From: Candidatus Methanophagales archaeon | Lineage (GTDB): Archaea; Halobacteriota; Syntropharchaeia; Alkanophagales; Methanospirareceae | NCBI GenBank assembly: GCA_028572065.1 | Contig: JAPVWK010000004.1 | Span: 1-38,716, forward strand | Reading direction: 5' to 3' | Length of the DNA stretch: 38,716 bases | Part shown: piece by piece, positions 1 through 38,716 of the stretch | Layout: every line of letters begins with the position of its first letter | Position numbering within the stretch: the first letter of the stretch is position 1 | Notes under the pieces: generated by a model | Databases searched by the model: none | Seen by the model: only the letters and a program-made list of their open reading frames with translations | Told to the model about the DNA's origin: nothing | Program-made: the position numbers and the translations under genes

Positions 1-3000
1 CTTTACTACGTGTACCAATACCCCGACAAGTTCGTTCACATGCTTTTATACCTGGGTTTCGGACTGTTACTGAATCTAACACTGAGCAGTTCAAAGAACA
101 GTCGCATAAGCAAGTACGCAGCACCGTTAGCTATTCTCATAGGCACGATTTATGCCATCACAGACGAAATTCATCAATCTTTCGTGCCTTATCGAACCGC
201 AAGTGCTCTGGACCTGTACGCGGATTTCTTGGGACTGCTCCTTGCACAACTCTTGCTTATAATTTGTTCTGGCATAAAAAAAGCCGTGAATTACAGCATT
301 AAAAAAGTTACAAAATCTGCGTCTAACGCATCTGCACCGACTTTCGATTTAATGCTGGTTCTTATTTTTCTAGTTTTAGGCATCTTATTTGTCCTTGTCC
401 AGCCGTTCAATCAAACCCCACTGCGAATCATCTTTGCGCTTCCTATACTGCTGTTCCTACCGGGCTATGCGTTAATAGCAGCGATGTTCCCACGAAATAC
501 TGAGTTGAGTGCAATAGAACGGTTTACATTGAGTATTGGATTGAGCATAGCGATATTCGTGTTTGATGGTTTTGCTATAAGTGTCACTGCCTGGCGGTTC
601 CGGCCCACACCCATCATTATCTCACTATCTTTGATCACCTTCATGCTTGTACTAATTACGCTCCTCGTGAGGCTAAGAATCCCGGATGATGAACTGTTCT
701 ATTTCGATTTAACGTCTGTTTCCGAGTTCAGAGACTCAATACGAAAGTCCGATGAGAAGCCGAGCGACATAGAGAAAGCGTTGATAATTGCGCTTGTCGG
801 TTCGATAATTATCGCGAGCGGAATGCTGATTTATGCTAAGGTCACATTTGAGGAGGAAAAGTTCACCGCGCTGTACATCCTGGGTGAAGGTGGCAAGGCG
901 GAAAACTATACAACCGAGTTGTATTTGTTAGAGCCGAGTTCTATAATCGTGGGTATCGAGAACTACGAGCATGCCCCTGTTGACTATACGCTGGAACTAA
1001 AATTAGGTGGTTATTCACTCCTGAAACAGCAGATTCCGACTTTGGCACACGAAGAGAAATGGGAAGAGGTTGTTTCGTTTACACCACGTCATGCCGGGCA
1101 ACACCTGAAGCTGGAAATTCTGCTGTATAAAGACGATCCTACTAACCCCTACCGCTCGGTGCATCTGTGGGTAGATTCCCAGATAAACTATGATCACATT
1201 GAGGAGCTAAGGCGATATGTGCTCTCAGACCCGCCGACACTAATGAACCCGGACATGGAATCCGAATCGGGCTGGACATTCACGGAGACTGCGCGATATT
1301 TCAGGGGTTTTTTCACTAAGTTCTATCAACTGGACGAGAATGCTACGCTGTGTGGCTACGTGACCGATAACGCAACAGGCTTGCCGATTTCGGATGCGCG
1401 TGTGACCGTGAACAACCATTATGGCTATGAGAACTACAATACAACGAACAAAACAGGCTATTACGAACTGGAAACAATCGCAGACAATTTATGGATGGTC
1501 GTTACCCCGAACAAATACAAAAAAAGCGAGACCAATTTTGCGATAGCAGATGGGCAGGTCTTGATGGTTAATATAACGAACGACCCGATAATGGCGTTTA
1601 ATATGACAGTAATAAAATTAGCAGAGATGAACCTGAGTGAGACGATAGAGACTTTACCGGCTGAGGAATTACCGGAAGAGGCATCAGGATTCATTCGAGG
1701 ATACGTGGTGAATAATGAGACGGAACAACCGATAGCGAATGCCACGCTAAAAGTTCGTAATAATCACGGTATTGGCGAGTGGAATACAGCGACAGACGAG
1801 AGCGGGTATTTCGCGTTAAATGTAATCGCAGGACCTTCAAGGATAGAAGCAAAAGCAGCAGGATACAGGACTAATAGTACACTGTATGACATATCAGAGG
1901 AGTCGTGGGTTGATGTGAAAATGACACCTGAGAATTCTATCGTGGAAGGCTATATCGAGAACACCACCGGAGCCCCCATTCCGGATGCCTACATACGAGT
2001 CAGCAGCAAAGGCTACACTAATTATACAAGAACTAACGAATTCGGTTACTACTCATTAAAGACCATAGCAGGCCATCTAAAAATGGACATAAGCAAAGAG
2101 GATTATTTCTCGAATAGCACGGAATTCAATCTTTCTTATGGCGAGATTACGACTGTTGACCTGACGATTGATGAGATACCGCCACCACCACCCAAAGCCA
2201 CGATTTATGGGTTTGTGTCTTGTAATGGTACGCGCCTACCTGCAGTAAGATTAGAGGTAAGTGACCACGCGGGCTACGATAAGGCGGCGCTTACGGATAG
2301 CAAAGGCTACTTTGAGTTAGAGACCGTACCCGGTCATCTCTGGCTGGATGTGCTTCCCAGCGTTTACATGGCTACCACTATGGAATTCGACATAAGAAGC
2401 GGTCAACGGGTATATTTAAACGTGGAAGTAGATGCGTTTTCTGAGAGTACATATCAGATAGATTATCCGTCAGGAACGCCAATCACGAAAGGGCAGTATG
2501 GAGGGATATATCAGGACGTTGTTTCCGGAGAAGGCCTTGCCAGCTTGTCGTTCAAGGTTAGCGACTCGCAGAAGTCGAATAGAAGCGAAGGCTGCCTTTA
2601 CAAGCAGATAGTGGTGAACGATATGGTGGTCTGGGAAGATGACGTGGCAGGCGCTGAAGGCTGGCAAGAAGTAGAGATACCGCTTACGCTGGACAACGGC
2701 ACGAACAGATTGACGCTGCGGGTATACGCGAAGTCTGATTCGAAAAATATGCCTGTAACTGTATGGTGGGATGACGTACAGATAGAGCAGTTCGAGACGA
2801 TTCTAAAGCAAACCGCCACTTCGTTCTATGTCCTTGATGCCGATTGTGGTGTGGATTCATATCCAACTGATTTATATCTCGGTGAGCTGGCTGAGGTCTT
2901 CGTGGGGATAGAGAACCAAGAACATGAACCCGTAACTTACATTTTACAGGTGAAACTGGGTGGTGAATTGCTCAAAACAGAAACTGTGATACTTGAAGAT

Positions 3001-4683
3001 GGCTATATCATGGAACAACCAATATCCTTCACGCCTACTCTGATAGGACCACTGCTAAAGCTAGAGTTCCTTTTATTCAAAAATACCGTGACGGAGAAGC
3101 CGTATAAAGAATTCGTCCTATGGGTATCTTCCGAAATAGACTATAACAATTTAGCTGTGCTTAGCGAGTATGTGGTGTTCCCGCTACCAGAAATAGAAAA
3201 CGGCGACATGGAATCTTTTGGCGGATGGACGACCGAAAATGCAACCAACTTTACCGTGTTTCTAACCGATTCCGCTTACGTTTCGCCGGTTCATTCTTAT
3301 GCGACCAGCTATCAGTCCACGACCGTAGCACCACTCGATAGTTATGCCTGCATTTGCCAGAACATAACGACAGCAAAATATCCCGCCGTAGTTGTTTTAT
3401 CGTTCAATGTAAAGGATTCCTGTACCGAGAATAGAGCAGATGCTTTTATAAAACTGGTCCGTTTTGACGACAGAGTAATATGGACGGAGGACGTAGCAGG
3501 AGACGATGGCTGGCGGCATATTAAAGTTCCGGTCACTCTGAATGCAGCAACGACAAAACTGATGTTGAGTCTATATACAAAAGCCGAAGGTACGGCTGAT
3601 TTCCCTGTGGACGTCTGGTGGGATGACGTGGAGATAGAACCGATAACAAAGGCACCTGAGAAGGCTACTTCTTCGTTCTATGTGCTGGATGCAAACGGGA
3701 CAGAGGAGAACTACCCCACAAAACTACACCTTGGCGAACCTGCTGAGGTCCTCGTGGGGATACAGAACGACGAGCATACCGAGATGAACTATATCTTGCA
3801 GATAAAACTGGATGACCACCTGCTTAGAACAGAGAGCCGATGGCTTAAGCGTTGGGACAGTGGTGAATGGGTGATTCCATTCGTGCCGGACCATGTGGGC
3901 GAGAACCAAAAGCTCGGGTTCTTGCTATATGAAGAGTTTGTAAAAGGAGAGCCATATAAGTGTTTCTATCTCTGGGCCTCTACGGATGTGAACTTTGACA
4001 ATTTAGAGCCGTTAATGAGCTACGAGATTTCTCCGCTCCCAAAGATAAAAGGCGGCGACATGGACAGCCTATCTGCGTGGACGGTTACACACAAGGGAGG
4101 TTTTAGAGGCAGTTCTAGCACAGAAGAATACGTTTCACCGTTATACTCATGCCGTGTTGAGCAGTACGACGATACCGCTAAAGATGATTACATGGAACTT
4201 TCGCAGCAGTTTTATGCACAGGATCCCGGAGTTGTGGTCATGTCGTTTAATATACGTGATTCGTATACGGAGGATGTACGTGATGCGTATCCGGAGACTG
4301 CAACGGATGCGAAGAATATAAGCAAGCAGGTGCTGATCAATGACGAGGTAATCTGGGACGATGACCTATTGGGTAAGAATGAAGGGTATGAGGGCTGGGT
4401 AGTGGAGGAATATATATGGGGGGCAGATACATGGGATATAAAGGAGCCCCGTGTGAAATCCGGCTGGAAACTCGTGGATATTCCGGTGTATCTGGTAGAA
4501 GGGAATAACGAGTTGAAGCTGAGGGTGTATGCGAACGAGGACGTGAATAAGCTACCAAAAACTGTGAATGTTTATTGGGATGATGTGGCGATCAAATCGC
4601 TGTCCCAACTGGTGGAGACGGGTGACACAGTGCGGATGAAGTGGTATTCAGGAAGTGCAGATTATTACGGTGAAGACGAGTGA
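1..4683 (+). CDS. Large membrane/surface protein: VanZ-like N-terminus, DUF1616-like membrane region, carboxypeptidase-regulatory-like repeats and repeated beta-rich modules; probably 5'-truncated by the window edge
   Basis: Frame is open to base 1; 'DKFVHMLLYLGFGLLL...TDEIHQSFVPYRTASALDLYADFLG' resembles VanZ; 'PLRIIFALPILLFLPGYALIAAMFP' resembles DUF1616; four 'G(Y/F)V.(D/N)N.T..PI..A...V.N..GY....T...GYY.L' repeats; three long modules starting 'SFYVLDA...YPT.L.LGE.AEV.VGI.N.EH'. Confidence 0.85.
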   Translation, partial: LYYVYQYPDKFVHMLLYLGFGLLLNLTLSSSKNSRISKYAAPLAILIGTIYAITDEIHQSFVPYRTASALDLYADFLGLLLAQLLLIICSGIKKAVNYSIKKVTKSASNASAPTFDLMLVLIFLVLGILFVLVQPFNQTPLRIIFALPILLFLPGYALIAAMFPRNTELSAIERFTLSIGLSIAIFVFDGFAISVTAWRFRPTPIIISLSLITFMLVLITLLVRLRIPDDELFYFDLTSVSEFRDSIRKSDEKPSDIEKALIIALVGSIIIASGMLIYAKVTFEEEKFTALYILGEGGKAENYTTELYLLEPSSIIVGIENYEHAPVDYTLELKLGGYSLLKQQIPTLAHEEKWEEVVSFTPRHAGQHLKLEILLYKDDPTNPYRSVHLWVDSQINYDHIEELRRYVLSDPPTLMNPDMESESGWTFTETARYFRGFFTKFYQLDENATLCGYVTDNATGLPISDARVTVNNHYGYENYNTTNKTGYYELETIADNLWMVVTPNKYKKSETNFAIADGQVLMVNITNDPIMAFNMTVIKLAEMNLSETIETLPAEELPEEASGFIRGYVVNNETEQPIANATLKVRNNHGIGEWNTATDESGYFALNVIAGPSRIEAKAAGYRTNSTLYDISEESWVDVKMTPENSIVEGYIENTTGAPIPDAYIRVSSKGYTNYTRTNEFGYYSLKTIAGHLKMDISKEDYFSNSTEFNLSYGEITTVDLTIDEIPPPPPKATIYGFVSCNGTRLPAVRLEVSDHAGYDKAALTDSKGYFELETVPGHLWLDVLPSVYMATTMEFDIRSGQRVYLNVEVDAFSESTYQIDYPSGTPITKGQYGGIYQDVVSGEGLASLSFKVSDSQKSNRSEGCLYKQIVVNDMVVWEDDVAGAEGWQEVEIPLTLDNGTNRLTLRVYAKSDSKNMPVTVWWDDVQIEQFETILKQTATSFYVLDADCGVDSYPTDLYLGELAEVFVGIENQEHEPVTYILQVKLGGELLKTETVILEDGYIMEQPISFTPTLIGPLLKLEFLLFKNTVTEKPYKEFVLWVSSEIDYNNLAVLSEYVVFPLPEIENGDMESFGGWTTENATNFTVFLTDSAYVSPVHSYATSYQSTTVAPLDSYACICQNITTAKYPAVVVLSFNVKDSCTENRADAFIKLVRFDDRVIWTEDVAGDDGWRHIKVPVTLNAATTKLMLSLYTKAEGTADFPVDVWWDDVEIEPITKAPEKATSSFYVLDANGTEENYPTKLHLGEPAEVLVGIQNDEHTEMNYILQIKLDDHLLRTESRWLKRWDSGEWVIPFVPDHVGENQKLGFLLYEEFVKGEPYKCFYLWASTDVNFDNLEPLMSYEISPLPKIKGGDMDSLSAWTVTHKGGFRGSSSTEEYVSPLYSCRVEQYDDTAKDDYMELSQQFYAQDPGVVVMSFNIRDSYTEDVRDAYPETATDAKNISKQVLINDEVIWDDDLLGKNEGYEGWVVEEYIWGADTWDIKEPRVKSGWKLVDIPVYLVEGNNELKLRVYANEDVNKLPKTVNVYWDDVAIKSLSQLVETGDTVRMKWYSGSADYYGEDE

Positions 4684-4704
4684 CACAGTGCGGATGAAGT
4701 GGTA
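4622..4704 (+). repeat. 25-bp direct repeat (4622-4646 and 4680-4704) spanning the 3' end of the VanZ/DUF1616 gene
   Basis: 'gtgacacagtgcggatgaagtggta' occurs twice, 58 bp apart; the second copy contains the TGA stop. Confidence 0.9.
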
Positions 4705-5026
4705 GGGGTTGTTAGTTTGGCCCACTATTCGTCATTTCACAATTTTCTGTGCGAAAAAGTGAGACATGAATGATCGTTCAATATCTGTTTATGCACATAA
4801 AAGCAGCTACAACGCAGCACCACAGGCCATACGCACAAATGCGTCAATATAGCGGTTCAAAACTGCATCATCATCGCAACTACAGAACCAATCATAATCA
4901 ACGCCATTAAAAGGCCCATTGCTGTTCTTTGCCATCTCGTTGTATCTTTCTCTTTCCCCTTCTTCTTCACCATTTTCTCGTGTTCACCATTCTAACTTTT
5001 ATTATACTACCTTTTATTCTTTGTGG

Positions 5027-6169
5027 TCAAAAATGCCGCAACTCTTCCCGTGCTATCACCAGTCTCTGTATCTCTGACGTTCCCACTGCGATACTGAGTA
5101 TCCGTGCATCCCGCAAATACCGCTCGGCGGGACATGCCTTCGTACAGCCATAACCGCCATGTATCTGCACCGCATTTGCAGCCGCGCGGAACGCAACTTC
5201 CGAGGCATAAAGCTTAGCCATTGACGCTTCTTTTGTGAATCTCGTGCCGCTATCCGCAAGATACGCCGCTTTGTAGGTAAGCAGCCTTGCCGCTTCTATT
5301 TCCACAGCCATATCCGCAAGCATGAACTGAACTGCCTGGAAATTAGCGATCGGCTGCGCGAACTGCTTCCGTTCTTTTGCATACTGCTTTGAAACGTCCA
5401 AACAAGCCTGAGCAATGCCGACACCGATACAGCTTGTCGCTATTCTATCCCTATCCAGAGTAGCCATGCCTATATTGAACCCGTCACCCTCAGCACCAAG
5501 CAAGTTCTCCTTTGGCACTCTACAATCACGGAACTCCAATCCACCAACAATGCAACCTCGCATACCCACCATATCCTGTATATCAGTAAACGAGAACCCT
5601 TTTGTCCGCTTCTCCACGATAAAAGCACTCATCCCTTTCCGCTTCTTGTCCTTGTCCGTGTATGCAAAGACTATATAGATGTCTGCAACGGCGGTGTTCG
5701 TGATAAACGCCTTTTTCCCGGTAAGCACGTATTCATCGCCTTCTCGCACCGCGACAGTTTCTATAGAAAGCGGGTCTGAACCGGCAGAAGGTTCTGTTAA
5801 GGCGAAAGCACCTAGTTTATCGCCCGTACACAAAGGTTTGAGGTATATCTCCTTTTGCGCTTCGGAACCCGCATACAGTATGGGGAACATGGTAATAAGC
5901 CCTGCGGAACTCAAAAACCCAATGCTCGCACTTACCCTTGCTAGTTCCTCTAACATCACGATATAGCTCATCAAAGTCGCACCTGCACCGCCATATTCCC
6001 GCGGGAACGGAATCCCAAAAAGTTCGAGTTCCGCCATCCTTCTCGCTATGTCAGAAGGGAACTTCCCTTTACGGTCTATCTCGGCTGCTCTCGGCAATAC
6101 CTCCGTCTCGGCAAACTGCCTCGCTACGCTCTGAAACTCCCGGTCACGTTCGTTTAACTCTAATTCCAT
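5027..6169 (-). CDS. Acyl-CoA dehydrogenase family protein
   Basis: 'FALTEPSAGSDPLSIETVAVREGDEYVLTGKKAFITNTAVADIYIVFA', 'QIHGGYGCTKACPAERYLRDARILSIAVGTSEIQRLVIAREEL' are family signatures; start moved to MELELN. Confidence 0.93.
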   Translation of the reverse strand: MELELNERDREFQSVARQFAETEVLPRAAEIDRKGKFPSDIARRMAELELFGIPFPREYGGAGATLMSYIVMLEELARVSASIGFLSSAGLITMFPILYAGSEAQKEIYLKPLCTGDKLGAFALTEPSAGSDPLSIETVAVREGDEYVLTGKKAFITNTAVADIYIVFAYTDKDKKRKGMSAFIVEKRTKGFSFTDIQDMVGMRGCIVGGLEFRDCRVPKENLLGAEGDGFNIGMATLDRDRIATSCIGVGIAQACLDVSKQYAKERKQFAQPIANFQAVQFMLADMAVEIEAARLLTYKAAYLADSGTRFTKEASMAKLYASEVAFRAAANAVQIHGGYGCTKACPAERYLRDARILSIAVGTSEIQRLVIAREELRHF

Positions 6170-6270
6170 CTTCTTCACCACAACCCCTACAATATACAAA
6201 ACTTTTATTAATCGTGTTTGTTTAAAAGAGAAGTGGAAATAAAAAGTTTAGCTAAAAGGGGGTAAGAAAA

Positions 6271-7494
6271 ACGACAAAGCCTTCGGTTAATATCGGAATG
6301 GTAGGGCACGTGGATCATGGTAAGACGACCTTAGTGAATGCTTTGTCTGGTGAATGGGCGGACAGGCACAGCGAGGAGATAAGACGAGGCATATCTATCC
6401 GGCTGGGTTACGCAGATGCCACATTCAGGAAATGCCCGGTTTGTAAAGAGCCGGATTGTTATACGGTGGACGAGCTATGCACGCATTGTGGGTCAAAGAC
6501 CGAAGAGTTACGAACTGTTTCTTTTGTTGATTCGCCGGGCCACGAAGCGTTAATGGCGACAATGTTAAGTGGCGCTGCAATAATGGACGGTGCGGTTCTG
6601 CTTATTGCTGCTACGGAACCATGCCCACAGCCACAGACGAAGGAGCACTTGATGGCTCTGGACATAGTTGGGATAGCGAATACGGTAATTGCACAGAACA
6701 AAGTAGATCTCGTATCGCGCGAGGAAGCAATAGCGCATTATTCACAGATAAAGGAATTTGTTAAAGGCACAATTGCCGAGAACTCACCTATTATCCCGAT
6801 CTCAGCACAGCAATCCGCGAATATGGACATGTTGATACAGAGCATAGAGCAAACAATACCCACACCCGCTCATACTTCTGATGAAACTCCACAAATGTAT
6901 ATCGCACGCTCTTTTGATGTGAATAAGCCCGGAACGCCGATAGAAAACATACGAGGTGGCGTAATCGGTGGTTCATTGCTATTGGGCACGTTACGTGTGG
7001 GCGATAGGTTAGAGATAAAACCCGGTCGCATGGTGACTTCGGGGGGTAAGGAAAACTGGATACCGATAGAGACCGAGGTAACTTCTATAATGGCGGGTGG
7101 TGAGAATCAAAACGAGGTGACGCCCGGTGGACTAATAGGTGTGGGCACAAAGTTGGACCCGAGCATGACTATTGAGGACTCACTCGTGGGGCAGTGTGTG
7201 GGCCTGGTTGGCTCTTTGCCACCGACCCGGACTGAACTTTCTATCCAATTTCATTTACTTAAGCGTGTTGTCGGTGTGGCAAAGGAGATGGAGATAACGG
7301 CGATAAAAGTGAGTGAAAGTTTAATGCTAAGCGTGGGTACATCAATCACGATGGGCGAGGTAAAACGAGTGACGAAGGACACGGTAAATGTAAAACTAAG
7401 CCGCCCCATATGTGCAAAAGAAGGCACTCGTGTCGCAATCGGCAGGAAAATAAGCGCAAGATGGCACTTGATAGGTGCGGGCTCTATACTATAA
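6271..7494 (+). CDS. eif2g: Translation initiation factor aIF2 subunit gamma; start codon uncertain
   Basis: Reading upstream of the tracked ATG (6298) gives '[49 protein letters not shown]'; zinc-ribbon-like cysteines '[20 protein letters not shown]'; C-terminal '[11 protein letters not shown]'. Confidence 0.93.
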
Positions 7495-7534
7495 GGAAAA
7501 CCAGGGATTGCCTTTTACTTTTCCTTAAAGAGAG

Positions 7535-8119
7535 TTATTCAAGGAAATAATGATGAATTCTTCGATCTTCCGTAAGTTCCGGGTGAAAAGAAAGTGCTAG
7601 TATGTTCGCTTGTTTAGCTGCAACTATATGCCCCTTTAGCGTGGCTAACACTTCTACGGAATCAGCGGCATGAGTTATAATTGGCGCTCGAATGAACACA
7701 GCCGGAAAAACATCGTCAAAAATACTCAGCTTTAGCAACGCCTCAAAAGATTCCTTCTGCCCGCCAAATGCGTTCCGCTTCACTTTCACGTCCATTAAGC
7801 CGAGTAATGGCTGGTTGGTCTTTGCGACTTCGGCATCTCCTTCTTTCGCGAGTAATACCAGACCGGCACATGTGCCCATTATCTTTTTACCCTCGTCCGC
7901 GGCTGCTTTTAGCTCGGCAATGATACCTTCTCGGTCCATTAGCCTACCAATGGTTGTGCTCTCTCCGCCAGGTATGACAATGGCATCGCAGGACTCAACT
8001 AGTCCTCTATGCTTTATCGTAACTACCACGCCTTTTTCTTCGCGCTCTGCTAGCGTCTTCTCCAGTGCCCTGACGTGCTCTTCCACATTCCCCTGTATCG
8101 CAATTACGCCTATCTTCAT
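7535..8119 (-). CDS. pdxT: Pyridoxal 5'-phosphate synthase glutaminase subunit PdxT
   Basis: 'MKIGVIAIQGNVEEHVRAL', 'VIPGGESTTIGRLM', 'IMGTCAGLVLLA', 'ILALSFHPELTEDRRIHHYFL'. Confidence 0.95.
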   Translation of the reverse strand: MKIGVIAIQGNVEEHVRALEKTLAEREEKGVVVTIKHRGLVESCDAIVIPGGESTTIGRLMDREGIIAELKAAADEGKKIMGTCAGLVLLAKEGDAEVAKTNQPLLGLMDVKVKRNAFGGQKESFEALLKLSIFDDVFPAVFIRAPIITHAADSVEVLATLKGHIVAAKQANILALSFHPELTEDRRIHHYFLE

Positions 8120-8343
8120 CGCAGTCAACCATTCCCTTTATCTGAATACCATTGCGTCGCAACAGTTTAGTCGTGTTTTCACGATCTACTAAAATGCTAA
8201 AATATTTACCTTAAGAATATTAAAAGAGGATTTAGCGAATAAGTAAATCATGCGTTGGCATCATGCCATTTATGGATGAGGCGAATTCAGACCAAAGATG
8301 AAACACTACCAACAAATTAGGAAGAGGTGAAATAGATGGCGAT

Positions 8344-11106
8344 ATGCTACTAAAAGCGATAACACTACGGAATTACCGGAAATATAAGAATGCGGAAGTC
8401 GAGTTCCCGGATGGCGTTATAGGTATTATCGGATTGAACGGCGTAGGGAAAACGACTTTAGTAGAAGCGATAGGTTGGGTCCTGTTCGGGCATCACGCAG
8501 CAAGGACGAAGAAGGAGTTCATAAAACGTGAGGGTACGCCACAAAATGAAGCATGCCGTGTAGCCCTGGAGTTCGAGCTGGAAGGTGACAGCTATAAAGT
8601 GTTAAGAGAAATGGCAGGCAAGAATTTAGTGCCAAAAGCAAGCCTTCTTATTAATGGTAAACTACTAACTAACAACGCGGAAGAGGTAACAGGAGTAATA
8701 GAAGATAAAATCGGTATGGATTACCAGTCTTTCTTCACTTCGGTTTTCGCGCGACAGAAAGAGTTGAATGCACTGTCGTCAATGAAAGCAGCGGAACGTA
8801 AAAAGCTCATACTGCGTATGCTTGGTATAGAACGGATAGAAAAGAGCGTACAGACGATAAGGACAGATAAAAGAGACAAAGCAAAGAAGATAGAGGGCAT
8901 AATATCAGCAACCGTAGATAAAGAAGGTACTACGAAGCTAGAAGTGCTTAACACCAAATACGAAGAACAGAGTAAGACGAAAGAGGTGCTTTTGCCTGTT
9001 ATAACGGATATGGAAGCTTCGAAGACGGTGAAAGAAACTGAAACCAAAACCGCCAGGCACGAGCTGGAGACCGCGACACGAAAATACGATATTTACGTGG
9101 AATTGAGCACTAAGTTAGGCGAGAAAAGACGCGACTTAGAGAATACGAGGAAGAGGTGCGATGAAAAAGAAAGAGAGCTTACGGATTTGCTTGCTAAGAC
9201 TAATAGGCTTGTTGCGATAGAGAACAAAGAAGAGCAGTATTTCGCGGCACGGGCTAAAAAGGAGGAGCTGGTGGCGCTACGTGAGAACTATCGGCGTAAA
9301 AAAGAGCTGTTGACGCGAAAGGAGAATACAACCGCGGAGATACGGAACCGAGAAGAAGTGCTAAAAGGGTTGAAAACGGAAATATCGGAGTTCGCAGGTC
9401 TCGAAGCTGCGATTGAATCGCAAGTGCATCAAAAGGAAGAACTGGAGGTTATACGTGCTAAATATCAGCAAAAGGAAGAGCTACAGAGAAGAAAACAGAG
9501 GACGATACAGGAACTAGGTGTAAGAGAAGAGAACGCAACGAGTTTGAGAGCCGAGCGCAAAGAGTTTGAAGGTCTCAAGGAACGGTTGGATGATGTGCGG
9601 GGTAGGATAGAAGCGTTAAGAAAACAAAAGGAGCACCTGCATTCGTCACTTGGCGCACTTAAATCTACGGCGTTACAAACGAAGCAGGAGATAATGGAGC
9701 GCATAGCGAAGAAGAAGCAGATAGTGGAGTTAGGTCCTGATGGGGAATGCCCGATGTGCGAACGGCAATTGGAAACGCACTACGAGGTGTTGATAAAGAA
9801 GTTGCGTGATGAGATAGTAGCCAAGAAGGAGATATATCATTCGGGTGTTCGCGAATACAAAACTAAGAAAGACGAACTGGCGTCTAAGGAGAAAGAAGAG
9901 AGTTCAGCAATAATTGAGGACAAGGACCTGGAGAAACGGCTAACGAAAAAGCGTGCTTTGGACGTGAAGATAGAGACAGAAGGAAAAGAATTACGAGGCA
10001 GGAAAGCAGAGTTAAATGCTTTATTAGCAGAGTTAAAAGTTTTTGAATGTATCGAATTTGACGAAAACGTATATAAAACAGTTATTTCAAAGCTAAACGA
10101 GCTTGAGAAACGAGTTATGCAGCGGAAAGAGTTAGAGGTGAAGATAAAGCAAGAAGAGCGTGAATTGAATCGCTGGAATAAAGAGTTGGAATCGGTAATA
10201 ACCGATTTGGCGCCTATCATGAATGTAGAGTTTGATGAGAACGCATACAAAGACGTTGTTTCTGTATTAAAACGGCTTGAAGTGGTATATCGAGATATAG
10301 TGGGGTTACGTGCGGAAATAACGAGGACGGCCGCGGTTAAGAATGACGTTCAGCGGTTAAGCGACTTGGGACGCGAAGTTGTAGAGGGTATAACTGCGTT
10401 GCAACGGCAGATAGGCGATTTAGCGTTTGATAAGATGGCGTATGTAGCACAGAAGACCGGATATGAACGTAAGCACGAGGAATTGAGCCAGATGAAGCTG
10501 AAGCTATTGGAAAAGCGGAACGAATTCGAGAACGTCTGCAAGGACATAGAGCATGTGCTGGCGGAGATAACGGAGCAGAAACGGTTAATAGCCGAGAAAG
10601 AGGATGAAGAGACGGCGATTATGTATCTGAATTTGCTGGAGAAGATAATGAACGACTTCAAGGTGTATATGGTGGGTATGATTCGGCCGATGCTTTCTGA
10701 TTCCGCATCGGATATGCTAAGGATGTTAACGGATGGCAAATACAATAAGCTTGAGCTGGATGAGAATTATGATGTGTTTATTTACGATGATGGGACGCCG
10801 TACGAAATAAACAGGTTTTCGGGTGGTGAGGAGGACTTAGCGAATTTGTGTTTGAGGTTGGCGATTTCTGCGGTTGTCACGGAAAGAAGCGCGATTCAAA
10901 CGAATTTTATTATTCTGGATGAGATTTTCGGGTCGCAGGACGCGCTTCGGAAGCGGAATATAATTACGGCGTTGAATGAGCTGTCGAAGAAGTTCCGGCA
11001 GATATTTTTGATTACGCACATAGAAGACGTGAAGGATTATATGGAGTACGTGTTGAGGGTGACGGAGGATGAGGAAGGGGTGAGTTGGGTTCGGATGGAG
11101 GGGTAG
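8344..11106 (+). CDS. rad50: Rad50-like SMC-family ATPase with zinc hook
   Basis: Walker A 'GLNGVGKTTLVEAIGWVLFG'; long coiled coil with hook 'DGECPMCERQLETHY'; signature 'RFSGGEEDLANLCLRLAIS'; Walker B 'FIILDEIFGSQD'. Confidence 0.95.
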   Translation: MLLKAITLRNYRKYKNAEVEFPDGVIGIIGLNGVGKTTLVEAIGWVLFGHHAARTKKEFIKREGTPQNEACRVALEFELEGDSYKVLREMAGKNLVPKASLLINGKLLTNNAEEVTGVIEDKIGMDYQSFFTSVFARQKELNALSSMKAAERKKLILRMLGIERIEKSVQTIRTDKRDKAKKIEGIISATVDKEGTTKLEVLNTKYEEQSKTKEVLLPVITDMEASKTVKETETKTARHELETATRKYDIYVELSTKLGEKRRDLENTRKRCDEKERELTDLLAKTNRLVAIENKEEQYFAARAKKEELVALRENYRRKKELLTRKENTTAEIRNREEVLKGLKTEISEFAGLEAAIESQVHQKEELEVIRAKYQQKEELQRRKQRTIQELGVREENATSLRAERKEFEGLKERLDDVRGRIEALRKQKEHLHSSLGALKSTALQTKQEIMERIAKKKQIVELGPDGECPMCERQLETHYEVLIKKLRDEIVAKKEIYHSGVREYKTKKDELASKEKEESSAIIEDKDLEKRLTKKRALDVKIETEGKELRGRKAELNALLAELKVFECIEFDENVYKTVISKLNELEKRVMQRKELEVKIKQEERELNRWNKELESVITDLAPIMNVEFDENAYKDVVSVLKRLEVVYRDIVGLRAEITRTAAVKNDVQRLSDLGREVVEGITALQRQIGDLAFDKMAYVAQKTGYERKHEELSQMKLKLLEKRNEFENVCKDIEHVLAEITEQKRLIAEKEDEETAIMYLNLLEKIMNDFKVYMVGMIRPMLSDSASDMLRMLTDGKYNKLELDENYDVFIYDDGTPYEINRFSGGEEDLANLCLRLAISAVVTERSAIQTNFIILDEIFGSQDALRKRNIITALNELSKKFRQIFLITHIEDVKDYMEYVLRVTEDEEGVSWVRMEG

Positions 11107-11108
11107 GC

Positions 11109-12269
11109 GTGCAATGTGAATATAAGAAATGGGATGGAAGTAGATGCCATAGAGAAGCTCTTCATAACTCAGAAAAGGGGTTTTGCCTTCTTCATGAGGA
11201 ATGGGATTATAAATGTGCAAACGATACACTGAGTGAGTTTTATAGAGAAATAGGAGAAGGAATATCGGATTTTGAAGGATGTATTCTCCCGGAGATTGAT
11301 CTTTCCGGAAGGAGACTTAAAGGGGATTTAAACTTCAAAAAGACAAAAATAGGAGGTAATGTTAACTTTGCTAATGCCGAGATAGATGGGGAAATCAACT
11401 TTGCTAATGCCGAGATAGAGGGGAGATTTAGATTTAGAAAGGTGATAATAAACGGAGGTGTTATTTTTATAAACACAACCATAGGATTAAATGTTTCATT
11501 TGAAAGGGCAAGAATAAATGGATATATTTTCTTAAAAGAAGCGACAATAGGTAAATCAATGATAAGAGCATCCTACGCTGTTTCTTTTAAAAAAGCAATA
11601 ATAAGTGAGGTCATGTTTTCTGGAGCAATAATAGAAGGCAGTGTCCTTTTTGAAAAAGCAACAATAAAACGGTATTTGGATTTTTCCAATGCAAATATTT
11701 ATGACCTCTCATTTAAAGATGCAAAATTTCATAAAATAAAAGCACAAGAAATAGCTTGCCGAGAAGCAAAAATAACAAATGAGAGGAGAGGCAATCGAGC
11801 ATTAGCTGATTACCATTTCTATCGAGAAATGGTAGCAAAAAGAAAACAAAAGTATAAAATGTTCTCTTTAAACCCGTTCTTAAAGCTAATACGTAAATTG
11901 AGATTAAAGAAGCTAGAGGATAAACATAAAGAATTTCTTGAGAAAGAAAGACGTATAGATTGGGGATTTTTAGAGCTTCCTATCCAATATATCTTTGGCT
12001 ATGGTGTTCATCCTTGGCGGGTTATAACAACCTGGCTCGTAACCGTTTTTGTCCTCGCATTTGTATATTGGCTTGGACATGGAGTAGAAGCAGCAGATTC
12101 TTTTTGGGAATGCCTATACTTCAGCGTAGTAACAGCAGCTACGCCTGGATACGGCGGTTATCACCCAAACCCTGGATGTTATCAAGGCTTGGCAAGTTTT
12201 GAAGCTATATTCGGAACTTTCATGTGGGCTGCTTTTATTGCAACATTCGCACGGAAATATATGCGGTAA
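11109..12269 (+). CDS. Pentapeptide-repeat-like protein with C-terminal two-TM potassium-channel-type pore domain and N-terminal Cys/His cluster
   Basis: 'DLSGRRLKGDLNFKKTKIGGNVNFANAEIDGEINFANAEIEG'; C-terminal 'VITTWLVTVFVLAFVYWLG...FWECLYFSVVTAATPGYGGYHP...FEAIFGTFMWAAFIATFARKYMR' resembles a pore helix and filter; N-terminal 'CEYKKWDGSRCHREALHNSEKGFCLLH'. GTG at 11109 is a candidate start just after the rad50 stop. Confidence 0.8.
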   Translation: MQCEYKKWDGSRCHREALHNSEKGFCLLHEEWDYKCANDTLSEFYREIGEGISDFEGCILPEIDLSGRRLKGDLNFKKTKIGGNVNFANAEIDGEINFANAEIEGRFRFRKVIINGGVIFINTTIGLNVSFERARINGYIFLKEATIGKSMIRASYAVSFKKAIISEVMFSGAIIEGSVLFEKATIKRYLDFSNANIYDLSFKDAKFHKIKAQEIACREAKITNERRGNRALADYHFYREMVAKRKQKYKMFSLNPFLKLIRKLRLKKLEDKHKEFLEKERRIDWGFLELPIQYIFGYGVHPWRVITTWLVTVFVLAFVYWLGHGVEAADSFWECLYFSVVTAATPGYGGYHPNPGCYQGLASFEAIFGTFMWAAFIATFARKYMR

Positions 12270-12330
12270 TGGGAATTACATTAGGAGAAAGTGGGGATTT
12301 TGATCGGATGAGTTACAGGGTGCTGTAAAG

Positions 12331-12461
12331 CGGCAGATATTTTTTATTACGCATTTAGAGGATGTGAATGATATTATAAGGGATATGTGTGGAAGGTGAC
12401 GGAGGATGAGGAAGGGGTGAGTTGGGTGCGGATGGAGGGTTAGGCGTGTAATGCGAATACA
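12331..12461 (+). repeat. Degenerate second copy of the rad50 3' end and start of the following gene
   Basis: Matches 10995-11126: 'cggcagatattttt.attacgca...ggtgacggaggatgaggaaggggtgagttgggt.cggatggaggg.taggcgtg.aatg.gaata'; 33 bp identical (11058-11090 = 12395-12427). Confidence 0.9.
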
Positions 12462-12532
12462 ACGTTTTCAAAGGATGATGGAAATGTGATGGTGGAGATA
12501 ATGAGCATTTTTGTACAATAGTCTTTTAGAGA

Positions 12533-12802
12533 ATGCCGAGTAATAAGAGGTTAAATGGGAGAGACACACACACAACTTTAATGTTGAGGAAAGGACTTGC
12601 AGAACGACTCTTCACTATTGCAGAGCGAGAAGGAATGAGCGCAGAAGATTTTTTAAGCCGTGCTCTTGAGCCTTACACGGGGAAGCTCCGCAGTGCGGCT
12701 GAGGTTCTTGAGTTTGCAAAACAGCAGACAGGTAGAACACCAAAACTTTTGAAGAGCCCCCTTGAGGTCTTTAGGATGGGCTACAAGGAGAACGGGACTT
12801 GA
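12533..12802 (+). CDS. Small antitoxin-like (RHH/CopG-like) protein preceding a PIN fragment
   Basis: 'THTTLMLRKGLAERLFTIAEREGMSAEDFLSRALEPY'; adjacent to PIN-like sequence. Confidence 0.55.
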   Translation: MPSNKRLNGRDTHTTLMLRKGLAERLFTIAEREGMSAEDFLSRALEPYTGKLRSAAEVLEFAKQQTGRTPKLLKSPLEVFRMGYKENGT

Positions 12803-13114
12803 ACCGCTTGCCCTTGACACATCTATCCTCGTGGCCTTTTCTCTCGAAGAGGAAGGGTTACATGAGAAAGCATTTACGCTTGTAGATTCGACTTTTGTGG
12901 GGTTTTTTGCGTGCATTTCTGCTGTAAACGTTGCTGAACTCGGTTACGTACTCGAGCGTGTGACAGAAGACAAAGAGTTCGCACTGTGACAATGCCACGC
13001 TTGCTGCTGCAACCCACCAAAGCTGCAAGGCACTTCTTCACAAGAGAAAATGAAATTGTGGCAAAGGCAATGCGGTTATCCGGTCCCGAGTTTATGTTCC
13101 TTGAAGAACTCTAA
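12786..13114 (+). pseudogene. PIN-domain toxin, frameshifted/decayed
   Basis: 'LALDTSILVAFSLEEEGLHEKAFTLV...ISAVNVAELGYVLERV' in one frame, stop at 12989, then 'KAARHFFTRENEIVAKAMRLSGPEFMFLEEL*'-like sequence in another frame; no convincing start codon. Confidence 0.6.
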
Positions 13115-13163
13115 AATAGTCGGCGATACGTTTAGTAAGCTATAAACAAAAGCTCCAGCACTA

Positions 13164-15278
13164 TTAGCCTTTCGGTTTCTTCAACCGCTTCAGAAGCTTC
13201 TCACCCGTTTCCGGTACACGCTTAATCGCCTCTAAAAACTCACTCTTCACTTTGTCGCCCAGATCTTTCATTTTATCCGTTATCTCTTCTGATTTTTCTT
13301 TTATTTGCTCCTCCGTTAGGTTTCCCATAGGGATGTCAACAATAATTTTTGGTGAAATAGGTGAAATGGAAGAAATAAGTGGCGCCTGGAATTCTATTCG
13401 ATACCTTGCATTCGCTACATCCTTTTGCAGCAGAATATTTTTTGTCTCATAGATTTTCTCTAAAATCTCCCTGTGTTCCACGCTAAGTTTCTCGAACCCT
13501 GTTGAGATTATCGCATTTGTTTCAGCAAGTCCACCCCGCATTTCAGCAAATCCCGCTCTCGACTCACTTCTCATCTCTCTTATTTCTCTTATCAATGTAA
13601 TATTTTCAATTTCACAGGTTGAGATACCATTCATTATTCTTATGACGGGACCGAGTCGTGACCAATATTTTTTTAGTATCTCCACTGCCTTCTGTTTTTT
13701 ATTTGGTAAATGTTCTATTATTCCTATTTCTTCTTTTGTCGAGTTTATAACGTCTACTATATCCACAATTGCCGTCTTTCCTTTGGCGAAATTAACGGAT
13801 TCAAACGCTTCTTCCACTTCTTTTGAATCACCAAGCAATTTAGTAAGTTCTGCTTTAACCACTCCCAAATCCGTGTTCTCATCAATGCCCCTCATAGAGC
13901 TAATAAACTCGCTTAAGATTGCAAAAGAAGAAATTCTAGCACCAAATATCGTTCTCTCAGGGTCAATTAATCCCTCAACCTCAGGAGGATTTTTTAATGC
14001 GTTTTCAATCTGTTTTAACGCTTCTATTGGATCAGGGATGTTTAAAGCGTTATCTAAATCCTCATCAAGATAAGAGAATTTTATAGAAGCGGCAAATGAA
14101 AGAGATAAAGGGTCATTGATTTTCTCAAATATTCCTTTTGCTTCGTTCATGCGTTCTCTAAAATCATCCCAATCCTTCATGTTCAACTCCTTCCTTGCCT
14201 TTGCCCATTCCATAAACCCAAGCATCCTTTCTTTATCGTTTCCTTCAAAAAGGTCTCTTGCTTGCTTAAAATCTTCAATCGCTTTGTCTAAATCTTCATT
14301 TGTTTGAAGCTGAGTAATTCCACGATTTGCATAAGCATGAGGATGTGTTGGATTGAGTGCTATTGCCTTGTTGTAATCTCCTATCGCTTTCTCCTGCTCC
14401 TTTAATTTACCATAAGCAGTTCCTCTGTTGTTGTAAGCATGAGCATATGTTGGATTGAGTGCTATTGCCTTGTCGAAATCTTCAATCGCTTTCTCCTGCT
14501 CCTTTAATTCATGATAAACGGTTCCTCTGTTGTTATAAGCCTGAGCATATGTTGGATTAAGTTCTATTGCCTTGTTGTAATCTCCTATCGCTTCATCATA
14601 CTGCTTTAATTCACCATAAGTATTTCCTCTGTTGATGTAAGCCAGAGCATATATAGGATTAAGTTCTATTGCCTTGTTGTAATCTCCTATCGCTTCATCA
14701 TACTGCTTTAATCCACCATAAGCAGTTCCTCTGTTGTTGTAAACCAGAGTAAGATTTGGATTGAGTTTTATTGCCTTCTTGTAATCTTCAATCGCTTTCT
14801 TATGCTCCTTTAATCCATCATAAGCAGTTCCTCTGTTGTTGTAAGCCTGTGCATCGTTTGGATTGAGCTCTATTGCCTTGTTATAGTCTTTGATCGCTTT
14901 CTCATACTGTTTTAATCCACCATAAGCAAGTCCACGGTTATAGTAAGCCTGAGAAACGTTTGGATTGAGTTCTATTGCCTTGTTGTAATCTTCAATCGCT
15001 TTCTCATGCTCCTTTAATTCGCTATAAGCATTTCCTCGTTTGATATAAGCCACTGCTAAGTTTTCCCGTGCTCCTTCCGTGATTTCGTTATTTTCGCTAA
15101 TTTTTACAGCAAACTCTAAATAAGAAATGGAAAGTTTATAATTTCCAATACTACCAAAATAGATTCCCTCATTTATTAAAATTCCAGCAGTGATACCTTT
15201 ATCTTCTTTTATTAATTCGTATGCCTTTTCTTTATCGCCTCGGTGCAGTAAACCTTTCAAGTCGTCAAGATTCGTCAT
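13164..15278 (-). CDS. Tetratricopeptide-repeat protein
   Basis: About eight consecutive 34-aa units 'AYNNRGTAYGGLKQYDEAIGDYNKAIELNP' followed by an alpha-helical C-terminal region. Confidence 0.93.
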   Translation of the reverse strand: MTNLDDLKGLLHRGDKEKAYELIKEDKGITAGILINEGIYFGSIGNYKLSISYLEFAVKISENNEITEGARENLAVAYIKRGNAYSELKEHEKAIEDYNKAIELNPNVSQAYYNRGLAYGGLKQYEKAIKDYNKAIELNPNDAQAYNNRGTAYDGLKEHKKAIEDYKKAIKLNPNLTLVYNNRGTAYGGLKQYDEAIGDYNKAIELNPIYALAYINRGNTYGELKQYDEAIGDYNKAIELNPTYAQAYNNRGTVYHELKEQEKAIEDFDKAIALNPTYAHAYNNRGTAYGKLKEQEKAIGDYNKAIALNPTHPHAYANRGITQLQTNEDLDKAIEDFKQARDLFEGNDKERMLGFMEWAKARKELNMKDWDDFRERMNEAKGIFEKINDPLSLSFAASIKFSYLDEDLDNALNIPDPIEALKQIENALKNPPEVEGLIDPERTIFGARISSFAILSEFISSMRGIDENTDLGVVKAELTKLLGDSKEVEEAFESVNFAKGKTAIVDIVDVINSTKEEIGIIEHLPNKKQKAVEILKKYWSRLGPVIRIMNGISTCEIENITLIREIREMRSESRAGFAEMRGGLAETNAIISTGFEKLSVEHREILEKIYETKNILLQKDVANARYRIEFQAPLISSISPISPKIIVDIPMGNLTEEQIKEKSEEITDKMKDLGDKVKSEFLEAIKRVPETGEKLLKRLKKPKG

Positions 15279-15382
15279 GTTATTTTATCCATATACCTCT
15301 AATTATTAATAAGTTCGCTATATGTCCTAGAGGCTTATTTAGAACTGTTTCTGATCCAACATCACCCTGCTTCTGACGCATC

Positions 15383-15451
15383 GAAGCTATATTCGGAACT
15401 TTCATGTGGGCTGCGTTTATTGCAACATTCGCACGGAAATATATGCGGTAG
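15383..15451 (+). repeat. 69-bp near-identical remnant of the 3' end of the pentapeptide/channel gene
   Basis: 'gaagctatattcggaactttcatgtgggctgc.tttattgcaacattcgcacggaaatatatgcggta.' matches 12201-12269 with 2 differences by eye. Confidence 0.95.
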
Positions 15452-15594
15452 TATTGTTTAAGCGAGATACAATTATATTTTTAAACGTTAAGCGTAGGAT
15501 AAAAGCAGCAGAACACAACCGCGAAGAATGACCGAATAAAAAGGGCGTTGGAACGCAGAGTAAAAGATTTCAAGGAGCGGACAGACACTTAAAA

Positions 15595-15861
15595 ATGAAT
15601 AAAAAAAGAAAGAGGATTTTGAAAAGGTTAAACAGGCAACTGAAGAACATAGATGCTAGCTTAAATGTGATACGAGCCGTAAAGGATGATTTAGAAGAGA
15701 TTACAAAGGAAGCAGAAGAAAAAGAGGAATTAACAGGCGCGAAAGAATTTGATGACATTTTAAAGGATGCAAAAAAGAGTAAAGAAAAGGCTATCCAGCA
15801 AGAAGAGGAAACACTGAAACTCAAAGAAGAAGCTTTGAAACTGAAAAAGGAATTAGAGTAA
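15595..15861 (+). CDS. Small charged coiled-coil hypothetical protein
   Basis: 'MNKKRKRILKRLNRQLKNIDASLNVIRAVKDDLEEITKEAEEKEE...'; an opposite-strand ORF overlaps. Confidence 0.4.
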   Translation: MNKKRKRILKRLNRQLKNIDASLNVIRAVKDDLEEITKEAEEKEELTGAKEFDDILKDAKKSKEKAIQQEEETLKLKEEALKLKKELE

Positions 15862-15988
15862 AGAATATACACGTGGGAACTCACAAATAATAATTTACCA
15901 GAACTGTATCATTTTCCAATGATTTTCAAGCCGATTAACGCTGATTAACGCAGAATTGAATCGGTGGCAGTTAGAGTGTATCTACCCT

Positions 15989-16019
15989 AAAAAATAGAAC
16001 AAGGGGTTTTAATCCCCTT
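15989..16019 (-). terminator. Terminator-like hairpin plus T-rich tract downstream of surface cassette A
   Basis: 'aagggg ttttaat cccctt' (16001-16019); on the minus strand followed by 'gttctatttttt'. Equivalent present after cassette B. Confidence 0.5.
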
Positions 16020-16037
16020 AATCACATGCTTTCTCGT

Positions 16038-16913
16038 TTATTCCAACAGTATCGCCGGTAGCCAATCGTAATATCTATTCCCATTCGCATCCACGAACTC
16101 CGTGCAGTTAATTGTACCATTTGCATTCGTAAGCGTTGGCTTGTGTATAACCTGCGGATACGAGCCTGTACGAATAGAGAAGTTATATTGTTCGTCTGCC
16201 ACCAAAGTAAACGGTACCGAGAAGTTGATATACGACCACTCTGCTTCTTGATAGCCCGACCAACTTCCTTCTGCGACTGTGCCGGACACGTTCCAGAGTA
16301 GTACGTGCTCCGAATGCCCGCCTGTGCCTGCACAGGGATACGTGTACAGTTTGTTTACCGTAATCGTTTGTGTTGGCGTGAATGTACCGTTGTGCGTGCC
16401 TGAGATGCTGGGATATGTTCCGGAGCCTGTGTCGAATTTGATTTTTGGTGTTGGCGTCAATGTTGCATGTACGTGAGATGTTCCACCTGCCGTTACCTCT
16501 ACCGAGGTTGACCAATCCTGATAACCAGCAAGAGTGAACTTAATCGTATGGGTACCGGGGGACGTTGTAATCGTGGTTGGTGTTGTTGACATAGGACCAA
16601 CAGCCCTTTCGCCATCTAATTCTATCGCGGCACCAGAAGGTGACGAAGTTATGTGGATAGTGCCGGTTGTAGGTGGTGTATCCACAGAAACCGCCCCGTA
16701 CCAGTATCCTGCACCCATACGGTAGTTACTGCTCTCAGAATACCCGATAACCTGCCCGGTGGTGCTTCTCTGTACGTAGCTGGCAGAATCCATCTGACCA
16801 CCACCACCGCTTAGAACGTGCCAGCTCAGGTCGTAGTTCGTGGATACCTGTGCATATGCGTTGCTCGTGAGACAGAGCAGCCCTACAAGTACCACTACGA
16901 TTTGTTTGTTCAT
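16038..16913 (-). CDS. Secreted PEGA-domain protein with conserved 'GTYPSI.GTHNGTF' C-terminal module (cassette A small gene)
   Basis: Signal peptide 'MNKQIVVVLVGLLCLTSNAYA'; 'GTIHITSSPSGAAIELDGERAVG...GTHTIKFTLAGYQDWSTSVEVTAGG' is PEGA-like; C-terminus shared with the ORFs at 19902 and 24528. Confidence 0.85.
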   Translation of the reverse strand: MNKQIVVVLVGLLCLTSNAYAQVSTNYDLSWHVLSGGGGQMDSASYVQRSTTGQVIGYSESSNYRMGAGYWYGAVSVDTPPTTGTIHITSSPSGAAIELDGERAVGPMSTTPTTITTSPGTHTIKFTLAGYQDWSTSVEVTAGGTSHVHATLTPTPKIKFDTGSGTYPSISGTHNGTFTPTQTITVNKLYTYPCAGTGGHSEHVLLWNVSGTVAEGSWSGYQEAEWSYINFSVPFTLVADEQYNFSIRTGSYPQVIHKPTLTNANGTINCTEFVDANGNRYYDWLPAILLE

Positions 16914-16929
16914 TTTCCCTTTTCCCGTG

Positions 16930-19038
16930 CTATTGCAGCGTGACCAGCACTTCTATCACACCTTTGCCCGAGTCAAGCGGTTCCAGTGCCTTACCGAGGA
17001 TCGTGCCGATCTCGGGGTCTGTCGCTTTCATCGCATGTCCCAGCGTATCCGAAGTTGTGAGCAGGTCGCCTGGCATTATCTGTGCGTAAGTCGCATCTAC
17101 TTTGCATGGCACACGACCTGCGACTGCAATGAGTTTCTCGCCTGCGTTGCCGGTTTCGTTTGTGCCGAGTGAGACGCCGGGTGCCGTGGACACGATGCCT
17201 GCGACTGTGGTGTCGTAAGCTGTGGTGGAGCATTGTAGTTTGCTATCTTCTCCGATGACCATCACGGTGCCGGGTTCGGGGTCTTCGGCAACAGGGAAGT
17301 ACTCGGCTATGTCGGCGCAACCTGTGTCGTAGCTCATGGCGCACATCTTGTCCGGGGTCTTTACGCCATATTTGTGGTCTGATCTGCCGGTAATTGCATA
17401 GATTCCGTCCGATTTAACACTGGATGCAAGAACACCATAGCTGGTGTCGCCAGAGGCAGTTACATGAACACAATTGCTGTTGTCGCCTGTGGTAATTACA
17501 CGAGCTCCAATGCTGTAGTAGCCATCGGTACGTGCAAGAATACCCTTGCTGTAGTCGCCTGAGGTAGATGCATCAATTCCATCGCTGTGGTCGCCAGAGG
17601 TAGATACACGAACTGCATCGCTTTTGTCATAAGTGGTTGTCGCATTCACGCCCTCGGTGGGATTGCTCGATGTTCCACCCTGATTAGTCGTGAAGTATCC
17701 GCCGGACTTGCCTTTTCCGTACACGCCGTAGTCTTTGACACTGTATGCACGAACACCCACGCTGTTTCCGCCCCATGCAGATGCAGAAACGCCATCGCTG
17801 CTGTCGCCAGTGGTATACGCATCAACACCAGGGCTGTTTTCGCCTGTGGTAGATGCTTGAACTCCTAAGCTGTGATCGCCTGAGGTAACTGCATCAACTC
17901 CAGTGCTGTAGTCGCCAGTAGTATGTGCCTGAACACCAGTGCTGTAGTCATAAGCAGTAGTCGCATTCACGCCCGCTGTTTTATCAGACCAGCCGGTTCC
18001 CGCCTGATTTGTCGTGAAGTATCCACCTGATTTGCCTTCTCCGTACACGCCGTAGTGTTTGTCACTGCGTGCCCAAACGCCATCGCTGTTTTCGCCATGG
18101 GTAATTGCCATAACCCCATAACTGTTTTCGCCCATGGTCTGTGCAAAAAACCCATAGCTGTCGTCGCCTGTGGTACTTGCCACAACTCCAAGGCTGTTGT
18201 CGCCCGTGGTACCTGCCACAACTCCAAGGCTGTCGTCGCCCGTGGTATCTACATAAACCCCATAGCTATTGTCACCCGAGGTACGTGCACAAACACCAGC
18301 GCTGTAGTCATAATCAGTTGTCACATTCACGCCCGTAGTCTTATCTTTCCACGATGTTCCACCCTGATTTGTTGTGAAATATCCCCCGTACTTGTCGCCT
18401 TTCCCGTACACGCCTGTGCCACCATCGTTGTTGTAGAAGTATCCACCGTAGCCATCCGGTGACTTCGATTCCCCTACGACCCCGTAGTTAGTACCCGAGG
18501 CTGCAGACGCATAGCCGCGAATGCCGCTGCCAGCAGTATGTGTAGACTCAGCCTGGAGCGCAACAGATGACGCTCCTACGATGTTCGCACCCGGCTTGAG
18601 GCTCAGCGCATACGGCACCGGTCTCAGCTCCTGCCTCGGCGACATCTCTGAATCAATCCCGAGTGTTACCCCAAGCCATAGCCCGCGACCGTCAAAGTAT
18701 TCCGGGTCAAAGTCTATTTCCGTATTGAACAACCCATCGGTAACCTCTACCGCATGCGTATCCGTATCCAGCGCCGTGCCACCGGAAGCGACTTCGTACA
18801 GCCTGAAGGTCATAGTGTATGACCCGCCCAGCGGTTCGCCTGCGCTGTCGGTCAACCTGCCCTGGTAGTTGATGCTCGATGTGGTAACAGCCGAAGCTGC
18901 TACTGTTACACCTTCGCCGTTTTGGTCTACAACTCCACCGTCACCGCCCGCTGCTGCAATTGCAAACGCAAATGCAAGAATTGCTATCGCTGCTATTGCT
19001 CCTATACAAAAAAACATTTTATTCTTGGTTTTATCCAT
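16930..19038 (-). CDS. Large secreted fibre-like protein with 12-residue repeats (cassette A large gene)
   Basis: Signal peptide; 'SINYQGRLTDSAGEPLGGSYTMTFRLYEVASGG...MSPRQELRPVPYALSL' N-terminal module; arrays of 'S.GV.A.T.GD.'; C-terminal 'IAEYFPVAEDPEPGTVMVIGED...LGKALEPLDSGKGVIEVLVTLQ'. Confidence 0.85.
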   Translation of the reverse strand: MDKTKNKMFFCIGAIAAIAILAFAFAIAAAGGDGGVVDQNGEGVTVAASAVTTSSINYQGRLTDSAGEPLGGSYTMTFRLYEVASGGTALDTDTHAVEVTDGLFNTEIDFDPEYFDGRGLWLGVTLGIDSEMSPRQELRPVPYALSLKPGANIVGASSVALQAESTHTAGSGIRGYASAASGTNYGVVGESKSPDGYGGYFYNNDGGTGVYGKGDKYGGYFTTNQGGTSWKDKTTGVNVTTDYDYSAGVCARTSGDNSYGVYVDTTGDDSLGVVAGTTGDNSLGVVASTTGDDSYGFFAQTMGENSYGVMAITHGENSDGVWARSDKHYGVYGEGKSGGYFTTNQAGTGWSDKTAGVNATTAYDYSTGVQAHTTGDYSTGVDAVTSGDHSLGVQASTTGENSPGVDAYTTGDSSDGVSASAWGGNSVGVRAYSVKDYGVYGKGKSGGYFTTNQGGTSSNPTEGVNATTTYDKSDAVRVSTSGDHSDGIDASTSGDYSKGILARTDGYYSIGARVITTGDNSNCVHVTASGDTSYGVLASSVKSDGIYAITGRSDHKYGVKTPDKMCAMSYDTGCADIAEYFPVAEDPEPGTVMVIGEDSKLQCSTTAYDTTVAGIVSTAPGVSLGTNETGNAGEKLIAVAGRVPCKVDATYAQIMPGDLLTTSDTLGHAMKATDPEIGTILGKALEPLDSGKGVIEVLVTLQ

Positions 19039-19100
19039 TTTTAAATCTTCCTCCCATTTTTTTGCTTCTCGCTCCTACCAGCTCTGTCTGTGATGGGCGA
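19039..19100 (-). promoter_or_regulatory. Conserved upstream leader of cassette A including Shine-Dalgarno-like GGAGGAA
   Basis: Minus strand 'TCACAGACAGAGCtGGTAGGAGcGAGAAGCAAAAAAATGGGAGGAA' is nearly identical upstream of cassette B. Confidence 0.5.
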
Positions 19101-19333
19101 TGAGAGAAGTATGAGTATATTGAGATTCATGAGATTTAAATTTTTCGCTAAAAATGAGGCCCCGGCGGTAATTTTAGCTGCAGAAGCGTAGCAGAATTGC
19201 AGAGGCAAGAATTAACTTCTAACAGATATGAGATCAACATAGAGGTTAAGGTAGTAATACTTCATATTCTAGTAATACCATATGTTTCAAGTATTACAAA
19301 ATGTTATTATATTATGAGGTATAGGTGAGAGAG

Positions 19334-19588
19334 ATGGAATCGGCAGTAGTTAAAATAACAAAGAAGGGGCAGGCGACAATACCAAAGAATTTGCGTGAAA
19401 AAATGGGATTCATAGATAGAGCAATCGTGGTAGAGTCAGAGAGGGGCATTTTACTGACGCCATTTCCGGATATTTCTGAAGAGAAGGGCTCACTGCGAGA
19501 GTTATTCAAAGGCAGAACCACGAAAGAAGCTGTAGAAGAAGCAAGAGCGGCTGATATAAGAATAGCGAAGAATCTGGAGCTGAGATAA
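19334..19588 (+). CDS. AbrB/SpoVT-type antitoxin-like DNA-binding protein
   Basis: 'MESAVVKITKKGQATIPKNLREKMGFIDRAIVVESERGILLTP'. Confidence 0.8.
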   Translation: MESAVVKITKKGQATIPKNLREKMGFIDRAIVVESERGILLTPFPDISEEKGSLRELFKGRTTKEAVEEARAADIRIAKNLELR

Positions 19589-19625
19589 AAAGTGCGTAAT
19601 TTGAGAGTATCCCGCCTGAAAATAG

Positions 19626-19802
19626 TTCCTATTTACAGATAATGCGATATGGAAAGAAGCGGGTAAGATAAAGGGGGTGCATACAATATCCCTTGCAGAC
19701 GCATTTGCAGTTGCTACGGCAATAATTAAGTACGATAAGTTAGTTGTTGGGCGAGATGATGATTTTAATAAAGCTGACACGCCATTAATAAAGGTCAGAT
19801 AA
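19626..19802 (+). pseudogene. C-terminal remnant of a PIN-domain toxin
   Basis: Frame read by eye: 'TDNAIWKEAGKIKGVHTISLADAFAVATAIIKYDKLVVGRDDDFNKADTPLIKVR*'; no start codon; TAG at 19623; follows the AbrB-like gene. Confidence 0.65.
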
Positions 19803-19849
19803 AACCTTTCTTAAAAAGAAAGCTTTACCAAAGAAATAATATTCGTTCT

Positions 19850-19883
19850 ATACAAAAATAGAATAAGGGGCTTAAATCCCCCT
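19850..19883 (-). terminator. Terminator-like hairpin plus T-rich tract downstream of surface cassette B
   Basis: 'aagggg cttaaat ccccct' (19865-19883) followed on the minus strand by 'attctatttttgtat'. Confidence 0.5.
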
Positions 19884-19901
19884 ATCCCCCTGTTTTCGCG
19901 T

Positions 19902-20591
19902 TTATTCCAACCGTATAGCAGGCATCCAATCGCTGTATCTTTTCCCATTCGCATCCACGAACTCCGTGCAGTTCATTGTACCATTTGCAGTCGAAAGCGT
20001 TGGACTGTGTATAACCTGCGGATACGAGCCTGTACGAATAGAGAAGCTATATTGTTCGTCTGCTACCAACGTAAACGGTACCGAGAAGTGGATATACGAC
20101 CACTCTGCTTCTTGATAGCCAGCCCAAGTTTCTTCTGCAACTGTGCAGGACACGTTCCAGAATATTACGTGTTCCGAATGCCCGCCTGTGCCTGCACATG
20201 GATACGTGTACAGTTTGCTTACCGTAATCGTTTGTGTTGGCGTGAATGTACCGTTGTGCGTGCCTAAGATGCTGGGATATGTACCGGAGCCAGTGTCGAA
20301 TTTAATTTTTGGCGTTGGCGTTGGCGTTGGCGTTGGCGTTGGCGTTGGCGTTGGCGTTGGCGCAGAAACAGTCCCGTACCAGTATCCTGCACCCATGCGG
20401 TAGTTACTACTCTCAGAAGACCCGATAACCTGCCCGGTGGTGCTTCTCTGTACGTAGCTGGCAGAATCCATCTGACCACCGCCACCGCTTAGAACGTGCC
20501 AGCTCAGGTCGTAGTTCGTGGATACCTGTGCATATGCGATGCTCGTGAGACAGAGCAGCCCCACAAGTATCAACACGATTTGTTTGTTCAT
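19902..20591 (-). CDS. Secreted protein with (TP)n linker and conserved 'GTYPSI.GTHNGTF' C-terminal module (cassette B small gene)
   Basis: Near-identical N- and C-terminal regions to the ORF at 16038; the PEGA region is replaced by 'APTPTPTPTPTPTPTPTPKIKF'. Confidence 0.85.
   Translation of the reverse strand: MNKQIVLILVGLLCLTSIAYAQVSTNYDLSWHVLSGGGGQMDSASYVQRSTTGQVIGSSESSNYRMGAGYWYGTVSAPTPTPTPTPTPTPTPTPKIKFDTGSGTYPSILGTHNGTFTPTQTITVSKLYTYPCAGTGGHSEHVIFWNVSCTVAEETWAGYQEAEWSYIHFSVPFTLVADEQYSFSIRTGSYPQVIHSPTLSTANGTMNCTEFVDANGKRYSDWMPAIRLE
20311..20362 (+). repeat. In-frame hexanucleotide microsatellite (GGCGTT)8 plus GGCG
   Basis: Directly visible; encodes the Thr-Pro linker on the minus strand. 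Confidence 0.98.
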
Positions 20592-20607
20592 TTTTCCTTT
20601 TCCCGTG

Positions 20608-22680
20608 CTATTGCAGCGTCACCAGTACTTCGATTACGCCTGTGCCCGAGTCAAGCGGTTCCAGTGCCTTACCGAGGATCGTGCCTATTTGCGGGTCTGT
20701 CGCTTTCATCGCGTGACCCGGCGTATCCGAAGTTGTGAGCAGGTCGCCTGGCATTATCGGCGCGTAAGTTGCATCTACTTTGCACGGCACACGGCCTGCG
20801 ACTGCAATAAGTTTCTCGCCAATGTTGCCGTCATCGTTTGTGCCGAGTGAGACTCCGGGTGCTGTGGACACGATGCCTGCGACTGTGGTGTCGTAAGCTT
20901 TTGTGGAGCATTGCAGTTTGCTATTTTCTCCGATGACCATTACGGTGCCGGGTTCTGGATCTTCGGCAACAGAGAAGTACTCGGCTATGTCACTACAACT
21001 TGTGTCGTAGCCTTCCCTGGCGCACATCTTGTCTGGAGTCTTTACGCCGTATTTGTGATCTGATTTACCTGTGTCTGCATAGATTGCGTCCGCTTCTGCA
21101 CTATATGCGCGAACTCCCTTGCTGCTGTCTCCTGAGGTATGTATAGAAACTCCATCGCTGTTCTCGCCAGAGGTACGTGCATAAATTCCAAAGCTCTTGT
21201 ATCCCGTGGTATCTACAGAAAATCCATTGCCGTAGTCGCCAATGGTATGTGCACGAACACCATTGCTGTAGTCGCCAGTGGTATGTGCACGAAGTCCATC
21301 GCTGAAGTCATAAGCAGTTGTCACATTCACGCCAGCGGTTTTATCAGACTTGCCCGTTCCACCCTGATTAGTCGTGAAGTATCCACCTGACTTGCCCTTT
21401 CCGTACACGCCGTAGTCTTTGACACTGTATGCACGAACACCCACGCTGTTTTCGCCCCATGCAGATGCAGAAACGCCATCGCTGTCGTCGCCAGTGGTAT
21501 ACGCATCAACACCCGGGCTGTTTCCGCCTGTGGTAGATGCCTGAACTCCTAAGCTGTGATCGCCAGAGGCAACTGCATCAACACCAGTGCTGTAGTCGCC
21601 AGAGGTATGTGCCTGAACACCATAGCTGTAGTCATAAGCAGTAGTCGCATTCACGCCTGCTGTTTTATCAGACCAGCCCGTTCCCGCCTGATTAGTCGTG
21701 AAGTATCCGCCTGATTTGCCTATTCCGTACACACCGTAGTGTTTATCACTGTATGCCCAAATGCCCGGGCTGTTTTCGCCATAGATACTTGCCATAACCC
21801 CGGGGCTATCGTCACCAGAGGTATATGCAAAAACCCCCGAGCTGTTGTCACCCGTAGTAGATGCCTGAACGCCATAGCTGAAATCGCCAGTGGTATAGGC
21901 ACGAACTCCTCTGCTACGGTAGCCAGAGGTAGATGCAGAAACACCATCGCTGTAGTCATAATCAGTTGTCACATTCACGCCTGTAGTCTTATCTTTCCAC
22001 GATGTTCCACCCTGATTTGTTGTGAAATATCCCCCGTACTTGTCGCCTTTCCCGTACACGCCGGTGCCACCATCGTTGTTGTAGAAGTACCCCCCGTAGC
22101 CATCCGGTGACTTCGATTCCCCAATGACCCCGTAGTTAGTACCCGAAGTCGCAGACGCATAGCCGCGAATGCCGCTGCCTGAAGTATGTGTAGACTCAGC
22201 CTGGAGCGCAACAGATGACGCTCCCACGATATTCGCGCCTGGCTTGAGGCTCAGCGCATACGGCACCGGCCTCAGCTCCTGCCTCGGCGACATCTCAGAA
22301 TCAATCCCTACTGTTACCCCAAGCCATAGCCCTCGCCCGTCAAAGTGTTCCGGGTCAAAGTCTATTTCCGTATTGAACAACCCATCGGTAACATCTACCG
22401 CATGCGTATCCGTATCCAGCGCCGTGCCACCGGAAGCGACTTCGTACAGCCGGAAGGTTATTGTGTATGACCCGCTCAACGGCTCGTCTGCGCTGTCGGT
22501 CAACCTGCCCTGGTAGTTGATGCTCGAAGTGGTAACAGCCGAAGCTGATACTGTTACACCTTCGCCGTTTTGCTCTACAACTCCTCCGTCACTACCCGCT
22601 GTTGCAATTGCAAACGCAAATGCAAGAATTGCTATCGCTGCTATTGCACTTATACAAAAAAACCTTTTATTTAAGTTCAT
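20608..22680 (-). CDS. Large secreted fibre-like protein with 12-residue repeats (cassette B large gene)
   Basis: Paralogue of the ORF at 16930; start moved to 'MNLNKRFFCISAIAAIAILAFAFAIATAGSDGG' because the signal peptide begins there. Confidence 0.85.
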   Translation of the reverse strand: MNLNKRFFCISAIAAIAILAFAFAIATAGSDGGVVEQNGEGVTVSASAVTTSSINYQGRLTDSADEPLSGSYTITFRLYEVASGGTALDTDTHAVDVTDGLFNTEIDFDPEHFDGRGLWLGVTVGIDSEMSPRQELRPVPYALSLKPGANIVGASSVALQAESTHTSGSGIRGYASATSGTNYGVIGESKSPDGYGGYFYNNDGGTGVYGKGDKYGGYFTTNQGGTSWKDKTTGVNVTTDYDYSDGVSASTSGYRSRGVRAYTTGDFSYGVQASTTGDNSSGVFAYTSGDDSPGVMASIYGENSPGIWAYSDKHYGVYGIGKSGGYFTTNQAGTGWSDKTAGVNATTAYDYSYGVQAHTSGDYSTGVDAVASGDHSLGVQASTTGGNSPGVDAYTTGDDSDGVSASAWGENSVGVRAYSVKDYGVYGKGKSGGYFTTNQGGTGKSDKTAGVNVTTAYDFSDGLRAHTTGDYSNGVRAHTIGDYGNGFSVDTTGYKSFGIYARTSGENSDGVSIHTSGDSSKGVRAYSAEADAIYADTGKSDHKYGVKTPDKMCAREGYDTSCSDIAEYFSVAEDPEPGTVMVIGENSKLQCSTKAYDTTVAGIVSTAPGVSLGTNDDGNIGEKLIAVAGRVPCKVDATYAPIMPGDLLTTSDTPGHAMKATDPQIGTILGKALEPLDSGTGVIEVLVTLQ

Positions 22681-22745
22681 TTTTTTTATATTATTCCTCC
22701 CATTTTTTTGCTTCTCTCTCCTACCTGCTCTGTCTGTGATAGGAA
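22681..22745 (-). promoter_or_regulatory. Conserved upstream leader of cassette B
   Basis: Minus strand 'TCACAGACAGAGCaGGTAGGAGaGAGAAGCAAAAAAATGGGAGGAA', matching the cassette A leader. Confidence 0.5.
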
Positions 22746-23030
22746 ACGAGTGACGCATGAGTATATTTGTATTCATGACATTTAATTTTTTCGGTATTAC
22801 GAAGAAAGAACCCGGTTTTTTGTGGTTGTATCGCAGGGGGTAAGAAACCACGAGATTTCACGAGATTAACACTAAAACTTTTTAGAAAAACTTTTATCAA
22901 AAATCAAACTTTCTTTGGGAAAGAAGGGTTGTGTGGAAATCTGTGAAATCTGGTGGTTTACTAAACAATTACAAAATAACCAGTACACTGCTGCTGCAAA
23001 TTAATCACACAAAGTATTCTATTTTAATTG

Positions 23031-23831
23031 ATGACGAACAATCTCGGAATGGTAGCAGTAGCGATTATGGCGCTAGCACTAGTTGCCGGCTGCGTTGATA
23101 AAGAAGCACCTCGGCCTACAGGTACACTAAACTCTACATACGCGACTCCGGTTTACGGCTACAACCTGGTCAACACATACGTTCACGACCAAAACGCATT
23201 TACACAGGGTTTGGTCTTTGCCGATGGGTACCTATATGAAGGCACAGGTATTTACGGTAATTCTACAGTGCGTAAAGTCGAATTAGAAACAGGCGAAGTC
23301 TTAAAGCTGTATTCTCTGCCAGATCAATTCTTCGGTGAGGGTGTAACCCTTTGGGGCAATAAGCTGATTCAACTGACCTGGCGGTCGAAGGTCGGTTTCG
23401 TGTATGATAAAGACAACTTCTCGCTACTCACAGAATTCGCTTATCCTACCGAAGGCTGGGGGCTCACGCATGATGGCACGCACCTGATCATGAGTGATGG
23501 CACGCAAACGCTGTACTTTTTGGATCCTGATACATTCGAGGAACTCAGGCGGCTCGAAGTCCACGACAAGGACGTGCCTATTGCCAATCTAAACGAGCTT
23601 GAGTATATCCAGGGCAAGATATACGCTAATGTCTGGCCAACAAACCGCATTGCTCGAATATCACCGGAAACGGGGCAGGTACTCGGCTGGCTTGATTTGA
23701 ATGGGCTGTTACGCGAGGAAGAGCGCTCGCCACGGTGCGGTGTTCTCAACGGTATTGCGTATGACGCAAAGCATGAGCGGCTCTTTATAACCGGTAAAAA
23801 CTGGCCCACGTTGTTTGAGGTTGCGTTGTAG
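23031..23831 (+). CDS. Glutaminyl-peptide cyclotransferase-like (glutamine cyclotransferase) lipoprotein
   Basis: 'VHDQNAFTQGLVFADGYLYEGTGIYGNSTVRKVELETGEVLK', 'GWGLTHDGTHLIMSDGT', 'NELEYIQGKIYANVWPTNRIARISPETGQV'; lipobox-like 'ALVAGC'. Confidence 0.88.
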   Translation: MTNNLGMVAVAIMALALVAGCVDKEAPRPTGTLNSTYATPVYGYNLVNTYVHDQNAFTQGLVFADGYLYEGTGIYGNSTVRKVELETGEVLKLYSLPDQFFGEGVTLWGNKLIQLTWRSKVGFVYDKDNFSLLTEFAYPTEGWGLTHDGTHLIMSDGTQTLYFLDPDTFEELRRLEVHDKDVPIANLNELEYIQGKIYANVWPTNRIARISPETGQVLGWLDLNGLLREEERSPRCGVLNGIAYDAKHERLFITGKNWPTLFEVAL

Positions 23832-23957
23832 TACGCGTAAAGCAGTTTTACACATTTTAAATTGATACAATCAAATTCAAGTATTCATAGCCCTTTTGGG
23901 AATATATGAAAACGAACTTCAAAGAGATTATATATTCCCAATACAAAGGGTTTACGA

Positions 23958-24212
23958 TTATATGTCCCATTTTTCATCGCTTTTCAACAATTTAATCTCT
24001 TCCAAGAACTCTTTAAAACTTATTTCATTCGTTAGCTCGGTGTTTTTCTTCCCTTTTCCGTGAAAATGAGGTATTCGCTCATCAAGATGATGCACGTAGT
24101 CCTTACCATATTTCATCTTTAAGGCGTTAATGTCCGGTGCATTATCAAAACCAATTACCACCAAATCAACATTTATGATTTCATCAAAATGTCTTCTAAC
24201 CTCATTTTCCAT
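23958..24212 (-). CDS. Putative toxin partner, possibly TumE/DUF6516-like and shortened
   Basis: 'VVIGFDNAPDINALKMKYGKDYVHHLDERIPHFHGKGKKNTE' recalls the DNAPH...H.H core; start moved to MENEV; overlaps the upstream ORF. Confidence 0.45.
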   Translation of the reverse strand: MENEVRRHFDEIINVDLVVIGFDNAPDINALKMKYGKDYVHHLDERIPHFHGKGKKNTELTNEISFKEFLEEIKLLKSDEKWDI

Positions 24213-24502
24213 TCTTCCAGTTCCTTCTCCCAGTATTCCCACTCGATCACATCCCCTTCCCAATCTTGGCTTATCTTTTCAAGTCCTTTTAGCCTCTCTT
24301 CGTTTGATAATATTTTGATAAAATCAGCATAGCTACTGTCGTATTTCTTCTCAAGTTCTGCGATTTTTCGCTTTGAGTTCTCAATCCTCTCCACACACGT
24401 ATCTATTAGATACTTCCGTAGTGCTTTCTCAACGATAGCATCTGCACTACCTAAAGTGTTTACAATTTCCAAATAACCTTTTTTGATGCTGACTGTTGCC
24501 AT
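24173..24502 (-). CDS. Putative antitoxin partner (TumA-like, helical)
   Basis: 'MATVSIKKGYLEIVNTLGSADAIVEKALRKYLIDTCVERIENSKRKIAELEKKY' with short overlap into the next ORF. Confidence 0.5.
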   Translation of the reverse strand: MATVSIKKGYLEIVNTLGSADAIVEKALRKYLIDTCVERIENSKRKIAELEKKYDSSYADFIKILSNEERLKGLEKISQDWEGDVIEWEYWEKELEEWKMRLEDILMKS

Positions 24503-24527
24503 ATTCTTTCTCCTTTTTTAAAAAACT

Positions 24528-27140
24528 TCATTCCAGCTTTATCGCCGGAACACCCTCTTTGTATCTCTTCCCGTTCCCATCTACGAACTCCGAGCAGGTC
24601 ATGAATCCCGTAGGAGTTGACAGATTAGCGGTATGATGAATTTGCGGATACGAGCCGGTTTGGATGGTGTAGTTGTAGGTGTGACCAGCAAGCAATGTGA
24701 CCTGCTCGGGAAATGTTATGCTATGCCAATCACCGTTGTAACCGTCCCATGTGCCACTAACATCCACACTGTCGCCCCATATTCTCACGGATTCGCTGTG
24801 GCCGCCAGTTCCCACGCAGGGATATGTGTACATCTTGCTAACATTGAGATTATCGAACGGCTTGAATGTACCGTTGTGTGTGCCCGAGATGGAAGGGTAG
24901 GTTCCCGGACCTGTATCGAAAATAGTTTCTGCAGATGTGAAGTAAATCTCAAACGGCTTCATCAGCGGATAAATGTCCTTGTCGGAATCTATGGGATAAT
25001 CTGTGTCGCCTATTCCATCATCATTTGCATCTGTTCCGTTGTAATCGTACCAGTAGTTGCCTAAGTAGTTTGTGTGTGTCTTGCCGTTGTATGTGTAGAG
25101 TATTTTTGAGGTGGAGTTCCAGATGTTGGTTGATGCGTAAGTCACAATGTTTTCTCTGTTGTGTATAAAATTGTTAAGGTAGATAATGTTATTGCTTGAT
25201 TCATAGAACGAAATCCCCCTATAATAATTGTGCGAATTGATATTGTTGTTTGATATAACATTGCCAATAGACTTATCGAAGCGAATTCCACAAGGACCAA
25301 AACTAATATTGTTATTTGAGATAGTATTGTTGGAAGCCTCCCTGAGAGATATCCCAACCTTGTTTTTTAATACATTCACGTTTTCTATCCTTGAATTTCT
25401 TGTGTATGCAAATAGAATCCCATCAATATTGTTTGTTAATATCATATCTTTCACCACAATATCCGTGGAATTTATAATGCCAACATAGCCGGCATCCTTT
25501 GGTATTCTTCGATCTCTCTCACCAATCCAGTAATAAATTGGTTTACCATTAACTCTGTTAGTAGTGTCTATATCGTGAATAAAATCAGAAAGTTCAACAC
25601 CCCAAACGCCAAAGTTGTACTCATTTTCTGACATAACATTTTTAGTTAATGTGTTGTTGCTGGAACTCAGAAGTGCAATCCCATCAAAGTTCGTGCTGAC
25701 ATTGTTGTTCGATATGACGTTATTGCTGGAAAAGTGGAGTGAAATTCCAGTGTTAACATTTGAACTAACATTGTTGTTTGAGATAATGTTGCTATTGGAA
25801 TAATACGAGAGACGAATACCATAGTTGTTATTCGTGGCGATGTCATTTAAAATATTGCAATTATTCGTCCCGTTAAGATATATTCCGGCAATACCCCAGA
25901 CCATTTCAGTCGCTCCTGTCAGTGTAACACCAATTATACTCACATAATCCGCAGTCACTTCAAACACATGGTCGCTAGAATTCATCGCCTGAACAATCGT
26001 ATCCGCAGGATTTCCCGAAGTTGACATGACCGTTAAAGACTTGTAAACCTTCACATTCTCTGTATATGTCCCCGCATCCACCGTAATCGTATTCCCATCC
26101 TTTGTATCGGTATCATCAATCGCAGCTTGAATAGTTGCGAAGTTCTCGCCTGTATTCAAGTTGTGAACTCTAAAATACAATCCAATATTCACCGTTGTCT
26201 CATCTGTATGTCCACATCCGTCATCTGCTTTCACCGTATACGTTCCCGCTTGTGCATCCGTTGTATCAATTGTTGCATCAAACGTACCGTCTGTGACCGG
26301 AACGGTCGCGGGGACAAGCTCTTTTGGTCCTTTCACGGTAACAACAATCGTATGCCCATCTTCACAGGTTGTTATACCGCTAACCTCTAAGGGCTCTCCA
26401 ATTCCTACATCAGCGACCGGGTTCAGTTTAACCCCGGTTATCTCATAAGTAACAAACCCCTGCTCTATGCTTTCTTTTGTATTCCCACTCTGGTCAGTGC
26501 TGTTTACAACAAAGTAATAACCAGTGCCTGGCAACAATCCTGTTAGTTCAATAGCATGATTTTTCACAAATAATGAATCCACTTCGCTTTCTGTATAACT
26601 CCCTGATGTTTTACCATATTTCACCAAACTATCAGCAATTTCATCTGTATCCCATTTCAGCGTTGCCGAATTGTTCGTTATCCCTGTTGCGATTACGTTT
26701 GTGATTAGCGGCGATGTAGTATCGTGTATAAGCTCTTTTGGAAAGGTCAAAGCTTCATAACAGTTCGAGTTTGCATGTACAATTGTTATCTTCGGTGGCA
26801 CTTCACCTGTGATATTGGCGAGTCCTGCAGGAATTTCTTTTAGCTCATTGCGGTAAATAGTGTTTGCATATTCTGCCAATAATCTTGGTGTTACGTTAGT
26901 TGTCACGTTAAATAAGTCTGTTGCTGGATTTAAGTTGTTGTGATAGATAGTATTTGCGTATTCTGTTTGTATTCTTGTTTTCACATCGCTTGTAACATTT
27001 GTCAGCTCTTCTGAATATGCGGTAGTAGTATTCCAAATCGTGTCTGCATCTTCGAGGATTATCCGGGAAGCACTAACTGCTGTTATTTGCAGATATAACG
27101 TTAAAACTACAACAAATACGATAAGTGCCTTTGCTCTCAT
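24528..27140 (-). CDS. Secreted surface protein: N-terminal repeats, fibronectin-III-like domain, right-handed beta-helix (NosD/CASH-like), shared 'GTHNGTF' C-terminal module
   Basis: 'TNVIATGITNNSATLKWDTDEIADSLVKYGKTSG...LLPGTGYYFVVNSTDQSGN'; 'NNNVSSNVNTGISLHFSSNNVISNNNVSTNFDGIALLSSSNNTLTKN'; C-terminal 'FDTGPGTYPSISGTHNGTFKPFDNLNVSKMYTYPCVGTGGHSE...AIKLE'. Confidence 0.88.
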   Translation of the reverse strand: MRAKALIVFVVVLTLYLQITAVSASRIILEDADTIWNTTTAYSEELTNVTSDVKTRIQTEYANTIYHNNLNPATDLFNVTTNVTPRLLAEYANTIYRNELKEIPAGLANITGEVPPKITIVHANSNCYEALTFPKELIHDTTSPLITNVIATGITNNSATLKWDTDEIADSLVKYGKTSGSYTESEVDSLFVKNHAIELTGLLPGTGYYFVVNSTDQSGNTKESIEQGFVTYEITGVKLNPVADVGIGEPLEVSGITTCEDGHTIVVTVKGPKELVPATVPVTDGTFDATIDTTDAQAGTYTVKADDGCGHTDETTVNIGLYFRVHNLNTGENFATIQAAIDDTDTKDGNTITVDAGTYTENVKVYKSLTVMSTSGNPADTIVQAMNSSDHVFEVTADYVSIIGVTLTGATEMVWGIAGIYLNGTNNCNILNDIATNNNYGIRLSYYSNSNIISNNNVSSNVNTGISLHFSSNNVISNNNVSTNFDGIALLSSSNNTLTKNVMSENEYNFGVWGVELSDFIHDIDTTNRVNGKPIYYWIGERDRRIPKDAGYVGIINSTDIVVKDMILTNNIDGILFAYTRNSRIENVNVLKNKVGISLREASNNTISNNNISFGPCGIRFDKSIGNVISNNNINSHNYYRGISFYESSNNIIYLNNFIHNRENIVTYASTNIWNSTSKILYTYNGKTHTNYLGNYWYDYNGTDANDDGIGDTDYPIDSDKDIYPLMKPFEIYFTSAETIFDTGPGTYPSISGTHNGTFKPFDNLNVSKMYTYPCVGTGGHSESVRIWGDSVDVSGTWDGYNGDWHSITFPEQVTLLAGHTYNYTIQTGSYPQIHHTANLSTPTGFMTCSEFVDGNGKRYKEGVPAIKLE

Positions 27141-27149
27141 GTTCTATCC

Positions 27150-28048
27150 TTATGCCTCTCTATATACGAGCACAATAGCGTCAAATGATTCTCCTTTATA
27201 ATTATTCAAATTTCCACTATGCCAAAGGCTCACGGTATGAAATGTATCAAGCGAAAGCTGAGTTGGACTGAGCTGTCCGTAATGCGTTACCGGATAATCA
27301 TTACACGCCCCAAGACTACTAATCTCATTTTCATCAATTTTCAGTGTCGATCCCAGAGAATCGTAGGCATAGTGTGAATAGGATCTATCATAGAATACGA
27401 ACTCGCCGGGCAGTTTTATGTTAAAAGTGTCTGTTCCTTCGGTCCATTGTGCATCTGCAATGATTATTAGTTTTTCGGCATTTGGATATCTAAAGTCGTA
27501 GTATTTCAGATCTCTTATCGGAACGCCTGCAGCGTTGCAAACTACACTTACACCGTCTTCAAGCTTTGTGCCCGTTATTTGTTCATCCGTGGTATAATCA
27601 TTCCAATCTAATATCTTCGCTACAACCTCTTCTTGTAGATAATAAGTTACAACCCATCCCTCTTTGTGGACATATACGTGAACGTCCTCGGTCTCTTCGT
27701 AGTCTGGAAGCGGGACAGAGCCGATGATGTACTCGTTGGTTTCGTATTCGATAGTTCTGAATACAGATTTTACTTTTCTATGTCTATTGCTTCTCCTACG
27801 TTTGTGTATGCGGATATTCCCGCTTCTTCTTTGAGGAATGTTGTGCCTGCTCGCTGAGCAGCAACGTCAACGGGACTTGCGCCTGCAACTCCGATAAAGG
27901 GCGGAGTCACAAGTGCGATAACACCATTTCCGCCGCCTTCGCTGAGCCCTTTTCCCATATCTGTTGCGCTATACATCGCTACGCTACTTGCGACTATCAC
28001 TAAGGCAATCGCGATTGCCAATGCCTTCATCCCAATTTTAGTTATCAT
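27150..28048 (-). pseudogene. Secreted hypothetical protein split by an apparent -1 frameshift (first part 27770-28048; second part 27150 to about 27776)
   Basis: The 92-aa ORF ends 'VGEAIDIEK*'; the -1 frame continues 'KVKSVFRTIEYETNEYIIGSVPLPDYEETEDVHVYVHKEGWVVTYYLQEEVV...VLVYREA*' for about 205 codons with no ATG/GTG/TTG near its start. Confidence 0.65.
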
Positions 28049-28205
28049 CTTTTCGTATCACCCCTTTTTAATCTTTCTTTTTAATCGTATTAAAAGCCCA
28101 GCCATGCCACCTCAGAATAAATCAGAGGCTTCTCCTGTGTTTTTTGTATCTAAAAGCTATTCTTTGGTTTAGTGCTTGGGCGTACACCCACCGAATGTGG
28201 AGCCG

Positions 28206-28574
28206 CTACTCATACTTGGAAGCGCATTTAATATCAAGTTGTGCCGCAGTCACATGATCTGGCGCATCCAGCACACCGATAGCGCCTACTTCCTGGCCTT
28301 TCTTAACGTTTTGCGATAGGCTACCCGTGTACGTAACTGCGATTGTCGCGTTACCATCCGTAAGTTCAAAATCTAAGCCTTCTTCGCCCCAACCCGTGGG
28401 TGTGTTGACGACAGAGCCTAAAATCTTGACTTTTTCGCCTACTTGTGCACCCTCAGTAGTAATCTCAGAAACTCGCAAATACGGGCAGATGTCTGACGAA
28501 ATAGATTCGTACGCGAGAACAGCAGCTATGATTACCAACGCGGCAACAACAATATGGACCGTTTTTATTTTCAT
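28206..28574 (-). CDS. ccmE: Cytochrome c-type biogenesis heme chaperone CcmE, CxxxY type
   Basis: N-terminal TM, OB-fold-like 'GEKVKILGSVV...LDFELTDGNATIAVTYTG...GQEVGAIGVLDAPDHVTAAQLDIKCASKYE'. Confidence 0.85.
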   Translation of the reverse strand: MKIKTVHIVVAALVIIAAVLAYESISSDICPYLRVSEITTEGAQVGEKVKILGSVVNTPTGWGEEGLDFELTDGNATIAVTYTGSLSQNVKKGQEVGAIGVLDAPDHVTAAQLDIKCASKYE

Positions 28575-28717
28575 CTCTTTGCGTCTCCTTTTTCGGACGT
28601 TCCTGCTTCAAGGAATGCTATCCGCTCCTTAAGCGCGGCTAACCTACGATTCAACCACACAAAAATCGCCAGCAGCGCCAGCCAGTAAATTACCGACACA
28701 ACCAATATTTCGTACAT
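28571..28717 (-). CDS. ccmD: CcmD-like single-TM small protein (48 aa)
   Basis: 'MYEILVVSVIYWLALLAIFVWLNRRLAALKERIAFLEAGTSEKGDAKR*' read by eye between ccmC and ccmE; ATGA overlap with ccmE. Confidence 0.65.
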   Translation of the reverse strand: MYEILVVSVIYWLALLAIFVWLNRRLAALKERIAFLEAGTSEKGDAKR

Positions 28718-28723
28718 CTTAGT

Positions 28724-29383
28724 TTACATACCTCCTTTTTTGTATATTAATACATTCACACGTTCCTCTAAATACTTGACTTCGGATGCCGTTATCATGA
28801 GATAAACGAAGAATGTAGCTGCAGCTACGATGTTCAGTAGCAATGCCGCCATTATTTGCGGTGTCATCGTGAATTCCGACAGCGTAGTGTGTGGAGTCCA
28901 CCACAGCATTGCCGATAAGTAATTCAGCGGTATGAGGAAAAAAGCCAGGATATTGTACACCGCACCGACCAACGCTCGCTTCTCGACATTGCCTATTGAT
29001 AATTTTATTGATACATAACCCATGTATGCAATCCAGAGGATAAGTGTAATTGTTTGTTTGGGGTTCCAGGTCCAATACGCACCCCACGTGGATTTCGCCC
29101 AAATAGCACCCGCTATTAACGCCACGGCGCCGTAAACCAGCCCTAACATTGCCGATACCTCTGCCGTACGGTCATACACAAGCTTCCGTTTAGCCAGGAA
29201 TGCGATGCTTGCGATAAGCGAAATAGAAAAAGCGAGGTAGCAAACCGAGATAGGAGGCACATGTAGATACAAGAAGTATATATCACCCCGTTCGGCACTT
29301 ACGGTAGAAGCATAAGCAGCGTAAGATGCAACTACGCACATTGCTACTGCGATTACAAGAATAATGTTTCGTTTATTTATCAT
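28724..29383 (-). CDS. ccmC: Cytochrome c biogenesis protein CcmC (heme handling, WWD-like motif)
   Basis: 'FLYLHVPPISVCYLAFS', 'IWAKSTWGAYWTWNPKQTITLILWIAYMGYVS', 'NYLSAMLWWTPHTTLSE'. Confidence 0.92.
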   Translation of the reverse strand: MINKRNIILVIAVAMCVVASYAAYASTVSAERGDIYFLYLHVPPISVCYLAFSISLIASIAFLAKRKLVYDRTAEVSAMLGLVYGAVALIAGAIWAKSTWGAYWTWNPKQTITLILWIAYMGYVSIKLSIGNVEKRALVGAVYNILAFFLIPLNYLSAMLWWTPHTTLSEFTMTPQIMAALLLNIVAAATFFVYLMITASEVKYLEERVNVLIYKKGGM

Positions 29384-29610
29384 ACCTTTACCCCCTCTGT
29401 TTGGTGACCCGTAAGCATACCGGTCAGAGAGAAACTCAGATTCTTCAGTTCCACCACCTTTGAGGCATCCAGTATCTCTATTTCAAGCACGCTGCCGTCC
29501 TCTCCATAATGGGCAATCAACCCTTCTGCAACATCTACCGAATCAACGAGTTTTCCTTCCCTCAATTTCACCAATAGAACATCAGCATCAGGCGAATATT
29601 TTATCTGCAT
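29380..29610 (-). CDS. DUF2283 family protein
   Basis: 'MQIKYSPDADVLLVKLREGKLVDSVDVAEGLIAHYGEDGSVLEIEILDAS'; start moved to internal ATG. Confidence 0.85.
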   Translation of the reverse strand: MQIKYSPDADVLLVKLREGKLVDSVDVAEGLIAHYGEDGSVLEIEILDASKVVELKNLSFSLTGMLTGHQTEGVKV

Positions 29611-29932
29611 ACGTGCCTCCTCCTTTATAATATCGTTCTGCATACGGGAAATACACCGTTATAACAACGGGATGCCCATTTTCATCATATTCATAAATAA
29701 CCCGGATTAAATGCGTACCCTCTCTTTTATGGGCTATGTATCTGCTACGATGACCTCTAACAACCTCTTCAGGATATACCAATGCCTTAATCACATTATC
29801 CGCATCTACCCCCCACATCTCGCTCCTATCTATCGCATGCCACGTTATCATTAGCTCAATATCCTCATTAATAATCCTTATGTGATATATCTTCCCCCGT
29901 TCTTTTTCCTCTATCTTGAATATGTTAAGCAT
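29588..29932 (-). CDS. DUF4258 family protein (putative toxin partner)
   Basis: 'ITWHAIDRSEMWGVDADNVIKALVYPEEVVRGHRSRYIAHKREGTHLIRVIYEYDENGHPVVITVY'. Confidence 0.75.
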   Translation of the reverse strand: MLNIFKIEEKERGKIYHIRIINEDIELMITWHAIDRSEMWGVDADNVIKALVYPEEVVRGHRSRYIAHKREGTHLIRVIYEYDENGHPVVITVYFPYAERYYKGGGTYADKIFA

Positions 29933-30068
29933 TACTGGTTAATAATGTTTTTAATATGGCCTTGGAGTAATAGAATAGAAGCAGCCCAAAGTCTCCATTT
30001 TCTTTAATATGCCATAGCCACATAAAAGTATTTATTGAAGTATAAGACGCGCTTATAGGGAATGCCAA

Positions 30069-30716
30069 ATGTCGAACAACGCAATAGCCGTGGAAATCCG
30101 TGAAGTATCGAAACGATATGGTTACTTGCAAGCGTTGAACTCCGTGTCGTTGAACATAGCCACAGGCGATTTTATGGCTTTTTCCGGGCACAACGGCGCG
30201 GGAAAGACCACGCTGCTGCGGATAATCGCTACGCACATATCGCCTACTTCGGGGACGGTAAAGATATTCGGTACGGACGCCCTCGAGAACTGCAAAATAA
30301 GACGAGAAATTGGGCTAGTAACGCACGATAGTTTCCTGTATGACGAACTGACAGTCCGGGAGAACTTACTGTTCTATGCGAAACTGTTTGACGTGAAAGA
30401 AGAAGCGTTCCGGGATACTATTGAGTTTTTAGGCATGAACCGCTGGTATAACGTGCAGGTGAAGAACCTATCGCATGGCTTGAGAAAGCGAGCGGACATT
30501 GTGCGGGCGTTACTCCATGATCCCGGTTTGATATTACTGGATGAACCGTTCTCCGGGTTGGACATGAACACGTGTGACCTGCTCGTGAACTATCTAAAAA
30601 GCCAGCACGGAAAGACGCTGTTAATATCGTCTCATTCGCTGGAATGGACGCGGAAGATTTGTGATAAAGGTATAGTGCTGGAAAGGGGTAAATTAGTGGG
30701 TGAGATAGATATTTAA
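30069..30716 (+). CDS. ccmA: Heme exporter ATP-binding protein CcmA
   Basis: Walker A 'GHNGAGKTTLLRII', signature 'LSHGLRKRADIVRALLHDPGLILLDEPFSGLD'; linkage with ccmB/C/E. Confidence 0.85.
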   Translation: MSNNAIAVEIREVSKRYGYLQALNSVSLNIATGDFMAFSGHNGAGKTTLLRIIATHISPTSGTVKIFGTDALENCKIRREIGLVTHDSFLYDELTVRENLLFYAKLFDVKEEAFRDTIEFLGMNRWYNVQVKNLSHGLRKRADIVRALLHDPGLILLDEPFSGLDMNTCDLLVNYLKSQHGKTLLISSHSLEWTRKICDKGIVLERGKLVGEIDI

Positions 30717-30808
30717 TCCTGTTTGCTCTTTATATTTATACCATCAGAACATTCGCATAATCTATCGCCATTTTATTCTAAACATATTCTCGAATCAATT
30801 GTTTAAAC

Positions 30809-31174
30809 CTAATCCTTTATTCCCAAACTCACCTTCAATCTGTTATCAATTTCCTTCATTGTTTCATAGAGTAAACGTCCCAACCTTCGCGCAACGAGTC
30901 TGCGTGGTACCGTCATTATATATTCACACCGAACTACCGGTGTTTTTGCCAAACCAGAAGACTTAAAAGCTTCTGTCCCATCAACGATCATGTATTCAGT
31001 CTCTTTTATATCTTCTACAATACGCGAAGTTATTCCAACCATGATGAGGTCCTCAAAACGTCTATCAATCGAATGGTCAGAGATAATCAATGCTGGTCGA
31101 GCCTTCTTCGATGTTCCTTTCGAAGTTACAAACGGAAACGGAACGAGGACGACATCGCCACGATCATAGTTCAT
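30809..31174 (-). CDS. PemK/MazF-family toxin
   Basis: 'YDRGDVVLVPFPFVTSKGTSKKARPALIISDHSI...VVRCEYIMTVPRRLV'. Confidence 0.9.
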   Translation of the reverse strand: MNYDRGDVVLVPFPFVTSKGTSKKARPALIISDHSIDRRFEDLIMVGITSRIVEDIKETEYMIVDGTEAFKSSGLAKTPVVRCEYIMTVPRRLVARRLGRLLYETMKEIDNRLKVSLGIKD

Positions 31175-31409
31175 AGATGTCTTCCTCTTCGCTATCCCAG
31201 ATATTCTTTAGCGCCTGTTGTTGAAGCAATAAAGAACCCTTATCTACCGGGGTCTCAGTCTCTTCTTCACGCACAAGCCTTAAAACCAGAACATCATCTT
31301 CGTCCGCCAACAATTTGAATTGCATACCGGCCCTCAATCGCATCTTCTCGATGCTTCGCTTGGGAATTGACAAAAAACCATCTTCAGTGATTTTTACATA
31401 TAGCGTCAT
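31164..31409 (-). CDS. AbrB/MazE-like antitoxin
   Basis: 'MTLYVKITEDGFLSIPKRSIEKMRLRAGMQFKLLADEDDVLVLRLV', overlapping the toxin gene. Confidence 0.8.
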   Translation of the reverse strand: MTLYVKITEDGFLSIPKRSIEKMRLRAGMQFKLLADEDDVLVLRLVREEETETPVDKGSLLLQQQALKNIWDSEEEDIYEL

Positions 31410-31536
31410 CTCTTCATCAGTTCTTTGATTAGTTTTATCATTTAAAGTTTTTTGGGGCGCAAATAAGTTTGTTTTGATTTGGGATTTGATTGCTATTTAA
31501 AAGGTTAGAAGAGAACCTAAAATCCAAAAGAGTCAA

Positions 31537-31617
31537 TCACTCGCTTTTAACTCCTGCTACTTTCAAAACTTGCCCTATTAGCTCGAATTCCCGACCTTCG
31601 CAAATAACACACCTCAT
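31537..31617 (-). pseudogene. 26-aa CxxC peptide, possibly a YgiT-like zinc-finger remnant
   Basis: 'MRCVICEGREFELIGQVLKVAGVKSE*' read by eye, preceded by aggagg. Confidence 0.35.
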
Positions 31618-31797
31618 CTTCTCCTCCTATAAACTATCCATTCTATAAAATTGAATTTGCTGATCTGTTATATCAAAATGTGCGGAATGTGGAGTAAACA
31701 CATCAAAACAGAACTCAGTGAAAAAGACTTACCAAAGCCAACAACTATTATTTATCTTGAATGATTTATCATTATTACAAGGGGCAAGTGAGCGAAA

Positions 31798-32532
31798 TTG
31801 GTAGTACCAGGATTAGGGATTTGTTTGGCAGTACTGGCATATGCAGGAATTTATGAATTCCCGAAGACTGCATACCTGATAGCGGAAAAAGACTTGAGAG
31901 CCGAGTTCAGACGCTCGTATGAGATGCTATCTATACTCACGTTCGTGCTGGGCTCCGTACTGATCTGCAGTTTCGCATGGAGCGGTGGTGCGCTAGGCAC
32001 AAGCCCGGAAGTAGGTGCTGCTACAATCTGGATAATCACATTTTTTGCCAGTATTCTCACGTTTACCACTTCGTTTGCACGCGAAGCGGATAAAGGCACG
32101 CTTGGCGGCTTGAAGACACTGCCCTGCTCACCTTTAGCGATCCTCACGGGTAAAATCATTTATGGGACTGTACTGCTGTTTGTCGTGGAATGTGTCTTAA
32201 TCCCGTTCTCAATTATCTTTTTGAACCTCGACTTGGGCGCAAGATTTCCGGCTCTTTTGCTCGTATGTCTATTAGGTGCGGTGGGGCTCGCATTTGCCGG
32301 CTCTTTTGTATCTGGGCTCGTGATGTTCTCAGAAGGCAAAACATTGCTACTCTCGTTTCTGCTTATTCCTGTTTGTATCCCCGTGCTTATGCCCGCGGTA
32401 TCCGCGACCGAGAAGATCATCCGGGAATCGGGCATCGCAGAAGTATTGCCGGAATTGAAGCTGCTAACCGCATTCCTGTTTATGATAACCGCGGTAATGA
32501 TCCTTACTTTTAAGTTCGTGCTTGAGGAGTGA
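31798..32532 (+). CDS. ccmB: Heme exporter membrane protein CcmB
   Basis: 'AEKDLRAEFRRSYEMLSILTFVLGSVLICSFAW', 'READKGTLGGLKTLPCSPLAILTGKIIY'; multiple TM segments; TTG start uncertain. Confidence 0.88.
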   Translation: MVVPGLGICLAVLAYAGIYEFPKTAYLIAEKDLRAEFRRSYEMLSILTFVLGSVLICSFAWSGGALGTSPEVGAATIWIITFFASILTFTTSFAREADKGTLGGLKTLPCSPLAILTGKIIYGTVLLFVVECVLIPFSIIFLNLDLGARFPALLLVCLLGAVGLAFAGSFVSGLVMFSEGKTLLLSFLLIPVCIPVLMPAVSATEKIIRESGIAEVLPELKLLTAFLFMITAVMILTFKFVLEE

Positions 32533-32698
32533 ACGTACCTTCGGCTTTCGTTTTACTCTTTTTCACTCTATATAACGTATAACTGCCACCTATTTAGGAC
32601 GCATATCACACGGATTTACGCAGATTTACGCAGAAAAATAACTGCCTTACGTTTAACTTCCGGATTATTTGCGTGCATCTGCGTCCGATTATCAAATT

Positions 32699-34273
32699 TT
32701 ATGCTTCCTTGTGCCGTCTCAAAAGATATGCTACCGTCAACAATCCCGCAATTGCAACTATCGCTTCATATCCTGGTGGAGAAGGTGTTTCTGCAGGTAC
32801 TGACGGTGTAAACGTAGCCGTAGGTATTTCTAATAGCGTTGCCGAAACAGAAGACGTTTCATTTGCTTTTACCACTTTCGTGGCCGTCCAGTTTTCATAG
32901 CCGGTCATTGTCAATCGTAACGAATGGTTACCCGTAGAAACATTGGCAATACTTATCGGGCTAACGCCTTTGTAATCGTCGTCAATGTATATTTCTGCTC
33001 CCGCCGGTGTGGATATTACATCTAAATGCCCTACTTCTTGTGTTAATAGCGGAGTTGCGGGTGTCGGAGATGACACAGGAGTTGGTATTTCCGAAGGTGT
33101 AGCAGTCTGGATAATTGACTCTCCGAGCGTTAAAATGCCTATACTATTGCGTTGGTCTTTTTCCACGCTAAATATGAGCTTAGAGCCGTCTGGACTCCAC
33201 CCTAAATCCGAGAAATAGCCCTTAAATAGTGTTGTCCTTTCTTCGGGGTATAGTTGCACTTTGTTGCTGCCGTTTGCGTCCATTACCCTAATAACACTAT
33301 TCCCTGCACCAGAAATACCTGTTGTGAATGCTATTTCTGTGCCGTTTGGACTCCAGGTAGGATTATTGTAGCTGTAAGCGCTAACATCTGTATAAGGCCG
33401 TGTTTTACTGCCTTGTGTTTGTCCTGTGAGAGACGTTGGATTACTCAAATCAGAATTTACTATCCAAATATCCCAGTTACCGGGTCTATCTCGTTGAGAC
33501 AAGAACAATATTTTCGTGCTATCTGGGCTCCAGTTCGGGTCTTTATCATAGCGATAGTCAATAGAAGTGAGCCTGGGGCGATCTAACTGCCGTGTGTTGC
33601 CACCATTAGAATCCATGATTCGGATATTTGGATTTGCCGTTGCATAAGATACGTAAGCGATTCTCATGCCATCTGGGCTCCACAGGGGCTTATAAATGTT
33701 CCAACCGTATGTTAATTGGGTTTTGTTGCTACCATCTGCATCTATCACCCAGATAGTATTACTGTGCTCCTGGCCTCCTGCTGGATTACGAATACTATAC
33801 GCTATCTGCGTGCCATCGGGACTCCAGGCAGGGTAGTAGCTACATCTGGCGGTTGTTAACCGTGTTTTGTTGCTACCGTCAGAGTCCATCACCCCAATAG
33901 TATTGCTATATCCGGATCTGCCAGTCGGATCGTGGATAATGTAAGCGATTTGCGTGCCATCAGGACTCCATTCTATTCCTGTTACCTTGATGTCAGGATC
34001 CGTTACCTTGAGGTCAACATAAGTTGTTAACTGTGTCTTATTTGTGCCATCAGTATCCATGACCCACACATCTGCTCTTTCGGTGTCGTCCTGGATATAA
34101 GCTATCTGCGTGCTATTAGGACTCCACATTGGAGCATAAGAATTAATGCCGTACCCGGCCATGTGTCCCGCAATGTAATCAAACCCTTCGTTCGTTATAG
34201 TGGCGGATGCCAATCCAAAAGATGCCAACACGATGCATGCAAGACCCAAAATTACAAATATTTTCTTTAACAT
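32699..34273 (-). CDS. Secreted TolB-like beta-propeller plus PEGA domain with PGF-CTERM-like C-terminal anchor
   Basis: Repeated 'WSPDGTQIAYS...IWVIDADGSNKTQLT'; 'GHLDVISTPAGAEIYIDDDYKGVSPISIANVSTGNHSLRLTMTGYENWTATKVVKANE'; C-terminal 'PPGYEAIVAIAGLLTVAYLLRRHKEA'. Confidence 0.92.
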   Translation of the reverse strand: MLKKIFVILGLACIVLASFGLASATITNEGFDYIAGHMAGYGINSYAPMWSPNSTQIAYIQDDTERADVWVMDTDGTNKTQLTTYVDLKVTDPDIKVTGIEWSPDGTQIAYIIHDPTGRSGYSNTIGVMDSDGSNKTRLTTARCSYYPAWSPDGTQIAYSIRNPAGGQEHSNTIWVIDADGSNKTQLTYGWNIYKPLWSPDGMRIAYVSYATANPNIRIMDSNGGNTRQLDRPRLTSIDYRYDKDPNWSPDSTKILFLSQRDRPGNWDIWIVNSDLSNPTSLTGQTQGSKTRPYTDVSAYSYNNPTWSPNGTEIAFTTGISGAGNSVIRVMDANGSNKVQLYPEERTTLFKGYFSDLGWSPDGSKLIFSVEKDQRNSIGILTLGESIIQTATPSEIPTPVSSPTPATPLLTQEVGHLDVISTPAGAEIYIDDDYKGVSPISIANVSTGNHSLRLTMTGYENWTATKVVKANETSSVSATLLEIPTATFTPSVPAETPSPPGYEAIVAIAGLLTVAYLLRRHKEA

Positions 34274-34458
34274 TGTTTTGTCCTTTCCCCCTTCTTTTTT
34301 TAGGCTTTTGTGTTCTGTAATATAGGTATTTTTGGCATACTATTTAAAGTCAGTTGAGGGTGCGGCTTTACACTTTAAGTCGCTTTTACGTTTGGCGAGA
34401 GATCAAATGATTTGCAGGGGTGGTTATCTTTATATGGCCCCCGTCTTATTATGATAAG

Positions 34459-34683
34459 ATGATAAAAAAATACGAGGTCGTTATCGAGCCCGGGGAGGAT
34501 GGCTGGTTGGTGGTGACTGTTCCAGCATTACCGGGATGTATCACGCAAGGAATGAACTTAGAAGAGGCCTTGAAAAACGCAAAAGAAGCAATAGAGGCTT
34601 ATTTGGAGTCTATTGAGAAGAACAATCAGCCGGTCCCTGAGCCTGATGTCGTTAGCATCCAAGAAGTGGCTGTTAGTGTGTGA
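34459..34683 (+). CDS. hicB: HicB-like antitoxin
   Basis: 'YEVVIEPGEDGWLVVTVPALPGCITQGMNLEEALKNAKEAIEAYLES'. Confidence 0.88.
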   Translation: MIKKYEVVIEPGEDGWLVVTVPALPGCITQGMNLEEALKNAKEAIEAYLESIEKNNQPVPEPDVVSIQEVAVSV

Positions 34684-34688
34684 TTGGA

Positions 34689-34925
34689 ATGCCAAAACTC
34701 ACGTTATTACCAGCTCGGAAAGTTGTCCGAGCATTGATCCGGTTGGGTTTTTATGTTGACCATCAGAAAGGGAGCCATATTGTCTTAAAAGATGAAACCA
34801 CGAAGACAAAAACTATTGTTGTCCCAAATCATCCAGAAATTGACAGAAAAACATTAAAATCAATACTTAAACAAGCAGAAATTGATCTGGATACTTTATT
34901 GGAAGTCTTAATCGTGGTCAAATGA
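34689..34925 (+). CDS. hicA: HicA-like mRNA interferase toxin
   Basis: 'PARKVVRALIRLGFYVDHQKGSHIVLKDETTKTKTIVVPNHPEIDRKTLKSILKQAEID'. Confidence 0.9.
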   Translation: MPKLTLLPARKVVRALIRLGFYVDHQKGSHIVLKDETTKTKTIVVPNHPEIDRKTLKSILKQAEIDLDTLLEVLIVVK

Positions 34926-35188
34926 AATCAAAGAAAATAATTGAGATGCCAAATCCTTGCTAGGGCTGCCTCGGAATTTATTCTGATGTTGCACTGCCGG
35001 TGCTTAATACGGCTGAAACTGACAAGACATGTGAAACTTCAGCAACGGTTTATATGTATTGTATATCCGCGGAAGCCGAAGAAATACATGCACCAACTCC
35101 TATACCTGTGTTTGAGGCAGTTTCGCAATGGGTATTTACGAAGTAACATATCTGTTGAATAAGAGGGATTGAAAAGGAGACAGTAACA

Positions 35189-35434
35189 GTGAAGTTGATG
35201 ATATGGGTGGGCTTGCTGGTATTCCTCGCAGGGATGGTGATTCTGGGCGCGTATAGCATGTATCCGCTCTTTAACACCGCGGTAGGAGATTATACAGTGC
35301 TATTTGGCATAAAAGTCAGCATGGCTCTGATGGGTATCGGTGCTGCTATTTTAATATTAGCAATCTGTTTTGAGCGGTACAAAGAATGGAAAAGATTTAA
35401 AGATGAAATAAAGGAGGATGATTTGAGACCATGA
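35189..35434 (+). CDS. Small two-TM membrane protein
   Basis: Two hydrophobic segments; ATGA overlap with the next gene. Confidence 0.65.
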   Translation: MKLMIWVGLLVFLAGMVILGAYSMYPLFNTAVGDYTVLFGIKVSMALMGIGAAILILAICFERYKEWKRFKDEIKEDDLRP

Positions 35435-35751
35435 GCATAGTAGTTGTGAATACCGATTTTGTTCCGGGGAAAGAGGTAGTAGCGGTTTTAGGCCTTGTAA
35501 AAGGGAATGTGATACAGGCGAAGCACCTTGGTAAGGATATAGTAGCGGGTTTTCGGACGATTGTCGGCGGTGAGATAAAGGAATACACGGAGATGATGAG
35601 TGAGGCGCGTGAAATCGCATTGAAGCGGATGACTGATAAGGCGGAGGAGATGGATGCGGATGCTGTTGTAAATCTGCGGTTTATGACTTCTATGGTAATG
35701 ACAGGCGCGGCTGAGATACTGGCTTACGGGACTGCCGTGAAGTTGAGATAA
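35431..35751 (+). CDS. YbjQ/UPF0145 family protein
   Basis: 'NTDFVPGKEVVAVLGLVKGNVIQAKHLGKDIVAGFRTIVGGEIKEYTEMMSEAREIALKRMTDKAEEMDADAVVNLRF'. Confidence 0.9.
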   Translation: MSIVVVNTDFVPGKEVVAVLGLVKGNVIQAKHLGKDIVAGFRTIVGGEIKEYTEMMSEAREIALKRMTDKAEEMDADAVVNLRFMTSMVMTGAAEILAYGTAVKLR

Positions 35752-35789
35752 CCGCAGATAGTACTCGGGCACTAAACGGATGCCTTGCA

Positions 35790-36045
35790 TAATTAATGTA
35801 GGGCGCCTCGCGATTCAATCCCCCCTATGGTTAAAATCCTGCCTGTGCTGTTCACCCGCGACCTTTATTTCAGAAAGAAAGTTTGAAGGTTGCTGAGACT
35901 AGCGGGTTGATTCCACTCCAGGTAATGGGGCAACGCCAAACACGTATACGTTAAATCCGTACTTACTGTTCGATAAGGGACGGAGATCGAAAGACCACTT
36001 ACTACTCTACCGGTTGGTGCAGGATACCACCGCAAAAAATAAGCT
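35790..36045. other. Candidate structured intergenic segment (possible ncRNA, unidentified)
   Basis: About 250 nt with no tracked ORF; nested complementary arms cccgc/gcggg (35855-35859 with 35902-35906) and gaccttt-side/aaggttgc (35858-35865 with 35886-35893), hairpin ttcgat/atcgaa (35969-35974 with 35986-35991), hairpin ggtgcaggatacc near 36018. Confidence 0.25.
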
Positions 36046-36048
36046 GAG

Positions 36049-37602
36049 CTAGCCTTTCTCCTTCACATAAATCATATCCCCTTCTCTCAGCTTGCTGAGG
36101 AACGAAATAGTAGAATCCGAGAAATTCGAGAGAGAAAGGGCGATGTTAGCACCATCAAAAGGTTCACCGGTGGGCCCATACGTATCGCTATCCGACAGTC
36201 TGATACCCATCAACCCTCGGTTTGCCCTGGACATGTTCGTGACACCTAAAATACCCACATCTACTTTAGTTTCCGGTAAGTTCTCGGGCATGAGCGTCCC
36301 CGCTTCGTCGCCACTACCTTGAAATAACACCATTGCACCGGGAACATTGAAATGCACCTTCAAATTCCCGATCGGACGGTGTATCAACCCTGTAAGCTTC
36401 TTGAAATACCATACGGTCTTAGGTGCAGCTTCATAAAATAAGTTTACCTCGAACACACCTTCCGCATCTACTCCCACCGTCCTTACCGATCCTCTATCCA
36501 TAATATCCATTGTCAATGCTGGCATCTGGTCCACGACAATTGCATCGTCGCTATCATTCCCTTCCCGCACCTGCTCAATGTCTTGCAGCGCAAAAAACGC
36601 TTCCGCTTCCTTTTGCGTTTTCCCTACCACCATCATCCACTTCGGTTCTGTTATCGTATAAATAGTATCGCCCTTCTGTGCGTGATCTATCAATTCACCA
36701 CCCTGTACTATTTCGGCAAACACATTGTGTGCCGGATTGGGCAGTCTGCTTTCCTTATATAAAAATACTTTCCCTTTCTCTACCCCGCTATTCCGTGCGG
36801 ACAGATAATATCTCGACCGGTAATTGAGGCTTTCCACCGGCAAACTAAGCCCTTCTAAAGCTTTCGTCGCTACGTAAGAATAGGCTAGGTCATCCACACT
36901 AAAAACGCCTTTACTTACAAGAGAAAAGAAATGTTCACTCGACATCGGTGCCTCGCGAAACAGTTTTACCTTGGCAAACGTGAATATCTCTTGCTTCGGC
37001 TCTATCGCCGTATCCAAATCAGAAGTGCAAAACCCCACTCGCTCCGCCTTTGTCACGATAGGCTGTATCTTCTCTATTTCATCACCCGCGGGTAAATCCA
37101 ACATAATTGTTCTACCCCTCGTTAATCTACCTATCACGGCATCGGCACCCGTACCATAAGCCGCTTTATGGTCTCGTTTACTTATCATCAGGTAGGTCTG
37201 ACTTGGGTCAAAGCCGCCGAAGCCTAAGAAAACATCCCACTTCTTGTAACTCTGCTCACTCTTTTCTACTGCTAAATTCGTTGCTATTGGCCCAATAGCG
37301 GTTATATCCTCGGTCTTCCAGGCTATCGTGCCACTACCATTGTGGAATTTATTATATTCCTTAAGGAATAAAGACAATACTGCACTTTCTACTTCCTCTC
37401 CCCCTTCTTCTTTAATTATCTTTAGCCTCACTTCGCCATGTCCTGTTTTTATAGCGAATTCATTTTTTAACTCCAATACCTCTTTCTCTGATACAACAGC
37501 GATTAGACAACCCGGCTGATAATCTACGCTAAGTTCCTTTATAATATCCCCCAACTTTTTACCGCGGACATCTTGAATCTCGCCATCAAATTTAATCTTC
37601 AT
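36049..37602 (-). CDS. Methanogenesis marker protein 3 (UPF0288)
   Basis: Full-length resemblance, e.g. 'KKWDVFLGFGGFDPSQTYLMISKRDHKAAYGTG', 'IHRPIGNLKVHFNVPGAMVLFQGSGDEAGTLMPENLP', 'GVTNMSRANRGLMGIRLSDSDTYGPTGEPFDGANI'. Confidence 0.9.
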   Translation of the reverse strand: MKIKFDGEIQDVRGKKLGDIIKELSVDYQPGCLIAVVSEKEVLELKNEFAIKTGHGEVRLKIIKEEGGEEVESAVLSLFLKEYNKFHNGSGTIAWKTEDITAIGPIATNLAVEKSEQSYKKWDVFLGFGGFDPSQTYLMISKRDHKAAYGTGADAVIGRLTRGRTIMLDLPAGDEIEKIQPIVTKAERVGFCTSDLDTAIEPKQEIFTFAKVKLFREAPMSSEHFFSLVSKGVFSVDDLAYSYVATKALEGLSLPVESLNYRSRYYLSARNSGVEKGKVFLYKESRLPNPAHNVFAEIVQGGELIDHAQKGDTIYTITEPKWMMVVGKTQKEAEAFFALQDIEQVREGNDSDDAIVVDQMPALTMDIMDRGSVRTVGVDAEGVFEVNLFYEAAPKTVWYFKKLTGLIHRPIGNLKVHFNVPGAMVLFQGSGDEAGTLMPENLPETKVDVGILGVTNMSRANRGLMGIRLSDSDTYGPTGEPFDGANIALSLSNFSDSTISFLSKLREGDMIYVKEKG

Positions 37603-37685
37603 AGTAACTTTTTAAAGAGGGGTTGTTTTTAAAACTTTTCCTTTTTATCTCAGGAACATCAAGATTTTGAGAAAGAGTGGTGGTT

Positions 37686-37898
37686 ATGAATAGTGAGGGT
37701 GCCTGTGTGACAGCGGAAGTATATGAGGTTATTGAGGGACTTAAAGAAGCAACTAATAGCCTGATTGCAAACGATAAAGAAGAGGTTTTTAATGTGATGT
37801 TTGGTTCTTTCAACTATCCCAGCGCAGGGGCGCAGGCGAAGAAAAAGGATACTTTCTTGTCGCCTCGTATCAAAGGTGAAATTATACGATGGAAGTAA
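37686..37898 (+). CDS. Small hypothetical protein overlapping the thyX start
   Basis: ORF 'MNSEGACVTAEVYEVIEGLKEATNSLIANDKEEVFNVMFGSFNYP...'; same strand, short overlap with thyX. Confidence 0.45.
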   Translation: MNSEGACVTAEVYEVIEGLKEATNSLIANDKEEVFNVMFGSFNYPSAGAQAKKKDTFLSPRIKGEIIRWK

Positions 37899-38617
37899 AG
37901 CTACTAAAAGTGACTAAAGGCGGGTTAGACATGGTTGCCGAAGCGGCGAGGATAAGCGGTGTTTCGGAGACGCGAAGTGCCAACGAAATAGTAGAGTTGA
38001 TTACGTATAACGACTATTCTTCGGCGCTTGAGCATATCTACTTCAGTTTTGATATTGCGGATATAAGCGTTGCATTGAGCCGAGAGCTGTTAGAGCACAG
38101 GATAGCCAGCCACACCGCGCGGAGCACGAGGTACATGGAAGAAAATGGTTTTGAATACTATCTGCCTCCTGACTTAGAGCGAAGAGAAAATGATGAGGCC
38201 GTGAAACTATATCGCGATGCGATGAAAAGCGCCAACGAGACATACACAAAACTGAGAGCGCTCGGCGTTGCAAGAGAAGAGGCTCGGTATGTCTTACCTA
38301 TGGCGTTGCATACGCACTATGTAGTGACGATGAATGTTCGCAGCTTGATTAACTTCTTCATGCTCCGGCTCTGTGTGAGGGCAGCGCCGGAAATGAACGC
38401 GCTTGCTATACGTATGTACAAGCTATGCGTGGAAGAATACCCGGCTGTTTTCGTGAAGGTATGGTGTAGAGGCTACACGCTGGGTGTGTGCCCCGAGAAT
38501 GAAGTCCGACCCAAAGAATGCCCATTCAAAAAGATCTTACCGACAAAACGCGCGATTAAAGATGAGTTTGAGGACAGAGCACGTGAAATAATAGATAAAA
38601 AACTCGAAAAGTCTTGA
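37889..38617 (+). CDS. thyX: FAD-dependent thymidylate synthase ThyX-like protein
   Basis: 'SALEHIYFSFDIADISVALSRELLEHRIASHTARSTRYMEENGFEYYLPP', 'ARYVLPMALHTHYVVTMNVRSLINFFMLRL', C-terminal 'CRGYTLGVCPENEVRPKECPF'. Confidence 0.88.
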   Translation: MEVKLLKVTKGGLDMVAEAARISGVSETRSANEIVELITYNDYSSALEHIYFSFDIADISVALSRELLEHRIASHTARSTRYMEENGFEYYLPPDLERRENDEAVKLYRDAMKSANETYTKLRALGVAREEARYVLPMALHTHYVVTMNVRSLINFFMLRLCVRAAPEMNALAIRMYKLCVEEYPAVFVKVWCRGYTLGVCPENEVRPKECPFKKILPTKRAIKDEFEDRAREIIDKKLEKS

Positions 38618-38716
38618 GCCATCCTTCAGCTTCCTTTACATCCCTTTTGCTTTCTTCTAAGCCCAGCCTATAGAATGGTTTTCCTCGCTCTGCTATGTAT
38701 CTTGCCATTTGTTGTA

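Follow-up and report, generated by a model that had tools for sequence, protein, structure and literature searches.

Related Fibre and Anchoring Systems

Among described surface fibres, those of the MAT type, known from Bdellovibrio (PMC10769870; profile NF053851), stand closest to the proteins considered here. According to the available text of that study, MAT fibres are exported and combine a conserved N-terminal domain with a variable shaft and C-terminal tip, S74 serves trimeric fibres as both chaperone and protease, and the surface element that binds the MAT N-terminal domain awaits identification. In cellulosome-type systems, anchoring relies on interchangeable C-terminal docking modules of the cohesin–dockerin and SLH kinds. 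YadA-type trimeric autotransporter adhesins are exported fibres whose shaft consists of beta repeats, analogous to the F proteins described below; however, F lacks a match to the YadA anchor in Pfam, and ANME-1 has no outer membrane. The ANME-1 envelope is itself unexplained, and an S-layer domain has not been recognised there (PMC9012536).

Organization of the Tandem Cassettes

The window, meaning the whole 38,716-nucleotide stretch analysed here, comes from contig JAPVWK010000004.1 of a Candidatus Methanophagales archaeon, a methane oxidiser of the ANME-1 group. Two cassettes lie in tandem on its minus strand, each consisting of a gene for a repeat protein of about 700 aa (F) and, after a gap of 16 bp in both copies, a gene for a small secreted partner (S); this layout and the gap agree with the original prediction. 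The features are as follows.

22694..22739, minus strand: 5' leader of the upstream copy, with a GGAGG ribosome-binding site
20608..22680, minus strand: F2, upstream fibre protein, 690 aa (the ORF ends at 20608, ATG at 22680), with a signal/anchor helix, F_N, a shaft of 12-residue repeats in three blocks, and F_C at the C-terminus
19902..20591, minus strand: S2, partner of F2, 229 aa, with a signal peptide, S_N, a PT-rich linker and S_C
20364..20531, minus strand: S_N of S2, equivalent to that of S1
19854..19884, minus strand: terminator-like hairpin and T-tract 3' of S2
19649..19802, plus strand: truncated VapC-like (PIN) remnant
19334..19588, plus strand: AbrB/VapB-like antitoxin gene between the cassettes, named from its sequence
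19048..19093, minus strand: 5' leader of the downstream copy, a pattern match
16930..19038, minus strand: F1, downstream fibre protein, 702 aa
16038..16913, minus strand: S1, partner of F1, 291 aa, with a signal peptide, S_N, PEGA (Pfam, 8e-14) and S_C
16686..16853, minus strand: S_N of S1, three 19-residue pseudo-repeats
16041..16442, minus strand: S_C of S1, C-terminal, about 134 aa
15989..16019, minus strand: terminator-like hairpin and T-tract 3' of S1
24528..27140, minus strand: NosD/beta-helix surface protein, 870 aa, with a C-terminal S_C at 24531-24926

The leader and the terminator had also been predicted to be duplicated, and this was borne out: the leader pattern has exactly two matches in the whole window against zero expected by chance, and the hairpin with its T-tract follows both S genes. 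The window gives no Rfam match, which means that the leader common to both copies is not one of the known riboswitches. The repeat pattern G..S..[VIFLA].[AV] gives 17 and 14 matches in the window F proteins, each count including one unrelated N-terminal match per protein, and the spacing is mostly exactly 12. PEGA (PF08308) scores 51.8 bits in S1 against a gathering threshold of 20.8 and is absent from S2. Elsewhere in the window (32699-34273), a PD40/PEGA protein has a PGF-CTERM end, so the genome also employs a known archaeal C-terminal anchor signal.

The two F proteins are 84% identical, and the cassettes share about 86% DNA identity over 2.4 kb, rising to 90.6% over the 3' end of S; they differ where S1 has the PEGA domain and S2 the PT-rich linker. 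A separately assembled genome, ANME-1 GoMg2 (G004), has the order F–S–VapB–truncated VapC–F–S; its spacer is 91.8% identical to that of the window over 733 bp, with the VapB-like gene intact and the VapC remnant identically truncated. The chromosomal addresses of the two tandems differ: the window tandem adjoins a glutamine cyclotransferase gene that has its G004 relative on a different contig with no cassette, while the GoMg2 tandem adjoins a 662-aa gene, no counterpart of which was found in the source genome (G000). CSMAG_829 and G003 carry single cassettes at the same two addresses. Given the shared spacer, the differing flanks and these single cassettes, the tandem is either older than these species or was relocated as a block; trees of F_C and S_C from the ANME-1 copies do not resolve the order of duplication and loss. 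F–S–F–S tandems also occur in the Chloroflexota genome G059, and the transcription unit as a whole behaves as something that can be duplicated and moved. In GoMg2, a frameshift affects the second F copy at seven consecutive G (L071, about 15513-15525; C241:25514-25526), a point at which the window has GGTGG; this reflects either a sequencing error or phase variation.

The F–S Gene Pair across Genomes

An F–S pair is defined here as an F_N gene followed by an S_N gene on the same strand, as found at this locus. When the F_N and S_N profiles were run against the same 201 Chloroflexota genomes, 25 of 35 strict S_N matches had a same-strand F_N upstream within 2.4 kb, and none of the 35 had an F_N nearby on the opposite strand. 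Twenty of the 46 F_N matches without a strict S were inspected, and 15 do have S directly downstream; among the other five, three run off the contig, one has S upstream only, and one is a look-alike without a profile match. With a rebuilt S_N profile, S lies directly downstream in 43 of the 45 testable Chloroflexota F_N genes examined. The gaps between F and S are mostly 9–18 bp or a 4-bp overlap. The two domains also diverge together: across 47 pairs, F_N and S_N distances correlate at r = 0.72, and 2000 permutations reached no more than 0.19. Shared ancestry contributes part of this, and the correlation is still present among seven paralogous pairs of one genome (r = 0.62; 21 of 2000 permutations). 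F_N/S_N is thus a near-constant gene pair in Chloroflexota and ANME-1.

The presence of S goes with F_N and not with F_C. Where F lacks F_C, S is retained (L068, L082, L202), and F_C was dropped as the element tied to S because F_C proteins without F_N (Runella, Hymenobacter and Acaryochloris plasmids) have no S_N among the neighbours checked. Among archaea, some F genes lie without an adjacent S_N, as in C57 and at both loci of G005. In G394, from a distant archaeal family, the F_N gene overlaps by 4 bp with a gene for a secreted protein that has S..Y motifs and an EF-hand/dockerin-like end, its match to the S_N profile not being significant. At one locus of an ANME-1 relative (L199:1524-2984), a Peptidase_C10 protease gene lies between F and a dockerin-type S.

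Within the archaeal phylum, 10 of 393 genomes contain F_N, mostly those of ANME-1, as against 23 of 201 in Chloroflexota. The original prediction saw a cassette of a fibre and a small secreted partner built from bacterial-type modules, and named usually unlinked homologues as a finding that would undo it; the 25 strict S_N matches and the 15 seemingly S-less loci are paired, and the linked Chloroflexota homologues support the cassette. As for the inter-domain transfer also proposed, the bacterial relatedness is borne out, and acquisition by import into archaea is only plausible. No description of the F–S pair was found among open-licence papers.

Structure of the F Protein

F has no significant match in Pfam, NCBIfam, PHROGs or the PDB sequences. 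The MAT profile NF053851, which covers an N-terminal domain of about 130 aa, aligns with F_N at the right position with weak scores of 17–22 bits, below the cut-off of 60; the E-values of these sub-threshold matches are 0.0035 and 7.8e-4 for the window F proteins and 8.7e-5 for L082. The C-terminal ends of F vary, being F_C, S74 or others. In contrast to MATs, the window F proteins end in F_C, which has no Pfam match, and lack S74 or an adhesive tip such as TNF or lectin; F also has a dedicated S gene, a partner of a kind that the available text of the MAT report does not describe (PMC10769870).

The S74 chaperone of S74-type MATs is also present in some F proteins of Chloroflexota. All seven checked F proteins that have a membrane tail at the C-terminus contain Peptidase_S74 (L252, L201, two in L205, L249, L251 and L257), and so does the F protein of L259; SDxxxK is present in all six S74-type ends inspected. 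In these Chloroflexota proteins (L201, L205, L249, L251, L252, L257 and L259), a membrane helix and a basic tail follow S74, which makes S74 a candidate membrane-tethered trimerisation chaperone, reminiscent of MYRF. That these F proteins own a membrane tail counts against the need for an adaptor, but the tail lies past the expected cleavage site; a tethered chaperone placed ahead of it would be cut off, and the fibre would then need another anchor.

AlphaFold models from shallow alignments are of low confidence (mean pLDDT 52 for S and 45 for F); the F monomer model has about one strand per 12-residue repeat, and Foldseek with these models gave no usable match. The conclusions on F and S are drawn without them.

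S_N and the Exchangeable Ends of S

Beyond what had been predicted, S too is modular, with a constant first domain and an interchangeable attachment module at the C-terminus. Self-alignment of the S_N profile (68 sequences) peaks at offsets of 19 and 38, corresponding to three pseudo-repeats, with a self-repeat score of 9.8 against a maximum of 9.24 in 1000 column permutations; three repeats opposite a trimer are suggestive only. The window S proteins end in S_C, with PEGA (S1) or without it (S2). Other S proteins end in Dockerin_1 at three archaeal loci (L066, L090, L095), in SLH in G061 (L094, L100, L104), and in a membrane helix with RRQKR in L082; YLPLVL[KR]-type tails occur as well. The short Chloroflexota S proteins, of about 90 aa, contain little besides S_N. 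A [YF]LPL[VI]-type C-terminal tail followed by K/R is seen on most Chloroflexota S proteins and is a possible sorting signal. In comparison with cellulosome-type anchoring, the cargo here would be a fibre held via S_N, and the window S proteins carry S_C instead of dockerin or SLH.

S_C, of about 134 aa, is present in about 40 proteins of the source genome, most of them bearing a signal peptide; it lies within 5 residues of the C-terminus in 31 of 40 and is internal or N-terminal in several. Its host proteins include NosD/beta-helix, PKD, CARDB and cohesin proteins (for example, L006, L166 and L171). There are 19–54 copies per genome across the genus and 11 in G056, and the domain is largely confined to the order. 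Cohesin and S_C are associated in frame in 11 cases in five genomes, a layout that mirrors cohesin–SLH scaffoldins and by analogy resembles that of an anchoring scaffoldin. S_C is a candidate ANME-1 surface-attachment domain. It could instead be a carbohydrate-binding module: DUF4082 (PF13313) resembles S_C weakly in two S proteins (E 0.003; 18.0 bits, below the gathering threshold of 28.4), and ten other S_C proteins have no DUF4082 match.

Proposed Mechanism and Rival Explanations

The reading we favour, with a probability of roughly 60%, is that F forms a trimeric fibre on the cell surface and that S is probably its attachment adaptor, seating the base of F on a lineage-specific envelope anchor. 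F would be exported and build a long, most likely homotrimeric fibre, in which F_N is the base, the 12-residue beta repeats make up the shaft, and the C-terminus supplies a tip or chaperone that varies. S, exported along with F, would bind the F_N base through S_N, possibly as a single copy on each trimer, and the C-terminal half of S would dock the complex to the envelope anchor of the lineage, by S_C in the window and elsewhere by dockerin/cohesin, SLH, a membrane helix or the short YLPLVL[KR] tail. The adjacency of F_N and S_N, in close or overlapping genes of two domains of life, is strong; the contact between the two domains, the trimeric state of F and the role of S_C in binding the envelope are what we infer. 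More tentatively, S_N may be a receptor dedicated to MAT-like trimeric fibres, whose bases it would take up as an adaptor of three repeats serving one trimer, with a swappable anchor in Bacteria and Archaea and with S_C as the ANME-1 envelope-attachment domain; we regard this fuller version as possible and somewhat doubtful.

S might alternatively act on F only transiently, as an export or assembly factor (a chaperone or cap) and not as its anchor. Its gene comes directly after F, it is small in Chloroflexota, and its three repeats could template a trimer, but dockerin, SLH, PEGA and membrane-helix ends would be needless for a transient chaperone, which makes this rather unlikely. It is unlikely, too, that S acts as a further adhesin or binding protein displayed next to F, linked to it by co-expression and not by contact, with S_C and PEGA binding matrix polysaccharide: the DUF4082 similarity and the combination of cohesin with a binding module in scaffoldins would fit, yet what follows F_N through both domains of life is S_N and not the variable end, and the short Chloroflexota S proteins are little more than S_N.

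A domesticated phage tail-fibre remnant is very improbable, since F has no significant PHROGs match and no match in 50,697 phage records, the window holds no recognised tail genes, and both F, with its signal/anchor helix, and its partner are exported; the idea draws on the fibre-like character of F and on the S74 of phage tailspikes. An assembly artefact, which had been named as what could undo the cassette, or a recent neutral duplication might be suspected in a draft MAG of 229 contigs and 83% completeness. This is scarcely credible, however, given the same tandem and identically truncated spacer in the assembly of a second species (GoMg2), copies about 14% diverged in DNA, and the tandems of Chloroflexota G059.

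Significance

Under the favoured adaptor reading, F and S form an inter-domain two-gene module, a MAT-like fibre with an adaptor whose anchor can be swapped. Its recurrence in Chloroflexota with the attachment end of the partner exchanged looks like an undescribed modular fibre mounting and a clear case of modular evolution, in which an exported gene pair has stayed together in both Archaea and Bacteria as its attachment end was replaced. In ANME-1, such fibres would likely, if speculatively, serve adhesion within consortia or to the matrix. S_N offers a concrete candidate for the surface element bound by the MAT N-terminal domain, at least for the Chloroflexota and ANME-1 relatives, and S_C, which each genome of the genus carries on about 20–50 exported proteins and which is found fused to cohesins, may provide a handle on how ANME-1 retains its surface proteins.
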